The notes beneath the pieces are model-generated. The model saw only the letters and a list, made by a program, of their open reading frames with translations, did no database searches and was not told the origin of the DNA. From the NCBI GenBank assembly GCA_013153275.1, contig JAADER010000016.1, forward strand, positions 1 to 40,782: a stretch of DNA of 40,782 nucleotides. The letters are read 5' to 3'. The translations under genes were made by a program, and so were the position numbers. Source of the DNA: Thermoproteota archaeon. Its GTDB lineage: Archaea > Thermoproteota > Thermoprotei > Thermoproteales > Thermocladiaceae. This document shows positions 1 to 40,782 of the stretch, in pieces (position 1 is the first letter of the stretch; each line of letters begins with the position of its first letter).

Positions 1-807
1 ATCACATGCGAATCAGAAAATACCTGTGACGAAATTGAAACACGCCTAAAATCTAGCATCACAAACCCGTTAAACGAATCTGAGCTTGAACGACTCTTGC
101 ATAGTTATAAAGATTCATTAACTACTTTAGGATTCATTGTTCCCGAGGGTTTAGGTAAGTTACACTTAATCACGGGCACTTTTGAGAAAGAGACTGACCA
201 GACTGCTTCTGTAACTATAGTACACTCCGGTGATAGACTCGCAGAAATACTGATAAACCTTCTAAATGATCTAGAGATCAACGTTAAAGAGCTTAACGTC
301 GAGGAACTTAGGAAGATAAAGGAGCTGAAAGATGAGATGTTAGTTATTGCGGCATTTGATTATTGGAGACCTAGTGTCTTAAGGGAACTTAACAAACATA
401 TATTACAAACTGATAAGAACCTGCTACCAATCTTCTTGTTGCCAGACAGTGCGGTAATAGGACCACTTATTAGTAGAGGTTATCCCTGTTATCTATGCTT
501 TGAGAAACAGTTACTAACATCTCTGACAGGATACATAGCTTTACGTGTTATTCGCGATAATGCGATAATGTCAGAGCAAGATCTTTCTAAACTGAAGGGA
601 TACGCACAGATGTATCCTCTAGCTTATTTCAATTTTGTGGCCGGTATGGCATCGCTACTTGTAGCACATACAGTAGCGGGGAATGATTACACATTGAGAT
701 CTAAAGCTATAATCATAGACCTGCGCAGACTATATATAGACGTAGTTAGGGTGCATAGATTACCTACCTGTATATGCGTAAACGTTAAGCCACGTGCAGA
801 ACTCTGA
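1..807 (+). CDS. Cyclodehydratase/ThiF-like partner protein (YcaO/TOMM type), 5' end missing
   Basis: The reading frame is open from base 1, so the gene begins outside the window; the first internal start would be TTG at 97. The visible 268 codons contain a Rossmann-like stretch, then a segment ending in IGPLISRGYPCYLCF. That pattern (hydrophobic strand, GP, then Cys-x2-Cys) resembles the E1/ThiF-like C-terminal domain of azoline-forming cyclodehydratases that deliver peptides to YcaO enzymes. Only one CxxC is present, whereas zinc-binding relatives have two, so zinc binding is uncertain. The stop is 12 nt before the next small gene. The family assignment is by pattern memory and moderate; a degenerate ThiF/MoeB-like protein is the alternative. 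A YcaO gene would be expected upstream, outside the window. Confidence 0.55.
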   Translation: MTCESENTCDEIETRLKSSITNPLNESELERLLHSYKDSLTTLGFIVPEGLGKLHLITGTFEKETDQTASVTIVHSGDRLAEILINLLNDLEINVKELNVEELRKIKELKDEMLVIAAFDYWRPSVLRELNKHILQTDKNLLPIFLLPDSAVIGPLISRGYPCYLCFEKQLLTSLTGYIALRVIRDNAIMSEQDLSKLKGYAQMYPLAYFNFVAGMASLLVAHTVAGNDYTLRSKAIIIDLRRLYIDVVRVHRLPTCICVNVKPRAEL

Positions 808-819
808 GATCTACGACCT

Positions 820-1062
820 ATGCCACGTATAGAGATTCTAGAAGATTCCAAACTTAAGGAGCTTGTTGAATATCCACTTGATAGCAATTATGCTGCCCTA
901 CTAATTGAAACATTATGCGAATGGGGACGCTATGGCAACATAGCACGTTCACTCGATATTTTCAACTATACCTTGCTTAGTATACCGGGATTTACTGCCT
1001 CCTTGAGACAACGTGATCTTAGATTCTTACTCGGCGGACTTATACTTATGATTAAGTCTTAG
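820..1062 (+). CDS. Small hypothetical protein (80 aa)
   Basis: An 80-residue protein starting at ATG 820, 12 nt after the stop of the preceding ThiF-like gene and probably cotranscribed with it. It has an acidic N-terminus, no Cys cluster, and a hydrophobic C-terminal segment (LLGGLILMI) too short for a confident membrane helix. I do not recognise a family. Its position suggests it could be an accessory or precursor component of the same pathway, but nothing in the sequence shows this: it lacks the Cys/Ser/Thr-rich core typical of azole-modified precursors. Confidence 0.5.
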   Translation: MPRIEILEDSKLKELVEYPLDSNYAALLIETLCEWGRYGNIARSLDIFNYTLLSIPGFTASLRQRDLRFLLGGLILMIKS

Positions 1063-1138
1063 AAAATGTACAAAACAGACTCTCAAGCATATCCGTAAGT
1101 CAAGTCCGGAACTACTACGCGAGACCTCACAGTAGACT

Positions 1139-1966
1139 ATGGTTATCCTTAAAACAGCTGAACATGGCTACCTGCATATGATGTACTACATGCCTCTCCT
1201 TGAGTATCTTGGTCTACTTTTTGTTGGATTTTGTGCTGGTTTGTTAGGTAGCTTTCTTGGTGTTGGTGGTGGAGTTGTTGTTCTACCTTCCCTAGTCTTT
1301 ATCTTTGGGTTCAGACTCAACGTTGCGGTTGGATGTACTGTTGTTGTAGTGTTTCTGAACGGTGTTATTAGCGGCCTCATGCATCTGTTTTTGAGGAATT
1401 TCAGGTTAGATGTCTTCCGTAGAGTTGTGTGGGTTGGTGTCTTGGGTAGTGTTGTTGGTAGTCTTCTCTTCTTTGCCTTTAGTAGGTTTGTATGGTTTCT
1501 CTCCCTCTGTCTTGGCTCATATTTTATCTATGTTGCCTCTAGATCTGTATACGAGGTTGTTAAGAGACCTGTCGCTTCCTCTAGCAGGAGCAGAGGAGGC
1601 ATTGTCGTCTATCTGTGCGGTTTTGCTGCTGGTCTCGTCGTAGGTCTCCTAGGTATGGGTAGCGGTGCTGTCCTTGTTCCACTCTTCATGTATGTTCTTG
1701 ATCTTCCAGCTAAGATTGCTGTAGGTACCTCTCTTCTCTGTTTTGCACCTATGGCTCTCGTGAGCGTGATCTTCAAGCTTGCTCAACATAGTGTCGATCT
1801 TCTAGCTGTGGCATGTGTTGCACCTGGTCTAGTAGTTGGCGCTAGGCTCGGCTCTAGACTTCTTCTTAGAGCGCCGTTAAGGGTTTTCAAGCTCGTGTTC
1901 GGTATTGTGTTTCTGATGATTGGTATCAAGTTCCTGATGAATGGTGTCGCTCATCTGGCCCTGTAG
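1139..1966 (+). CDS. TauE/SafE (TSUP) family membrane exporter
   Basis: A 275-residue, very hydrophobic protein with about eight membrane helices. It shows the internal duplication of the TSUP family: GFCAGLLGSFLGVGGGVVVLP near residue 31 and GFAAGLVVGLLGMGSGAVLVP near residue 160, each the signature loop of one half. Family members export sulfite, sulfonates or other small anions; the substrate here cannot be told. The first 18 residues are poorly hydrophobic and a start at the later Met codons (residues 14, 15 or 18) is possible. Codon use is dominated by T-ending codons (GGT, GTT, CTT), in sharp contrast to the A-ending codons of the genes after 2093. Confidence 0.9.
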   Translation: MVILKTAEHGYLHMMYYMPLLEYLGLLFVGFCAGLLGSFLGVGGGVVVLPSLVFIFGFRLNVAVGCTVVVVFLNGVISGLMHLFLRNFRLDVFRRVVWVGVLGSVVGSLLFFAFSRFVWFLSLCLGSYFIYVASRSVYEVVKRPVASSSRSRGGIVVYLCGFAAGLVVGLLGMGSGAVLVPLFMYVLDLPAKIAVGTSLLCFAPMALVSVIFKLAQHSVDLLAVACVAPGLVVGARLGSRLLLRAPLRVFKLVFGIVFLMIGIKFLMNGVAHLAL

Positions 1967-2015
1967 TGTATATGTATGATGATTCTGAGGTATTTAAGAA
2001 TAATGCTGTTCCCAC

Positions 2016-2029
2016 CTGTTCGTGAACAG
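2016..2029. repeat. Perfect 6-bp inverted repeat at a putative transcription start
   Basis: CTGTTC-GT-GAACAG forms a perfect palindromic pair, and a further CTGTTC lies in direct orientation at 2006-2011. A TATA-like TATTTAAGAA at 1990-1999 would place transcription start at about 2021, inside the palindrome. This is the layout of a repressor operator, but a small hairpin in a leader is equally possible. Confidence 0.4.
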
Positions 2030-2092
2030 CTGACGGGAGAGATCTAATTAATTACTATAAGATAAGTAACTCAACACACTGCGTGAAAGAGC

Positions 2093-2545
2093 ATGTGGGA
2101 AGAAGATAACCTGGCACTAGCGCTCCTCTGCATAAGATGCATATTCATATACGCTCTCGAGGAGGTAGTGAGCTCACTACCACTAGTATATGGAATGAAG
2201 ATGCTTAGACTAGTGAGAGACGTGTTCGGAGACGTTGAGTGCGTGAGAAAGCTACTCACAATAGGCCTAGACGGTCTCAGAGAGATATTGAAGAGAAACA
2301 AGCTTGTGAGAGATATACAGGTAGAACGCGTTGGAAACAAGCTGAAGATAAGGGTAGACGGATGTATACTTGCAAGACAGTTACATACGAGGATGGTAAG
2401 GAAGAAACACCTATGCCCGTGGATACTGACAGCAATACTGGCAATGGGTCCAGAGACATTCTCGAGGATAAGGTTCACAGAGAGATATCCAGAGATAACA
2501 GAGGAGGGCGCATACGCAGAGTTTGAAGTAGTTGTAGAAGAGTGA
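2093..2545 (+). CDS. Cys-containing regulator-like protein, distant relative of the 25.6/26.6 kb proteins
   Basis: A 150-residue protein of unknown function. The middle (IRVDGCILARQ, then RKKHLCPWILTAIL, then a C-terminal strand EFEVVVEE) follows the same order as the two proteins encoded at 25598-26080 and 26586-27053: a strand ending in a Cys (IEVRDC), a basic KLC motif followed by an amphipathic helix, and a terminal strand. This suggests a shared small-molecule or metal-binding fold of the V4R kind, but similarity is low. A TATA-like ACTATAAGAT near 2055 fits a start at ATG 2093. Followed after a structured 100-nt gap by translin. Confidence 0.6.
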   Translation: MWEEDNLALALLCIRCIFIYALEEVVSSLPLVYGMKMLRLVRDVFGDVECVRKLLTIGLDGLREILKRNKLVRDIQVERVGNKLKIRVDGCILARQLHTRMVRKKHLCPWILTAILAMGPETFSRIRFTERYPEITEEGAYAEFEVVVEE

Positions 2546-2572
2546 TGCGGGAGGCAAGTCACGCCCCTCACG

Positions 2573-2590
2573 GAGCCTCTCCCGAGGCTC
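2573..2590 (+). other. GC-rich hairpin between genes
   Basis: GAGCCTC-TCCC-GAGGCTC is a perfect 7-bp stem with a 4-nt loop in the gap 2546-2647. It is preceded by a weaker GGC/GCC hairpin at about 2553-2565. The gap is much richer in G and C than its surroundings, as expected for a structured RNA in a hyperthermophile. No U-run follows, so it is not a typical terminator. Confidence 0.5.
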
Positions 2591-2647
2591 TCAGAGCGGC
2601 AGGTAATGTAGGAATAGCTGATTAATAAGTCAGACCCAGAGAAGGTA

Positions 2648-3262
2648 ATGCTGAGAGAGATCGTGGAGAGGATAGAACAGGAGCTGAAGCAGATAGAGGA
2701 CGTGAGAGACAGAATAATAAGGGAGAGTAGAGACATAATAAGAACATCGAGAGAGATAGTACATCTCATACATAGAGGAGAGATTGAGACTGCTAGAGAG
2801 AGGATAGAGGTCTTGAATAATATTGTGAAGAGAGTCCTTGAAAAAGCAAGACAGTACCCGCAATTATACTATAGTGGACTAATATGTGGACCGTTGATCG
2901 AGTATGTTGAAGCGGTAGCACTTTACAAACTCATCACAGAGAACAGGATACCTGGACCAGAGGAGCTAGGAGTAGAGAATGTTCCCTATCTGCTTGCCCT
3001 AGGAGACATAGTAGGAGAGCTGAGAAGACTAATAATAGAGTCTCTGAGAAAAGGCGCCGACATAAGAGATGTAGAGAGATACTTCAGATACATGGAGGAG
3101 ATATATGAGGCTCTATCACTCATAGTAGTGCCTGACGCACTAGTTCCAGGACTACGTGGAAAAGTTGACTTTATAAGAAAGATGGTAGAAGTGACTCGGG
3201 CAGACCTATATCTAGCAAGCCTCAGATTCATACCAAGGGTAGAGGAAAGTGAAGAGAAGTAG
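2648..3262 (+). CDS. Archaeal translin-family protein
   Basis: A 204-residue, almost wholly helical protein. The first 60 residues are charged amphipathic helix (ERIEQELKQIEDVRDRIIRESR), and the C-terminal part carries the translin/TRAX-like segment LIVVPDALVPGLRGKVDFIR near residues 160-180. The family binds single-stranded RNA or DNA as oligomeric barrels; TRAX-type members are RNases with a Glu/Asp site, but I cannot confirm such residues here. The 3' end overlaps the endonuclease V gene by 14 nt, so the two are translated from one transcript. Translin next to a nucleic acid repair enzyme suggests a nucleic acid processing operon. Confidence 0.85.
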   Translation: MLREIVERIEQELKQIEDVRDRIIRESRDIIRTSREIVHLIHRGEIETARERIEVLNNIVKRVLEKARQYPQLYYSGLICGPLIEYVEAVALYKLITENRIPGPEELGVENVPYLLALGDIVGELRRLIIESLRKGADIRDVERYFRYMEEIYEALSLIVVPDALVPGLRGKVDFIRKMVEVTRADLYLASLRFIPRVEESEEK

Positions 3263-3980
3263 GAAAAGACTGGACGCGATAGCTAGAGCAAGACTACCAG
3301 AAGGATACGACCTAGATAGACTTAGAAATATGCAGAAGATACTGGCATCTAGGGTAGTAGAGAGAGACGTGGTCCAGGACCCAGAGAAGATATGCGGAAT
3401 AGATCTAGCATATGTGAAAGAGAAAGGGAAGGAGATAGGGATAGCATGTGCAGTAGTATGTAACAGACATGGAGAGATAATAGACAGATCATGTAGAGCA
3501 GTAAACATAGAGTTTCCATATATACCTACATTGCTCTCACTAAGAGAGCTAAGACCCATGGTGGTAGCATTCAGATCGCTCAGAGAGAGACCTGATATAG
3601 TAATGATAGATGGTCACGGTAAAGCGCACCCATACAGGCTAGGCATAGCTTCGCATTTTGGAGTAGTTATGAAGGTTCCCACAATAGGATGCGCAAAGTC
3701 GTTACTATATGGAGAGCTCAGCAACTGTAGAGAGGACCAGTGTGACATAGTTGACCCAGAGAACGGGGAGATCATAGGGAGAGCATTAAAACACTATAAC
3801 AAGTACGTATATGTAAGCGTGGGAAACCTAGTAACATTAGATACTGCATGTAGAGTAGTCAGGGAGATGCTTAGGACTAGGTCGCAGATGCCGCTACCGA
3901 TACTCTATGCTCATAATATGTGTAATGAATATAAGAGGAGGGTGATAAGAGGAACGACAGATATAGAGAGATTCTTATGA
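3249..3980 (+). CDS. nfi: Endonuclease V
   Basis: A 243-residue enzyme that cleaves DNA (or RNA) near deaminated adenine (inosine). Hallmarks visible: GIDLAY (metal-binding Asp 52), EFPYIPTLLSLRE (wedge PYIP at 90-93 and Glu 100), the DGHGKAHPYRLGIASHFG block (Asp 121) and PTIGCAKS. Start is GTG 3249, inside the 3' end of the translin gene; no ATG start fits without losing the N-terminal helix. Stop overlaps the next gene by 4 nt (ATGA). High growth temperature makes deamination repair important, in keeping with the organism type inferred. Confidence 0.95.
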   Translation: MKRSRKRLDAIARARLPEGYDLDRLRNMQKILASRVVERDVVQDPEKICGIDLAYVKEKGKEIGIACAVVCNRHGEIIDRSCRAVNIEFPYIPTLLSLRELRPMVVAFRSLRERPDIVMIDGHGKAHPYRLGIASHFGVVMKVPTIGCAKSLLYGELSNCREDQCDIVDPENGEIIGRALKHYNKYVYVSVGNLVTLDTACRVVREMLRTRSQMPLPILYAHNMCNEYKRRVIRGTTDIERFL

Positions 3981-4420
3981 ATGTAAAATACGTTATTCTA
4001 TACAAGCTCAAGAACAGGAAAAACATAGAGGACATAGTGAACATATGTAGAAGACTAAACATTGAAGTAATATACATACCAAGAGAGGACTCAGAATACG
4101 TTCCTGAGAACGTGCAGATCTCTAGAGATATATATGAGATCGTTCACGGGCTAGAAGATAACGTCAGCTTTATAGTTCTAGAGACGTATGGAGACAAGTA
4201 TCTCACAGAGATAGATCTTGGAGAGAACATATGTGTTATAGTTGGCGCAGAGGATACAGGAATCCCAGAGATAGAGATCAATAAGCTTCCTCGAGACCGC
4301 ACGCATGTCGTTAAGATACCTATGGGAGTATATGGAGCAAGCTATAACGTCGTGACAAGCCTAATAATGATGCTTACAGAATGCTTAATTAGAACATATG
4401 ATGAAGGTATCCTAGACTGA
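3977..4420 (+). CDS. SPOUT-superfamily (SpoU/TrmH-like) protein
   Basis: A 147-residue protein whose C-terminal half has the knot signature of SPOUT RNA 2'-O-methyltransferases: VIVGAEDTGIPE (residues ~87-98, motif 2) followed by VVKIPMGVYGASYNVVTS (motif 3, with Tyr where SpoU enzymes usually have Leu). It is shorter than typical TrmH proteins and lacks their N-terminal RNA-binding part. The usual motif 1 Asn/Arg is not obvious, so activity is unproven. ATG overlaps the endonuclease V stop. The stop codon lies inside the D' box of a C/D guide RNA at 4398-4445, a curious neighbour for a putative 2'-O-methyltransferase. Confidence 0.75.
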   Translation: MNVKYVILYKLKNRKNIEDIVNICRRLNIEVIYIPREDSEYVPENVQISRDIYEIVHGLEDNVSFIVLETYGDKYLTEIDLGENICVIVGAEDTGIPEIEINKLPRDRTHVVKIPMGVYGASYNVVTSLIMMLTECLIRTYDEGILD

Positions 4421-4445
4421 GAGATGCTGAAAACCCGGAAACTGA
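4398..4445 (+). ncRNA. C/D box sRNA overlapping a gene junction
   Basis: Complete C/D layout in 48 nt: C box ATGATGA (4398-4404, exact), 12-nt guide aggtatcctaga, D' box CTGA (4417-4420, exact), 3-nt spacer gag, C' box ATGCTGA (4424-4430, one mismatch), 11-nt guide aaacccggaaa, D box CTGA (4442-4445, exact). The stop codon of the SPOUT gene is within D' and the ATG called for the next gene is the first three bases of C'. A TATA-like CTAATAATG at 4361-4369 would start transcription at about 4391. Predicted targets read UCUAGGAUACCU (methyl on G5) and UUUCCGGGUUU (methyl on C5); I could not place them in rRNA from memory. Confidence 0.8.
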
Positions 4446-5326
4446 ACATAATATATGTAGAACCATTCGACATATTCTACCCTAGCGTACTATTAAGAAC
4501 AGCATACTCCGCATTAGGAAAATCCTTAACATCATTTACATTAATAACTCGAAGGAGAGTGAGGCTAGGAGACATAGCAAGATACTCTCGAGTACCTATA
4601 CCACGACTCAGAGAGATATTAAGTATACGTGAGGAACACGTAAACGTAAGTACAGGAGTACTAGTATCTACCAATAAGGACATCACGACTAGTAGCATAG
4701 GTAGGATAATGAAGTTCAAAGAGATGGAAGAGTTAACAATAGTGGTAGATGAGACAGGAGAAATGCGACAAGACGGATTAGAGGTTTTCAGGACAGGATT
4801 CTTTGACCATCCTGCATATGAGGCAGTAGCACTCTTATACATACTCTATATTAGAGATCTTGCCTTAGTTAAGAAATTTAAAGAGCATAAAAGTATACCA
4901 GACATAGATTATGGTGAACTCATATATTTCATGAGAAATATAGCTAGCTCAATATCGATAATGAATAATTACCCAATTATAGACCCGAGATCAGTAGTAT
5001 ACACTCTACGTCACGTCTTTAGAAATCATAACATGTTGCTCGATCTTGCAAAAGCTGAGATAGGTATAGACTATTCTGATAATAGAGTTATAGAGAAGGT
5101 GATAGTTGACATATATAGGTATAGGGACCTCAGATATATTAGGACGGAGACTATTCTATTCGACGGTGAGCGTCTAGATACTATATTTGTGACGCGTAGT
5201 GGAGCATTAACGAGGGTCTCTCTCTATGTTGATTCTGATAGAAGAGAGGTATGTGTAGACGCTAATGTATGTGTGTCTTCTAGGAGGGAGGACATGTCGG
5301 AGGAGCTATTATCGTTCCTGTTCTGA
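4424..5326 (+). CDS. Conserved-looking protein of unknown function (300 aa)
   Basis: A 300-residue protein I do not recognise. It begins with a hydrophobic strand IIYVEPFDIFYPSVLLRTA, contains no Cys cluster or known nucleotide-binding loop, and the middle is helical with many Ile/Tyr/Arg residues. The C-terminal part holds a pair of short strands with VCVDANVCV. The ATG at 4424 coincides with the C' box of a guide RNA, so the start may be an accident of that element; the next in-frame Met is far downstream (about residue 91), so a non-ATG start remains possible. Three nt separate it from the SPOUT gene, giving an operon of at least four genes. Confidence 0.65.
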   Translation: MLKTRKLNIIYVEPFDIFYPSVLLRTAYSALGKSLTSFTLITRRRVRLGDIARYSRVPIPRLREILSIREEHVNVSTGVLVSTNKDITTSSIGRIMKFKEMEELTIVVDETGEMRQDGLEVFRTGFFDHPAYEAVALLYILYIRDLALVKKFKEHKSIPDIDYGELIYFMRNIASSISIMNNYPIIDPRSVVYTLRHVFRNHNMLLDLAKAEIGIDYSDNRVIEKVIVDIYRYRDLRYIRTETILFDGERLDTIFVTRSGALTRVSLYVDSDRREVCVDANVCVSSRREDMSEELLSFLF

Positions 5327-5331
5327 CAAAC

Positions 5332-5337
5332 TTTAAA
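5332..5337 (+). promoter_or_regulatory. TATA box for proS
   Basis: TTTAAA, six nt after the previous stop. The centre lies 26-27 nt before TTG 5361, the spacing seen throughout this window for leaderless genes. The upstream ATG 5346 would then precede the transcript start. Confidence 0.6.
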
Positions 5338-5360
5338 GACCCTTAATGATCTTAATCTTC

Positions 5361-6839
5361 TTGGGATTTCCTATTGCCAAGCTACGTACTGTCAGGCCTA
5401 GTCAAGAGAGACCTCGAGAGAAGTGGCGTCGTTTTATAGAGTGGTTCAATAATGTTATAATGGAGGCAGAGCTCTACGATTATAGGTACCCTGTGAAAGG
5501 GTGCTACGTCTGGAGGCCATATGGTATGAAGATTAGGAGAAATGTTGAGAAAATAATAAGGAGACTTCTAGAAGAGACGGGGCATGAGGAGGTCCTGTTT
5601 CCTGTATTTATTCCGCAGGAGTTCTTTGCTAAGGAGGCTGAACATTTCAGGAACTTTGAGCAAGAGGTCTTCTGGGTAACTAAGGGTCTAAGTGGTGAGG
5701 AGAGACTTATCCTGAGACCTACAAGCGAGACCGCTATGTACCCTATGGTGAGGAACTGGATATATGATCATAAGGATCTTCCCTTCAAGATCTATCAGAT
5801 AGTTAACGTGTTTCGTGCTGAGACAAAGATGACACACCCAATGATAAGACTGAGAGAGATATCGATGTTTAAGGAGGCACATACTTTTCATGCTGATCGT
5901 GAAGATGCTGAGAGACAGATAAAGGAGGCTCTTGAGATATATAAGAGATATTTCGACGAGCTCTGTGTACCATATCTGCTATCTATGAGACCTGACTGGG
6001 ATAAGTTTCCTGGAGCAGTATATACTCTAGCGTTTGATACTCTCATGCCTGATGGAAAGACTCTACAGATAGGTACAATACATTATCTCGGTACTAACTT
6101 CTCGAAGGTGTTTGAAGTCATGTATCTGAGACCAGATGGGAAAAGGGATTACGTTCACATAACCTGCTATGGCATATCTGAGAGATCGATAGCTGCCATG
6201 CTTGCTGTGCACGGTGACGATAGGGGACTATGCATACCTCCGAACGTGGCTCCTATACAGGTCGTGATTATTCCAATAATGTACAAGGAGGCTAGAGAGA
6301 GAACCAGAGAGGAGGCCTATAAGGTGAAGGCTGAGCTTGAGGAGGCTGGTATAAGAAGCGTGGTCGATGATAGGGAGGATAAGACGCCGGGGTGGAAGTA
6401 CTATTACTGGGAATTGAAGGGTGTTCCTCTGAGGATAGAGATAGGACCTAGAGATATAGATAATAGAAAGGTAACTATAGTCAGAAGAGACAACTTCGAA
6501 AAATATGAAGCAGACAGAGAAGAGCTCATAGAATCGATAAGAGACCTGATATCAGAGGTAACAAGAAATCTGAAAGAACAAGCCTGGAAAAACCTGATGC
6601 AACACGTGAAACTAGCGACAAGCATAGAAGATGCCTCAAAACTCATACGCGAGGGAAACATAGTCGAAGTACCATGGTGTGGCGTGCCAGAGTGTGGATT
6701 AAAACTACAGGAGAAGACAGACGCAGATGCGTTAGGAACGCCAATAGATAAGGATGTTAATAAAGAGATACAGGATCTTAGAGATCCTATATGCGGTAGA
6801 AGGGCAAACACGCTACTTAGATTAAGCTGGAGATACTGA
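5361..6839 (+). CDS. proS: Proline--tRNA ligase, archaeal type
   Basis: Class II synthetase charging tRNA-Pro. Visible: [20 protein letters not shown] (start of the catalytic core), motif 2 region [40 protein letters not shown], motif 3 [20 protein letters not shown], then the anticodon-binding domain beginning [10 protein letters not shown], and a C-terminal zinc-binding-like domain with WCGVPECG and DPICGRRA. I start it at TTG 5361 because the TATA box predicts transcription start there; ATG 5346 would add five residues. Length near 490 is normal for archaea. Synonymous codon choice shifts to A-rich codons in the last third. Confidence 0.97.
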
Positions 6840-6843
6840 GCAG

Positions 6844-8037
6844 CTACCTGGTACTATTGCTTGCTTCGGCTCTCATGCATCTCTCATAGAACATTTTTGT
6901 ACAGTTCAGGAATGTTGCATAGAGATATCCTCCCTCTATTGGTATCTTAGTGTAAGTGAGAGTTATGTTGTTCAATGGTAGGTTTATACACTGTATCAGG
7001 TTTACGTGATATAGCTCATCTATTTTTGTCGAGTTGGGGAAGTAGATTATGCTTCCGTTCATAGTGTAGTGATGATACATGTATAGTAGGACGGGCATGA
7101 ATATGCCATGTCTCTTATATATGCAGTATAGCTGTGCTACATATAGTACATCTGAAAATCCGTGCTCTGGTACTGGCATTATGATTATTGTTGGATTACC
7201 TGGTAGTGTCATGTTAGTGAATACTCCAGACAGATATAGCGACAGTATCTCTGTCTTGCAGAACGGGCATGTTGGACTAACTATAAATATCACATATAGG
7301 GTGTCTGATCCCTTTCTGACCTCTATACCATACCACCTCAATAGATCCTCTATAGCTCTGATCTGCGTGCTGTTAAGTTTCACAAGCTTGCCACCACTAC
7401 ATGCCTTTCCTTTCTCAAAGTCTTCGAGACATTTTAAGAACATGTTAAGAATGGTCTCTCTCACTGCTTGAGGGACCTCGTTCTTTGCAACAACTTTGCT
7501 GAATATGTCTCCTCTATACTTCATAAAGTCTGACATTGGAATCTGAAGACCAATATAGATCAATGCCGTTCCAGTGCGCGTGTCTAGGTATATTATCTCC
7601 GGGGTTCCAAGCTGGCTCAGTATACTCTTATCAATAAGCACGTTCAAGTCTGTCCATGCTATAGCGGATCTGACGGACTTGTCTAGCATTGACTTATATC
7701 TCTCAAGTCTGCTCGCGTTAACATATGTGCCTGTCATTACTGTTCTATACATTAACGCCGTATCATTGTACCAGGACCTACTGATTATACTTCTAATGTA
7801 CCTAATACATGCTTCTCTACACGTGATGCTTGCAGACGAGCTTCTACCCTGTGTACCTCCCGTATTACTTTCTTTGTTACTACTCTTTCCCGGTACCGTT
7901 GGTGATGTTGTATGTGAGGCCCTGTGTGAGAGATTACTATAGTAGACAACTGCTGCAGAGACAGCTATTATGATGATTGCTATCACTGTAGCTATTATTA
8001 GTCCAGTCCGTCTCTTAGACCCCTGCTGAGCAGACAT
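6844..8037 (-). CDS. Membrane-anchored thioredoxin-fold protein, extracellular
   Basis: A 397-residue protein with an N-terminal signal anchor (residues ~12-34, LIIATVIAIIIIAVSAAVVYY), a Ser/Thr/Asn-rich linker, a helical region, and a thioredoxin-like domain from about residue 245. That domain begins VIFIVSPTCPFCKTEI, the CxxC redox site of DsbA/DsbC-like proteins, and continues with a strand-helix pattern and several extra Cys pairs. A second early Cys pair (CREAC, ~73) precedes the domain. It probably forms or isomerises disulfides outside the cell. TATA-like GTTTAAATAT (8061-8070 region, complement) lies ~26 nt upstream of the start. It converges on proS with only 4 nt between the genes. 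Confidence 0.8.
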   Translation of the reverse strand: MSAQQGSKRRTGLIIATVIAIIIIAVSAAVVYYSNLSHRASHTTSPTVPGKSSNKESNTGGTQGRSSSASITCREACIRYIRSIISRSWYNDTALMYRTVMTGTYVNASRLERYKSMLDKSVRSAIAWTDLNVLIDKSILSQLGTPEIIYLDTRTGTALIYIGLQIPMSDFMKYRGDIFSKVVAKNEVPQAVRETILNMFLKCLEDFEKGKACSGGKLVKLNSTQIRAIEDLLRWYGIEVRKGSDTLYVIFIVSPTCPFCKTEILSLYLSGVFTNMTLPGNPTIIIMPVPEHGFSDVLYVAQLYCIYKRHGIFMPVLLYMYHHYTMNGSIIYFPNSTKIDELYHVNLIQCINLPLNNITLTYTKIPIEGGYLYATFLNCTKMFYERCMRAEASNSTR

Positions 8038-8106
8038 TCGTTAAGTTGTTGCTCGGGGGTTTAAATATGTGAGGTCTCTACAATAGGTGAGATAGAGTGA
8101 AAAGTG

Positions 8107-8577
8107 TTACTTTGCAGCTACATGTAGTGTGCTTCTTGTTGCTTTTAGACCTGGCTCACCATGCTGTACTATCTTGCATGTTAGCGCGAACTCTCCGAGG
8201 TAGTGACCTATGTGCCATGGTGATATGAAGACTGGTATGTAGGTTATTCCGTTATACACATGTATCGTGAGGCCAACCATCTCTGGAAGTATTATCATGT
8301 CTCTGCAGTGTGTCTTTATCACGACCTTCTTACCTTCTGAAATGAGTTTCTTAGCCTTTCTAATCTTTTCGAGAAGCTTTCTGTGCTCTGGCTTGAGACC
8401 TCTCGTTAGTGACCTCCTCTGTCGTGCTGGTAACAGTTTTATGAACTCCTCCATTGGTAGCTTGAGCAGGTCTTCAAAGGTGTATCCTCTGTATCTGAAG
8501 TTCTTCCACTCTTCCTGAGGGATCATTGGTGGTGTTGGCCATCCCGTCCTACCTTCACTTCCTCCCTTACTTGACAT
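8107..8577 (-). CDS. rps19: 30S ribosomal protein uS19
   Basis: A 156-residue archaeal uS19. Recognisable core: [28 protein letters not shown], and the conserved end [36 protein letters not shown]. It lies in the small-subunit head and contacts 16S rRNA and uS13. The gene stands alone here, away from the usual S3/L22/L2 operon, between a secreted protein and an HD hydrolase. A TATA-like box at 8601-8609 is 26 nt before the ATG, indicating a leaderless mRNA. Confidence 0.97.
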
Positions 8578-8600
8578 TGAGAGACTACTTAGGCATGGAG

Positions 8601-8609
8601 TTTATAAGG
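8601..8609 (-). promoter_or_regulatory. TATA box for rps19
   Basis: TTTATAAGG on the plus strand (CCTTATAAA on the coding strand), centred about 27 nt upstream of ATG 8577, so the mRNA is predicted to begin at or one base before the start codon. Confidence 0.6.
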
Positions 8610-8613
8610 ACTT

Positions 8614-9390
8614 CTACTGCTGAGGAAGCTCGAGACCAAGAGTCTCAACTATACATCTCTTAAGGCTCTCTCTACCCTCTCTATAGTATATCTTTGCGAG
8701 GTCGAACAAGCTTCTAGTCTTCATTAACCTGTTAAACGTCTTCTTAGCATTATACCTGCCGTCACTCTGTATCTCGATCTCGACACATACTTTCCACACA
8801 ATATCCTGTATCTGAGATGCAAACTGTGAGTCAATGCTATCTGCGAGATGCACTATCTGGCCCTCTATCTTGCTGAAACCAACTGTTCCATGAGTCTCAG
8901 CTATGACACGTATAAGATCATCAGGAGCTCCACGTTTAGTTAACTCTGCAATCATCGAGAACTCATGGCTGAGGTACCAGTCGCTTCTTGGTCTCACACC
9001 ACCCGTAACAGGATCAGGCTCGTACTGATAATACTTGAACAGATCGTGAAGTATAGCTGCACCAACAACGAGATCGAGATTAGACGATATGTTATACACT
9101 TTGTCGAAAGTTCTCGCAATAGATAAAGCAAGCTCAACAACACTAATGGTGTGATCTATGAGACCGCCAGGATAGGCATGATGCTTCACAGGAGCGGCGG
9201 GAGACTCCAAGATACGGATCTTAGGCTCAACACGAGTAAAAGTAATAACAGGGTTCTCCAACATATCAAGAACAATAGACCTGACACGCTCATCACTAAT
9301 AGACCTAGCAAAACACTTCAAAACATTATACAACTCCTCACGACTAAGACCCGCATACCTCTCATACTTCACACATAGCTCAAAAACCAT
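8614..9390 (-). CDS. HD-domain metal-dependent phosphohydrolase
   Basis: A 258-residue HD-superfamily hydrolase. Metal-binding signature residues appear in order: PVKHHAYPGGLIDHT, then AAILHDLFKYY (the HD doublet), SHEFSMIAEL and ETHGTVG, then DSIDSQF. Such proteins cleave phosphoesters of nucleotides or nucleic acids; the substrate is not evident. I chose ATG 9390 because a TATA-like element at 9413-9424 predicts transcription from about 9391; the longer frame from 9441 would add an unlikely Cys-rich N-terminus lying upstream of the transcript start. Divergent from tRNA-Val. Confidence 0.85.
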   Translation of the reverse strand: MVFELCVKYERYAGLSREELYNVLKCFARSISDERVRSIVLDMLENPVITFTRVEPKIRILESPAAPVKHHAYPGGLIDHTISVVELALSIARTFDKVYNISSNLDLVVGAAILHDLFKYYQYEPDPVTGGVRPRSDWYLSHEFSMIAELTKRGAPDDLIRVIAETHGTVGFSKIEGQIVHLADSIDSQFASQIQDIVWKVCVEIEIQSDGRYNAKKTFNRLMKTRSLFDLAKIYYREGRESLKRCIVETLGLELPQQ

Positions 9391-9412
9391 ACAGACACAT
9401 GAAAGCCAACAA

Positions 9413-9424
9413 CATAAATAAAAA
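9413..9424 (-). promoter_or_regulatory. TATA box for the HD hydrolase gene
   Basis: CATAAATAAAAA on the plus strand (TTTTTATTTATG on the coding strand), centred 27-28 nt before ATG 9390. It decides the start codon of that gene. Confidence 0.6.
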
Positions 9425-9467
9425 CATTTCAACAGACACAACAGAAGCTCAAGACCAGAGAGAAACC

Positions 9468-9474
9468 TTTAAAA
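9468..9474 (+). promoter_or_regulatory. TATA box for tRNA-Val
   Basis: TTTAAAA, centred 31 nt upstream of the mature tRNA 5' end, which leaves a 5'-leader of about 5 nt for RNase P removal. Confidence 0.55.
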
Positions 9475-9501
9475 CCCAAAGACAAGTCTACTTCATGGAA
9501 A

Positions 9502-9576
<75 letters not shown>

Positions 9577-9582
9577 AGAAGA

Positions 9583-9629
9583 TAGATGACCCTTGCCTCG
9601 AGTTATCATGGTCACGTGAGCGTCATCTA
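9583..9629. repeat. Inverted repeat immediately downstream of tRNA-Val
   Basis: TAGATGAC (9583-9590) is the exact reverse complement of GTCATCTA (9622-9629), 31 nt apart. The interval contains the palindrome TCACGTGA (9612-9619) and an alternative TGACC/GGTCA pairing. It lies 6 nt past the tRNA CCA and before the promoter of the next gene. Role unknown: an operator, processed RNA structure or remnant of an insertion are possible. Confidence 0.5.
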
Positions 9630-9712
9630 ATGTATGCAGCTTCGACAAATGTTTCAACTCTATTTCAGGAAGGTTTAAATCTTGCAGCATCAGGATCACT
9701 ATCGGGATCAGC

Positions 9713-10342
9713 ATGAGAGATAGATTAGATTCTAATTTCTCTGTCAGAAATCTCGATATATTACAATTACTACGTAGACTTGTACCTCCCGTCCTAGTAT
9801 GGGTCAGTTACAGATTAATCAAGCTTTATAAAGACATCAGTGGTAGGTGGCCTACCCATACGACATTTAATAAATGTCTTTTCCTATTCTACAGACATTT
9901 AAAAGAGCTAGCTGAAAAACATAAAGTAGATGTCAACGATATTCAGCTGGTATTCGATAACGTATATGCTGGACCCTACTTAAAGAAGCCCCCTCTAGAC
10001 TGCTTGATAGCGTTGCTCGAACGAGAAGGTTATATAGAGACCATACTTCAAGCTAGGCCATATATAGGCGATAGGGAACCTATATCGGAGTATTTTATAA
10101 AGCTTGAGGAAGTTTCTGATAATATTGAGGAATATCCTAAATATAGGAAGTATTTTATAGAATTAAAATCGGATAGAGAACCTGAGTTTCCTAATAATAT
10201 TGATAGCAAGAAGCTTGAGTTAATATTAAAAGCGATCGAGAATGTACGCGAGGATCTCGAAGAGATAAAGAAACATTATGGAGACATCGAAGAGAAATAC
10301 GTGAACATGTATGTTTATAAGCTTTTGAAAGAACGTAGTTAG
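9713..10342 (+). CDS. Unknown protein with Panacea-like segment
   Basis: A 209-residue protein. Residues ~50-105 (TTFNKCLFLFYRHLKELAEK, later YAGPYLKKPPLDCLIALLER and EGYIE) are reminiscent of the Panacea/SocA (DUF4065) fold, in which a helical core precedes a YGPY-like turn and a winged helix. The C-terminal third is charged, coiled-coil-like. A TATA-like TTTAAAT at 9674-9680 fits the ATG with a short leader. It forms a two-gene unit with the gene at 10356 (13 nt gap). Panacea proteins are often antitoxins paired with unrelated toxins, but the match here is only by pattern and could be wrong. Confidence 0.6.
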   Translation: MRDRLDSNFSVRNLDILQLLRRLVPPVLVWVSYRLIKLYKDISGRWPTHTTFNKCLFLFYRHLKELAEKHKVDVNDIQLVFDNVYAGPYLKKPPLDCLIALLEREGYIETILQARPYIGDREPISEYFIKLEEVSDNIEEYPKYRKYFIELKSDREPEFPNNIDSKKLELILKAIENVREDLEEIKKHYGDIEEKYVNMYVYKLLKERS

Positions 10343-10355
10343 TTAAGTACTTCAT

Positions 10356-11243
10356 ATGTCTAATAATGATAAGTTTAGACGCTTTACTGATAGAATAGCG
10401 ATAAACTATAGATTTAACAACGTTTTAGAACTCGAATCTGATCCTGGAACAATCTTAATATCTGAAGAACAGTTACGTAGAGAAGTTCTTCCATTTTTAC
10501 TGAAAACTGTTATTAACTTTGTAAGGAGGGTTCCAGAAATCCTGGAAGTTAGATGTATAGGATACTACATCAGAGAAAGAATAAATCCTAGTCAATTTCT
10601 TAAAGAACTTTCTAAGAGACTATCAGAATTCTGCAGAAAAATATGTATAGACGATGATAAGTGTAACCTAATGAAGGAGTTGATCGAAGAGCTATATGAG
10701 TATAGTAAGTTCATGCCATCCGCAAAAGCCATAGATAAGCTATTACGTACAGATTACCTGTCTGTTCTTCTCGAGTTAGCGCTGTTATGCGTTAATGAGA
10801 AATCTGATAGATATTACGTTCTTGTTAAACCTCGCCCGATATATGGTGTAGATATGCCTCCTGAACTCTTCGATATTGTTATAATTTATTCAGACGTATG
10901 TAAGATAGTTCTCGAAGATGTTAAGTATGTTCCATTGATAGCGTATAGGGATAGTATCGAGCTAGTATTAAAAGTTGACAATCTAATACATAGTTTTCTA
11001 AATAAAGTCTATAAGGCGCGAAGCCTAATATTAAAACTGGTAGGTGTTAAACATGCGAATGTTGAGGCATTGTTATCATTACATACGCCGTGTAGAGATT
11101 TCCGTAAACTTCGGTTAATAGAAGATTTAGCTGAGGAAAGATTCTGCTATAGAAACGTTGTGTATAGAGTTATTCAAGAAGGACTCAACGTATCAATAAA
11201 GTATAAAGTAGTAGACCTCTACAGAGACGTGCCTGAAATATGA
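10356..11243 (+). CDS. Unknown protein, partner of the 9713 gene
   Basis: A 295-residue helical protein I do not recognise. It has several Cys residues (CRKICIDDDKC near 95) without a clear metal motif, and a C-terminal part with strands VIIYSDVCKIVLEDVKYVPLI. No signal peptide or membrane segment. It is 13 nt downstream of the Panacea-like gene and ends 9 nt from the convergent cstA stop. Base composition of the pair is more AT-rich, with more T- and A-ending codons than the flanking housekeeping genes, which fits an accessory cassette beside a tRNA gene. Confidence 0.6.
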   Translation: MSNNDKFRRFTDRIAINYRFNNVLELESDPGTILISEEQLRREVLPFLLKTVINFVRRVPEILEVRCIGYYIRERINPSQFLKELSKRLSEFCRKICIDDDKCNLMKELIEELYEYSKFMPSAKAIDKLLRTDYLSVLLELALLCVNEKSDRYYVLVKPRPIYGVDMPPELFDIVIIYSDVCKIVLEDVKYVPLIAYRDSIELVLKVDNLIHSFLNKVYKARSLILKLVGVKHANVEALLSLHTPCRDFRKLRLIEDLAEERFCYRNVVYRVIQEGLNVSIKYKVVDLYRDVPEI

Positions 11244-11252
11244 GAGCAAGCT

Positions 11253-13118
11253 CTATACCTTGGCCTGTTCTCTCGTTCTTAGTGCTTTTATCCATAGTGC
11301 GAAGAGGTATGTGTTTAGTCCTAGTCCTATGCAGGTTGCTGTTCCTACTATTATTGCTGTTATGATGTTTGGTGTTGCTGGTACTACTATTATGAGGAAC
11401 CATATTAGTGCTAGTGTTACTGTTATCCATAGGAATATTGCTGGTGCTAGTGTTAGTGCTTTTCCTAGTTTTGGTGCTTTTTGTACTTTTATGACCCATA
11501 GGCTGATGGTCATCAGTGCTAGGCTTGCTAGTAGCTGGTTCATTCCTGCGAAGGCTGGCCATATTACTAGGAATGCTTTGCCCCATGCTAGTAGTACGCC
11601 TAGTCCCACCAGTATTAGTGATGCTATTATCCTGTTGCTAAGTACCTTGTATAGTGTCCTTGCTCTGTCTTTGAGTGGTGTCATTAGTTCCTGCCATACG
11701 TATCTTCCTATTCTTGCTCCTGTATCCAGTGATGTGAGTGCGAATGCAGTGATCCATAATGTGGCGAATATTGTCATTGCACGTACGTCGAATCCGAATG
11801 CGTAGTTAGTCATGTATGCATAGCTTAATGGTATTGCTATCCATTTTACATGTTTCATGACTAGAACATAGTACTGTCCCATATATGCTGGATCTGTAAG
11901 TAGCTTGTGCACGAACTCTACGTAGTACGTCTTGAATGTTGATAATGTGGAGAGCTTGCTTACAGGTACTCCCACTGCTCGTGCTACCAGGCTCTTAGCG
12001 GAGCTAAACATCTTTAGCAGGACGGGTCTAGCTAGCAGGGCATATCCTAGAAAGCCTGACATCGACGCTATAACCATCGTTGCTAGGAATCCCTCCGTCA
12101 ACATTCCTCCATATCCTACCATCAGCGCATCTATCTCTCTGTCAAGCTGTTTAGAGGTCGTGCCTGATCCAACTAGGCTATGGAATCCTGATAATGCTCC
12201 ACATGCGATGACTAGTGGCACTGCTGGCCAGAATGGGGATGGCTGTGGTGGCGATCCTATTACTCTGGCTGTGAAGAACTGTGTGAGTGCTGGTGCTACG
12301 GCTTGTGCTCCCTTGAACGATGCTACTATAGCAGCCGCACCACCTATAGCTAATGAAGCCCATAGTAGGTAAGCATTCATGTAGTCTCTCGGCTGTAGTA
12401 GCACCCATACAGGAAGTACTGCCGCAACTATGGTATATACTGTCAATATTATGAGCCACTCGTAGAATCCTAGCTTGAACCCCATCATCTGTATATAGTA
12501 TCCAGCAACTATAGACAACACGAGAAACACTATCGATAGTACGGTCCCACCACCTATGCCTAGCCTAGTCCTATACATCACGTAACCTACTATGACTGCA
12601 AGCGCTATCATTATGAGAGACGCAGCACCCGCTCCAGGAACCATGCTGAACAATGCTGAGATAACGAATGCAAATGCCGCTACAACGAGGACAAGAGCAA
12701 ACCATATGTAGGTGTTGAACGCGTAAAGTGCTTGTCTGCCCATGAGCTTTGATGATACCCAGGCTATGCTTCTTCCCTCATAACGTACTGATGCTGCTAT
12801 CGAGAGATAGTCATGTACTACGCCAATGAAGACGTTTCCGAGCCATACCCAGAGGAGTGCTGGAAGCCATCCCCAGCCTAGCGCTATTGCCGGACCTATT
12901 ATTGGGCCTGCTCCTGCAATGCTTGCGAAGTGATGGCCATATAGTACGAACCTGTTAGTTGGCACGTAATCCACATTGTCCTTGAACAGGTGTGCCGGAG
13001 TTCTTCTCGATGGATCTGCCTTAAATACCCTCCGCTCCAGGTACTTTCCATGCACAAAATAGAACACTATATATATGATTACTGCTCCTATAATCATCAG
13101 GGCTAATGTTGGAATCAT
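11253..13118 (-). CDS. cstA: Carbon starvation protein A (CstA) family transporter
   Basis: A 621-residue integral membrane protein with about 15 hydrophobic segments. Family hallmarks: RRTPAHLFKDNVDYVPTNRF after the first helix, GHHFASIAGAGPIIGPAIALGWGWLPA, HDYLSIAASVRYEGRSIA, and GFHSLVGSGTTSKQLD. In bacteria CstA-type carriers import pyruvate or peptides; in peptide-fermenting archaea peptide uptake is plausible. A TATA-like element near 13155-13164 lies upstream of the ATG with a leader of about 16 nt. Divergent from the Get3-type operon. Confidence 0.95.
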   Translation of the reverse strand: MIPTLALMIIGAVIIYIVFYFVHGKYLERRVFKADPSRRTPAHLFKDNVDYVPTNRFVLYGHHFASIAGAGPIIGPAIALGWGWLPALLWVWLGNVFIGVVHDYLSIAASVRYEGRSIAWVSSKLMGRQALYAFNTYIWFALVLVVAAFAFVISALFSMVPGAGAASLIMIALAVIVGYVMYRTRLGIGGGTVLSIVFLVLSIVAGYYIQMMGFKLGFYEWLIILTVYTIVAAVLPVWVLLQPRDYMNAYLLWASLAIGGAAAIVASFKGAQAVAPALTQFFTARVIGSPPQPSPFWPAVPLVIACGALSGFHSLVGSGTTSKQLDREIDALMVGYGGMLTEGFLATMVIASMSGFLGYALLARPVLLKMFSSAKSLVARAVGVPVSKLSTLSTFKTYYVEFVHKLLTDPAYMGQYYVLVMKHVKWIAIPLSYAYMTNYAFGFDVRAMTIFATLWITAFALTSLDTGARIGRYVWQELMTPLKDRARTLYKVLSNRIIASLILVGLGVLLAWGKAFLVIWPAFAGMNQLLASLALMTISLWVIKVQKAPKLGKALTLAPAIFLWITVTLALIWFLIIVVPATPNIITAIIVGTATCIGLGLNTYLFALWIKALRTREQAKV

Positions 13119-13219
13119 ACTTGTCGAGGTGGTACCTCTCAGTAAGTTGCTTATTAAGTTTATACATTATGGATATTGTTTAATATGCTAGACACGTGAT
13201 AGATCTAGAGGGATACCAC

Positions 13220-13225
13220 TTATAA
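13220..13225 (+). promoter_or_regulatory. TATA box for the ArsA/Get3-type operon
   Basis: TTATAA, within TTATAAAGG, centred 26-28 nt before GTG 13251. It supports the GTG as a leaderless start of the first gene. Confidence 0.6.
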
Positions 13226-13250
13226 AGGAGTACAAGAACATGAGTACCAG

Positions 13251-13526
13251 GTGCGACTTAGAGATATCGTAAAGAGGATATTCGGAGGAGTAGCAGAGTC
13301 ATTTAAAGAGAGATCAGGAGAGCTCGTTAGACTCGAGCTACGAGAGCTAGAGAACGCATTTGTCCTACTAGTAATCAGTCCTCTCATTGGGCTTCCAGGA
13401 CCATCAACAGTTACATCCCTTAGACTTCTACCACTGATAGAGCGAGAGCTTGCACAGTCATTAAACGTGAGCAGGAGACTCGATGATATGCTTGCTGAGA
13501 TGCTTGGCTACCTGGACATAACATGA
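13251..13526 (+). CDS. Small protein preceding ArsA/Get3 homologue (91 aa)
   Basis: A 91-residue protein of unknown family starting at GTG 13251. It has an amphipathic N-terminus (MRLRDIVKRIFGGVAESF), a hydrophobic stretch AFVLLVISPLIGLPGPSTV around residues 36-54, and a charged helical end. The stop overlaps the start of the ATPase gene (ATGA), so translation is coupled. The hydrophobic segment followed by a Gly-Pro break could be a membrane-touching hairpin or part of a client/adaptor surface; neither is shown by the sequence. Confidence 0.7.
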   Translation: MRLRDIVKRIFGGVAESFKERSGELVRLELRELENAFVLLVISPLIGLPGPSTVTSLRLLPLIERELAQSLNVSRRLDDMLAEMLGYLDIT

Positions 13527-14479
13527 GGGTCGTCATAACGGTAGGAAAGGGCGGAGTAGGAAAGACAACAACTGCAGCAGGTCTCGGTGTGGCGCTGCAC
13601 GAGAGAGGGTACACGATACTGATAGTATCGCTTGATCCTGCCCACAATCTCGCGGACGTGTTTAACATGAGATCCACCTACAGGAAGACACGGGTAGCTG
13701 ATAGGCTCGAGATTCTTGAGATCAATGTTGACGAGGCTGTGAAGAAGTATCTTGATGAGGTTGCGCTGATGATGAAGACCACGTTTAAACATCTCTCTGT
13801 TCTCAACATAGATAAATATATCGACGTTCTATCTAATGCACCTGGAGTCGAGGAGCATGCTATAATGAACGAGTTCAAGAGAGTTCTTGAGGAGAACGAA
13901 GATAAGGACTTCATAATATTTGACATGCCTCCAACAGGTCTATCGTTAAGAATAGTGTCACTACCGTTCATACATAGGGAGTGGCTTAGACAGCTTAAGA
14001 ACCTGAGAAAAGCTATACTAGATAGGAGGAGAATGCTTAGAAACGTTGGAGAGGACATTGGTGGAGCTCCATGTGAGGAGACTGAGGATCCCGTAATGAG
14101 AGAGCTCGAGACCATGCTTAGAGAGTGTGAGTTTCTCACACATAGGCTAACTAGTAACGATACGAGGTGCGTGCTGGTTCTCGCTCCAGAGACGTTACCG
14201 CTACTTGAGGCGAAGAGAGCGTTTGAGAAGCTTAGAACACTTGGAATATCTGTATCAGGATGCGTCGTAAACAAGGTGTTGAGACTGCATAGCCCGGTCC
14301 CAGAGCTCAGGAGCAAGCTTCTCGAGCAGGAACAGTGCCTGAACGAGATAAAGAGGTGCTTCAAGGACCTAGTGATTGTGGAGGTGCCGTTTCTAGAGCG
14401 GGAGCCTAGGGGTCTGGACTCTCTGAAGACATATGCTAACTATATAGAGCCCCTAGTAGATTCTATAGTGAGGAGCTGA
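13523..14479 (+). CDS. ArsA/Get3-family ATPase
   Basis: A 318-residue P-loop ATPase of the SIMIBI class. The deviant Walker A GKGGVGKTT is at residues ~8-16, switch I SLDPAHNLADVF at ~35-46, and the A-loop region IIFDMPPTGLSLRI at ~134-147 (canonical Get3 has DTAPTGHTLR). No CxxC zinc dimerisation motif is evident at the usual place; instead C-E and RCVLVLAPE lead to the C-terminal half. Relatives deliver tail-anchored membrane proteins or drive arsenite export; no arsenic genes are nearby, so a targeting role is more likely. ATG overlaps the previous stop by 4 nt and its own stop overlaps the next ATG by one base. Confidence 0.88.
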   Translation: MRVVITVGKGGVGKTTTAAGLGVALHERGYTILIVSLDPAHNLADVFNMRSTYRKTRVADRLEILEINVDEAVKKYLDEVALMMKTTFKHLSVLNIDKYIDVLSNAPGVEEHAIMNEFKRVLEENEDKDFIIFDMPPTGLSLRIVSLPFIHREWLRQLKNLRKAILDRRRMLRNVGEDIGGAPCEETEDPVMRELETMLRECEFLTHRLTSNDTRCVLVLAPETLPLLEAKRAFEKLRTLGISVSGCVVNKVLRLHSPVPELRSKLLEQEQCLNEIKRCFKDLVIVEVPFLEREPRGLDSLKTYANYIEPLVDSIVRS

Positions 14480-15096
14480 TGATAGGTCTGTACATATTTG
14501 CTGGCATCGTCGCACTATCAGGAGTAGAAGTGTACCAGTACTTCAGAGGAAGGAGACTAAACATGGAGATGATCAGAGACAGCATACGAATTCTCGAGGA
14601 CACGTTTAAGCCCAGTGATAAGGAGTATCAGATGGTTGGCCTCTACGTTGGATATAGAGCCAGACTTACCAGAGACGAGGAGCCGCGAAATATCATAGTA
14701 TCGTTTCTAACGTTGCCACGATACAGCGTCCTGTACTACCCCGTATCTAAGGTGCTAAACAAGGGTGACAGAGTAATGATGGTGTTGAACTATAGTAGAG
14801 ACATCTATAGGGGAGAGGTTCATCTCTGTGATAAGAAGTTTGCAGAAAAGATACTGGAGGACTCTGAGAAAACTCTTAATGTTAGAGAGATTGCTGGAGG
14901 ACTCAAACTTCTCTATGATGATCCTGTAACTGCTAAGATATTTGAGGAAGTCTTCTCTGGCCTACATAGATGTGTCAGACATGTTGCATATGATCCGTCT
15001 TCTAAGTGTATATACTTGTACTCTCATTTCTCTAGTATCGACGAGTTCAGGGACATAATATCGAGAGTAAACGTGCTTGCACTGAGGCTTCTATAA
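14479..15096 (+). CDS. Single-pass membrane protein coupled to the ArsA/Get3 ATPase
   Basis: A 205-residue protein with one N-terminal membrane helix (residues ~2-20, IGLYIFAGIVALSGVEVYQYF) and a soluble mixed alpha/beta domain that probably faces the cytoplasm (basic residues RGRR follow the helix). No known family recognised. Its ATG shares one base with the ATPase stop (TGATG), so the two products are made together, suggesting a membrane receptor or partner for the ATPase. It does not have the three-helix plan of Get1/EMC3. Confidence 0.7.
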   Translation: MIGLYIFAGIVALSGVEVYQYFRGRRLNMEMIRDSIRILEDTFKPSDKEYQMVGLYVGYRARLTRDEEPRNIIVSFLTLPRYSVLYYPVSKVLNKGDRVMMVLNYSRDIYRGEVHLCDKKFAEKILEDSEKTLNVREIAGGLKLLYDDPVTAKIFEEVFSGLHRCVRHVAYDPSSKCIYLYSHFSSIDEFRDIISRVNVLALRLL

Positions 15097-15100
15097 CACA

Positions 15101-15108
15101 TAAATATC
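15101..15108 (+). promoter_or_regulatory. TATA box for thrS
   Basis: TAAATATC, centred about 23-26 nt before GTG 15127. Supports GTG as the start; no Met codon occurs nearby in frame. Confidence 0.55.
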
Positions 15109-15126
15109 TCCTATAGACATAGTCCT

Positions 15127-16995
15127 GTGCGCATATTGCTGATACACGCTGAGAAATTCAGATTTAAGGTCAGAGAGAGAGCTCTGAGAAACGCTCCAGA
15201 CATAGACGACAAGGTGAGAGAAGGCTCGGCGGAGAATGCTCTTGTAGTGTTCACCGCTATAGAGGAGTGCGATATTGATTCTGTGGATTATCTTAGCAAG
15301 ATTGTTAGTGACATCATAGATGTTGCTAGAAAGGTTGGTGCAAGAAGCATTGTATTGTACCCTTACGCTCACTTAAGCTCGAACCTTGCCCGACCTGACA
15401 AGGCTCTACTTATCTTTGAGAGACTAAGAGAGATTCTGGAGAACGCTGCGAGAAGAGAGGGACTAGCCTTTCTCTGGGCACCCTTCGGATACTATAAGAG
15501 CTTTGAGATCAGCTGTATCGGGCACCCTCTATCGGAGCTAAGTAGAACCTATGTTCCTGAGAGAGCTGTAGCGAGGGAGGAGCGTGTAGAGGTGCCAAGT
15601 CTCTACGTTATAGTTACTCCAGGCGGTGAGGTGTACGATGCTAGAGAGTACAGGTTCAGCGAGAGCGAGAGGGATCTCGAGGTGCTTGTGAGGAAGGAGG
15701 TTCTTAAGGAGGAGTTGAAAGGCGGAGAGGAGCCTCGGTACCTCATGTACTGTAAGAAGTTCGGCCTAGAGTGGGAGCCCATGTCAGACATAGGACACAT
15801 GAGATATGGACCTGAAGCAACAATAATATACGACCTAGTCGAGAAATATTCCTGGAAAGTGGCTACACGACTAGGTATACCCATATTCAGGATAAGAGGT
15901 ACAAACATGTTCAAGCTCTCATGCAGACCCATCGCAGAGCATGCCAAGCTCTTTGGAGAAAGAATGTACACTCTAGAGAGCGACAATGAGACTCTCGTCT
16001 TAAGATATGCAGCATGTTTTCAACAGTTCTCCATGGTTAAAGACTGGGTACTAAGCTACAGAAACCTTCCATTCGGAGTGCTCGAGATAGCTGACAGCTA
16101 CAGGTATGAGCAACCTGGAGAGACCGTTCTATGCTTCCGAGTCAGAAAGTTCACCATGCCCGACCTTCACATCTTCACGAGAGATCTCGAGGAGGCGAAG
16201 AACATGTGTCTCAGAGTCCACAGCATAATCTTCGACGAGATAAGAAAGCTTGGTCTAGACTACGTATCACTGTACAATGTTACTGAGGACTTCTACAACG
16301 ATCACATAGAGTTTCTCAGAACACTCGCAAAAATGGAGGGAAAACCCATACTTGTGAGAATAATGAAAGAAAAGAAGTACTACTGGGTACTTAACGCTGA
16401 GTATCACATAGTCGATGAGCTAGAGAGACCTAGAGAGATAGCTACAATGCAGATAGATGTAGGAAACGCTCAGAGATTTGGAATAAAGTATAGAACAGCT
16501 GAAGGAGAGGACAGGTACCCAGTAATAATCCATACAGCACTAATAGGAAGCGTCGAGAGGTACATATATGCTCTCCTCCAGAAGGCAGCCATAGATGAGA
16601 AGAGAGGGAGAGTTCCGAGACTTCCAACATGGATCTGTCCAATCCAGGTACGTGTCATACCTGTAAGCAGAGAGCTCATAGAATATTCAGAGAAGATAGT
16701 CAACACCTTACTTGAAAATGGTATCAGGTCAGACCTCGATGACAGGGAAGAATCTGTAAGCAAGAAGATAAGAGAAGCAGAGAAGTCCTGGATTCCATAT
16801 ATAGTCGTTATAGGTAGAGAAGAGGTTGAGAAAAATGTTCTAACTGTCAGAGTCAGAGGATCTAAAGAACTAAGGAAAGTAAGTCTAGAGGAGTTGATTA
16901 GAACTATAAAGGAGGAGACTAAGGACTATCCTACAACTGACATCACATTGCCAAAAAGGCTTACTGAGAGGCCACAGTACAGAGTGGTGATCTAG
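15127..16995 (+). CDS. thrS: Threonine--tRNA ligase, archaeal type with D-aminoacyl-deacylase-like editing domain
   Basis: A 622-residue class II synthetase. Residues 1-~140 are the archaeal editing domain related to D-Tyr deacylase (RILLIHAEKFRFKV, then VLYPYAHLSSNLARPDKA and HPLSELSRT), which removes Ser mischarged on tRNA-Thr. The catalytic core follows with GHMRYGPEATIIYDLVEKYS, the zinc-site Cys in KLSCRPIAEH, YRNLPFGVLEIADSYRYE (motif 2), FRVRKFTMPDLHIF, and the anticodon-binding domain from TWICPIQVRVIPVS. Editing and catalysis on one chain is the undivided form; several crenarchaea have split these functions over two genes. Its end overlaps the convergent gene by 4 bp. Confidence 0.96.
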   Translation: MRILLIHAEKFRFKVRERALRNAPDIDDKVREGSAENALVVFTAIEECDIDSVDYLSKIVSDIIDVARKVGARSIVLYPYAHLSSNLARPDKALLIFERLREILENAARREGLAFLWAPFGYYKSFEISCIGHPLSELSRTYVPERAVAREERVEVPSLYVIVTPGGEVYDAREYRFSESERDLEVLVRKEVLKEELKGGEEPRYLMYCKKFGLEWEPMSDIGHMRYGPEATIIYDLVEKYSWKVATRLGIPIFRIRGTNMFKLSCRPIAEHAKLFGERMYTLESDNETLVLRYAACFQQFSMVKDWVLSYRNLPFGVLEIADSYRYEQPGETVLCFRVRKFTMPDLHIFTRDLEEAKNMCLRVHSIIFDEIRKLGLDYVSLYNVTEDFYNDHIEFLRTLAKMEGKPILVRIMKEKKYYWVLNAEYHIVDELERPREIATMQIDVGNAQRFGIKYRTAEGEDRYPVIIHTALIGSVERYIYALLQKAAIDEKRGRVPRLPTWICPIQVRVIPVSRELIEYSEKIVNTLLENGIRSDLDDREESVSKKIREAEKSWIPYIVVIGREEVEKNVLTVRVRGSKELRKVSLEELIRTIKEETKDYPTTDITLPKRLTERPQYRVVI

Positions 16996-17861
16996 TATAT
17001 GAACAGTCTAACAGGTCTCAGCTCTATACCTATCATTAGGAGACCTATAAAGTCTATGTAGACCATCTTCAGTATTGATGACCCTATCCTGATAAGCCTC
17101 ATTATGATCTTTCCATCTCTAGATAACGTAACGACCTTATCCTTCTCCTGAACTATTATGTCCGGTGTATACTCTACTATTCTATCAATCTCACTATCAG
17201 TCATAAAGAATCTAGCATGTTCAACCTCTATAACATCTCGCGTTGATAGTAATATTCCCAGTGCCAGTGTGCTATCGGTTATTATATCCTTGCCAAGTAT
17301 GAGGGCAGCAATCACAGACCAGGCTAGTGTCCTCAGATCTATACCTGTCAGCCTCATTATGTAGTATACTGGAACGTTCACGTCGGTACTTATTTCAGGA
17401 AGCTCGAATATGTAGTTAGTTGTTCTTGTTCCTCTTCTACATATGATTCTGAACCTTATATCTATATACTTCTCTATTCTATCAAGATCGAGAAAGGTTA
17501 CTCTCTTGAGTTTACCGTTGAGGTCTGGGTCCTCGCATATTACAGCCATCTCTGTCCCATCATGGTCTCTATATGATATGCAGTCGAGGTACTGTCCGTA
17601 TTTTGTATATATGAGATATACATTACGACTCTTAAGTATCTCGCTAATGTTATTAAAATTTGCTAGATCTACAAAAAGGTGAAGGTATCCTCTCCACTCG
17701 TCGTCTCTATATCCAACACGACATGCAGCTTCAACTATGCCTCTAAGGCTGAGGTCTATCGGAAGCGTACGATACTTCTGAAATATGTTCTTGGTTAAAT
17801 TTATTAATCTCTTAAGAGTCAGTCTCCGCACTTCTGCTATAATCTCGCAACTCACGATCAA
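16992..17861 (-). CDS. Hypothetical protein (289 aa)
   Basis: A 289-residue protein of unknown family. The N-terminal half is soluble and mixed, with Cys residues scattered (CRVGYRDD, CISYRD, VICEDPD). A moderately hydrophobic segment DLRTLAWSVIAALILGKDI lies near 175-193 and another near the C-terminus (MVYIDFIGLLMIGIEL). No nucleotide-binding or metal motif stands out. It is divergent from the phosphatase gene with 53 nt between them, so both promoters share the AT-rich TATATAATAAAT near 17880-17891. Possible regulatory link with the phosphatase is inference from position only. Confidence 0.6.
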   Translation of the reverse strand: MIVSCEIIAEVRRLTLKRLINLTKNIFQKYRTLPIDLSLRGIVEAACRVGYRDDEWRGYLHLFVDLANFNNISEILKSRNVYLIYTKYGQYLDCISYRDHDGTEMAVICEDPDLNGKLKRVTFLDLDRIEKYIDIRFRIICRRGTRTTNYIFELPEISTDVNVPVYYIMRLTGIDLRTLAWSVIAALILGKDIITDSTLALGILLSTRDVIEVEHARFFMTDSEIDRIVEYTPDIIVQEKDKVVTLSRDGKIIMRLIRIGSSILKMVYIDFIGLLMIGIELRPVRLFIY

Positions 17862-17914
17862 TGAGACTAGTATGGGGAATATATAATAAATGTTTACTAG
17901 ACTAACTATAGTAG

Positions 17915-18790
17915 ATGTCTCTCCCTGATATAACGATAGACCACATAAGAGATTTCATAGTAGAGAACGCATTTCGTATAGAGGACCTACTCAAGAGCGA
18001 GAAGCAGCTCGTAGAGATAAATAGCGATAAGATAGTAGTGGTAGGAGATCTTCACGGTGACTATCTATCTCTATGTAACATAGTATCGAGATATAGTCCT
18101 TCTGAGTGGACGATCCTCTTCCTAGGAGACTATGTGGATCGTGGCGAGTACCAGATAGAGACTATCACGAAAGTGCTAGAACTTAAAGTAAAGCATCCTG
18201 ATAAAGTGTTTCTCTTGAGAGGTAATCATGAGTCACCGTCTATGAATATCACGTATGGTTTTGTTGCAGAGCTTCAGACAAAGTTCAAAGGCGAGATACA
18301 GCTGATGTCACTTATATATAGCTTCCTCGAGTACAAGGTATTCTGCAACCTACCCTATGCTGCATTAATCAACAATGAGATATTTGCAGTACATGGAGGT
18401 CTCGCAAAAGGACTAGAAAAGCCAGATGATGTGAAAAATATTCCGAAATGTGATGCAATGCCAAGTAATCCCATAGCCTTTCAATTACTATGGAATGACC
18501 CTTCAGATGAGGTAACAGGTTTTGAACCAAATGAGCTGAGAGGAGGCTGCCTTCAGGACGACCTCTGTATATATCTGTGGGGGCCGGACGTGACCAAGAG
18601 TTTCCTTGAAAAGAACTCGTTAAAAATGATAATTAGGGCTCATGAATATACTGGACCCGGATACAAGTGGAACCATAATGGTAAGGTGCTTACAGTATTC
18701 AGCTCCTGTGCGGGACCGTACAAATTTGTGAGACCAAAGATAGCTATAATAACCCGAGGAGAGGTAAAACTAGAAGACGCTAGAAAATGA
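17915..18790 (+). CDS. PPP-family serine/threonine protein phosphatase (PP1/PP2A-like)
   Basis: A 291-residue phosphoprotein phosphatase with all PPP signatures in order: GDLHGDY (44-50), GDYVDRG (71-77), LRGNHES (101-107), FAVHGGL and IRAHEY. The Asp, His and Asn residues bind two catalytic metals, and Arg residues of GDYVDRG and RGNHE bind phosphate. Archaeal members dephosphorylate proteins, much like eukaryotic PP1/PP2A. TATA-like TATATAATAAAT is ~26 nt upstream of a transcript start near 17911. The stop codon TGA (18788-18790) is inside the C box of a guide RNA. Confidence 0.95.
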   Translation: MSLPDITIDHIRDFIVENAFRIEDLLKSEKQLVEINSDKIVVVGDLHGDYLSLCNIVSRYSPSEWTILFLGDYVDRGEYQIETITKVLELKVKHPDKVFLLRGNHESPSMNITYGFVAELQTKFKGEIQLMSLIYSFLEYKVFCNLPYAALINNEIFAVHGGLAKGLEKPDDVKNIPKCDAMPSNPIAFQLLWNDPSDEVTGFEPNELRGGCLQDDLCIYLWGPDVTKSFLEKNSLKMIIRAHEYTGPGYKWNHNGKVLTVFSSCAGPYKFVRPKIAIITRGEVKLEDARK

Positions 18791-18835
18791 TGAGAACTCC
18801 TGATACAGACCTGTGACGATGCCGTCCCAGTCTGA
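18787..18835 (+). ncRNA. C/D box sRNA overlapping a gene junction; guide fits the 23S P-loop
   Basis: Layout in 49 nt: C box ATGATGA (18787-18793, exact), 12-nt guide gaactcctgata, D' box CAGA (18806-18809, one mismatch), 3-nt spacer cct, C' box GTGACGA (18813-18819, one mismatch), 12-nt guide tgccgtcccagt, D box CTGA (18832-18835, exact). The second guide pairs with ACUGGGGCGGUA of archaeal 23S helix 80 (10 Watson-Crick pairs and 2 G-U), placing the methyl on G2251 (E. coli numbering) by the N+5 rule; this rRNA sequence is recalled, not checked. The phosphatase stop lies in C and the next gene's GTG is the start of C'. TATA-like CTATAATAA at 18744-18752. Confidence 0.82.
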
Positions 18836-19211
18836 ACGAAAGATAATCTGCAGAGAAGATATGAGATATATCTGTATGAAAATGCTCGAACCAAGGAAAT
18901 GGAAGCAGGCCATACTATCATTAATCTTTCTAATGTTCTACGCTATACTAATGCTGAGCCTAGGCCTCCTTCTTAACGCTGTAAACGTACCTCTGACTAG
19001 TGTTTTTGTTGGCCTGATTATGATCATCGTGCCGCTAATGATAGCAATGATTATATGCTCAGTTATTCATACGTTCTTTGCTATATCTGATGCACGTAAA
19101 TTTAAGAACACGTTGGTCTGCTCAAGATGTCTGAGGGTGTGGATATACATATCCTGTAATGCATCTCCTAGATACTGCCCGGCCTGTGGTGGCCCTCTCA
19201 ATAGACCCTAG
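18813..19211 (+). CDS. Two-helix membrane protein with C-terminal zinc ribbon
   Basis: A 132-residue protein: a cytoplasmic N-terminus, two membrane helices (~residues 34-56 and 63-90), and a C-terminal zinc ribbon CSRCLRVW...YCPACGGPL (two CxxC pairs, ~103-128). Function unknown; zinc ribbons on small membrane proteins are common in archaea. The GTG 18813 start is doubtful because those bases are the C' box of a guide RNA; ATG 18819 or ATG 18861 are alternatives. The next gene downstream also joins a zinc ribbon to a membrane helix, so the two may work at the same site. Confidence 0.7.
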   Translation: MTMPSQSERKIICREDMRYICMKMLEPRKWKQAILSLIFLMFYAILMLSLGLLLNAVNVPLTSVFVGLIMIIVPLMIAMIICSVIHTFFAISDARKFKNTLVCSRCLRVWIYISCNASPRYCPACGGPLNRP

Positions 19212-19264
19212 ATAAAGGCCAGCAAGCTTAATACTGAGCGATTAATAGAGCTGTTAGAAACTTA

Positions 19265-19948
19265 ATGTCTACAAAGAGATCTGTAGAGAAACTTAGATGT
19301 CCACTATGTGGAACCTTGGTAATTGTTAAAGGAAGTGTGAAATACTGCCCACATTGTGGCTTCCCAGTGCATGAATATATTAAAGCAATATCCATGTATC
19401 CAGAGCTCGCAAAGCTTGACCCTGAAACTGTGATCACCGTATATCGCAACAGGGAGTCATCAACTAAAAAGAGGAAGATCGTTCTCATCAGTTTAGGAGT
19501 GATAGCGTTACTTCTTCTCTTCTCCTACCTAGGCTACGTTATCTCCCAGTATGTTATCGCTAAAGAATGTAGAGTCACGGTCTCCGATATAGAGATAGAG
19601 CATATTGGTGTTACTGGAGCGGATCTGCTGGTAGTCCTTGAAATATATAATCCTAATAATATTCCTGCAAGGATACCTGCAATATCTTACGAAGTCCTGA
19701 TAGACGGCATATATGTAGGAACAGGATATATCAACAATATAGAGGTTCCACCACACTCTACATGGTATGCAAGATCTACATTCAGATTAAGGTACTCGGG
19801 AGCTATAAGCGCGATCATCGACATAATTAGGGAAAAACTCTTCCATAGAAGGAGCATTAATGTGACGATCGAGGGCACTGCTAACGTCAATGTTGGACCT
19901 TCAAGCTTCTCGCTTCAATTCTCCAGAACTAAGGTTGTAGACCCCTAA
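19265..19948 (+). CDS. Zinc ribbon - membrane helix - LEA2-like protein
   Basis: A 227-residue protein with an unusual order: an N-terminal zinc ribbon CPLCGTLV...YCPHCGFPV (12-36), a charged linker, one membrane helix (~72-92, IVLISLGVIALLLLFSYLGYVI), then an outside domain with the LEA2/WHy pattern LEIYNPNNIPARIPAISYEV, DGIYVGTGYI and VPPHSTW (about 120-165). LEA2 domains are beta-sandwiches linked to desiccation or stress tolerance in plants and found widely in archaea. The domain order places the ribbon in the cytoplasm and the LEA2 domain outside the cell. Confidence 0.78.
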   Translation: MSTKRSVEKLRCPLCGTLVIVKGSVKYCPHCGFPVHEYIKAISMYPELAKLDPETVITVYRNRESSTKKRKIVLISLGVIALLLLFSYLGYVISQYVIAKECRVTVSDIEIEHIGVTGADLLVVLEIYNPNNIPARIPAISYEVLIDGIYVGTGYINNIEVPPHSTWYARSTFRLRYSGAISAIIDIIREKLFHRRSINVTIEGTANVNVGPSSFSLQFSRTKVVDP

Positions 19949-19970
19949 CGAACGGTACATAACTATCAAG

Positions 19971-19979
19971 CTTATATAT
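19971..19979 (+). promoter_or_regulatory. TATA box for the stomatin-like gene
   Basis: CTTATATAT, centred 26-27 nt before ATG 20002, predicting a leaderless mRNA. Confidence 0.6.
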
Positions 19980-20001
19980 GACAACTATCTAATACATTCT
20001 G

Positions 20002-20835
20002 ATGCCAAAATACACTAACTCGAGGCAGTATGCTATATTCTGGACTCTTCTAGCAGGTTCGATACTTGGACTAGTACTAGGAAGCGTTCCTCTGAAAGTA
20101 CTCTCATTCTTTGTACTTGTGTACGATCTTGCAGGCATAAGAGTCATATATGAGTACGAGCGTGGGGTGCTGTTCACTCTCGGCAAGTTCTCGGGTCTCC
20201 TAAATCCAGGTATCGTATGGATAGCGCCTGCAATTCAGTCCATACGTAAGGTTGATCTCAGAGTTAGAGCTGTAGATATTCCCGAGCAGGAAGTTGTAAC
20301 TCGAGATAATGTCTCGATCAAGGTTAACGGTGTAGTGTTCTTTAAAGTTGAGGATCCTGAAAAAGCTATACTTAACGTTGAGAACTATAGGAGAGCCACG
20401 ATACTCTACGCTCAGACTGTGCTTAGAGATGTGATAGGAAGTCATGATCTTGATGAGGTTCTTCAGAAACGTGAGCAAATAGGAGAGATCATTAGGAAGA
20501 TAGTTGATGAGATCTCTAATGAGTGGGGTATCAGGATAGTCTCGGTCAAGCTTCAGGACATTATAATTCCAGAGAACATGAAGAGCATAATAGCTAGACA
20601 GGCTGAGGCTGAAAGAGAGAAGAGAAGCAACATAATAAAGTCTGAGGGAGAACTCATAGCCGCTCAGAACCTAGTGAAGGCTGCCGAGATGATGTCTAAG
20701 GCTCCGGCTGCATTAACGTTGAGGGTTCTTCACACACTGTCCGACATATCTAAGGATCCTAACCAGAAGGTCCTGCTGATACTACCTATAGAGCTTCTAG
20801 AGTTTTTAAAAAGAGAGAAAAGCGAACATAAGTGA
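20002..20835 (+). CDS. SPFH/stomatin-like membrane protein
   Basis: A 277-residue band-7 protein. Two N-terminal hydrophobic segments (~12-45) form the membrane hairpin, followed by the SPFH core GIRVIYEYERGVLFTLGKF, NPGIVWIAPAIQSIRKVDLR, VDIPEQEVVTRDNVSIKVNGVVFFKV, and a helical coiled coil rich in Ala/Glu (ARQAEAEREKRSNIIKSEGE). Stomatins form membrane ring assemblies, often with NfeD proteases; no NfeD gene is adjacent here. It converges on the CODH-like gene with 3 nt between the stops. Confidence 0.93.
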   Translation: MPKYTNSRQYAIFWTLLAGSILGLVLGSVPLKVLSFFVLVYDLAGIRVIYEYERGVLFTLGKFSGLLNPGIVWIAPAIQSIRKVDLRVRAVDIPEQEVVTRDNVSIKVNGVVFFKVEDPEKAILNVENYRRATILYAQTVLRDVIGSHDLDEVLQKREQIGEIIRKIVDEISNEWGIRIVSVKLQDIIIPENMKSIIARQAEAEREKRSNIIKSEGELIAAQNLVKAAEMMSKAPAALTLRVLHTLSDISKDPNQKVLLILPIELLEFLKREKSEHK

Positions 20836-20838
20836 AAA

Positions 20839-22671
20839 TTATACTCTAAGTCCAAGCCTTCTTCTCCTATCATCAATATGGCGTACCATAACCTCAGCAG
20901 CCTTAGCAGGATCACCCTCTACATATAGCCTTCCTCCGGTTATGTCTACAAGCTTCTCCGTCAGCACCGTCTTAACGAGGCTTGAACCATCTATAAACGG
21001 CGAGGGATATACATGCAGAAGGAATCCACATGCTAGTGCATACGCCGCATCTCCAAGAGCCTGCTCCTCGAACCACTGTGGAGCTGATACCACTACTGGA
21101 AGATCTGGTAAATCAACATTGAGCTTCTCAGCAATTTTCTCAGCTAGATAGACTATTCTTGAGACACTCATACACAGTCCAAAATCCCACACTGGAGGAA
21201 GCTTAAGCTCTCTACATGCGTCTTGCAGATCCTTGCTCGCATGCTCGATCGCCTCCTCACTCATGAATCCTAGATCCTGTAGTCCATATGACGTGCATCC
21301 TGCTGTCCACACCATAACTCCTCTTCGTAGTAGCTCCTTTGTCAAGTCTCTTGTCAGTACGTCATGGCCTCTACTTATCAGATTTGAACATCCAACAACT
21401 GCTGCAATACCCCTTATCTTTCCATCAGCTATTAGCTGCATGAGCCTTTCTAACAGGTTCTTCTCAACGTAGTCCTCGCTGAACCCAACGACTGCTCTCT
21501 TAGTTGTACCGAACCTGCTTTCTCTTCTCTTTCTTGCTTTGAATGCCTCTATTGCAAGCTCTACTATCTTCTTAGCAACTTCTCTAGCCTTTTCTGGACT
21601 CCATTGTACAAGTACTGCTTCTTCTATATATGCAACATCGTCAGCAGCTATCAGCCGAGTACCTGTACATCTAGAGATGTCTGTGAGACCCGGAAACGTG
21701 CAGTTGAACTCTGAGACCACGGCATCGATGAGACCGCTAGCTACTAGAGGCTCTGTACCGAAGTTGTTAGCACACTGACCTATGAAACAGCTTTCCTTTA
21801 GAAACTTCCATCTTGACTGTATATCCTGTCCCACACATGTTGCTCCTACAACCTCTATACCGGCGGCTCCAGCCTTCTTTGCAAGCTCCTGAGCCTCGCT
21901 CGATGATGCGTAGTCTATCACTGCCTGCTGTATCACCGTCTGGTGCCCTGTCGTGAGTATGTTAACGTATGAGGGATCTATCTTGCCTATACCTGCCTCA
22001 ACCGTCTCCGGTTCTGGTACTCCTAACGCGATATTGTTCATCCAGGTATTCATTCTTAACGCAACATATCCCATAACTAGCCCGAGCCTGAGAACGTTAA
22101 GCAGCATGTCTAGCACGTTCGCATTAAGGTTCGTCGACGTCTTTACTAGGGCATCGACAATCTCTGATTTTGCGCCTCCGGGAACTATTCCAAGCTTTCT
22201 GAACAGGTCAAGCCTCGGCTTGAACGCTAGTCTAGTGACTATTATGCTCTCCTCGTACCTCGGCCTATATAGGTCTCCTAGCACTAGCTCTGCTAGAGCC
22301 TTGTGATCCGGCTCTATGTTTAGCAGATTACATACTTTCTCAAGCTTCTCTCTACTTTTAACGTTTTCCATGTTCAATAATGCTCTAGCAGTGTTCTCAC
22401 ATACATGCACATAACATGCCACACCAGCCGTAACATGTCTAAGAAGGTTCTTCGCAACGACCTGATGCACATTTAGGCCACAGACTCCGTATGGATACTT
22501 CTCGGTAAGTATACAGGGACCCTCAGAGCACACGTTACAGCACACGCCTTCTCTTCCGAACTTGCACTGTGTAGCTTTTAATCGTCTCGTATGTGGGGTG
22601 TCTATACCGTTCTTTTCGGCTTCTTCCACGAGCTTTCTAACATCTTCATTTGCTGTATCTACAAATGGCAT
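20839..22671 (-). CDS. Ni-containing CO dehydrogenase-like protein (CooS family), divergent active site
   Basis: A 610-residue CooS homologue. D- and B-cluster Cys are kept: C36, C44, C45, C48, C53, C64. All ligands of the Ni-Fe-S C-cluster also appear conserved: H243 (TGHQ), C279 (VVGATCVG), C324 (EFNC), C428 (VVGCSN), C459 (TAGC) and C500 (FGLC). Two acid-base positions differ from biochemically known CODHs by my alignment: the His near GAAAHSDH is Tyr 87, and the Lys of the EKA motif is Gln 537 (EEQAL). So the cluster is probably built, but classic CO oxidation is uncertain. No CooC, acetyl-CoA synthase or CooF gene is adjacent. Divergent from mtd. Confidence 0.85.
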   Translation of the reverse strand: MPFVDTANEDVRKLVEEAEKNGIDTPHTRRLKATQCKFGREGVCCNVCSEGPCILTEKYPYGVCGLNVHQVVAKNLLRHVTAGVACYVHVCENTARALLNMENVKSREKLEKVCNLLNIEPDHKALAELVLGDLYRPRYEESIIVTRLAFKPRLDLFRKLGIVPGGAKSEIVDALVKTSTNLNANVLDMLLNVLRLGLVMGYVALRMNTWMNNIALGVPEPETVEAGIGKIDPSYVNILTTGHQTVIQQAVIDYASSSEAQELAKKAGAAGIEVVGATCVGQDIQSRWKFLKESCFIGQCANNFGTEPLVASGLIDAVVSEFNCTFPGLTDISRCTGTRLIAADDVAYIEEAVLVQWSPEKAREVAKKIVELAIEAFKARKRRESRFGTTKRAVVGFSEDYVEKNLLERLMQLIADGKIRGIAAVVGCSNLISRGHDVLTRDLTKELLRRGVMVWTAGCTSYGLQDLGFMSEEAIEHASKDLQDACRELKLPPVWDFGLCMSVSRIVYLAEKIAEKLNVDLPDLPVVVSAPQWFEEQALGDAAYALACGFLLHVYPSPFIDGSSLVKTVLTEKLVDITGGRLYVEGDPAKAAEVMVRHIDDRRRRLGLRV

Positions 22672-22694
22672 ACATCTACTATCGTTTTGTTCAA

Positions 22695-22702
22695 TATTTA
22701 AG
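22695..22702 (-). promoter_or_regulatory. TATA box for the CODH-like gene
   Basis: TATTTAAG on the plus strand (CTTAAATA on the coding strand), centred about 27 nt before ATG 22671. With the mtd box it defines a 155-bp divergent control region. Confidence 0.6.
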
Positions 22703-22796
22703 TTTTACATACCGTTATTGTTTGGTTCGGAATTCTAACTATGTCATATAAGATTGTAATAGTACGCTATCTATCATTAAGAAAAGATGCCGAAGC

Positions 22797-22804
22797 TTAA
22801 ATAC
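22797..22804 (+). promoter_or_regulatory. TATA box for mtd
   Basis: TTAAATAC, centred 26 nt before GTG 22827. It fixes the GTG as a leaderless start. Confidence 0.6.
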
Positions 22805-22826
22805 CGGGTGAACCTACTATAGGTAA

Positions 22827-23675
22827 GTGAGCAACAAAGTAAGCATCGGAGTCGTAAAGTGCGGATGCATAGGTTCATCAGTTCTCCTAGAATATGCACT
22901 AGACGAGAGAGCGGAGAGAGAGGATATGACGACCATGGTGTATGGTACTGGGTCAAAAATGAGCGAGGACCTCTGTGAGCAAGCTGCTAAGAGAGCGCTC
23001 GAGGGGAAACACGACCTGTATATAGTGGTGAGCCCAAACGCCGCTCTTCCAGGTCCAAGCAGAGCAAGAGAGATACTTGTCGAGAGTGGTAGACCTGTGA
23101 TAGTGATAACAGACGGTGCAGCCAGGAGCATCGCTAAGAAGCTCGACGAGGTGAGTAATGTAGGGTACATAATAGTGTTAGCAGACTCCATGATTGGCGC
23201 CCGAAGAGAGTTTCTCGACCCATCCGAGATGTGTATGTATAATACCTATGTGCTCAGAGTGCTCACAGTATGTGGAGTATATAGATGCATTGTAAGATAT
23301 ATAGACGAGATTGTTAACAAGCTGAAGAAGGGGGAGAGTCCTCAGCTTCCTAGAGTGATATTTGACAAGTACCACGTCATCGAGCACTCAGGTCTACATA
23401 ACCCGTACGCGCTTGCTAAGGCGATCGCGGCATACGAGATCGCTAGACACGTTGCAGATCTCACCGTTGAGGCTTGCTTCAAAGTCAAGGAGTGGGAGAG
23501 ATATACCATGATTGCAGCATCTGCACATGAAATGATGAGAACAGCTGCATTGCTAGCAGAGGAGGCTAGAGAGATAGAGAAGTATAATGACTCTCTTCTC
23601 AGGACTCCGCATGCTAAGGATGGGAGAACACTTGCTAAGACTAGGCTCATGGAGAAGCCCGCAGAGGTGATGTAG
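22827..23675 (+). CDS. mtd: F420-dependent methylenetetrahydromethanopterin dehydrogenase
   Basis: A 282-residue enzyme that oxidises methylene-H4MPT to methenyl-H4MPT with coenzyme F420. Match to archaeal Mtd along the whole length: IGVVKCGCIGSS (7-18), LDERAEREDM, VVSPNAALPGPSRAREIL (67-84), ADSMIGARREFLDPSEM (119-135), NPYALAKAIAAYEIA and, near the end, LRTPHAKDGRTLAKTRLMEKP. Length is normal (methanogen enzymes have ~276 residues). It implies the cell has tetrahydromethanopterin (or a relative) and F420. One base separates it from the FwdD/FwdB fusion gene, so both are in one operon. Confidence 0.95.
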   Translation: MSNKVSIGVVKCGCIGSSVLLEYALDERAEREDMTTMVYGTGSKMSEDLCEQAAKRALEGKHDLYIVVSPNAALPGPSRAREILVESGRPVIVITDGAARSIAKKLDEVSNVGYIIVLADSMIGARREFLDPSEMCMYNTYVLRVLTVCGVYRCIVRYIDEIVNKLKKGESPQLPRVIFDKYHVIEHSGLHNPYALAKAIAAYEIARHVADLTVEACFKVKEWERYTMIAASAHEMMRTAALLAEEAREIEKYNDSLLRTPHAKDGRTLAKTRLMEKPAEVM

Positions 23676-23676
23676 A

Positions 23677-25593
23677 TTGGGTAAGTGTGTGAGAGCTGTA
23701 CTTAGCACAGGTAGAACGATAGAGCAGGGCTATTTTCTAGAAGGGTTTGGGAGGTTCTCTAGAGAGTATCTTGAAACGATATCCACATTATATCTGAGCA
23801 GGGAAGATGCTGAGAAGCTAGGATTGAAAGATAGGGCGCCTGTCAGGGTGAGAGGGCCTAATGGAAGAGAGGTCACAATGATCGTTAAGATAGATGACAC
23901 GGTGCAGCCAGGAACAGCATTTGCAGCATATGGTGCTATAGTTAACACTATTATACCTGCAGAGACAGAGGCAGCAGCGACTCCCAACTATAAGCAAGTA
24001 CCGGTCGAGATCTGCATCAGCGAGAGCACTGTTGAGGAGAGCGACGTGGAGACTTATGCAAAGTTTGTAAAGGATATTCCTGGGATAGGTGATAGACCTG
24101 TAAGGAGAGGAGAGTATAGGAGAGTGCGGGCCGTATGTCCCTTCTGTGGGCTTCTCTGTGATAATGTCATAGTTAAGATGGTTGGCGAAGAGATAGTGGA
24201 TGTAGAGGAGGCATGTGTAGTAGGTAGGGCAAAGTTCGTTTCTTACCATAGAGAGAGGGTTCTGAGGCCTCTAAGGAGGCGTGAGAATGGAGAGTTCATA
24301 GAGATCCCTCTAGAGAGGGCAATAGATGAGGCTGCTGAGATTCTCGCTAGCTCTAGATATCCTCTCATGTATGGGTGGAGCTGTACAACATGTGAGGCAA
24401 TAAGGATAGGACTCAGGCTTGCAGAGCTCATAGGAGCAGTAGTGGATAACACATCGACAGTATGTCATGGACCAACGATGATGGCTGTAGCCGAGACAGG
24501 TCACTCTGACTTCACGCTAGGGTTCACGCCACATTACGCTGATCTAGTAATATTCTGGGGCTGGAATCCCTCTCACGCGCATCCTAACTTCACATTCAGG
24601 TTTATCAATAAGGAAGGAAAGCTCGTCAATGGGAGGAAGGGAAGAAAAGTAGTGATAATTGATGTCAGAGATGTTGCTCCGCTGAGACCTGTAGAGATAG
24701 ACCTTAAGAAATGTACTGGATGTGACTTATGTGCTGATGCTTGTCCAGAAATAATAAGAAAGAGAGCGGGAAAGATTGGGCTGAAAACATATGACATAGA
24801 TATTGATAAATGTAGAGAATGTGGACTCTGTATACGAATCTGCCCGACAAATGCCTTCAGATATGAGAAGGACGTAGACCTCTACATGAGAGTTCTTCCT
24901 GGAAGAGACTACGAGCTTCTTACAGCTATCAGAATGTGTCTAAGAGACCTCGAAATAGAGAAAAGCAAGATCGGGGGAGTTGACAAGGAAGTATTCGTAA
25001 GCTTCTGTGAAGACCTTCGAAAAGCTAGCTACGTAGTACTCTTCTTCGGTGTCGGACTAACACATAGTAGAGGAAAATTCAAGAACATTGAAGAGGCGAT
25101 AAAAACTATACAGGAACTTAACGAGCATACTAAGGCTATAATAATCGCAATGAGGGGACACTTCAACGTGACAGGCAGTAACATGGTCTTCCTATGGACA
25201 TATGGGGCACCGTTCGGTATAGACCTATCAAAGAGGTATCCACGTTACATTCCTGGAGTCACATCAGCCGTAGACATATTGAGAAGAGGAGAGACAGATG
25301 CAGTACTTGTAGCAGGTGCAGATCCAGCAGCGTCATTTCCCAGAGATGCTGTCGAGCACTTAGAGAAGGTTCCTCTCATACTTCTCACACCTAAACTATG
25401 CGAGACCCTTAAGTATGCTGACATAGTAGTTCCAGTTGCTCTCACAGGAATAGAATGTGAGGGCACCGCATATAGACTAGATGCGATACCGATAAGAGTC
25501 AAGAAGCTTGTAGATCCTCCTCCTGGCGTCCTATCAGACTTTGATATACTACATATGATATATGACAAGGTCTTGAGACTGTTACGGAAGTGA
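23677..25593 (+). CDS. FwdD-FwdB fusion with inserted 2[4Fe-4S] ferredoxin (formylmethanofuran dehydrogenase)
   Basis: A 638-residue molybdopterin protein, start TTG 23677. Residues 1-~112 are FwdD (molybdopterin dinucleotide-binding barrel: TGRTIEQGYF, QPGTAFAAYGAIVNTII, TPNYKQVPVEI). Residues ~148-638 are FwdB: [4Fe-4S] Cys 154, 157, 161 and 180, YGWSCTTCEA, and STVCHGPT, where Cys 263 is the likely metal ligand (selenocysteine at this place in some methanogens). A bacterial-type ferredoxin with C346, 349, 352, 356 and C379, 382, 385, 389 interrupts FwdB between DVRDVAPLRP and MRVLPGRDYE. FwdA, FwdC and ferredoxin subunits are not nearby. The reaction is CO2/formylmethanofuran interconversion, or formate chemistry if used without FwdA. 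Confidence 0.9.
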   Translation: MGKCVRAVLSTGRTIEQGYFLEGFGRFSREYLETISTLYLSREDAEKLGLKDRAPVRVRGPNGREVTMIVKIDDTVQPGTAFAAYGAIVNTIIPAETEAAATPNYKQVPVEICISESTVEESDVETYAKFVKDIPGIGDRPVRRGEYRRVRAVCPFCGLLCDNVIVKMVGEEIVDVEEACVVGRAKFVSYHRERVLRPLRRRENGEFIEIPLERAIDEAAEILASSRYPLMYGWSCTTCEAIRIGLRLAELIGAVVDNTSTVCHGPTMMAVAETGHSDFTLGFTPHYADLVIFWGWNPSHAHPNFTFRFINKEGKLVNGRKGRKVVIIDVRDVAPLRPVEIDLKKCTGCDLCADACPEIIRKRAGKIGLKTYDIDIDKCRECGLCIRICPTNAFRYEKDVDLYMRVLPGRDYELLTAIRMCLRDLEIEKSKIGGVDKEVFVSFCEDLRKASYVVLFFGVGLTHSRGKFKNIEEAIKTIQELNEHTKAIIIAMRGHFNVTGSNMVFLWTYGAPFGIDLSKRYPRYIPGVTSAVDILRRGETDAVLVAGADPAASFPRDAVEHLEKVPLILLTPKLCETLKYADIVVPVALTGIECEGTAYRLDAIPIRVKKLVDPPPGVLSDFDILHMIYDKVLRLLRK

Positions 25594-25597
25594 AACG

Positions 25598-26080
25598 TTA
25601 GAGAAGCTCGCTTGTAAGCACTATGCTTGCATTACCATTATTACACTCAACACTCTCTATCACGTAGACCTTGTCTGAGAGGACCTCTACTAGCGAGCAT
25701 GCGAGTAACGTAAGCACGCAGAGCTTCTTGGACTTCAATATCTCTCTAACACGATCCATAATCTTGAGTTCCGGAGCAGAGAATATGCACTCGCAGTCTC
25801 TTATCTCTACCCTTATCTTACTATGATTAAATTCCTTAATATCTCTGACATCAAATCTTAAGTATTTTCGAAGAACATTGTAAGCTACTCTGAAAGCTTC
25901 TACAGGATCATCTATCTTTCTCTTTACATCTATGTTCGCAAGCTTAAGCATCTCTACAGCAGTCTTATGTGAAGCAATATTAAATATCATTGTGAGAGCA
26001 TCGTCCCCAGCTAGGTTCGCTATGCTCTCAACAATATTCTTCAGAAGAAGTCTACTAGCGGTATATTGCTGCGTGCTCAT
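25598..26080 (-). CDS. Cys-rich partner protein, copy 2 (V4R-like?)
   Basis: A 160-residue protein paralogous to the one at 26586-27053. Shared features: an N-terminal helical region (NIVESIANLAGDDALTMI versus NILDALVDLVGEEAVTTV), a strand ending VEIRDC, a basic KKLCVLTLL motif, and the ending VESVECNNGNASI versus VGSVRCEGGNAVI. The spacing of Cys recalls V4R/heme-associated sensor folds, but I do not recognise the family. It lies 2 nt downstream of a roadblock gene, so the pair is coexpressed. Confidence 0.7.
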   Translation of the reverse strand: MSTQQYTASRLLLKNIVESIANLAGDDALTMIFNIASHKTAVEMLKLANIDVKRKIDDPVEAFRVAYNVLRKYLRFDVRDIKEFNHSKIRVEIRDCECIFSAPELKIMDRVREILKSKKLCVLTLLACSLVEVLSDKVYVIESVECNNGNASIVLTSELL

Positions 26081-26082
26081 AC

Positions 26083-26502
26083 TTAATGTACCTTGAATAG
26101 GTCTTTAAGCCTCTCTATCAGCTCATCTAACATAAGGAGCACTAGACCCACATTCACATCTGCTGCATCATCCGGTGATACAAGGACGCCTATATATAGA
26201 TCTCTTCCAGATCCTACTCGTACAGACTTCAGGATGAGCTTGCTCTTTCTACCCTCCATAAGCACCGTCTGAAGCTCATCATCTCTAAGTTGCATGTACG
26301 CCTTCCGGCTAGACCCCATTATCAGCGTTATTAAGGCAGCAACACTACGCTTCTGCGGCGCTGTTAGAGAGCTTCCGTAAGAATATACTACAAGGCCATC
26401 TGGTCTAGCTATCACAACCTCGTCTACTACCCTACCGCATGAATCTACGAATCTTTTCACGAGTTTGTCCAATGTGGTTTGAATGGACTCTGTCTGCGAC
26501 AT
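26083..26502 (-). CDS. Roadblock/LC7-domain protein, copy 2
   Basis: A 139-residue roadblock/LC7 (MglB-like) protein: an initial helix, EVVIARPDGLVVYSY (first strands, with the typical PDG turn), a helix with MGSSRKAY, then VLMEGRKSKLILKSVRVG and GVLVSPDDAADVNVGLVLLMLDEL. Such proteins dimerise and regulate small GTPases; no GTPase gene is next to it. ATG 26502 is chosen because a TATA box at 26525-26532 predicts transcription there; an ATG 21 nt earlier (26523) would lie upstream of the transcript. Confidence 0.85.
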   Translation of the reverse strand: MSQTESIQTTLDKLVKRFVDSCGRVVDEVVIARPDGLVVYSYGSSLTAPQKRSVAALITLIMGSSRKAYMQLRDDELQTVLMEGRKSKLILKSVRVGSGRDLYIGVLVSPDDAADVNVGLVLLMLDELIERLKDLFKVH

Positions 26503-26524
26503 TGATCTACTAGTTTCTAACAAG

Positions 26525-26532
26525 TTTTTAAG
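26525..26532 (-). promoter_or_regulatory. TATA box for the second roadblock pair
   Basis: TTTTTAAG on the plus strand (CTTAAAAA on the coding strand), centred 26 nt before ATG 26502. It shows that the second pair has its own promoter. Confidence 0.55.
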
Positions 26533-26585
26533 TGGTAAGGGCTGTCCGTGTATCCATTTCGGAAAACTATCTACCTAGTTAGGAA

Positions 26586-27053
26586 CTACTTTCTCAGGTA
26601 CAGCTCAGGGCTCAGAATCTCTATTACAGCATTACCGCCCTCACATCTCACAGATCCAACATCATATCTCTTGTTCATACACTTCTCGATTAGTGATAAG
26701 CAGAGCAGAGCGAGAATGCATAGCTTACTGCGTCTCAATATGTCTGAGACTCTAGATATTGCATGTCCTTTACTGCCCGAGAACTTGCAGTCTCGAACCT
26801 CTATAATTATCTTCTCACCGTTCATCTCCGGTCTAATTGTCACATCTGTGTCAAGCTCTTTCTTTATGATCTCCCTGATCTTCTCTGCAAGCTCTGTAAG
26901 GTTAGTAGTCTTTATGTTGTACATTGTCACAAGCTCATCTGCTGTCCTCTGTATCGCGACCCTTATCACTGTCGTTACTGCCTCCTCTCCTACAAGATCC
27001 ACGAGTGCGTCAAGTATGTTGGTAAGTATAAGAGTACTCATTCGGGTCGCCAT
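26586..27053 (-). CDS. Cys-rich partner protein, copy 1 (V4R-like?)
   Basis: A 155-residue protein, paralogue of the product of 25598-26080. Order of motifs: N-terminal helices, a strand IIIEVRDCKF, RRSKLCILALLCLSLIEKCM (Cys-rich helix), then VGSVRCEGGNAVIEI. The conserved Cys triad (DC, KLC, RC/EC) could bind a metal, Fe-S cluster or tetrapyrrole. Start at 27053 or at the Met four codons later. It follows the roadblock gene of copy 1 by 19 nt. Family not recognised. Confidence 0.7.
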   Translation of the reverse strand: MATRMSTLILTNILDALVDLVGEEAVTTVIRVAIQRTADELVTMYNIKTTNLTELAEKIREIIKKELDTDVTIRPEMNGEKIIIEVRDCKFSGSKGHAISRVSDILRRSKLCILALLCLSLIEKCMNKRYDVGSVRCEGGNAVIEILSPELYLRK

Positions 27054-27072
27054 ATCTAGATCTCAGATAGGA

Positions 27073-27480
27073 CTAGTATCCTTTAAGTATCTCTCTCAAC
27101 CTATTACCAAGACTGTCGAGCGCTAACATGATTAGTCCGATGTTAGGTTCAGGATTGTCTGATGGAGTTATCACGCTGACGTAGACTCCTGTGCCTCCTA
27201 GGTCTATATATTTCACCAGTACCTTTCCTCGTTTTCCATCTATGATTATCGAATCTATGTCTCCTCCTCTTAGCTGGTTGTATATTCTCTTGCTAGATCC
27301 CATGAGCAGCGATACTAGTGCGGCGATCCCTCTAGCATCATATTTAGATCCTGGTGGTGTGTATGCATACACTATCAATCCATCAGGCCGTGTTATAACG
27401 ACATTTTCAACACTGTCTCCACACATGTCGAGGAACCTGCGTACTGCCTTATCTATAGCAGAACTTAAAGATTCAGACAT
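27073..27480 (-). CDS. Roadblock/LC7-domain protein, copy 1
   Basis: A 135-residue roadblock/LC7 protein with the same plan as the copy at 26083: an initial helix SAIDKAVRRFLDMCGDSV, strands NVVITRPDGLIVYAY, MGSSKRIYNQL, IIDGKRGKVLVKYIDLG and VITPSDNPEPNIGLIMLALDSL. Two paralogues with a partner gene each suggests a tandem duplication. Expected role: a dimeric platform controlling a Ras-like or Rag-like GTPase. Leaderless, with a TATA box 26 nt upstream. Confidence 0.87.
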   Translation of the reverse strand: MSESLSSAIDKAVRRFLDMCGDSVENVVITRPDGLIVYAYTPPGSKYDARGIAALVSLLMGSSKRIYNQLRGGDIDSIIIDGKRGKVLVKYIDLGGTGVYVSVITPSDNPEPNIGLIMLALDSLGNRLREILKGY

Positions 27481-27501
27481 ATGTATCTTTACTGCTATTC
27501 C

Positions 27502-27511
27502 CCTTTATTAA
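27502..27511 (-). promoter_or_regulatory. TATA box for the first roadblock pair
   Basis: CCTTTATTAA on the plus strand (TTAATAAAGG on the coding strand), centred 26 nt before ATG 27480. Confidence 0.55.
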
Positions 27512-27666
27512 CCTTATTCCCCTCCATATAAGAAAGATTCAAAAATATAAACATTACAGTAACTTTTCCATACTAAATGAATTAAACAAAGTTTGAAAAG
27601 ACAAGCTTTAATAAGACGACACTGTAAAAATGCCAGAGAGAGCTAAAGAAAACGGACAAACAGCTC

Positions 27667-27673
27667 TTTAATA
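27667..27673 (+). promoter_or_regulatory. TATA box for the C/D sRNA
   Basis: TTTAATA, centred 26 nt before the C box at 27696. The 317-nt gap 27481-27797 also holds another TATA-like TTTAATAA at 27607-27614, whose product is not evident, and TTTTATTC at 27755-27762 for the ABC transporter operon. Confidence 0.55.
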
Positions 27674-27695
27674 CCTTACCACATGATATTTAGAG

Positions 27696-27744
27696 GTGAT
27701 GAGCGCACCCTTAAATGAGAGATGATTAGACCGCCAGCGTCTGA
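27696..27744 (+). ncRNA. C/D box sRNA, intergenic
   Basis: Complete layout in 49 nt: C box GTGATGA (27696-27702, exact), 12-nt guide gcgcacccttaa, D' box ATGA (27715-27718, one mismatch), 3-nt spacer gag, C' box ATGATTA (27722-27728, one mismatch), 12-nt guide gaccgccagcgt, D box CTGA (27741-27744, exact). A TATA box lies at the right distance upstream. The guides predict 2'-O-methylation within UUAAGGGUGCGC (G5) and ACGCUGGCGGUC (U5). I could not place these targets from memory; they may be in rRNA or tRNA. Confidence 0.82.
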
Positions 27745-27797
27745 CTCGTAACGCTTTTATTCACATATGAAGAGTATCATCACTAGGACTCTACACT

Positions 27798-28769
27798 ATG
27801 ACTACTCACTGCATAATTGTTGATAACGTTCGAAAAACATATATTGTAAGAGAAGGCATAAGAAAGAAGAGAAGCGTTGAAGCACTGAGAGGAGTTAGCT
27901 TTAATGTTAGATGTGGAACAGTTCACGCGCTCCTAGGCCCTAACGGTGCTGGAAAGACCACACTTGTGAAGATAATGTCAACGATACTCCTCCCCGATGA
28001 TGGTCGCGTACAAGTTCTAGGGCTGGACGTTGTGAGAGAACCTGACAAGGTCAGGAAAGTCGTAGGCGTAGTTTTAGATATATCTAAGGGATTCTACTTC
28101 ACATTATCAGGATATGAGAATCTAGTATTCTACGGTCTTCTTAAGGGACTAAGCAAGAGAGATGCTGAGAGACGTGCAAGAGAGGTTCTCGAGCTAGTTG
28201 GTCTAGACGAGTCCTCCTACAAGAGACCGTACCACACGTACAGTCTAGGCATGCGTGCGAGAGTTGCCATAGCTAAGGCTCTCGTGACGGATCCTGAAGT
28301 GCTCATTCTTGATGAGCCTACTCTAGGGTTAGACGTTGAGAGCGCTAGAGCTGTGAGGGACCTTCTGGTCAAGCTCGCTAGAAGTGGGAAGACGATACTT
28401 GTGACAGGCCATAACATGCATGAGATAGAGATGATATCAAACCACGTCACTATAATACATAAAGGAAAGGTTGTAGCAGACGGACACCCAGAGGAGCTAA
28501 AGCTCAAGCTTGGACTTCCAATAAAGATAGTGCTCAGACTGAGAGAGATCCCCAGAGACATAGAAGAGAAGATCAGATCTGAAATACCTATAGTAAACAT
28601 GTGCAGAGAAGAAGATAAACTCATAATATATGCTAGAGGCAGAAGAGAGAACATAGTTCAATCGCTTCTAGAGATCCTTAGACATAACAATCTACCCATA
28701 ATCGATGTTCAGATAGTTGAGCCTACGCTAGAGGATGCATATATAGCTGCTCTCAGAGGTGTTGAATAA
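27798..28769 (+). CDS. ABC transporter ATP-binding protein (ABC-2 type)
   Basis: A 323-residue ATPase: Walker A GPNGAGKTT, Q-loop region replaced by GVVLDISKG, signature YSLGMRARVAIAKAL (variant of LSGGQ), Walker B VLILDEPTLGLD, H-loop TGHNMHE, and a C-terminal extension of about 80 residues common in drug or antibiotic exporters. It powers the two membrane subunits that follow without gaps (ATG overlaps by one base). Substrate unknown; export is likely from the ABC-2 architecture. Coding start ATG 27798 with a short leader after a TATA-like box at 27755-27762. Confidence 0.95.
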   Translation: MTTHCIIVDNVRKTYIVREGIRKKRSVEALRGVSFNVRCGTVHALLGPNGAGKTTLVKIMSTILLPDDGRVQVLGLDVVREPDKVRKVVGVVLDISKGFYFTLSGYENLVFYGLLKGLSKRDAERRAREVLELVGLDESSYKRPYHTYSLGMRARVAIAKALVTDPEVLILDEPTLGLDVESARAVRDLLVKLARSGKTILVTGHNMHEIEMISNHVTIIHKGKVVADGHPEELKLKLGLPIKIVLRLREIPRDIEEKIRSEIPIVNMCREEDKLIIYARGRRENIVQSLLEILRHNNLPIIDVQIVEPTLEDAYIAALRGVE

Positions 28770-29596
28770 TGAGTATTGTAAGCGTATTTAGAGCGATAAT
28801 CTATAGAGAATTGAGATTTCTAAAGAGAATGATGCCTGAGTATATGTCTCTAGCATTTCAGTCGACGCTGTTTGCTCTGTCCATAATTGGTATAGCCATG
28901 AGTGTCTCAGGAGTAAGCGGACTTGTGGCAAAGTTCTCGCAGATATTTAACATAAGCGGAAAAGTAAGCCTAACAGACATTATTGCTGCAGCTCTAGCGT
29001 TTTCAGGTCTTCTCTCGCTAACTGCGGACTGTGTAGGATCGGTCTCTCAGGTAATAATATATGAGGCAAATGTTATAGATATTCTACACCTGATAGCACA
29101 GAGCACGTATCTCTATCTGTACTATATGACCTATGCACTGATCTACGGGCTGCTTTCTGGGATCGTGTCGACACTGTATGTCCTCGTGCTGCTAGTAGTA
29201 GGACTCGGAGCATATGGAGCATATGTATACCTAATGCTACTACCAGCATATATCGTGACTGGGATAGCATTATCATACTATACTCTAGTGGTGACATTGC
29301 CTCTAACATATATCGTAAAGATGAGGAGGTACTGGGCGATATCTCAAGTCCTAGTACCAGTACTCATAGCTGGATCGGGAATCTTCATACCGGTTAGCCT
29401 CGTACCACTCTTTCTGAGAGTGATCTCTTATACATCTCCTCTACCAGAAGTATGTACAATACTTCAGGAAATGTTCTTTAAGGCTATACAGTCACCTATA
29501 ATATTCTTAATGTTCACTGCAGTGTTCGTAATCTATATAGCACTGTCAACATACATATCTTACAAGACTGAGAAGCTGGTTAGGAGGGGACTATGA
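28769..29596 (+). CDS. ABC-2 type permease subunit 1
   Basis: A 275-residue membrane protein with about six helices and an N-terminal amphipathic start (YRELRFLKRMMPEYMS), typical for ABC-2 permeases. Helices lie at about residues 30-52, 65-90, 105-135, 140-180, 192-222 and 240-265. The start overlaps the ATPase stop by one base and the stop overlaps the next permease by 4 nt, so a heterodimeric exporter is made from one transcript. Confidence 0.88.
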   Translation: MSIVSVFRAIIYRELRFLKRMMPEYMSLAFQSTLFALSIIGIAMSVSGVSGLVAKFSQIFNISGKVSLTDIIAAALAFSGLLSLTADCVGSVSQVIIYEANVIDILHLIAQSTYLYLYYMTYALIYGLLSGIVSTLYVLVLLVVGLGAYGAYVYLMLLPAYIVTGIALSYYTLVVTLPLTYIVKMRRYWAISQVLVPVLIAGSGIFIPVSLVPLFLRVISYTSPLPEVCTILQEMFFKAIQSPIIFLMFTAVFVIYIALSTYISYKTEKLVRRGL

Positions 29597-30372
29597 GCCG
29601 CCTTAACAGGATGCTAGCGCTAGTCAGAATTGGGATTAGGCTTGCAAGACTGTTCATATCATCGTACGTATCTATAATACTGAGTAGCGTGTTCTGGGGA
29701 GTCGTGATCTTCGGCTCGGCGGTAGTGTTCTCTAAGGCTCCACTACAGGTAATATACCTGTACATTCCGGGAATGTTCGTCTTTGCGATGATATCAGGCG
29801 GGATGTGGGCAGCTATAGACTATTTCAGGTTCTATTTTCACCAGGGACTGACCGACATGTTTCTTGAGTGCGGTGTTGGAATACTTGAGTACTCTATCAT
29901 GACTCTCCTAATTGATGGTCTCCTAATATCTTTTGTAACGTTCATATTTATGCTCTTTGTAACAGCTATATATGCCAATGTGCCAATAGTGGAAGTGCTC
30001 CCGAGACACTACATGCCCCTGATAGCCAGCGTGATATCATCAATACCTGTGTTCATATTCTCAAGCTGCCTAATCGGTCTGCTACTGGCCACTACCCCCA
30101 TAGAGGTGGCATGGGTAAACATGCTTCAGTTCATATTCCTACTAGGAACAGTGATACCACCGCAGATCCTCGGAGAGTTCTCGCTTTTTCTCCCCTGGAC
30201 CATGCCTGCCGAGCTCATGAGAGCTGCATATGGTACAAATATGATACCACTATCTCAGCTATATGTAATGGATCTCATATCAGTGATAGCAATGACAGCT
30301 CTCTCCATAATCCTAGCCAAGATATGTGATAGACAGGTTAGAAAGAAAGGGATAACAATAAGAAGAGGATAA
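29593..30372 (+). CDS. ABC-2 type permease subunit 2
   Basis: A 259-residue membrane protein, second permease of the exporter. It begins with a basic amphipathic segment (SRLNRMLALVRIGIRLARL), has about six helices, and shows the ABC-2 pattern LLGTVIPPQILGEFSLFLPWTMPAELMRAAYG in the fifth-helix loop. The ATG overlaps the preceding stop. Ends 21 nt before a radical SAM gene, which might be part of the same transcript. Confidence 0.88.
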   Translation: MSRLNRMLALVRIGIRLARLFISSYVSIILSSVFWGVVIFGSAVVFSKAPLQVIYLYIPGMFVFAMISGGMWAAIDYFRFYFHQGLTDMFLECGVGILEYSIMTLLIDGLLISFVTFIFMLFVTAIYANVPIVEVLPRHYMPLIASVISSIPVFIFSSCLIGLLLATTPIEVAWVNMLQFIFLLGTVIPPQILGEFSLFLPWTMPAELMRAAYGTNMIPLSQLYVMDLISVIAMTALSIILAKICDRQVRKKGITIRRG

Positions 30373-30393
30373 GCTAAGATAAATTCACAAACC

Positions 30394-31185
30394 GTGTCAG
30401 AAGGCTATGACCCAGTAGAGCTTGGAAGAGCTATCTATCCCAAAGTCTGTAAGGTAGAGAACAACATAGAGTACAGGAAATACTACAGGTTCCGTGGAGG
30501 AAGATGGTACGGTGGAATAGCTACAGGTGACGTAGTAGGATGTAACATGAGATGCAGGTTCTGCTGGTCCTGGACACGTGGCTCCTACAGGACAGATATA
30601 GGAAGATTCTACAGCCCTAAGGAAGCACTGACAAGGATCCTCACAATAGCGTTAGAGAGAGGATATAGATACGTTAGGCTAAGCGGCGCTGAACCAACAT
30701 TATCGAAGAAGCACCTTCTAGAAATGTTAAAGACGCTAGAGAACATGAACATCAAAGTAACATTCATACTTGAGACAAACGGTATAGAGATAGGAGTAGA
30801 TGACGAGCTAGCAAGAGAGCTATCCAGGTTCAGCAAGCTGATAGTTAGAGTCTCCATAAAGGGAACAAGCCCCGAGACCTTTCACAAGATAACAGGTGCT
30901 AAACGAGAGTACTTTTATGTTCAGCTGAGAGCTCTAGAGAAATTGATAGAATACGGCATGCGTCCAGGAGAACAAGTATACCCTGCAGTGATGCTAAGCT
31001 TCTCGCCAAAAGACGAGATAGACAGGTTCATAGAAACTCTCAGAAAAATACATCCAGCGCTAGCAGAGAACATAGATCCCGAATATGTGATACTCTATCC
31101 ACATGTTGTAAAGCTCCTAAGAAAATATAATCTCAAACCCCTCATCGCGTACACCCCCGACAACGTACCAAGCTTCATGATATGA
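30394..31185 (+). CDS. Radical SAM protein
   Basis: A 263-residue radical SAM enzyme. The cluster-binding CNMRCRFC (C50, C54, C57; CxxxCxxC) follows the strand GIATGDVVG. SAM-binding features come later: RLSGAEPTLSKKH (GGEP-like), FILETNGIEIG and LIVRVSIKGTSPETF. No C-terminal SPASM Cys cluster is seen, so it is a minimal domain related to pyruvate-formate-lyase activases. Start is GTG 30394. It ends overlapping the next gene (ATGA), so the two are translated together. Substrate unknown. Confidence 0.9.
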   Translation: MSEGYDPVELGRAIYPKVCKVENNIEYRKYYRFRGGRWYGGIATGDVVGCNMRCRFCWSWTRGSYRTDIGRFYSPKEALTRILTIALERGYRYVRLSGAEPTLSKKHLLEMLKTLENMNIKVTFILETNGIEIGVDDELARELSRFSKLIVRVSIKGTSPETFHKITGAKREYFYVQLRALEKLIEYGMRPGEQVYPAVMLSFSPKDEIDRFIETLRKIHPALAENIDPEYVILYPHVVKLLRKYNLKPLIAYTPDNVPSFMI

Positions 31186-32084
31186 TAATAAGAGTAGAAA
31201 AATACTCACTAAAGTACACGCTATACCCAAGCTTCACTCTAACACTGTTCGATAACCCCAAAAATAACCTATACGTAAAGGTATGCGGATACTCGAGAGG
31301 CCTCAAAATAGAGCAAAAGACAGACAATCTCGTACTTGAGAACGTGATCGACGAAGAATACATATATGATATAACAGGACTCTGGTATGACCCAAACACA
31401 TATGTTAGAGATGTTGATAAAAAGCTAAGGGACTTAATAGAGAGGATTATCGAGAGAACATCATTTATAAGAATCTCAGTATCGAGACAAGACTATATAT
31501 TTATATTCATATCAACATACCTGTCAAGAAACACAGACTATTACACCAACGTTATAAGATGGGTAAAAAAGATATGCCAGCTCTCTAACAGCAACATCAG
31601 AAATATAACACCAGAGTTAGTAAAAAGTATAGGCAGAAGTTACCAGCTCCAGCAGTTAGCAGAGGTTCTTGACCAAGCTCTCTCTATAAAGCTCGAAGAC
31701 GATTTCTGGAACCTTCGGAGAACCCTACTCAAGATAAAATACGCAGGACCCAAAGTTGTAGATGCTTTCCTAATATTTACAAAGTCCACGACAAGTATAG
31801 CACCATCCGACATACATTATGAGAGATTTATAAAAACATTCGGAATATTTGAAAACTTTGAAAAACCTATAAAAAACTACTGCATAAGATATACCTGTGA
31901 AAGCTGCCCAAGATCTAGCCGATGTCTAACAGGACTATCATACAGACACCTAGGCAAACTAAGCTCATGGCTACAGACAGTCAGCTACGTAATCGATAGA
32001 GAGTTCTGCAACAGAAGACTATGCCATAAATGCCCACTAAAAGACATATGCATCAGAGCAGCCCCTCTATCTTCACCCCTCTGA
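31182..32084 (+). CDS. HhH-GPD DNA glycosylase with two C-terminal Fe-S motifs
   Basis: A 300-residue glycosylase/AP-lyase-like protein. An N-terminal beta region (~1-80) resembles the OGG/AlkA N-domain; QDYIFIFISTYLSRNTDYYTN (103-123) matches the LSxxT helix of the endonuclease III fold; the hairpin LKIKYAGPKVVDAFLIF carries Lys 191 at the catalytic Lys place of OGG1; PSDIHYERF has Asp 210. Then come two identical-spacing clusters: C234-x4-C239-x2-C242-x5-C248 and C276-x4-C281-x2-C284-x5-C290. Endonuclease III has one such loop (Cx6Cx2Cx5C). Two in tandem is unusual. Translationally coupled to a radical SAM enzyme. Confidence 0.78.
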   Translation: MIIRVEKYSLKYTLYPSFTLTLFDNPKNNLYVKVCGYSRGLKIEQKTDNLVLENVIDEEYIYDITGLWYDPNTYVRDVDKKLRDLIERIIERTSFIRISVSRQDYIFIFISTYLSRNTDYYTNVIRWVKKICQLSNSNIRNITPELVKSIGRSYQLQQLAEVLDQALSIKLEDDFWNLRRTLLKIKYAGPKVVDAFLIFTKSTTSIAPSDIHYERFIKTFGIFENFEKPIKNYCIRYTCESCPRSSRCLTGLSYRHLGKLSSWLQTVSYVIDREFCNRRLCHKCPLKDICIRAAPLSSPL

Positions 32085-32136
32085 AAGAGCACCCAGACCT
32101 CATCATCAGATTCAAGTTAAGTCTGCCTCCTTAGTC

Positions 32137-33690
32137 TTACGTCATTATCACATACACAAATAGCTTATTATTGCTCTCGATATAGAAAAGGTGCACCTTC
32201 CCTTTGCTAGAGCTAAGCGCAGTGTAGAATACAGGTTTAGAAATGATTTTACTTAGTTTAATAAGATCCTCAATGCTGGCAATCTTAACGATCTCCTTGC
32301 TGCTAACTTTAGGTCTCTCATTAGTTCTTATAATAATATCACCATATCTTTCGAGTACCTCTTTTAAGGGATCTTCCACATCTTTGCGTTTTCTAGAGTA
32401 GAAGTACAGCATAACGGACATCGACATAATAGGGACTGAAAGAAGACCTAACATTATTGTAATAAACTTCTTTATATCAAGATACCCAAAAGGAGTTCTT
32501 ATTTTTCTAGGAACAAGTTTTGAAATGCTATCATATATTGTGTACTCATAATTACATTTTTCAAAGCTTATTACGTTAAATATATAATTTAGATTTATTT
32601 CGCATTTCTTATATATTATATTGTGACCAGTAGTTCCGTTAGCTAGAGAATACTCAATATCTATGCTGTATAAAAGCTCTACGGAGTATTTAGTTGAGTA
32701 CATGTTGACTTCTCTATTAATATCATCTATTAACTTCTTTAGATAACTATACGAAATTGTTATAGGTTTTTCACATGGAATACCTTCTCCAAGAGTCCTT
32801 CTCCATCCATATGTTCTATCTTGGGTTAGCACGATAGACAATGTACAGTTTTTCAATAAACTTTCAACATATTTCTTGTCATATACTATTCTCACATATG
32901 GTCTAATAATAATACTTTTAACAATTTTTGTATATGTAAATGAGGGATTCTTTAAAATAGTCGTGTTATATAGCATATTGTTCTTGAGTAATACCGTATA
33001 ATATGCTCCTCCTGAGACCGTTACTATAGGTACCCTTATACTTCTTACGACGTATCTGAGGCTCATAGCAGTGTATACCATAGATGCTATTACTAGGATG
33101 CATATGCAGGAGAACACAATACCAATTATTAGTAATAGTTTTTCGTCTCTTTTAGATGTTCTATATCTATTCTTTACGATTGTTCTACCGGTTGCTTCAT
33201 TATTTTTGCGGTTAGATAACGAGTATGCTACAGCTATTGGCGAGACTATGATAAGACTCGTAATTATTACTACCATAATCATCACTATTGGCGATCTTCT
33301 CGCTTCTTCGATTAGAGATCCTAAAAGAGGTATCCTAAGAACCACCTTACCTATTATCATATTCTTACAAACAATCCATGGATCAGGCGAGGGGTTTGCA
33401 TCACCTTTAGTACGATAACACCCATTACCAAGTGCCTCGATTATTCTATGAACGACCACGATATGCTGAGGTGACACAAATGCTATTATGTCACCAACAT
33501 GATACGCGGAAACGGGCTTCGTAAGAACAAGATCTCCAGGATAAAGTGTCGGCATCATTGATGTAGTAGCTATAACAAAATAGCCTGTGTTTCCTCCAAG
33601 TTGAATCGGGGGATATAGAAGAAGCCAAATAACGGTAAATATTACTATAAAGGATACATATGATATTAGGAATATTTTGAAAAACTTCAT
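32137..33690 (-). CDS. Signal peptidase I fused to a DUF5305-like membrane domain
   Basis: A 517-residue fusion. Residues 1-~155 are an archaeal/ER-type signal peptidase (S26B): membrane helix, then TTSMMPTLYPGDLVL with catalytic Ser 44, VVVHRIIEA with His 81 in place of bacterial Lys, KGDANPSPD with Asp 97, and a second helix. Residues ~185-435 form an outside beta domain between two helices (SGGAYYTVLLKNNMLYNTTILKNPS), like DUF5305 proteins often found beside archaeal signal peptidases. The tail is cytoplasmic. It lies 39 nt after the secreted protein gene at 33730, probably its substrate. Confidence 0.82.
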   Translation of the reverse strand: MKFFKIFLISYVSFIVIFTVIWLLLYPPIQLGGNTGYFVIATTSMMPTLYPGDLVLTKPVSAYHVGDIIAFVSPQHIVVVHRIIEALGNGCYRTKGDANPSPDPWIVCKNMIIGKVVLRIPLLGSLIEEARRSPIVMIMVVIITSLIIVSPIAVAYSLSNRKNNEATGRTIVKNRYRTSKRDEKLLLIIGIVFSCICILVIASMVYTAMSLRYVVRSIRVPIVTVSGGAYYTVLLKNNMLYNTTILKNPSFTYTKIVKSIIIRPYVRIVYDKKYVESLLKNCTLSIVLTQDRTYGWRRTLGEGIPCEKPITISYSYLKKLIDDINREVNMYSTKYSVELLYSIDIEYSLANGTTGHNIIYKKCEINLNYIFNVISFEKCNYEYTIYDSISKLVPRKIRTPFGYLDIKKFITIMLGLLSVPIMSMSVMLYFYSRKRKDVEDPLKEVLERYGDIIIRTNERPKVSSKEIVKIASIEDLIKLSKIISKPVFYTALSSSKGKVHLFYIESNNKLFVYVIMT

Positions 33691-33729
33691 ATGAATATTT
33701 AGATAGTTCTAAGCACTTGTTAGGTATCG

Positions 33730-34356
33730 TTAGCTTGACGATGGTGGCGAGATAGGTTCTGTATTAATCGATATTCGTAATGAGGGATCGTACGGTAGCT
33801 GAATTATTTTCGACTGCCCATTCTGAGAAGTTACACTAAATGCAAACTTCACGACGCTTACTATCCTGTTATAGCACGGACATGCAGGACATGCGCATTC
33901 ATGTACGTTAAAAATGACTTTAGAGTATGGATCTTCGCCAAGGCTCTTTAGACTATCTATATCGTAGAAATATACTTTCTGATCTTGACATACTATTTTG
34001 CATTCGTCATATACGACTCCCTGTGAGTCTGTTGCCTTGACGCATATTAGTAGTCCATAATGGTTGTTAAGGTAGTTCTGTAGTTCCTGTTGATCAAATA
34101 CCAGCATCATGTACTTAAGATCTGGTGTAATATAAACTTCTATCGGTACAGGAGCATTACCAGAAGACTGCGTAGTTATCGACTCGGGACTTACTGGTCT
34201 TATCGGAGCTACCTGCTCCTCTGTTGAATACTGTACAATAGTTTGCTTCTGCTTCTGTGATAGGGCTGGTCTTATAGAGTATGCGAGCATCGCTGCGAGA
34301 ATTATGAGTGTTACTATTGTTGCTGCTATTGCTGCGATGATGATGCTTCTTCCCAT
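33730..34356 (-). CDS. Secreted/anchored extracellular protein, probable substrate of the fused signal peptidase
   Basis: A 208-residue protein with an N-terminal hydrophobic signal (residues ~5-28, IIAAIAATIVTLIILAAMLAYS), a Gln/Ser/Thr/Pro-rich linker (~35-72), and a beta-rich domain with a Cys cluster (CKIVCQ, then CACPACPC near 155). The Cys could form disulfides or bind metal outside the cell. The neighbouring signal peptidase suggests processing and perhaps assembly into a surface filament, as in TasA/SipW-like loci; that is inference. Family not recognised. Confidence 0.7.
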   Translation of the reverse strand: MGRSIIIAAIAATIVTLIILAAMLAYSIRPALSQKQKQTIVQYSTEEQVAPIRPVSPESITTQSSGNAPVPIEVYITPDLKYMMLVFDQQELQNYLNNHYGLLICVKATDSQGVVYDECKIVCQDQKVYFYDIDSLKSLGEDPYSKVIFNVHECACPACPCYNRIVSVVKFAFSVTSQNGQSKIIQLPYDPSLRISINTEPISPPSSS

Positions 34357-34669
34357 ATTAAGTTAGTGTTCTTTTATGGCAGGTATTTTAGATATTGTAC
34401 TTCTCTTGCGTTATCTTTTTAACTCTGTTTCCTCTTTTTAATACTAGTGTTGTCTAGCGTTTTTCTCTTTAATTCTCTTTTCTGAACTCTTTTTGCAAGG
34501 GTTTCGAGTCTAGGTTAGTGCATGATCCTTTCTTGAGAGTTAATAGTTCTTACTCTATTTTAAAGCCTTCCCTCTTGTCAACGGCTCTTGAAGTAGCTTT
34601 GACGGGGTCTCTCAGACTTAGGTTTATAATATCGCTAATAGTATTTCATATCAGAGTGCTTGATCGATC
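34357..34669. other. T-rich intergenic region (313 nt)
   Basis: Divergent control region between the secreted-protein gene (minus) and the GNAT gene (plus). It is T-rich on the plus strand. A TATA-like TTTATAAT at 34623-34630 serves the GNAT gene, and AGATATT/TTTTAG elements near 34384-34394 could serve the minus gene. I see no tRNA, guide RNA motif set, repeat array or ORF with coding character. Confidence 0.5.
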
Positions 34670-35185
34670 ATGTCGCTCTGTAAAGTTGAAATATATGAGG
34701 CGTCTAAGAGAGATCTACAGTTAGTGAAGAGGCTTATTCGTGAGATATTTGATCGGTGGCATTCATATTATGCTGAGAGGGGGTTAGCTAGTCATAATGT
34801 GCTCGTGGCTAGAGTTGACGGCTTAATAGTGGGATTCGTTCAGTTTAAGGTTGTTGATCTCGGCGTCAAGATTGGACATATATATTATATGGGTGTCAGA
34901 AGGGCCTATAGAGGCAGAGGTATTGGTAGGACTCTTGTCGTTAGGGCTGAAGGATGCATGAAGGATCACGTAGCATGCTTCATAGCCTCTACTCAGGAAA
35001 ATAACGTTCCCGTGCTGAGACTCTTCAGATCGCTGGGATACTCTGTAATTAGCTGGAGACGTGCGTATGAGATTCTTAAAGGTCTCGGAGCAGAGCTTGA
35101 GGACGAATATGATCTTATGTGGAAGATCTACGATTATGACGATGTGGCTCTACTAAAAGTTAATAAGAGAGTTAGAACACTGTGA
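34670..35185 (+). CDS. GNAT-family N-acetyltransferase
   Basis: A 171-residue acetyltransferase. The acetyl-CoA loop RGRGIGRTLV (motif A, Q/RxxGxG/A) follows the strand IGHIYYMGVRRAYRG; the ending NNVPVLRLFRSLGYSVISWRRAYE matches motif B. N-terminal strand and helices KVEIYEASKRDLQLVKRLI are standard for the family. Substrate unknown, although similar archaeal proteins acetylate N-termini. The stop is 16 nt before the GPN-loop GTPase. Confidence 0.9.
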   Translation: MSLCKVEIYEASKRDLQLVKRLIREIFDRWHSYYAERGLASHNVLVARVDGLIVGFVQFKVVDLGVKIGHIYYMGVRRAYRGRGIGRTLVVRAEGCMKDHVACFIASTQENNVPVLRLFRSLGYSVISWRRAYEILKGLGAELEDEYDLMWKIYDYDDVALLKVNKRVRTL

Positions 35186-35201
35186 ACTCGCTAGGAGCGT
35201 A

Positions 35202-35981
35202 ATGTTTACAGTGTTCTTCGTCGGAACAGCAGGAAGCGGAAAGACCAGTCTTGTACGTTCCTTTGGCGAGTGGCTTGAGAAGGAGGGTTACGATGTTGCT
35301 CTAGTTAATCTCGATCCTGCAGTTGACTATCTGCCATATATAGCTGATGTCGATGTAAGAGATATAGTATCAGCTCGAAAGATAGCGAGAAAATATAAAC
35401 TTGGTCCAAATGCATCAATAATAGCCGCTGTAGACACTATAATAGTTAATGCCGATAAAATTCGTGAAATAATTTTTTCTCTTGGAGCAACATATGTGTT
35501 AATAGACACTCCCGGTCAGATGGAGATCTTTGCATTCAGAGGCAGTGGCCCACTTCTCATATCTAGGTTAAGTGCTGAGCGTAGTGCTATAGTGTTTGTC
35601 ATAGACTCTGTCTATGCGAGATCCCCCTCCGGGTTTGTATCATCAATGCTTCTCTCCTTGTCTTCTCAATTCAAGTTCAATAAGCCTCAGGTTAATGTGC
35701 TGAACAAGATTGATCTAGTGGACAGAGAGATCATAGAGCAGATAATAACGTGGTCGGAGGAACCTGAAGAGCTTCTGAATGCGTTAAGCATGGAGATGCA
35801 GAGCATGAGTGGAAAGCTCGAGCTAATGCTTAGCGAGAAGATCACTGAGGTTATAACCGCTGTAGGTGCGGTATCTCGCCTCATACCTGTATCAGCTAGG
35901 ACAAGCGAGGGTCTTGACGAGCTTTATAGAGTACTTCATCAGATATATATCGGAGGACAAGATTACGATTACGTAGAATGA
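35202..35981 (+). CDS. GPN-loop GTPase
   Basis: A 259-residue SIMIBI GTPase. P-loop GTAGSGKTS (8-16), LVNLDPAVDYLPY (38-50), the insertion KLGPNASIIAAVD that carries the GPN tripeptide, Walker B-like VLIDTPGQMEIF, and LNKIDLVD (guanine specificity). Eukaryotic relatives GPN1-3 assist RNA polymerase II assembly and nuclear import; archaeal members form homodimers, and a role in RNA polymerase assembly is suspected but unproven. It is followed by a small Cys-rich ORF. Confidence 0.94.
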   Translation: MFTVFFVGTAGSGKTSLVRSFGEWLEKEGYDVALVNLDPAVDYLPYIADVDVRDIVSARKIARKYKLGPNASIIAAVDTIIVNADKIREIIFSLGATYVLIDTPGQMEIFAFRGSGPLLISRLSAERSAIVFVIDSVYARSPSGFVSSMLLSLSSQFKFNKPQVNVLNKIDLVDREIIEQIITWSEEPEELLNALSMEMQSMSGKLELMLSEKITEVITAVGAVSRLIPVSARTSEGLDELYRVLHQIYIGGQDYDYVE

Positions 35982-36011
35982 GCTATAAGACTCCTAGACT
36001 AGTGTTAGATC

Positions 36012-36191
36012 ATGACTAACAGGTGCATATTCTATCAGAGCACTAGGGACGGTGACAGGTGCATATTCCTTCCCCCAGAGGAGTGGAGGCTCAGAAGAGG
36101 AAAATTCATAGAGTACTGTCTCTCTGGAGGAAAGAACTGTCCCATACTGGCAAGCTACTACAAGATGAAGCAGGTAAGCACTAGTCGCTAG
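36012..36191 (+). CDS. Small Cys-containing protein (59 aa)
   Basis: A 59-residue protein with a start ATG 36012 placed exactly 26 nt after the centre of a TATA-like CTATAAG (35983-35989), so leaderless. Residues include RCIFYQS, DRCIFLP, EYCLSGGKNCPI: four Cys, at positions 5, 17, 36 and 43, in a repeated CIF arrangement, consistent with a zinc or Fe-S site. No family recognised. Its 3' end overlaps the convergent gene by 11 bp. The internal repetition, promoter geometry and charge pattern make a chance ORF unlikely. Confidence 0.68.
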   Translation: MTNRCIFYQSTRDGDRCIFLPPEEWRLRRGKFIEYCLSGGKNCPILASYYKMKQVSTSR

Positions 36192-36780
36192 ATAGTGATA
36201 ATTTCTTTCCCTGCCTAGATACTTTGAAACCTCTCCTCTTAAGCACATCTATAGCCGTCTCCAGCTCCTCATTGTTTAGCGCTAGCTTATCTATCTGCAA
36301 CCTGGCCGGAAGACCTATCCTCTCTCGAATCGTGTTAAATATCTCGCCTACAAGCGACACAAGCTCCTCAGCTCTAGACAGCTCGAGTCTGGGAATCTTA
36401 ACACTCACCTTTAATGGATATTCCTCACTATCCTCCTCCACTATCCTGTAGATTGCTGTCTTGTCCTTTCCGTTCACGCTCACAGCATAGTCATGAGGCT
36501 GGAGCTCTATCCCCCCTATATTTAGTGTTCCTAGGCTTCTCGCTATCCTAGCATTAAGCGTTCTTAGGATAATTTCTCTCCTATTATCTAGTGAACGTAG
36601 TGTCGACCTTAGGCCGGATATGCTGTGTCTAAGCTTTCTATCCTTAGGCCTTCGCGAGCGTTCTCGTTCAAGCTCTTTCAGTCTCTTCTCTACATTCTTT
36701 CTTAGCTCTCTAACAGCTAGGTAATCGCTCAGATACCTCCTAACATCATCCTGAACCTCGTTCACAGCCATGATCATCAT
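36181..36780 (-). CDS. Coiled-coil protein of unknown function
   Basis: A 199-residue protein with an N-terminal, highly charged helix (residues ~12-75, ELRKNVEKRLKELERERSRR) likely to form a coiled coil, then a beta-containing part (LKVSVKIPRLEL) and a final helical region. No recognised family. A TATA-like element at 36796-36805 predicts transcription at about 36774, so the true start may be Met 4 (36771) rather than the first of the run MMIM. The run also contains a possible C/D RNA signature on the same strand (see findings). Confidence 0.65.
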   Translation of the reverse strand: MMIMAVNEVQDDVRRYLSDYLAVRELRKNVEKRLKELERERSRRPKDRKLRHSISGLRSTLRSLDNRREIILRTLNARIARSLGTLNIGGIELQPHDYAVSVNGKDKTAIYRIVEEDSEEYPLKVSVKIPRLELSRAEELVSLVGEIFNTIRERIGLPARLQIDKLALNNEELETAIDVLKRRGFKVSRQGKKLSLSSD

Positions 36781-36827
36781 CCTATGTATTCCTAGTTAAT
36801 ATATAGAGAGGATTTATAAAGCTATGA

Positions 36828-38210
36828 TCAAGAACTAGGGACACCCTCATCACGGTCAACGTAACAGAACTCGTACTTTAGCGATAAAGAGTTAGTAACT
36901 CTCTCAAATTTCTTGCTATCACCTACAGGTCTTGTAGCATCTATACCAACTTTACATGTTAATCCAGTATTCTGATCAATACAGGACGGATCCAGTGTTG
37001 ACCCTCTGACATTATGTATAACTACTAGGTCCTTATCAGCCCTGAACCTGGTAGCTATAGCCCACTCAACCTGAGACGGATCGTCGACGTTAATATCCTG
37101 ATCAACTACTACCACATGTTTCAGTGATGGATGTGCAGAAAATGCTGCCAAGATCGCGTTCTTAGCGTCTCCATCAGTGTTCTTTCTAATTGATATCACA
37201 GCATGAAGCCAAGATCCACCTCCAGGAGTCAGTCTGACAGCCCTCACTTCAGGAACAACGTTACTAACAAACTTCCAGATCTTCGCCTCCTTCTCTATAC
37301 TCATGAGTATTCTATGTTCTCCAAGCCCAGGCACAAGATAGTGAGCATATAATTCCTTGCCTCTAACCCTCATGTACACCCTCTCCACCTTTACGACAGG
37401 TTGCTCACGCACATCATCGTAGAGCATGAGTATGTCTGCACAAGGGCCCTCCAGAGCAAACTTATCTCTCAACAGCTTCCCAACTAACACAACTTCTGCA
37501 TCAGTAGGAACAGGAAGGCAATCATCATAAAATACTCTCAGTGGAACGTTGACCAGTTTCTCTACTAGAGCAAGCTCGAAGACTCCAAAAGGAGGTGAGC
37601 AAGCCGCTGCTAGGAGCGCAACCGGGTTAATACCCCATACAATAGCTACAGGAGTATCTCTACCCTTCTCTCTGTTCTTAGCCCATATCGAGTAGAGATG
37701 CCTTGGAACAAGTCTTATGACAAGCTTATTCCTGTCCACTGGAGTCAGCCTATGAATAGAGGCATTTACACTACCTGTCTCTAAGTCCACCCCGATAACT
37801 ATGCCAGACGTTAAGTACGGTCTTTGCTCACCATCGTAGAATCTTGCAAATGGTAGCCTGTTTAAATCAAAGTCGGAGACAACCCTGTAATCATGTGTCG
37901 ATACCTCACGTATATTATTGCTTGGCGCTTCTATACTGGAGAGAATCTTCTTATACAGCTCTACATCATTCTTAACATTCAGTAGCTCTATAAGTTTTCT
38001 CCTAGTGTTCAAAAGTAGAGATATACCCTTAAAACCGTTAAAACCTCTGATAGAGTTAAAAAGCAGGATATTTTCTGGCTCTTGAGATTCCTCTCCTATT
38101 ATTACATTAGGAATCTCAAGATCGGGTGATAAGGGTGTAGTGACCTTTTTTATCCTATGTCCTCTATCGAGTAGATACTCTACGTACGACTCTACTGTAA
38201 GGTCCTTCAT
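36828..38210 (-). CDS. UbiD-family decarboxylase, probable trans-anhydromevalonate phosphate decarboxylase
   Basis: A 460-residue UbiD-type enzyme that needs prenylated FMN. Visible family features: NILLFNSIRGFNG, PFARFYDGEQRPYLTSGIVIG, SIHRLTPVDRNKLVIRLVPRHL (FMN/metal binding), YEG-type region YDDCLPVPTDAEVVL..LEGPCADI, TPGGGSWLHAVISI and VVVDQDINVDDPSQVEWAIATRF. In archaea the sole UbiD often decarboxylates anhydromevalonate phosphate to isopentenyl phosphate in the modified mevalonate pathway, which makes membrane lipid precursors; this is the best reading. The UbiX partner is not in the window. Start is 6 nt after the eS31 stop. Confidence 0.85.
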   Translation of the reverse strand: MKDLTVESYVEYLLDRGHRIKKVTTPLSPDLEIPNVIIGEESQEPENILLFNSIRGFNGFKGISLLLNTRRKLIELLNVKNDVELYKKILSSIEAPSNNIREVSTHDYRVVSDFDLNRLPFARFYDGEQRPYLTSGIVIGVDLETGSVNASIHRLTPVDRNKLVIRLVPRHLYSIWAKNREKGRDTPVAIVWGINPVALLAAACSPPFGVFELALVEKLVNVPLRVFYDDCLPVPTDAEVVLVGKLLRDKFALEGPCADILMLYDDVREQPVVKVERVYMRVRGKELYAHYLVPGLGEHRILMSIEKEAKIWKFVSNVVPEVRAVRLTPGGGSWLHAVISIRKNTDGDAKNAILAAFSAHPSLKHVVVVDQDINVDDPSQVEWAIATRFRADKDLVVIHNVRGSTLDPSCIDQNTGLTCKVGIDATRPVGDSKKFERVTNSLSLKYEFCYVDRDEGVPSS

Positions 38211-38216
38211 CTTGCT

Positions 38217-38438
38217 CTACTTTCTTCTGCTCGGCTTCTCTCGAGGTGTGGCTTGTGGTTGCTGTACCTCGAATATCGTGTAGCTACACTTGCCGCAGTG
38301 CCATCTTGGGACTGGTGTCTTATGGTACGCCATCACGCTTCCACATCTCGGGCAGAATCTTCTCAGGAACTTTATCGTGCCGGTATTATAATCTACCTCG
38401 TACCATGTGTGAGCTCTTGCCTTCACTTGCTTGCCCAT
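38217..38438 (-). CDS. rps27ae: 30S ribosomal protein eS31 (S27ae)
   Basis: A 73-residue zinc-ribbon ribosomal protein: VKARAHTWYEVD and TIKFLRRFCPRCGSVMAYH, then RWHCGKCSYTIFE. Four Cys bind zinc. It sits in the small-subunit beak. ATG 38438 is preferred since a TATA-like element near 38461-38472 puts transcription at about 38440; an ATG 9 nt earlier (38447) would be upstream. Between the TFS-like gene and ubiD on the same strand, so a mixed operon is likely. Confidence 0.95.
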   Translation of the reverse strand: MGKQVKARAHTWYEVDYNTGTIKFLRRFCPRCGSVMAYHKTPVPRWHCGKCSYTIFEVQQPQATPREKPSRRK

Positions 38439-38480
38439 GCTTCTCACTCGGCTGGGTGGTAAAAATAAGTTTTCCCTTTA

Positions 38481-38765
38481 TTAGTCCTCGTCACTTTCTC
38501 TCTCGGTCTCGTAGAGGTTCTCTAGCAGCTGCTTGTGATAGTCCTCTAGTAGTTCCCTCTCCTCGCTTGTCATCCCTCTCTCTGACTCACTTGATATCGC
38601 TACGCCGGTGTGTTTCTCCTCTGCGATCTCTCTCCTCGTGACGTATCCGCTCCTTGTCTTGTCTGTGACCTCCTCCTCGTATCCGCATCTGGTGCACTTC
38701 AGGACCTGCTTATCCCCCTTCTTCACAGGTACGAGCATGGATCTACATCTTGGACAGAATCTCAT
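38481..38765 (-). CDS. TFS/RpoM-like protein with only the N-terminal zinc ribbon
   Basis: A 94-residue protein. Residues 1-30 (FCPRCRSMLVPVKKGDKQVLKCTRCGYE) are the N-terminal zinc ribbon found in archaeal transcription factor S and Rpb9. The rest is acidic and helical, and there is no second ribbon with the Asp-Glu pair that stimulates transcript cleavage. So it is either a TFS paralogue without cleavage activity, or an RNA polymerase-binding regulator. Full TFS has ~110 residues. The gene next downstream is eS31. Confidence 0.8.
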   Translation of the reverse strand: MRFCPRCRSMLVPVKKGDKQVLKCTRCGYEEEVTDKTRSGYVTRREIAEEKHTGVAISSESERGMTSEERELLEDYHKQLLENLYETERESDED

Positions 38766-38853
38766 ACCAGGTCACTTCCTCTCTATACGCCTTAGCTAGT
38801 TAATAAAACTTGTGTCATGTTATATGTTCTCCGCAAAGTGCTACCATAAGGTA

Positions 38854-38901
38854 TCAGTAAGGGGTGTGCGATCACCTCTCTCTTTAAAGGAATCTCATCA
38901 C
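38854..38901 (-). ncRNA. C/D box sRNA, intergenic; guide fits 16S rRNA
   Basis: On the minus strand: C box GTGATGA (38901-38895, exact), 12-nt guide gattcctttaaa, D' box GAGA (38882-38879, degenerate), 3-nt spacer gag, C' box GTGATCG (38875-38869, two mismatches), 11-nt guide cacacccctta, D box CTGA (38857-38854, exact). The first guide pairs with CUUAAAGGAAUU of the archaeal 16S region at 910-921 (10 Watson-Crick pairs and one G-U, mismatch only at the base next to D'), predicting a methyl near A914 (E. coli numbering, recalled). AGTTTTATAG, complement of 38927-38936, is a fitting TATA box. Confidence 0.75.
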
Positions 38902-38976
38902 CTGAGACTAGATGTTGGGTAAGCTTCTATAAAACTTTAAAATAGGTATAACAAGGTATTAGGATAGGGGTTAAGC

Positions 38977-40437
38977 TTGTCCAAGTTGGTTGAGGCTCCT
39001 CTCATTAAGGGAGTATCCGAGTACTCGACAGTAAGAGAAGTGAAAGGCCCACTAATAATAATAGAGAGGACGAGAGGAGTAGCATATGGAGAGATAGGAG
39101 TAGTAACAGGACCAGACGGAGTACCAAGAACAGTACAGGTCGTCGAGGTAGGACAGAACTTCGCCGTAGCACAGGTCCTGACGGGAACTCTAGGACTACC
39201 AGCGCTCGGTAGCACAGTGAGATTCTATGGAGAGACCTTAAAAGTCCCAGTCTCCGAGGAGTTCATTGGCAGAGTCCTCGATGGAAAAGGAGCACCAAGA
39301 GACGGGCTCCCGCTTCCTCCAGCAGAGGACTATAGAGACGTGATGGGTGAGCCACTTAACCCATATACCAGAATACCTCCGAACGAGCCCATTGAGACGG
39401 GAATAAGCGGAATAGATGCGATGTTCACGATGGTACGCGGACAGAAACTGCCAATATTCTCAGGTTCAGGACTTCCACATAACCTCGTTGCAGCACAGGT
39501 AGCTAGACAAGCAACAGTTCCAGGAAAAGAGGAAGACTTCGTCATAGTATTCGTAGGGATAGGACTCAAGATGGAGGAGGCACTATTCTTCCTAAACGAG
39601 TTCAAGAAGACCGGAGCACTGAGAAGACTGGTCGTAGTACTGAACCTAGCAAACGACCCAGTAGCAGAACGTATCCTCGCACCAAGAATAGGACTAACAA
39701 TAGCAGAGTACCTAGCATGGGAGAAGGGATACCACGTCCTAGCAATCCTAACAGACATGACAAACTACTGTGAGGGTCTGAGAGAGCTATCAAGCAGTAA
39801 GGGAGAGCTACCTGGAAGAAGAGGATACCCAGGATACATGTACACAGACCTAGCATCAATATATGAGAGATGTGGAAAAGTAGTAGGAAAGAAGGGCAGC
39901 TTAACACAGTTCCCAATCCTCACTATGCCTCACGACGACATCACTCACCCCATACCTGACCTATCAGGATACATAACAGAGGGACAGATAATACTAAGCA
40001 GAGCACTATGGGGCAAGGGAATATACCCACCAATAGACGTAGTAGGAGAGTTCGTAGGAGTAGCAAGCTTATCGAGACTCATGAAGGATGCGGTAGGCGA
40101 AGGAAAGACAAGAGAGGATCATAAATACGTTGGTAACCAGCTAGTGGCAGCGTATGCTAAGGCAGTAGAGATCAGAAAGCTGGCAATACTGGTAGGAGAG
40201 GCAAACCTAGGATGGAGAGAGAGAAGATACCTACGTTTCGCAGATGCATTCGAGAGGAAGTTCCTATCACAAGGATTCTACGAGAGAAGAACCTTCGACC
40301 AGACCCTTGACCTAGCATGGGAAGTCTTAAGTATACTGCCAGAAGACGAGCTGACGCTAGTCCCACCTGACCTCACTAAGAGATACTACAGAAAAGCAGT
40401 ATTTGAGTCCATAAAGGACGAGGCAGTCGCTAAGTAA
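38977..40437 (+). CDS. atpB: A-type ATP synthase subunit B
   Basis: The 486-residue regulatory nucleotide-binding subunit of the archaeal A-ATP synthase head. Features: N-terminal barrel ([21 protein letters not shown]), the degenerate P-loop [19 protein letters not shown] in place of a true Walker [32 protein letters not shown] and the C-terminal [23 protein letters not shown] region (starts LTMPHDD here). Start is TTG 38977, the only codon giving the expected N-terminus; a GGGG stretch just upstream and a TATA box at 38933-38942 precede it. No other ATPase subunit gene follows, so B is separated from the usual cluster. Confidence 0.97.
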
Positions 40438-40460
40438 AATACTGGGTCGTTGGTCTTGAA

Positions 40461-40481
40461 TATTTTTCATATATTTTTCTC
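40461..40481 (+). terminator. T-rich transcription termination region of atpB
   Basis: Two T5 runs (TATTTTTCAT and ATATTTTTCT) 25-45 nt after the atpB stop, the usual form of archaeal intrinsic terminators. No stem precedes them. Confidence 0.5.
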
Positions 40482-40499
40482 CTACACTTCATTACTGTA

Positions 40500-40534
40500 T
40501 CAGGTTCTCTCCTGATTCAGGTCTGTATCCTGAA
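40500..40534. repeat. Two abutting small inverted repeats
   Basis: TCAGG-ttctct-CCTGA (40500-40515) is followed directly by TTCAGG-tctgtat-CCTGAA (40516-40534). The half-sites TCAGG/CCTGA therefore occur four times within 35 nt, about 90 nt before a ribbon-helix-helix gene. Such proteins bind repeated short half-sites, so an operator is a reasonable guess. Confidence 0.45.
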
Positions 40535-40623
40535 TTCTACTCCTAGTAAACTTTCAATACCTCAAGGATAATATGTCTACTGAAGAAATAATCCTTAAAA
40601 ATCTTTAACACAGTATACGCTCA

Positions 40624-40782
40624 ATGAGTGGTAGATCTGTGAAGCTTAACGAGTCGAAGAACGATAATGCTCAGTCTCGTGAGCGTATGAAGTTGATTAG
40701 TGTTCATTTGCCGGAGTGGATGATTAGGGAGTTGGAGAAGCTTGTGCAGAAGGGTTATTTTCCCTCACGTAGCGAGGCTATT
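40624..40782 (+). CDS. Ribbon-helix-helix (CopG-type) transcriptional regulator, 3' end missing
   Basis: The first 53 codons of a gene that runs off the window. A charged 22-residue tail leads into MKLISVHLPEWMIRELEKLVQKGYFPSRSEAI, the strand-helix-turn start of archaeal RHH repressors (strand ISVHLP binds DNA; SRSEAI begins helix 2). A TATA-like CCTTAAAAA at 40588-40597 sits ~28 nt before the ATG. T-ending codons (GTT, TTG) dominate, unlike atpB. Confidence 0.82.
   Translation, partial: MSGRSVKLNESKNDNAQSRERMKLISVHLPEWMIRELEKLVQKGYFPSRSEAI

Follow-up and report, generated by a model that had tools for sequence, protein, structure and literature searches.

A 48-nt element at positions 4398-4445 of the window (the whole stretch of 40,782 nt that was analysed) has the box architecture of an archaeal C/D box sRNA, is not expected there by chance, and is conserved in three congeners while both of the reading frames that meet in it slide. 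With high confidence, it is best explained as a genuine archaeal C/D box sRNA gene lying astride the junction of two co-directional genes. The element and its flanking genes were assigned as follows.

3977..4420, + strand: SPOUT methyltransferase ORF, 147 aa, matching SpoU_methylase (PF00588); its stop codon, TGA at 4418-4420, lies in the D' box.
4398..4445, + strand: predicted C/D box sRNA core, C to D box, 48 nt, from sequence reading, pattern scan and conservation.
4398..4404, + strand: C box, ATGATGA, perfect and the same in 4/4 genomes.
4405..4416, + strand: D' guide, AGGTATCCTAGA, 12 nt; the GGTATCCTA part is invariant and the best complement is a tRNA D-arm.
4417..4420, + strand: D' box, CTGA, perfect in the window; CCGA or CGGA in relatives.
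4421..4423, + strand: spacer between D' and C', GAG, 3 nt, from sequence reading.
4424..4430, + strand: C' box, ATGCTGA, with one mismatch (A to C at position 4).
4424..5326, + strand: downstream ORF, 300 aa, whose ATG at 4424 opens the C' box.
4431..4441, + strand: D guide, AAACCCGGAAA, 11 nt; AACCCGG is invariant and its complement, CCGGGUU, is found in the tRNA T-arm.
4442..4445, + strand: D box, CTGA, perfect and the same in 4/4 genomes.

Perfect C, D' and D boxes at a spacing of 12-3-11 (C, 12 nt, D', 3 nt, C', 11 nt, D) were read exactly as a previous sequence-only reading had described them, and three relatives back the identification. The marks of archaeal C/D box sRNAs were present at 4398-4445 (C, RUGAUGA; D, CUGA; C' and D' about 3 nt apart), and the guide lengths of 12 and 11 nt, equal in 4/4 genomes, agree with the norm of about 10-12 nt for this class. 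A clear terminal stem was not seen at the element.

Chance occurrence was assessed with a strict pattern (perfect C, D' and D boxes and at most one mismatch in C'), which had a single match in the 40,782-nt window, namely 4398-4445. No match was obtained in 60 simulated windows or on one strand of 20 Mb of random order-2 Markov sequence, so that the chance expectation is well under 0.02 per window. A search of the window against Rfam returned a tRNA as its only match. A sequence model scored 52.7-62.3 bits at the element loci and at most 23.8 bits elsewhere; it was built from the four elements themselves, whose high scores are partly by construction. Strong matches to this model were absent outside the genus. 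Besides the three congeners, the pattern scan matched an Acidimicrobiales contig (L040), which lacked the box structure and was judged a chance match.

The genome carrying the window (G000) is a MAG of 1.39 Mb in 71 contigs, 88.6% complete. The element was located at the same place, with the SPOUT gene, in three congeners (G001, G002 and G004), and the four elements aligned without gaps, with 34 of 48 bases invariant. Invariant bases included the C box, the D box and both guide cores in all four genomes; D', C' and the three D-proximal bases of the D guide varied, with C' reading ATGGCGA, ATGGAGA or GTGAAGA in the relatives. Absence of the boxes from related genomes had been named beforehand as the outcome that would speak against the sRNA; they were kept in 3/3 congeners, the internal ones in degenerate form. 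In comparison with locus L005, identity was 0.73 over the element, 0.63 upstream and 0.51 downstream; against the close relative L003 the values were 0.88, 0.74 and 0.75, a smaller contrast than for L005. In the order-mate G026 the SPOUT and downstream genes were adjacent but divergent, and the sRNA was absent. The downstream protein, for which no match was found in Pfam or NCBIfam, was retained at 35-53% identity within the genus and at 25% in G026.

The reading frames were then compared across the same bases, and this comparison is the strongest line of evidence. In the window, the SPOUT and downstream ORFs share one frame and are separated by one codon. Counted in the SPOUT frame, the C box starts at codon phase 1 in the window but at phase 0 in each of the three relatives; relative to L003 and L004, the shift is due to one extra base just upstream of the C box. 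The SPOUT protein accordingly ends in ...TYDEGILD in the window and in ...KMMKVS or ...KMMRVS in the relatives; between the window, L003 and L004, 19 bases are identical where these C-termini differ. The SPOUT stop is TGA in the D' box in the window, and TAG (KMMKVS) or TAA (KMMRVS) in the D' guide in the relatives. In the window, L003 and L004 the downstream gene has its ATG within C', and both L003 and L004 carry another ATG in the D guide; for L005 the first plausible downstream start is outside the element, 7 nt past the D box, and in another frame. Because the SPOUT frame shifted over unchanged guide DNA and the downstream frame shifted in L005, the RNA is what stays conserved. On this comparison of sequences, the conserved layer is the RNA and neither protein frame.

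The same comparison bears on whether the conserved bases are instead coding sequence, or a signal in the mRNA that couples translation of the next gene to that of SPOUT, with only accidental likeness to a C/D sRNA. The stretch does fall exactly at the stop/start junction of a gene pair that is kept in the genus. The SPOUT frame nevertheless differs between the window and its relatives over identical DNA, the downstream frame differs in L005, and a chance match to the strict pattern is not expected; this explanation is largely refuted and very improbable. Also considered was a mainly cis-acting element, in which L7Ae, by binding a k-turn or k-loop of the mRNA, would repress the downstream gene, which has its start in C'. 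Repression of translation by L7Ae on mRNA k-turns is possible in Sulfolobus (PMC5539422), and 3/4 genomes have the downstream ATG inside C'. However, conservation is among the strongest in the guide cores, which cis-regulation would not need, and is weakest in C'/D', and the L005 start codon is outside the element, leaving cis action as the main role quite unlikely.

For the preferred reading, a C/D sRNA gene across the junction, the sharing of bases was examined in turn. The stop TGA at 4418-4420 in D' and the start ATG at 4424 in C' were read directly, so that the earlier statement that guide RNA, stop and start are encoded by the same bases is correct for the window; across the genus the arrangement is fluid, and the L005 start lies outside the element. 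As judged from the four sequences, the exact match between codons and boxes belongs to the window's genome and not to the family. Four close relatives thus form a small natural experiment in which the guide RNA is fixed and the stop, the start and both frames slide, showing which of the overlapping layers of information is protected by selection when two genes share bases with a guide RNA. The value of the case lies in this frame-sliding comparison, for which the layout here is unusually clear. The sliding agrees with published work proposing an easy exchange between UGA stop codons and k-turn boxes.

Overlap of stop and start codons by C/D sRNAs is a documented archaeal arrangement: an upstream ORF's stop lies inside the sRNA in about 25% of cases and a downstream start overlaps it in about 7% (PMC7994747). 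Since such base sharing is documented, and is fluid across this genus, the novelty implied by the sequence-only reading was overstated; a stop and a start in one element are a natural combination of the known 3' and 5' overlaps. The ORF-overlapping archaeal C/D sRNAs (Tripp et al. 2017, Lui et al. 2018, reviewed in PMC7994747) have the same boxes and guide lengths, the same stop inside the element and the same apparent want of an own promoter. The present element differs in holding the stop and start of two genes, where the review lists 3' and 5' overlaps separately, and in that its targets are predicted.

The upstream protein had been described as SPOUT methyltransferase-like, and ORF 3977-4420 does match PF00588. 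C/D sRNAs guide fibrillarin, not SPOUT enzymes. Given this, and with position alone tying the SPOUT gene to the sRNA, the neighbourhood is probably incidental; a functional link between SPOUT and the guide was weighed and dropped for want of evidence.

Expression of the sRNA had been left between processing from the mRNA and an internal promoter, and the evidence favours processing. The TATA-like sequence at 4361-4369, CTAATAATG, is poor and lies within coding sequence (S-L-I-M-M), and L005 has AGTCTAGTCATGG at this position, so the motif is not kept although the sRNA is. A TATA-like motif is present at about 20% of archaeal C/D sRNA genes and few have their own promoters; these sRNAs are processed from longer transcripts, and the internal boxes, not the flanks, are enough for maturation (PMC7994747). 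On these grounds, excision of the predicted sRNA from a SPOUT/downstream cotranscript is the better reading. A promoter inside the SPOUT gene, driving the sRNA with no cutting of the mRNA, would have its TATA-like site at a suitable distance (the expected 5' end lies about 28 nt further downstream) and would place the element with the one fifth of archaeal C/D sRNA genes that have such a motif, but the poor, coding and unconserved site makes it unlikely.

Under processing, the sRNA would be transcribed together with its flanking genes, bound by L7Ae (at the C/D k-turn and C'/D' k-loop), Nop5 and fibrillarin, and trimmed by nucleases to about 50 nt, after which it would guide 2'-O-methylation. 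Because processing would remove both the SPOUT stop and the start of the downstream gene, a given transcript would yield the sRNA or the pair of proteins, but not both. Less certainly, the targets would be tRNAs, with the D' guide acting on the D-arm and the D guide on the T-arm. That both guides act on the same tRNAs, and that excision, by removing the SPOUT stop and next start, makes modification and protein expression mutually exclusive and perhaps co-regulated, is an unlikely extension of this scheme. A Nop5 gene was found in the same genome at G000:C31:13811-14494 (L142, L143). Fibrillarin was not found beside Nop5 or elsewhere in the 88.6% complete MAG, which may reflect missing sequence or a diverged gene.

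Targets were sought among the genome's tRNAs and among rRNAs. Sites were predicted by the rule that the base opposite guide position +5 receives the 2'-O-methylation; tRNA positions are given in our own numbering (G22, C50). For the D' guide the best complement was UAGGAUG(CC), the D-arm sequence of Gly(CCC), Val(UAC), Val(GAC), Pro(GGG) and Pro(CGG); the core of the D guide complements CCGGGUU, which almost all tRNAs carry in the T-arm. When positions were shuffled jointly in the guides of the three relatives and scored against tRNA and rRNA, the observed tRNA score was reached by a fraction of 0.020 (D') and 0.030 (D) of shuffles, which is modestly significant, and the observed rRNA score by 0.16-0.85, which is chance level for rRNA of relatives from other genera. 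The tRNA pairing is imperfect (a G-U pair at +9 of D'; pairing of D at +4 to +10 or +11 only), and for this reason methylation at about G22 of Gly, Pro and Val tRNAs by D' and at C50 of most tRNAs by D is predicted at roughly even chance. Nine nucleotides of the D' guide (AGGTATCCT) also occur in the sense strand of initiator tRNA-Met, a match judged coincidental.

Searches of the own genome and of congeners turned up neither SSU nor LSU rRNA; in 12 SSU and 12 LSU rRNAs from related genera, neither guide had a consistent good site. The search for targets proposed earlier thus gave no convincing rRNA site in relatives, and tRNA matches that both guides fit better than shuffles. That the sRNA is aimed at rRNA sites, or has one orphan guide, with the tRNA matches arising by chance, is a serious possibility, somewhat short of an even one. 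Ribosomal RNA is the commonest class of target (56% of Pyrobaculum guides, against 16% for tRNA; PMC7994747), the tRNA shuffle test is modestly significant only and the rRNA tested came from other genera; the scan that lacked a good site for either guide did, however, find a double rRNA site for another candidate, at 18787.

If tRNAs are the targets, two known systems are comparable. In Sulfolobus acidocaldarius, one guide of Sac-sR10 has been proposed for tRNA Gly-CCC, Pro-CGG and Pro-GGG (PMC5539422), all of which, together with Val, rank with the best matches of the present D' guide; unlike in Sac-sR10, the second guide also matches tRNA, and the likeness is one of target set, with no homology claimed. 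The Cm56 guide of Pyrobaculum aerophilum is a C/D sRNA acting on the tRNA T-arm (Renalier et al. 2005, as cited in PMC6313347), which the D guide also faces. In the T-arm register the partner of the D guide's +5 G is C50 and not C56, which means that the element is not the Cm56 guide.

Further C/D sRNA candidates were noted. A second sRNA probably spans a stop/start junction at 18787-18835 (+), where the C box ATGATGA contains the stop (18788-18790) of ORF 17915-18790 and the C' box GTGACGA contains the GTG (18813) that starts ORF 18813-19211. In 23S rRNA the guides of this second sRNA fit two sites, GCTGGGGCGGC and TATCAGGGGTG (L027), which lie 26 nt from each other; the first would be P-loop G2251 (E. 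coli numbering). A third candidate, at 27696-27744 (+), is intergenic (GTGATGA-12-ATGA-3-ATGATTA-12-CTGA) and lies upstream of an ABC transporter ATPase ORF (27798-28769). The better weak hits of the sequence model were likewise C/D sRNA candidates, in the genus (L132, L133, L134, L135, L136, L137 and L141) and in the order-mate G026 (L139 and L140). At L139 the stop of a ferredoxin-like ORF lies inside the C box, and at L136 a stop lies just ahead of it.

Follow-up and report, generated by a model that had tools for sequence, protein, structure and literature searches.

At the end of a phosphatase gene in a Thermoproteota archaeon, 49 nucleotides (positions 18787-18835 of the window, by which we mean the whole 40,782 nt stretch of DNA that was analysed) carry boxes like those of a C/D box sRNA. 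This raises the question of whether an sRNA is encoded there and, if so, which ribosomal RNA bases it addresses. The original prediction was that of a C/D box sRNA with a guide for G2251 of the 23S rRNA. G2251 lies in the P-loop, where it contacts the CCA end of the P-site tRNA, and it is methylated by the protein RlmB in bacteria and by a snoRNA-guided complex in eukaryotes. Based on the analysis below, we believe it very probable that the locus encodes a dual-guide archaeal C/D box sRNA, with a D guide that would direct 2'-O-methylation of G2251 and a D' guide that would direct it to a site 26 nt downstream.

Anatomy of the sRNA

We observed the following features in this part of the window:

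17915-18790, plus strand: gene for a PPP-type serine/threonine phosphatase of 291 aa (PF00149, 101 bits)
18737-18756, plus strand: TATA-like block AAGATAGCTATAATAACCCG inside the coding end of the phosphatase gene, a candidate sRNA promoter
18787-18793, plus strand: C box ATGATGA, read in the sequence and containing the phosphatase stop codon TGA (18788-18790); its TGATGA is invariant in 24 family members
18794-18805, plus strand: D' guide GAACTCCTGATA, 12 nt, pairing with 23S UAUCAGGGGUGC; identical in G001 and G002
18806-18809, plus strand: D' box CAGA, degenerate, with CTGA, AGGA, GGGA, TCGA or TTGA elsewhere in the family
18813-18819, plus strand: C' box GTGACGA, its TGA invariant in the 24 members
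18820-18831, plus strand: D guide TGCCGTCCCAGT, 12 nt, pairing with 23S helix 80 GCUGGGGCGGCA, with G2251 (E. coli numbering) as the target base
18832-18835, plus strand: D box CTGA, invariant in the 24 members

The order of the elements is ATGATGA-GAACTCCTGATA-CAGA-CCT-GTGACGA-TGCCGTCCCAGT-CTGA, with a spacer of 3 nt between D' and C'. The RNA measures 49 nt from C to D box and is predicted from its sequence to reach about 53 nt with short ends. It has the RUGAUGA C box, the CUGA D box and the degenerate internal D' and C' boxes a few nucleotides apart that mark this class, along with guides of about 12 nt (both are 12) and a total length within about 50-70 nt. When this C/D'/C'/D motif definition was applied to the 40.8-kb window it gave 3 matches, whereas 600 random windows that kept the trinucleotide make-up of the window had 0.002 on average and never more than 1. 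For the sRNA folded in isolation a hairpin is predicted (z -3.1), in which the D guide would be inaccessible. By eye this hairpin is not kept in the sister species, and we treat such self-folding as probably incidental.

Conservation across the order

A sequence model, R1, was built from the 24 members, in whose alignment TGATGA, the GCC and CCCAG of the D guide and CTGA are invariant, and was searched against 45 genomes of the order (Thermoproteales-type) at E<=0.01. It matches 40 of the 45, nearly all in single copy, and all 25 of the genomes with at least 90% completeness, although one of these, G026, is included only through a weak partial match that comes from a differently built sRNA. 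The wider class yielded only two further weak partial matches.

The loci of the relatives were located through the phosphatase gene. The sRNA lies no more than 150 bases from that gene in 17 of 37 genomes and no more than 7 kb away in 14 more (31/37 in total). In the sister species G001 and G002 it overlaps the phosphatase stop as it does in the window, in G004 it sits just past the stop, and in G033, which belongs to another family, the stop again falls inside the C box. The sRNA is on the opposite strand, just behind the phosphatase gene, in the g4 genomes (Vulcanisaeta-type), it is 2.7-6 kb from the gene in Pyrobaculum-type genomes, and in other genomes it is on a separate contig. Over the phosphatase gene and the sRNA together, the longest run identical in G000, G001 and G002 is 25 nt long (18785-18809) and spans the C box, the D' guide and the D' box.

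Because R1 matches 40 of the 45 genomes of the order, we regard the C/D sRNA reading as settled. Judged from sequence, an archaeal C/D box sRNA of canonical form lies at 18787-18835 and a chance motif is excluded, and in this respect the original prediction holds: the boxes are those it gave, the random windows contain 0.002 such motifs on average, and the family extends across the order. The idea that a C/D-like motif arose by chance at this junction would be helped by the resemblance of the stop and start codons UGA and GUG to the boxes, and the Rfam matches of this RNA are all below threshold. Set against the random windows, the conservation across the order, opposite-strand and distant copies included, and the covariation of guide and target described below, we consider this explanation extremely improbable.

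The same placements bear on the idea that the motif is an mRNA K-turn through which L7Ae would control the phosphatase or the downstream ORF, with the guide match being incidental. The C box does overlap the phosphatase stop, and L7Ae binding has been suggested to regulate archaeal mRNAs (PMC5539422). Against this, the RNA is found on the opposite strand in g4, 2.7-6 kb away in the Pyrobaculum-type genomes and on another contig in others, and the downstream ORF is not conserved in the sister loci compared. We consider a K-turn very unlikely, and an sRNA with guides to the 23S rRNA remains the preferred reading.

The D guide and G2251

We found no 23S or 16S gene in this 88.6%-complete assembly and none in the genus mates either (four were searched for 23S); the 23S rRNAs of relatives served as a proxy for that of the window organism. 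The helix 80 segment GGCUGGGGCGGCACACC is identical in 20/20 of these. Against GCUGGGGCGGCA in the relatives' 23S, the D guide is paired at 12/12 positions, two of them G:U. Counting from the D box, guide base five sits opposite the second G of GGGG, so that the N+5 rule points to E. coli G2251. The original prediction had the helix and the base right, while the target letters that it gave, ACUGGGGCGGUA, are not those of archaea, which have GCUGGGGCGGCA.

Shuffled D guides equal the rRNA match score in 2.2% of cases (33/1500, with 16S plus 23S searched), so the 12-nt match by itself is moderate evidence. It gains weight because the guide is conserved and because the base is one known to be modified. 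The usual numbering offset, as we take it, makes it doubtful that Gm1950 of Haloarcula is E. coli Gm2251, and that equivalence, given in PMC11542601, was set aside. Gm at the G2251 base is known from bacteria and eukaryotes (PMC11542601).

Could the RNA be a true C/D sRNA but one with a main target other than helix 80 for its D guide, or one that works mainly as a folding chaperone? The D guide is changed in some members. The D' guide binds one strand of the stem of the following hairpin, and the two guides together would thereby hold about 40 nt of the 23S rRNA open. The altered D guides, GCCAAGCCCCAG and GCCATGCCCCAG, were seen in six g4-/g3-type members tested (G006, G007, G010, G013, G020 and G023). 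They read GCCAAG- or GCCATG-CCCCAG, and in a gap-free alignment keep seven pairs over the target base and lose the rest. At these altered-guide loci (L027, L028, L029, L032, L035 and L040) there are two extra bases, and a C replaces the wobble U. Against another main role, for the window genus and most families the top 23S match of the D guide is helix 80 (G000, G001, G004 with proxy 23S, G015 and nine Thermoproteaceae-type genomes), and the base reached in N+5 register carries a 2'-O-methyl group in bacteria and eukaryotes (PMC11542601). We consider a different main target or a mainly chaperoning role quite unlikely, and favor G2251 as the base to which the D guide would direct methylation.

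In three genomes the G2251 guide, as AGCCG(U/A)CCCAG, is placed between the C and D' boxes of minus-strand sRNAs that have another build (L137 in G056, L138 in G061 and L139 in G026). Around this guide these sRNAs read GTGATGA-AGCCGTCCCAGT-CTGA, and their second conserved guide ends CTCG(T/C)GACGA(T/A/G) before CTGA. These cases suggest that the G2251 guide may persist, or be acquired anew, as the remainder of the RNA changes.

The D' guide and a probable second target

Neither the D' guide nor the conservation across the order was part of the original prediction. The D' guide GAACTCCTGATA pairs with 23S UAUCAGGGGUGC at 11/12 positions, one of them G:U, and the N+5 base of its target is 26 nt 3' of G2251. 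At the N+5 position of the guide, all of the f1 members tested have T, opposite a target A, and all of the f2 members tested have C, opposite a target G. In G006 there is a second fitting change, with T7 opposite a target A where others have G. The covariation at the N+5 position amounts to one evolutionary event separating the two families, but it falls on precisely the base that the rule predicts. The second target appears less sure in several f2 members, whose box register differs or whose D' guide matches over a short stretch.

In Pyrobaculum, dual guides usually address positions less than 100 nt apart (Lui et al. 2018, cited after PMC7994747). Here the D' guide would pair with the 3' strand of the hairpin neighboring helix 80, where it would probably lead to methylation of the A of UAUC(A/G), which is a G in Thermoproteaceae-type genomes, and/or hold this segment open during folding.

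The gene junction and a candidate promoter

The best PDB matches of the phosphatase are calcineurin, PP1 and PP2A chains (2.4e-45). As had been predicted, its stop codon lies in the C box, and this arrangement is kept in G001 and G002 and recurs in G033. An overlap with the 3' end of a gene is reported for 25% of archaeal C/D sRNA genes, and almost half of these overlaps place the stop in the C box (Tripp et al. 2017, cited after PMC7994747). The overlap at this locus is real but ordinary. We take it to be a consequence of packing, as UGA occurs in the C box.

The other half of the proposed junction, in which the GTG of C' would be the start of the next gene, is not supported by the comparison. 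In G001 and G002 the C' box is ATGAAGA, and the neighboring genes differ and are convergent. In the window this GTG opens the ORF 18813-19211, encoding the 132-aa P0002, as called by the ORF finder; four in-frame ATGs follow soon after it, and P0002 has no homologue in the sister loci compared. We rejected the GTG as a gene start and take it to be an ORF-finder start. The products of 18813-19211 and 19265-19948 (plus strand) are predicted to be membrane proteins, each with cysteine pairs at one end like those of zinc ribbons, and the protein of 19265-19948 has a LEA_2 domain.

Upstream of the sRNA, the 20 nt of the TATA-like block (18737-18756) are the second-longest run identical in G000, G001 and G002, with other runs in the gene reaching at most 11. 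Among 28 members compared, the sequence is richest in A+T about 24-31 nt before the C box, where most relatives have TTTAAA-type boxes; the block in the window is at about -43 to -35. This suggests that the sRNA has its own promoter in the end of the phosphatase gene, which would give a short leader, and that transcription may start from a TATA box within that gene.

Relationship to known C/D RNAs

In an Rfam scan, 18787-18835 did not reach curated thresholds. The sR9 family scores 25.7 of 36 bits (E=0.002), below the gathering score but in exact line-up on the sRNA, and sR5 scores 21.8 of 40 bits (E=0.0035), again short of its gathering threshold. The window RNA is a C/D RNA outside these two families. 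In a permissive scan it aligns over its full length with several archaeal C/D families, and also with the half of SNORD31 that bears UACCGCCCCAGU before CUGA; the SNORD31 consensus has the same guide, UACCGCCCCAGUCUGA. In SNORD31/U31 (RF00089), as in the window sRNA, the guide directly upstream of the D box is UACCGCCCCAGU, and the N+5 rule leads to the same target base, 28S G4166 (PMC6466398). Unlike the window sRNA, SNORD31 is longer and has a different second half; the likeness is one of guide.

Guides for G2251 have already been predicted in archaea. Dennis et al. 2015 (PMC4644070) predicted C/D sRNAs for 23S G2251 in three organisms, at alignment position G2520. Compared by description, they resemble the window sRNA in target base, box architecture and location in the domain V methylation hotspot. 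The window genus is not among the seven archaea of that study as listed in PMC7994747. That source also describes the families of C/D sRNAs that Lui et al. 2018 gave for six Pyrobaculum species, and because the window family also occurs in Pyrobaculum-type genomes, it is probably one of those 110 families. Compared to the Pyrobaculum families, the window family is extended here to Vulcanisaeta-, Caldivirga- and Thermocladium-type genomes and to the window genus. In bacteria, RlmB modifies the same base as a protein enzyme without an RNA guide. The window sRNA joins a known RNA class and is no new kind of system.

Assembly and possible role

The genome encodes homologues of Nop5 (2.7e-70) and L7Ae (3.4e-31). 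Fibrillarin was not found in this 88.6%-complete assembly and was found in the genus mates G001, G003 and G004. The gene next to Nop5 was considered as fibrillarin and rejected, as it encodes a VTT-domain membrane protein. We infer that the RNA of about 53 nt would bind L7Ae, Nop5 and fibrillarin, and that pairing of the D guide with helix 80 would lead to 2'-O-methylation of G2251.

G2251 might instead be methylated here by a SpoU-type (RlmB-like) protein, with the sRNA being redundant. A PF00588 protein above the cut-off is encoded in the same window (3977-4420), and another in the genome is just below the cut-off. However, the protein in the window, at 147 aa, does not reach the length of RlmB and gave no match to an RlmB equivalog, and single-domain SpoU proteins are known to act mostly on tRNA. 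We give this alternative a small probability, and guidance by the sRNA remains the preferred route.

More tentatively, and with rather less than even confidence, the two guides may be a conserved pair that brackets the P-loop helix together with the hairpin after it, leads to methylation of both and keeps this part of the 23S rRNA open during assembly. The G2251 guide would have been kept or regained but moved, being on the D side in most of the order and on the D' side in G026, G056 and G061.

An order-wide archaeal G2251 guide with a covarying second guide would make a clear test for the RNA-guided route at the archaeal P-loop. The family also allows guide retention, relocation between D and D', and gene overlap to be followed, and it is a clean added example of an sRNA box that shares a stop codon.

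Other C/D-like candidates in the window

The SpoU-family (PF00588) 2'-O-methyltransferase-like protein of 147 aa (3977-4420, plus strand) ends at another candidate C/D sRNA. This candidate (4398-4446, plus strand), which the original prediction had named as well, reads ATGATGA-AGGTATCCTAGA-CTGA-GAG-ATGCTGA-AAACCCGGAAA-CTGA, and has good box spacing and weak matches to rRNA (proxy 16S/23S). A further C/D-like candidate lies between ORFs at 27696-27744 (plus strand), as GTGATGA-GCGCACCCTTAA-ATGA-GAG-ATGATTA-GACCGCCAGCGT-CTGA. On the minus strand, there is a candidate at 38854-38901, whose D' guide GATTCCTTTA is complementary over 10 nt to TAAAGGAATT in the 16S locus of a relative.

Follow-up and report, generated by a model that had tools for sequence, protein, structure and literature searches.

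A clade C-type CO dehydrogenase gene divergent from mtd and a ferredoxin-bearing FwdD-FwdB fusion in a Thermoproteales genus: a probable piece of an MCR-free archaeal Wood-Ljungdahl pathway

Introduction

An MCR-free H4MPT Wood-Ljungdahl pathway is reported for Korarchaeia and Bathyarchaeia in the sections available of PMC10667645, while Thermoproteales are described, in the accessible parts of three sources, as autotrophs using the dicarboxylate/4-hydroxybutyrate cycle (PMC11094006, PMC9802188, PMC7078158). Fusions of FwdB and FwdD are listed for 16 Methanomicrobiales and 14 TACK assemblies in the available text of PMC11237513. Among Ni-CO dehydrogenases (CODHs), the clade C signature, as given in the excerpted account of Inoue et al. 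(2019, PMC6344411), consists of the replacement of His with Tyr and of Lys with Gln with a complete set of C-cluster ligands. According to the portions available of PMC13056359, the operon neighbours of clade C include CooF (72%) and a NAD(P)/FAD oxidoreductase (71%), the operons of clades C and D are reported without one-carbon genes, and clade C CODHs are argued to be probably auxiliary or regulatory. The T. kivui CooS, placed in clade C by this later work, has a low CO:ferredoxin activity and is required for growth on CO, as far as the available text of PMC8683389 goes. The operon contexts published so far leave the role of clade C CODHs unsettled; at the locus described here a gene with the clade C signature lies opposite genes for defined steps.

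Locus organization and distribution

The window, i.e. the whole stretch of DNA analysed, comprises 40,782 nt (positions 1 to 40,782, forward strand) of contig JAADER010000016.1 of assembly GCA_013153275.1, which GTDB assigns to Thermoproteota; Thermoprotei; Thermoproteales; Thermocladiaceae. The genome (G000), from a hot-vent archaeon, is 88.6% complete, in 71 contigs, with an estimated contamination of 0.27%. An earlier note had recognized a CODH-like gene, mtd and a Fwd fusion around a divergent promoter, and the three open reading frames were confirmed, the CooS-type Ni-CODH gene on the minus strand being followed by mtd and the FwdD-FwdB fusion on the plus strand (table 1). When curated NCBIfam cut-offs were applied, all three proteins passed with their main model: CODH with TIGR01702, for the catalytic subunit of anaerobic CODH (641.8 bits, cut-off 478), Mtd with PRK00994 (F420-dependent Mtd; 362.5 bits, cut-off 297; 359 bits with PF01993) and the fusion with TIGR03129 (FwdB; 440.6 bits, cut-off 327.8). 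The enzyme names, the fusion, the divergent promoter and the F420- and H4MPT-linked C1 chemistry given in the earlier note were upheld.

Table 1. Features of the CODH-mtd-fwdDB locus (positions within the window).
Feature	Position	Strand	Basis
CooS-type Ni-CO dehydrogenase, clade C residue signature	20839-22671	-	TIGR01702, residue table, tree
Divergent promoter region, 155 bp	22672-22826	.	Similar in length in two sister genomes, with conserved blocks
TATA-like TTAAATA (TATTTAA on +), 23 nt before CODH start	22695-22701	-	Invariant in three aligned genomes
Conserved TATCATTAAGAA, just upstream of mtd TATA-like box	22772-22783	+	Invariant in three genomes
BRE/TATA-like GCTTAAATA, 23 nt before mtd	22795-22803	+	Promoter region
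mtd, F420-dependent methylene-H4MPT dehydrogenase	22827-23675	+	PRK00994, PF01993
FwdD-FwdB fusion with ferredoxin insert (tungsten/molybdenum formylmethanofuran dehydrogenase)	23677-25593	+	TIGR03129, 5t5i_B profile, structure model
N-terminal FwdD-like domain, residues 6-120	23692-24036	+	NF042908 (below cut-off), PF01568, 5t5i_D
2[4Fe-4S] ferredoxin-like insert within FwdB, residues about 339-401	24691-24879	+	Pfam Fer4 models

Two sister genomes have a start-to-start gap of similar length between the CODH gene and mtd (154 and 153 bp, against 155 bp here), and the promoter alignment shows TATCATTAAGAA to be identical in all three; as an exact 12-mer it occurs only before mtd among the 25 genus sequences scanned. 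The CODH gene and mtd-fwdDB may be co-regulated from the shared region. The conserved promoter motif was also sought ahead of the other pathway genes and no exact shared site was found, so that a regulon could not be argued.

That the module is odd for its lineage, as had been proposed, was upheld within the order, where Mtd was found in five of 45 genomes, all belonging to this genus (5/5), with no match in the other genera. Its supposed rarity did not extend to the phylum, since 66 of the 398 Thermoproteota genomes sampled have Mtd. The adjacency of Mtd and FwdB is also less distinctive of the genus than first supposed, with Mtd present within seven of the 80 best FwdB loci, including one from Njordarchaeum (L136) in which it begins about 280 bp after fwdB. 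The genus's Mtd proteins make up a separate clade on a long stem. Two members of the genus have been deposited as 'Thermoproteales archaeon' and not under Desulfurococcales, the group that the earlier note had suggested for comparison.

The FwdD-FwdB fusion

The profile of the fusion family matched PDB 5t5i_B with 532 bits, and 5t5i_D matched it at positions 4-130. The FwdD part scored 50.4 bits (E 2e-13) with NF042908, below the cut-off of 175, and passed that of PF01568. From the profile comparison with 5t5i, the 4Fe-4S domains are inserted after FwdB position about 192-197. A structure model built from a 39-row alignment reached a pLDDT of 91.6 (a first model from six sequences, with a poor pLDDT of 62.7, was set aside), and its predicted FwdB domain superimposes on FwdB structures with Z 40 and an rmsd of 1.2-1.3 Å over about 425 residues, a VIA-align comparison that bears on FwdB and barely tests the N-terminal FwdD part. 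The four cluster Cys residues and the active-site Cys-His pair of FwdB are invariant in 39/39 aligned proteins, the [4Fe-4S] Cys4 plus Cys-His pattern that identifies, at the level of sequence, a redox-active formylmethanofuran dehydrogenase subunit B, as opposed to its redox-dead counterpart FhcB.

The ferredoxin insert is present in five of the 39 aligned FwdB proteins, and its motif pair in four of the best 80 FwdB loci (at most 77 examined, three lacking a FwdB ORF >150 bits); all are from this genus, and the possibility that the insert is widespread was rejected. Other B-D fusions encountered (L055/L121, L122, L152) have no such insert. In a FwdB tree of 75 distinct sequences (each >250 bits, with at least 380 core residues and the motif CPFCG or CPICG), the genus forms its own long-stemmed clade; row L122_265, placed in the fusion group by its locus name, is actually a separate 464-aa copy. 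No FwdF or FwdG was noticed in the genome stretches read by eye (about 15% of the genome).

The CO dehydrogenase

All six C-cluster ligands tested are kept in the CODH, while Tyr replaces His and Gln replaces Lys at the acid-base positions. These residues constitute, on sequence, the published clade C signature. In a tree of 36 of the 60 hit ORFs (after removal of duplicates and of ORFs outside 550-700 aa, and with these the partial G007 and G010 copies), the protein joins four other CODHs with the Tyr/Gln pair (support 100/99, long stem), in a set that includes no named clade C reference. These four come from another family and are followed by genes for a CooF-like ferredoxin and a FAD oxidoreductase-like protein; neither CooF nor a FAD oxidoreductase was found beside the window CODH among the window ORFs and domain matches. 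The CooF/oxidoreductase neighbourhood is a common rather than a defining trait of clade C.

The divergent CODH-mtd pair is present in three genomes (G000, G007 and G008); G010 has a partial CODH, 79% identical, on a different contig, and the window-type CODH was not found in G009, although mtd-fwdDB is present there. Hence the pathway does not depend on this CODH. The main CdhA of the same genome has intact aligned ligand and acid-base positions and so should be able to carry out the CODH step of the pathway. The window CODH is best regarded as a second, accessory Ni-CODH of clade C type.

The rest of the pathway

That no acetyl-CoA synthase, mch, ftr or mcr gene adjoins the module, as the earlier note stated, is true locally; elsewhere in the genome all but mcr are present. 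On other contigs there are genes for FwdA (700 bits, cut-off 393) and FwdC (213, cut-off 131), the partners of the fusion in formylmethanofuran dehydrogenase, as well as for Ftr (351, cut-off 293), Mer (365, cut-off 349), CdhA (1112, cut-off 781), the acetyl-CoA synthase CdhC (581, cut-off 356), CdhD (359, cut-off 253) and CdhE (516, cut-off 306). CdhB (96.0 bits) falls below the NCBIfam cut-off of 101.2, as does Mch (169.8 versus 228.8), which passes that of Pfam (190.6 versus 25). With these two reservations, the methyl branch (Fwd, Ftr, Mch, Mtd and Mer) and the carbonyl branch (CdhA-E) are found together in one genome, and the mch, ftr, mer and cdh genes whose search had been recommended were all found. 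As for the cofactors, whose biosynthesis genes should be present if the earlier note's reading was right, H4MPT biosynthesis-like genes were detected (a member of the beta-RFAP synthase family, 116 bits, passing 113.5, and a MptN-like protein, 224 bits, below the cut-off of 350); CofD, for F420, was found in three of the five genus genomes (G007, G009 and G010) and not in G000 or G008. Across the genus, CODH, CdhC, Ftr and FwdA occur in 5/5 genomes each, Mer-like proteins also in 5/5 (three over the cut-off) and Mch, low-scoring, in just two. MCR alpha was found in none of the 25 genomes of the family, the present one being 88.6% complete, with a control matching in two methanogens.

By taking into account the presence of FwdA, FwdC, Ftr, Mch, Mer and CdhABCDE and the absence of McrA matches, the best reading of the sequence data is that the module is one piece of an MCR-free archaeal H4MPT/F420 Wood-Ljungdahl pathway with a nearly complete gene set. 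A partial route, as first envisaged, is too narrow a description, given also the two methanopterin-biosynthesis-like genes. The literature searched yielded no earlier description of a full standard pathway in this lineage, which the note had named as a further objection.

Proposed mechanism and alternatives

We consider it likely that the locus provides the CO2-to-methylene entry of this pathway, with the other genes elsewhere and the CODH as an accessory. FwdD-FwdB would serve as the redox half in a small formylmethanofuran dehydrogenase made up of FwdA, FwdC and FwdDB, its 2[4Fe-4S] domain taking electrons straight from reduced ferredoxin in place of the separate polyferredoxins FwdF and FwdG. 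Formylmethanofuran would then be processed by Ftr, Mch, Mtd and Mer to methyl-H4MPT, the methyl group of which would be combined with CO by CdhABCDE to yield acetyl-CoA. Tentatively, with confidence a little short of even, the divergent CODH may slowly oxidize CO and supply reduced ferredoxin. Appreciably more doubtful is a CO-powered C1-reduction unit, in which CODH electrons would reach the FwdDB domain directly or via one ferredoxin and drive CO2 to formylmethanofuran without polyferredoxins.

The pathway could also run in reverse, in a heterotroph that oxidizes acetyl-CoA to CO2 by way of CdhABCDE, Mer, Mtd, Mch, Ftr and Fwd and passes the electrons to sulfur compounds or H+, while the CODH scavenges CO leaked from Cdh. 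All steps are reversible, Archaeoglobus provides a precedent, and peptide-transporter-like and TCA-type genes were noted in the parts of the genome inspected visually; however, no terminal reductase was seen in that approximately 15% of the genome, where the search for terminal reductases and hydrogenases that would set the direction gave no decisive find. We regard reversal as rather unlikely.

About equally unlikely is that the CODH is a redox or CO sensor or regulator rather than a metabolic supplier, divergent from mtd-fwdDB because it helps to control them. The replaced acid-base His and Lys, the common promoter region and the redox or regulatory roles proposed for clades C and D in the available part of PMC13056359 are in line with it, but the retention of all six C-cluster ligands, the CO:ferredoxin activity reported for T. 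kivui CooS (PMC8683389, sections available), the lack of a regulator gene adjoining the locus and the occurrence of mtd-fwdDB without this CODH in G009 argue against it.

A stand-alone module for formaldehyde or formate oxidation or C1 supply, without acetyl-CoA synthesis, agrees with the absence of adjacent ACS, mch or ftr genes and with a relative (G019) having Fwd/Ftr/Mch-type genes and no Mtd, Mer or CdhC match; with CdhC in 5/5 genus genomes and CdhA, B, D and E in this one, it is very improbable, and the pathway genes in the same genome also make oxidation alone, one of the options raised initially, unlikely. Least credible of all is a binning artefact, i.e. methanogen-like contigs misplaced in a Thermoproteales bin, for although the assembly is fragmented and Mtd is missing from the order's other genera, five separate genus MAGs carry the genes, housekeeping genes (ProRS, ThrRS and an A/V-type ATP synthase subunit) flank the module on both sides, G008 shows synteny for the roadblock genes downstream, the module GC (0.44-0.46) is inside the window range (0.35-0.47), the Mtd and FwdB clades are the genus' own, and estimated contamination is low.

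Comparison with known systems

A near-complete archaeal Wood-Ljungdahl gene set in a Thermoproteales genus bears on the retention, loss or regain of an old pathway. If the CO-powered unit were true, clade C CODHs would gain a metabolic role, and a Thermoproteales genus would fix CO2 by the Wood-Ljungdahl pathway, as a trait kept or regained. A formylmethanofuran dehydrogenase with a built-in ferredoxin domain would also offer a simpler enzyme design to study.

As in the pathway of Korarchaeia and Bathyarchaeia (as outlined in the available text of PMC10667645), Fwd, Ftr, Mch, Mtd, Mer and CdhABCDE appear to be combined without MCR; here, however, they occur in a different order, among genera without Mtd, with a ferredoxin insert in the FwdDB fusion and a clade C-type CODH beside mtd. 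With respect to the tungsten FwdABCDFG complex (PDB 5t5i/5t61), the FwdB fold and catalytic Cys/His are alike, whereas D and B form a single chain with an inserted 2[4Fe-4S] domain. The B-D fusion is shared with Methanomicrobiales and TACK archaea, and the insert is not mentioned in the sections available of PMC11237513; seen in this genus only among the best 80 FwdB loci, it is probably a new variant feature. Finally, the window CODH has the same Tyr/Gln pair and complete C-cluster ligands as clade C Ni-CODHs, but it adjoins one-carbon genes instead of CooF or a FAD oxidoreductase, and, compared with the operons reported for the clade, this arrangement would represent a new variant.

Genome and module layout

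The metagenome-assembled genome of the window (1.39 Mb in 71 contigs; estimated completeness, 88.6%; contamination, 0.27%) is one of five of its genus among 45 of its order. Profile searches recovered the CooS-type CODH, mtd and the FwdD-FwdB fusion (fwdDB) where the earlier note had placed them, each over its curated family cut-off, with 155 bp separating CODH from the oppositely oriented mtd and fwdDB. The divergent layout is retained in two sister genomes with gaps of 154 and 153 bp, and alignment of the three intergenic regions delineated TATA-like and conserved blocks that are taken as putative promoters on sequence grounds. In two other genomes of the genus, G009 and G010, fwdA is found near mtd-fwdDB. 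Further genes of the window are included in the table.

Features of the window and of the intergenic region
Feature	Position (nt)	Strand	Observation
CooS-type CODH	20839-22671	-	
mtd	22827-23675	+	
fwdDB	23677-25593	+	
GCTTAAATA	23 nt upstream of mtd		TATA-like
TATCATTAAGAA	adjoining mtd box		invariant
TATTTAA	23 nt upstream of CODH		
Two tandem pairs: Roadblock/LC7-like gene and ~157-aa gene without Pfam family	25598-27480		40% and 37% identity between paired copies; synteny in G008 (same genus)
CstA carbon-starvation transporter, 621 aa	11253-13118		PF02554, 436 bits; ~7.7 kb from C1 genes

Completeness of the pathway

The suggestion that the module is a partial C1 route was not borne out, as further Wood-Ljungdahl genes are present in the same genome and throughout the genus. 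A protein scan of the genome placed FwdA, FwdC, Ftr, Mer, CdhA, CdhC, CdhD and CdhE above cut-off, and CdhB and Mch below the NCBIfam cut-offs. Across the 45 genomes of the order, CdhC was found in six and Ftr in seven, in both cases including all five of the genus; FwdA exceeded the cut-off in seven and Mer was matched in six (four over cut-off), again with the five genus genomes among the matches. Mch was detected in four, which within the genus are the window's own genome and G007. MCR alpha was absent from all 25 family genomes searched. The lack of a CofD match in the window's genome and in G008, and of an Mch match in three of the five genus genomes, counts against completeness, and may be due to incompleteness or divergence.

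A genome of another family of the order (G001; L055, L056) contains the FwdDB fusion, FwdA, Mch, Ftr, Mer, CdhC and CofD with no Mtd match, and several ligands are lost in the CdhA-like protein of its cdh region. Within the same family, contig C12 of G019 (~46.8-53.0 kb; L021, L022, L035, L047) carries Ftr, with no matches for Mtd, Mer or CdhC, and FwdA and Mch matches each broken across two open frames, as decaying genes, assembly errors or contamination would produce.

The Fwd fusion and its ferredoxin insert

FwdD/FwdB fusions have been published from 16 assemblies of Methanomicrobiales and 14 of TACK archaea (available text of PMC11237513). What is new in fwdDB is that a 2[4Fe-4S] insert separates the FwdB halves. 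The stretch between the halves is 69-75 residues long in the five proteins of the genus and 8-18 in the other 34 aligned. Among the best 80 FwdB loci of a genome collection in which 281 relatives were found (three of the 80 yielded no FwdB ORF above 150 bits), only the four genus loci carry such an insert. Since the catalytic Cys and His are invariant in the FwdB alignment and the modelled core matches crystal structures at 1.2-1.3 Å, the insert leaves the predicted core undisturbed. An Mtd gene occurs in seven of these best 80 loci, namely the four genus loci, where mtd is immediately 5' of fwdDB, and L135, L136 and L156; in L136 it lies ~280 bp downstream of fwdB.

Distribution and ancestry

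Mtd is found in five of the 45 order genomes, all of the window's genus, and in 66 of 398 sampled across the phylum. Comparison of the two 398-genome lists, with CooS-type CODH counted at E up to 1e-30, yielded six genomes with both (G000, which contains the window, G007, G009, G010, G316 and G375); in G316 the two genes are ~75 kb apart. The five genus Mtd sequences form one group (100/100) on a long stem, and the fork that joins them to other Thermoproteota is poorly resolved; the genus FwdB sequences fall, with weak support (76/97), next to two other Thermoproteota fusions, one from the same order. These trees are easier to reconcile with a long-standing presence in the lineage than with a late acquisition from a methanogen, without deciding between the two. 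A search of open-licence papers, in the text available, found no description of the Wood-Ljungdahl pathway in Thermocladiaceae, Thermoproteales or Thermoproteia, which does not prove its absence.

Proposed mechanism and the role of the CODH

Most likely, FwdA/C/DB would carry out ferredoxin-driven CO2 reduction on methanofuran, the C1 unit would be transferred to H4MPT, Mtd and Mer would reduce it at the expense of F420H2, and Cdh would finally assemble it with CO. The pathway may run in either direction. In Korarchaeia, similar gene sets have been proposed to act as a homoacetogenic electron sink (available text of PMC10667645).

The window CODH would most likely provide extra reduced ferredoxin from CO, the main rival being a sensor function. 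In an alignment of 36 CODHs, it has Tyr and Gln in place of the canonical acid-base His and Lys and keeps all C-cluster ligands examined (one His and five Cys), with residues numbered after C. hydrogenoformans CODH-II. At the aligned positions, the main CdhA has kept both its ligands and its acid-base residues. In G009, mtd-fwdDB occurs with no CODH of the window type, but there is a canonical CODH on contig C44.

Other CODH-like proteins were also encountered. A second paralogue, present in all five genus genomes (L051:4819-9626 on G000:C47; L009, L010, L012, L013), has lost the C-cluster His and first Cys ligands, with Glu replacing Lys. On G000:C47 its gene is clustered with genes encoding a CooF-like ferredoxin and subunits of [NiFe] hydrogenase type; the large subunit has both CxxC motifs intact, and no obvious membrane subunit lies beside them. 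A second CdhA-like protein (L050:8662-12087, G000:C2; 606 bits, below the cut-off of 781) has lost the GHN His; its gene is immediately 3' of an F420-hydrogenase beta (FrhB)-like gene, with an AcsV/RACo-like activator nearby. In fifteen Thermoproteota CODHs (L081, L082, L087, L089, L092-L102; mostly family f17), Tyr replaces the acid-base His and the first C-cluster Cys is changed to Glu, the combination of structural group D-1 in the available text of PMC6344411.

The Tyr/Gln pair of the window CODH is, according to the same text (Inoue et al. 2019), the mark of clade C. The protein groups with four CODHs from another family that share this pair (100/99 in the tree; 41-42% identity) and are followed by a CooF-like gene and an FAD oxidoreductase-like gene, the usual clade C context as described in the available text of PMC13056359. 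Neither gene adjoins the window CODH. In that text, CO activity in clades C and D is argued to be low or absent. The CooS of T. kivui, assigned to clade C in that text, although with the caution that it is a poor representative, is essential for growth on CO, with a CO:ferredoxin activity 15 times below that of AcsA (available text of PMC8683389). The argument for low activity derives partly from the reported lack of one-carbon genes in clade C and D operons (PMC13056359, as available), in contrast with the window CODH, which adjoins mtd and fwdDB.
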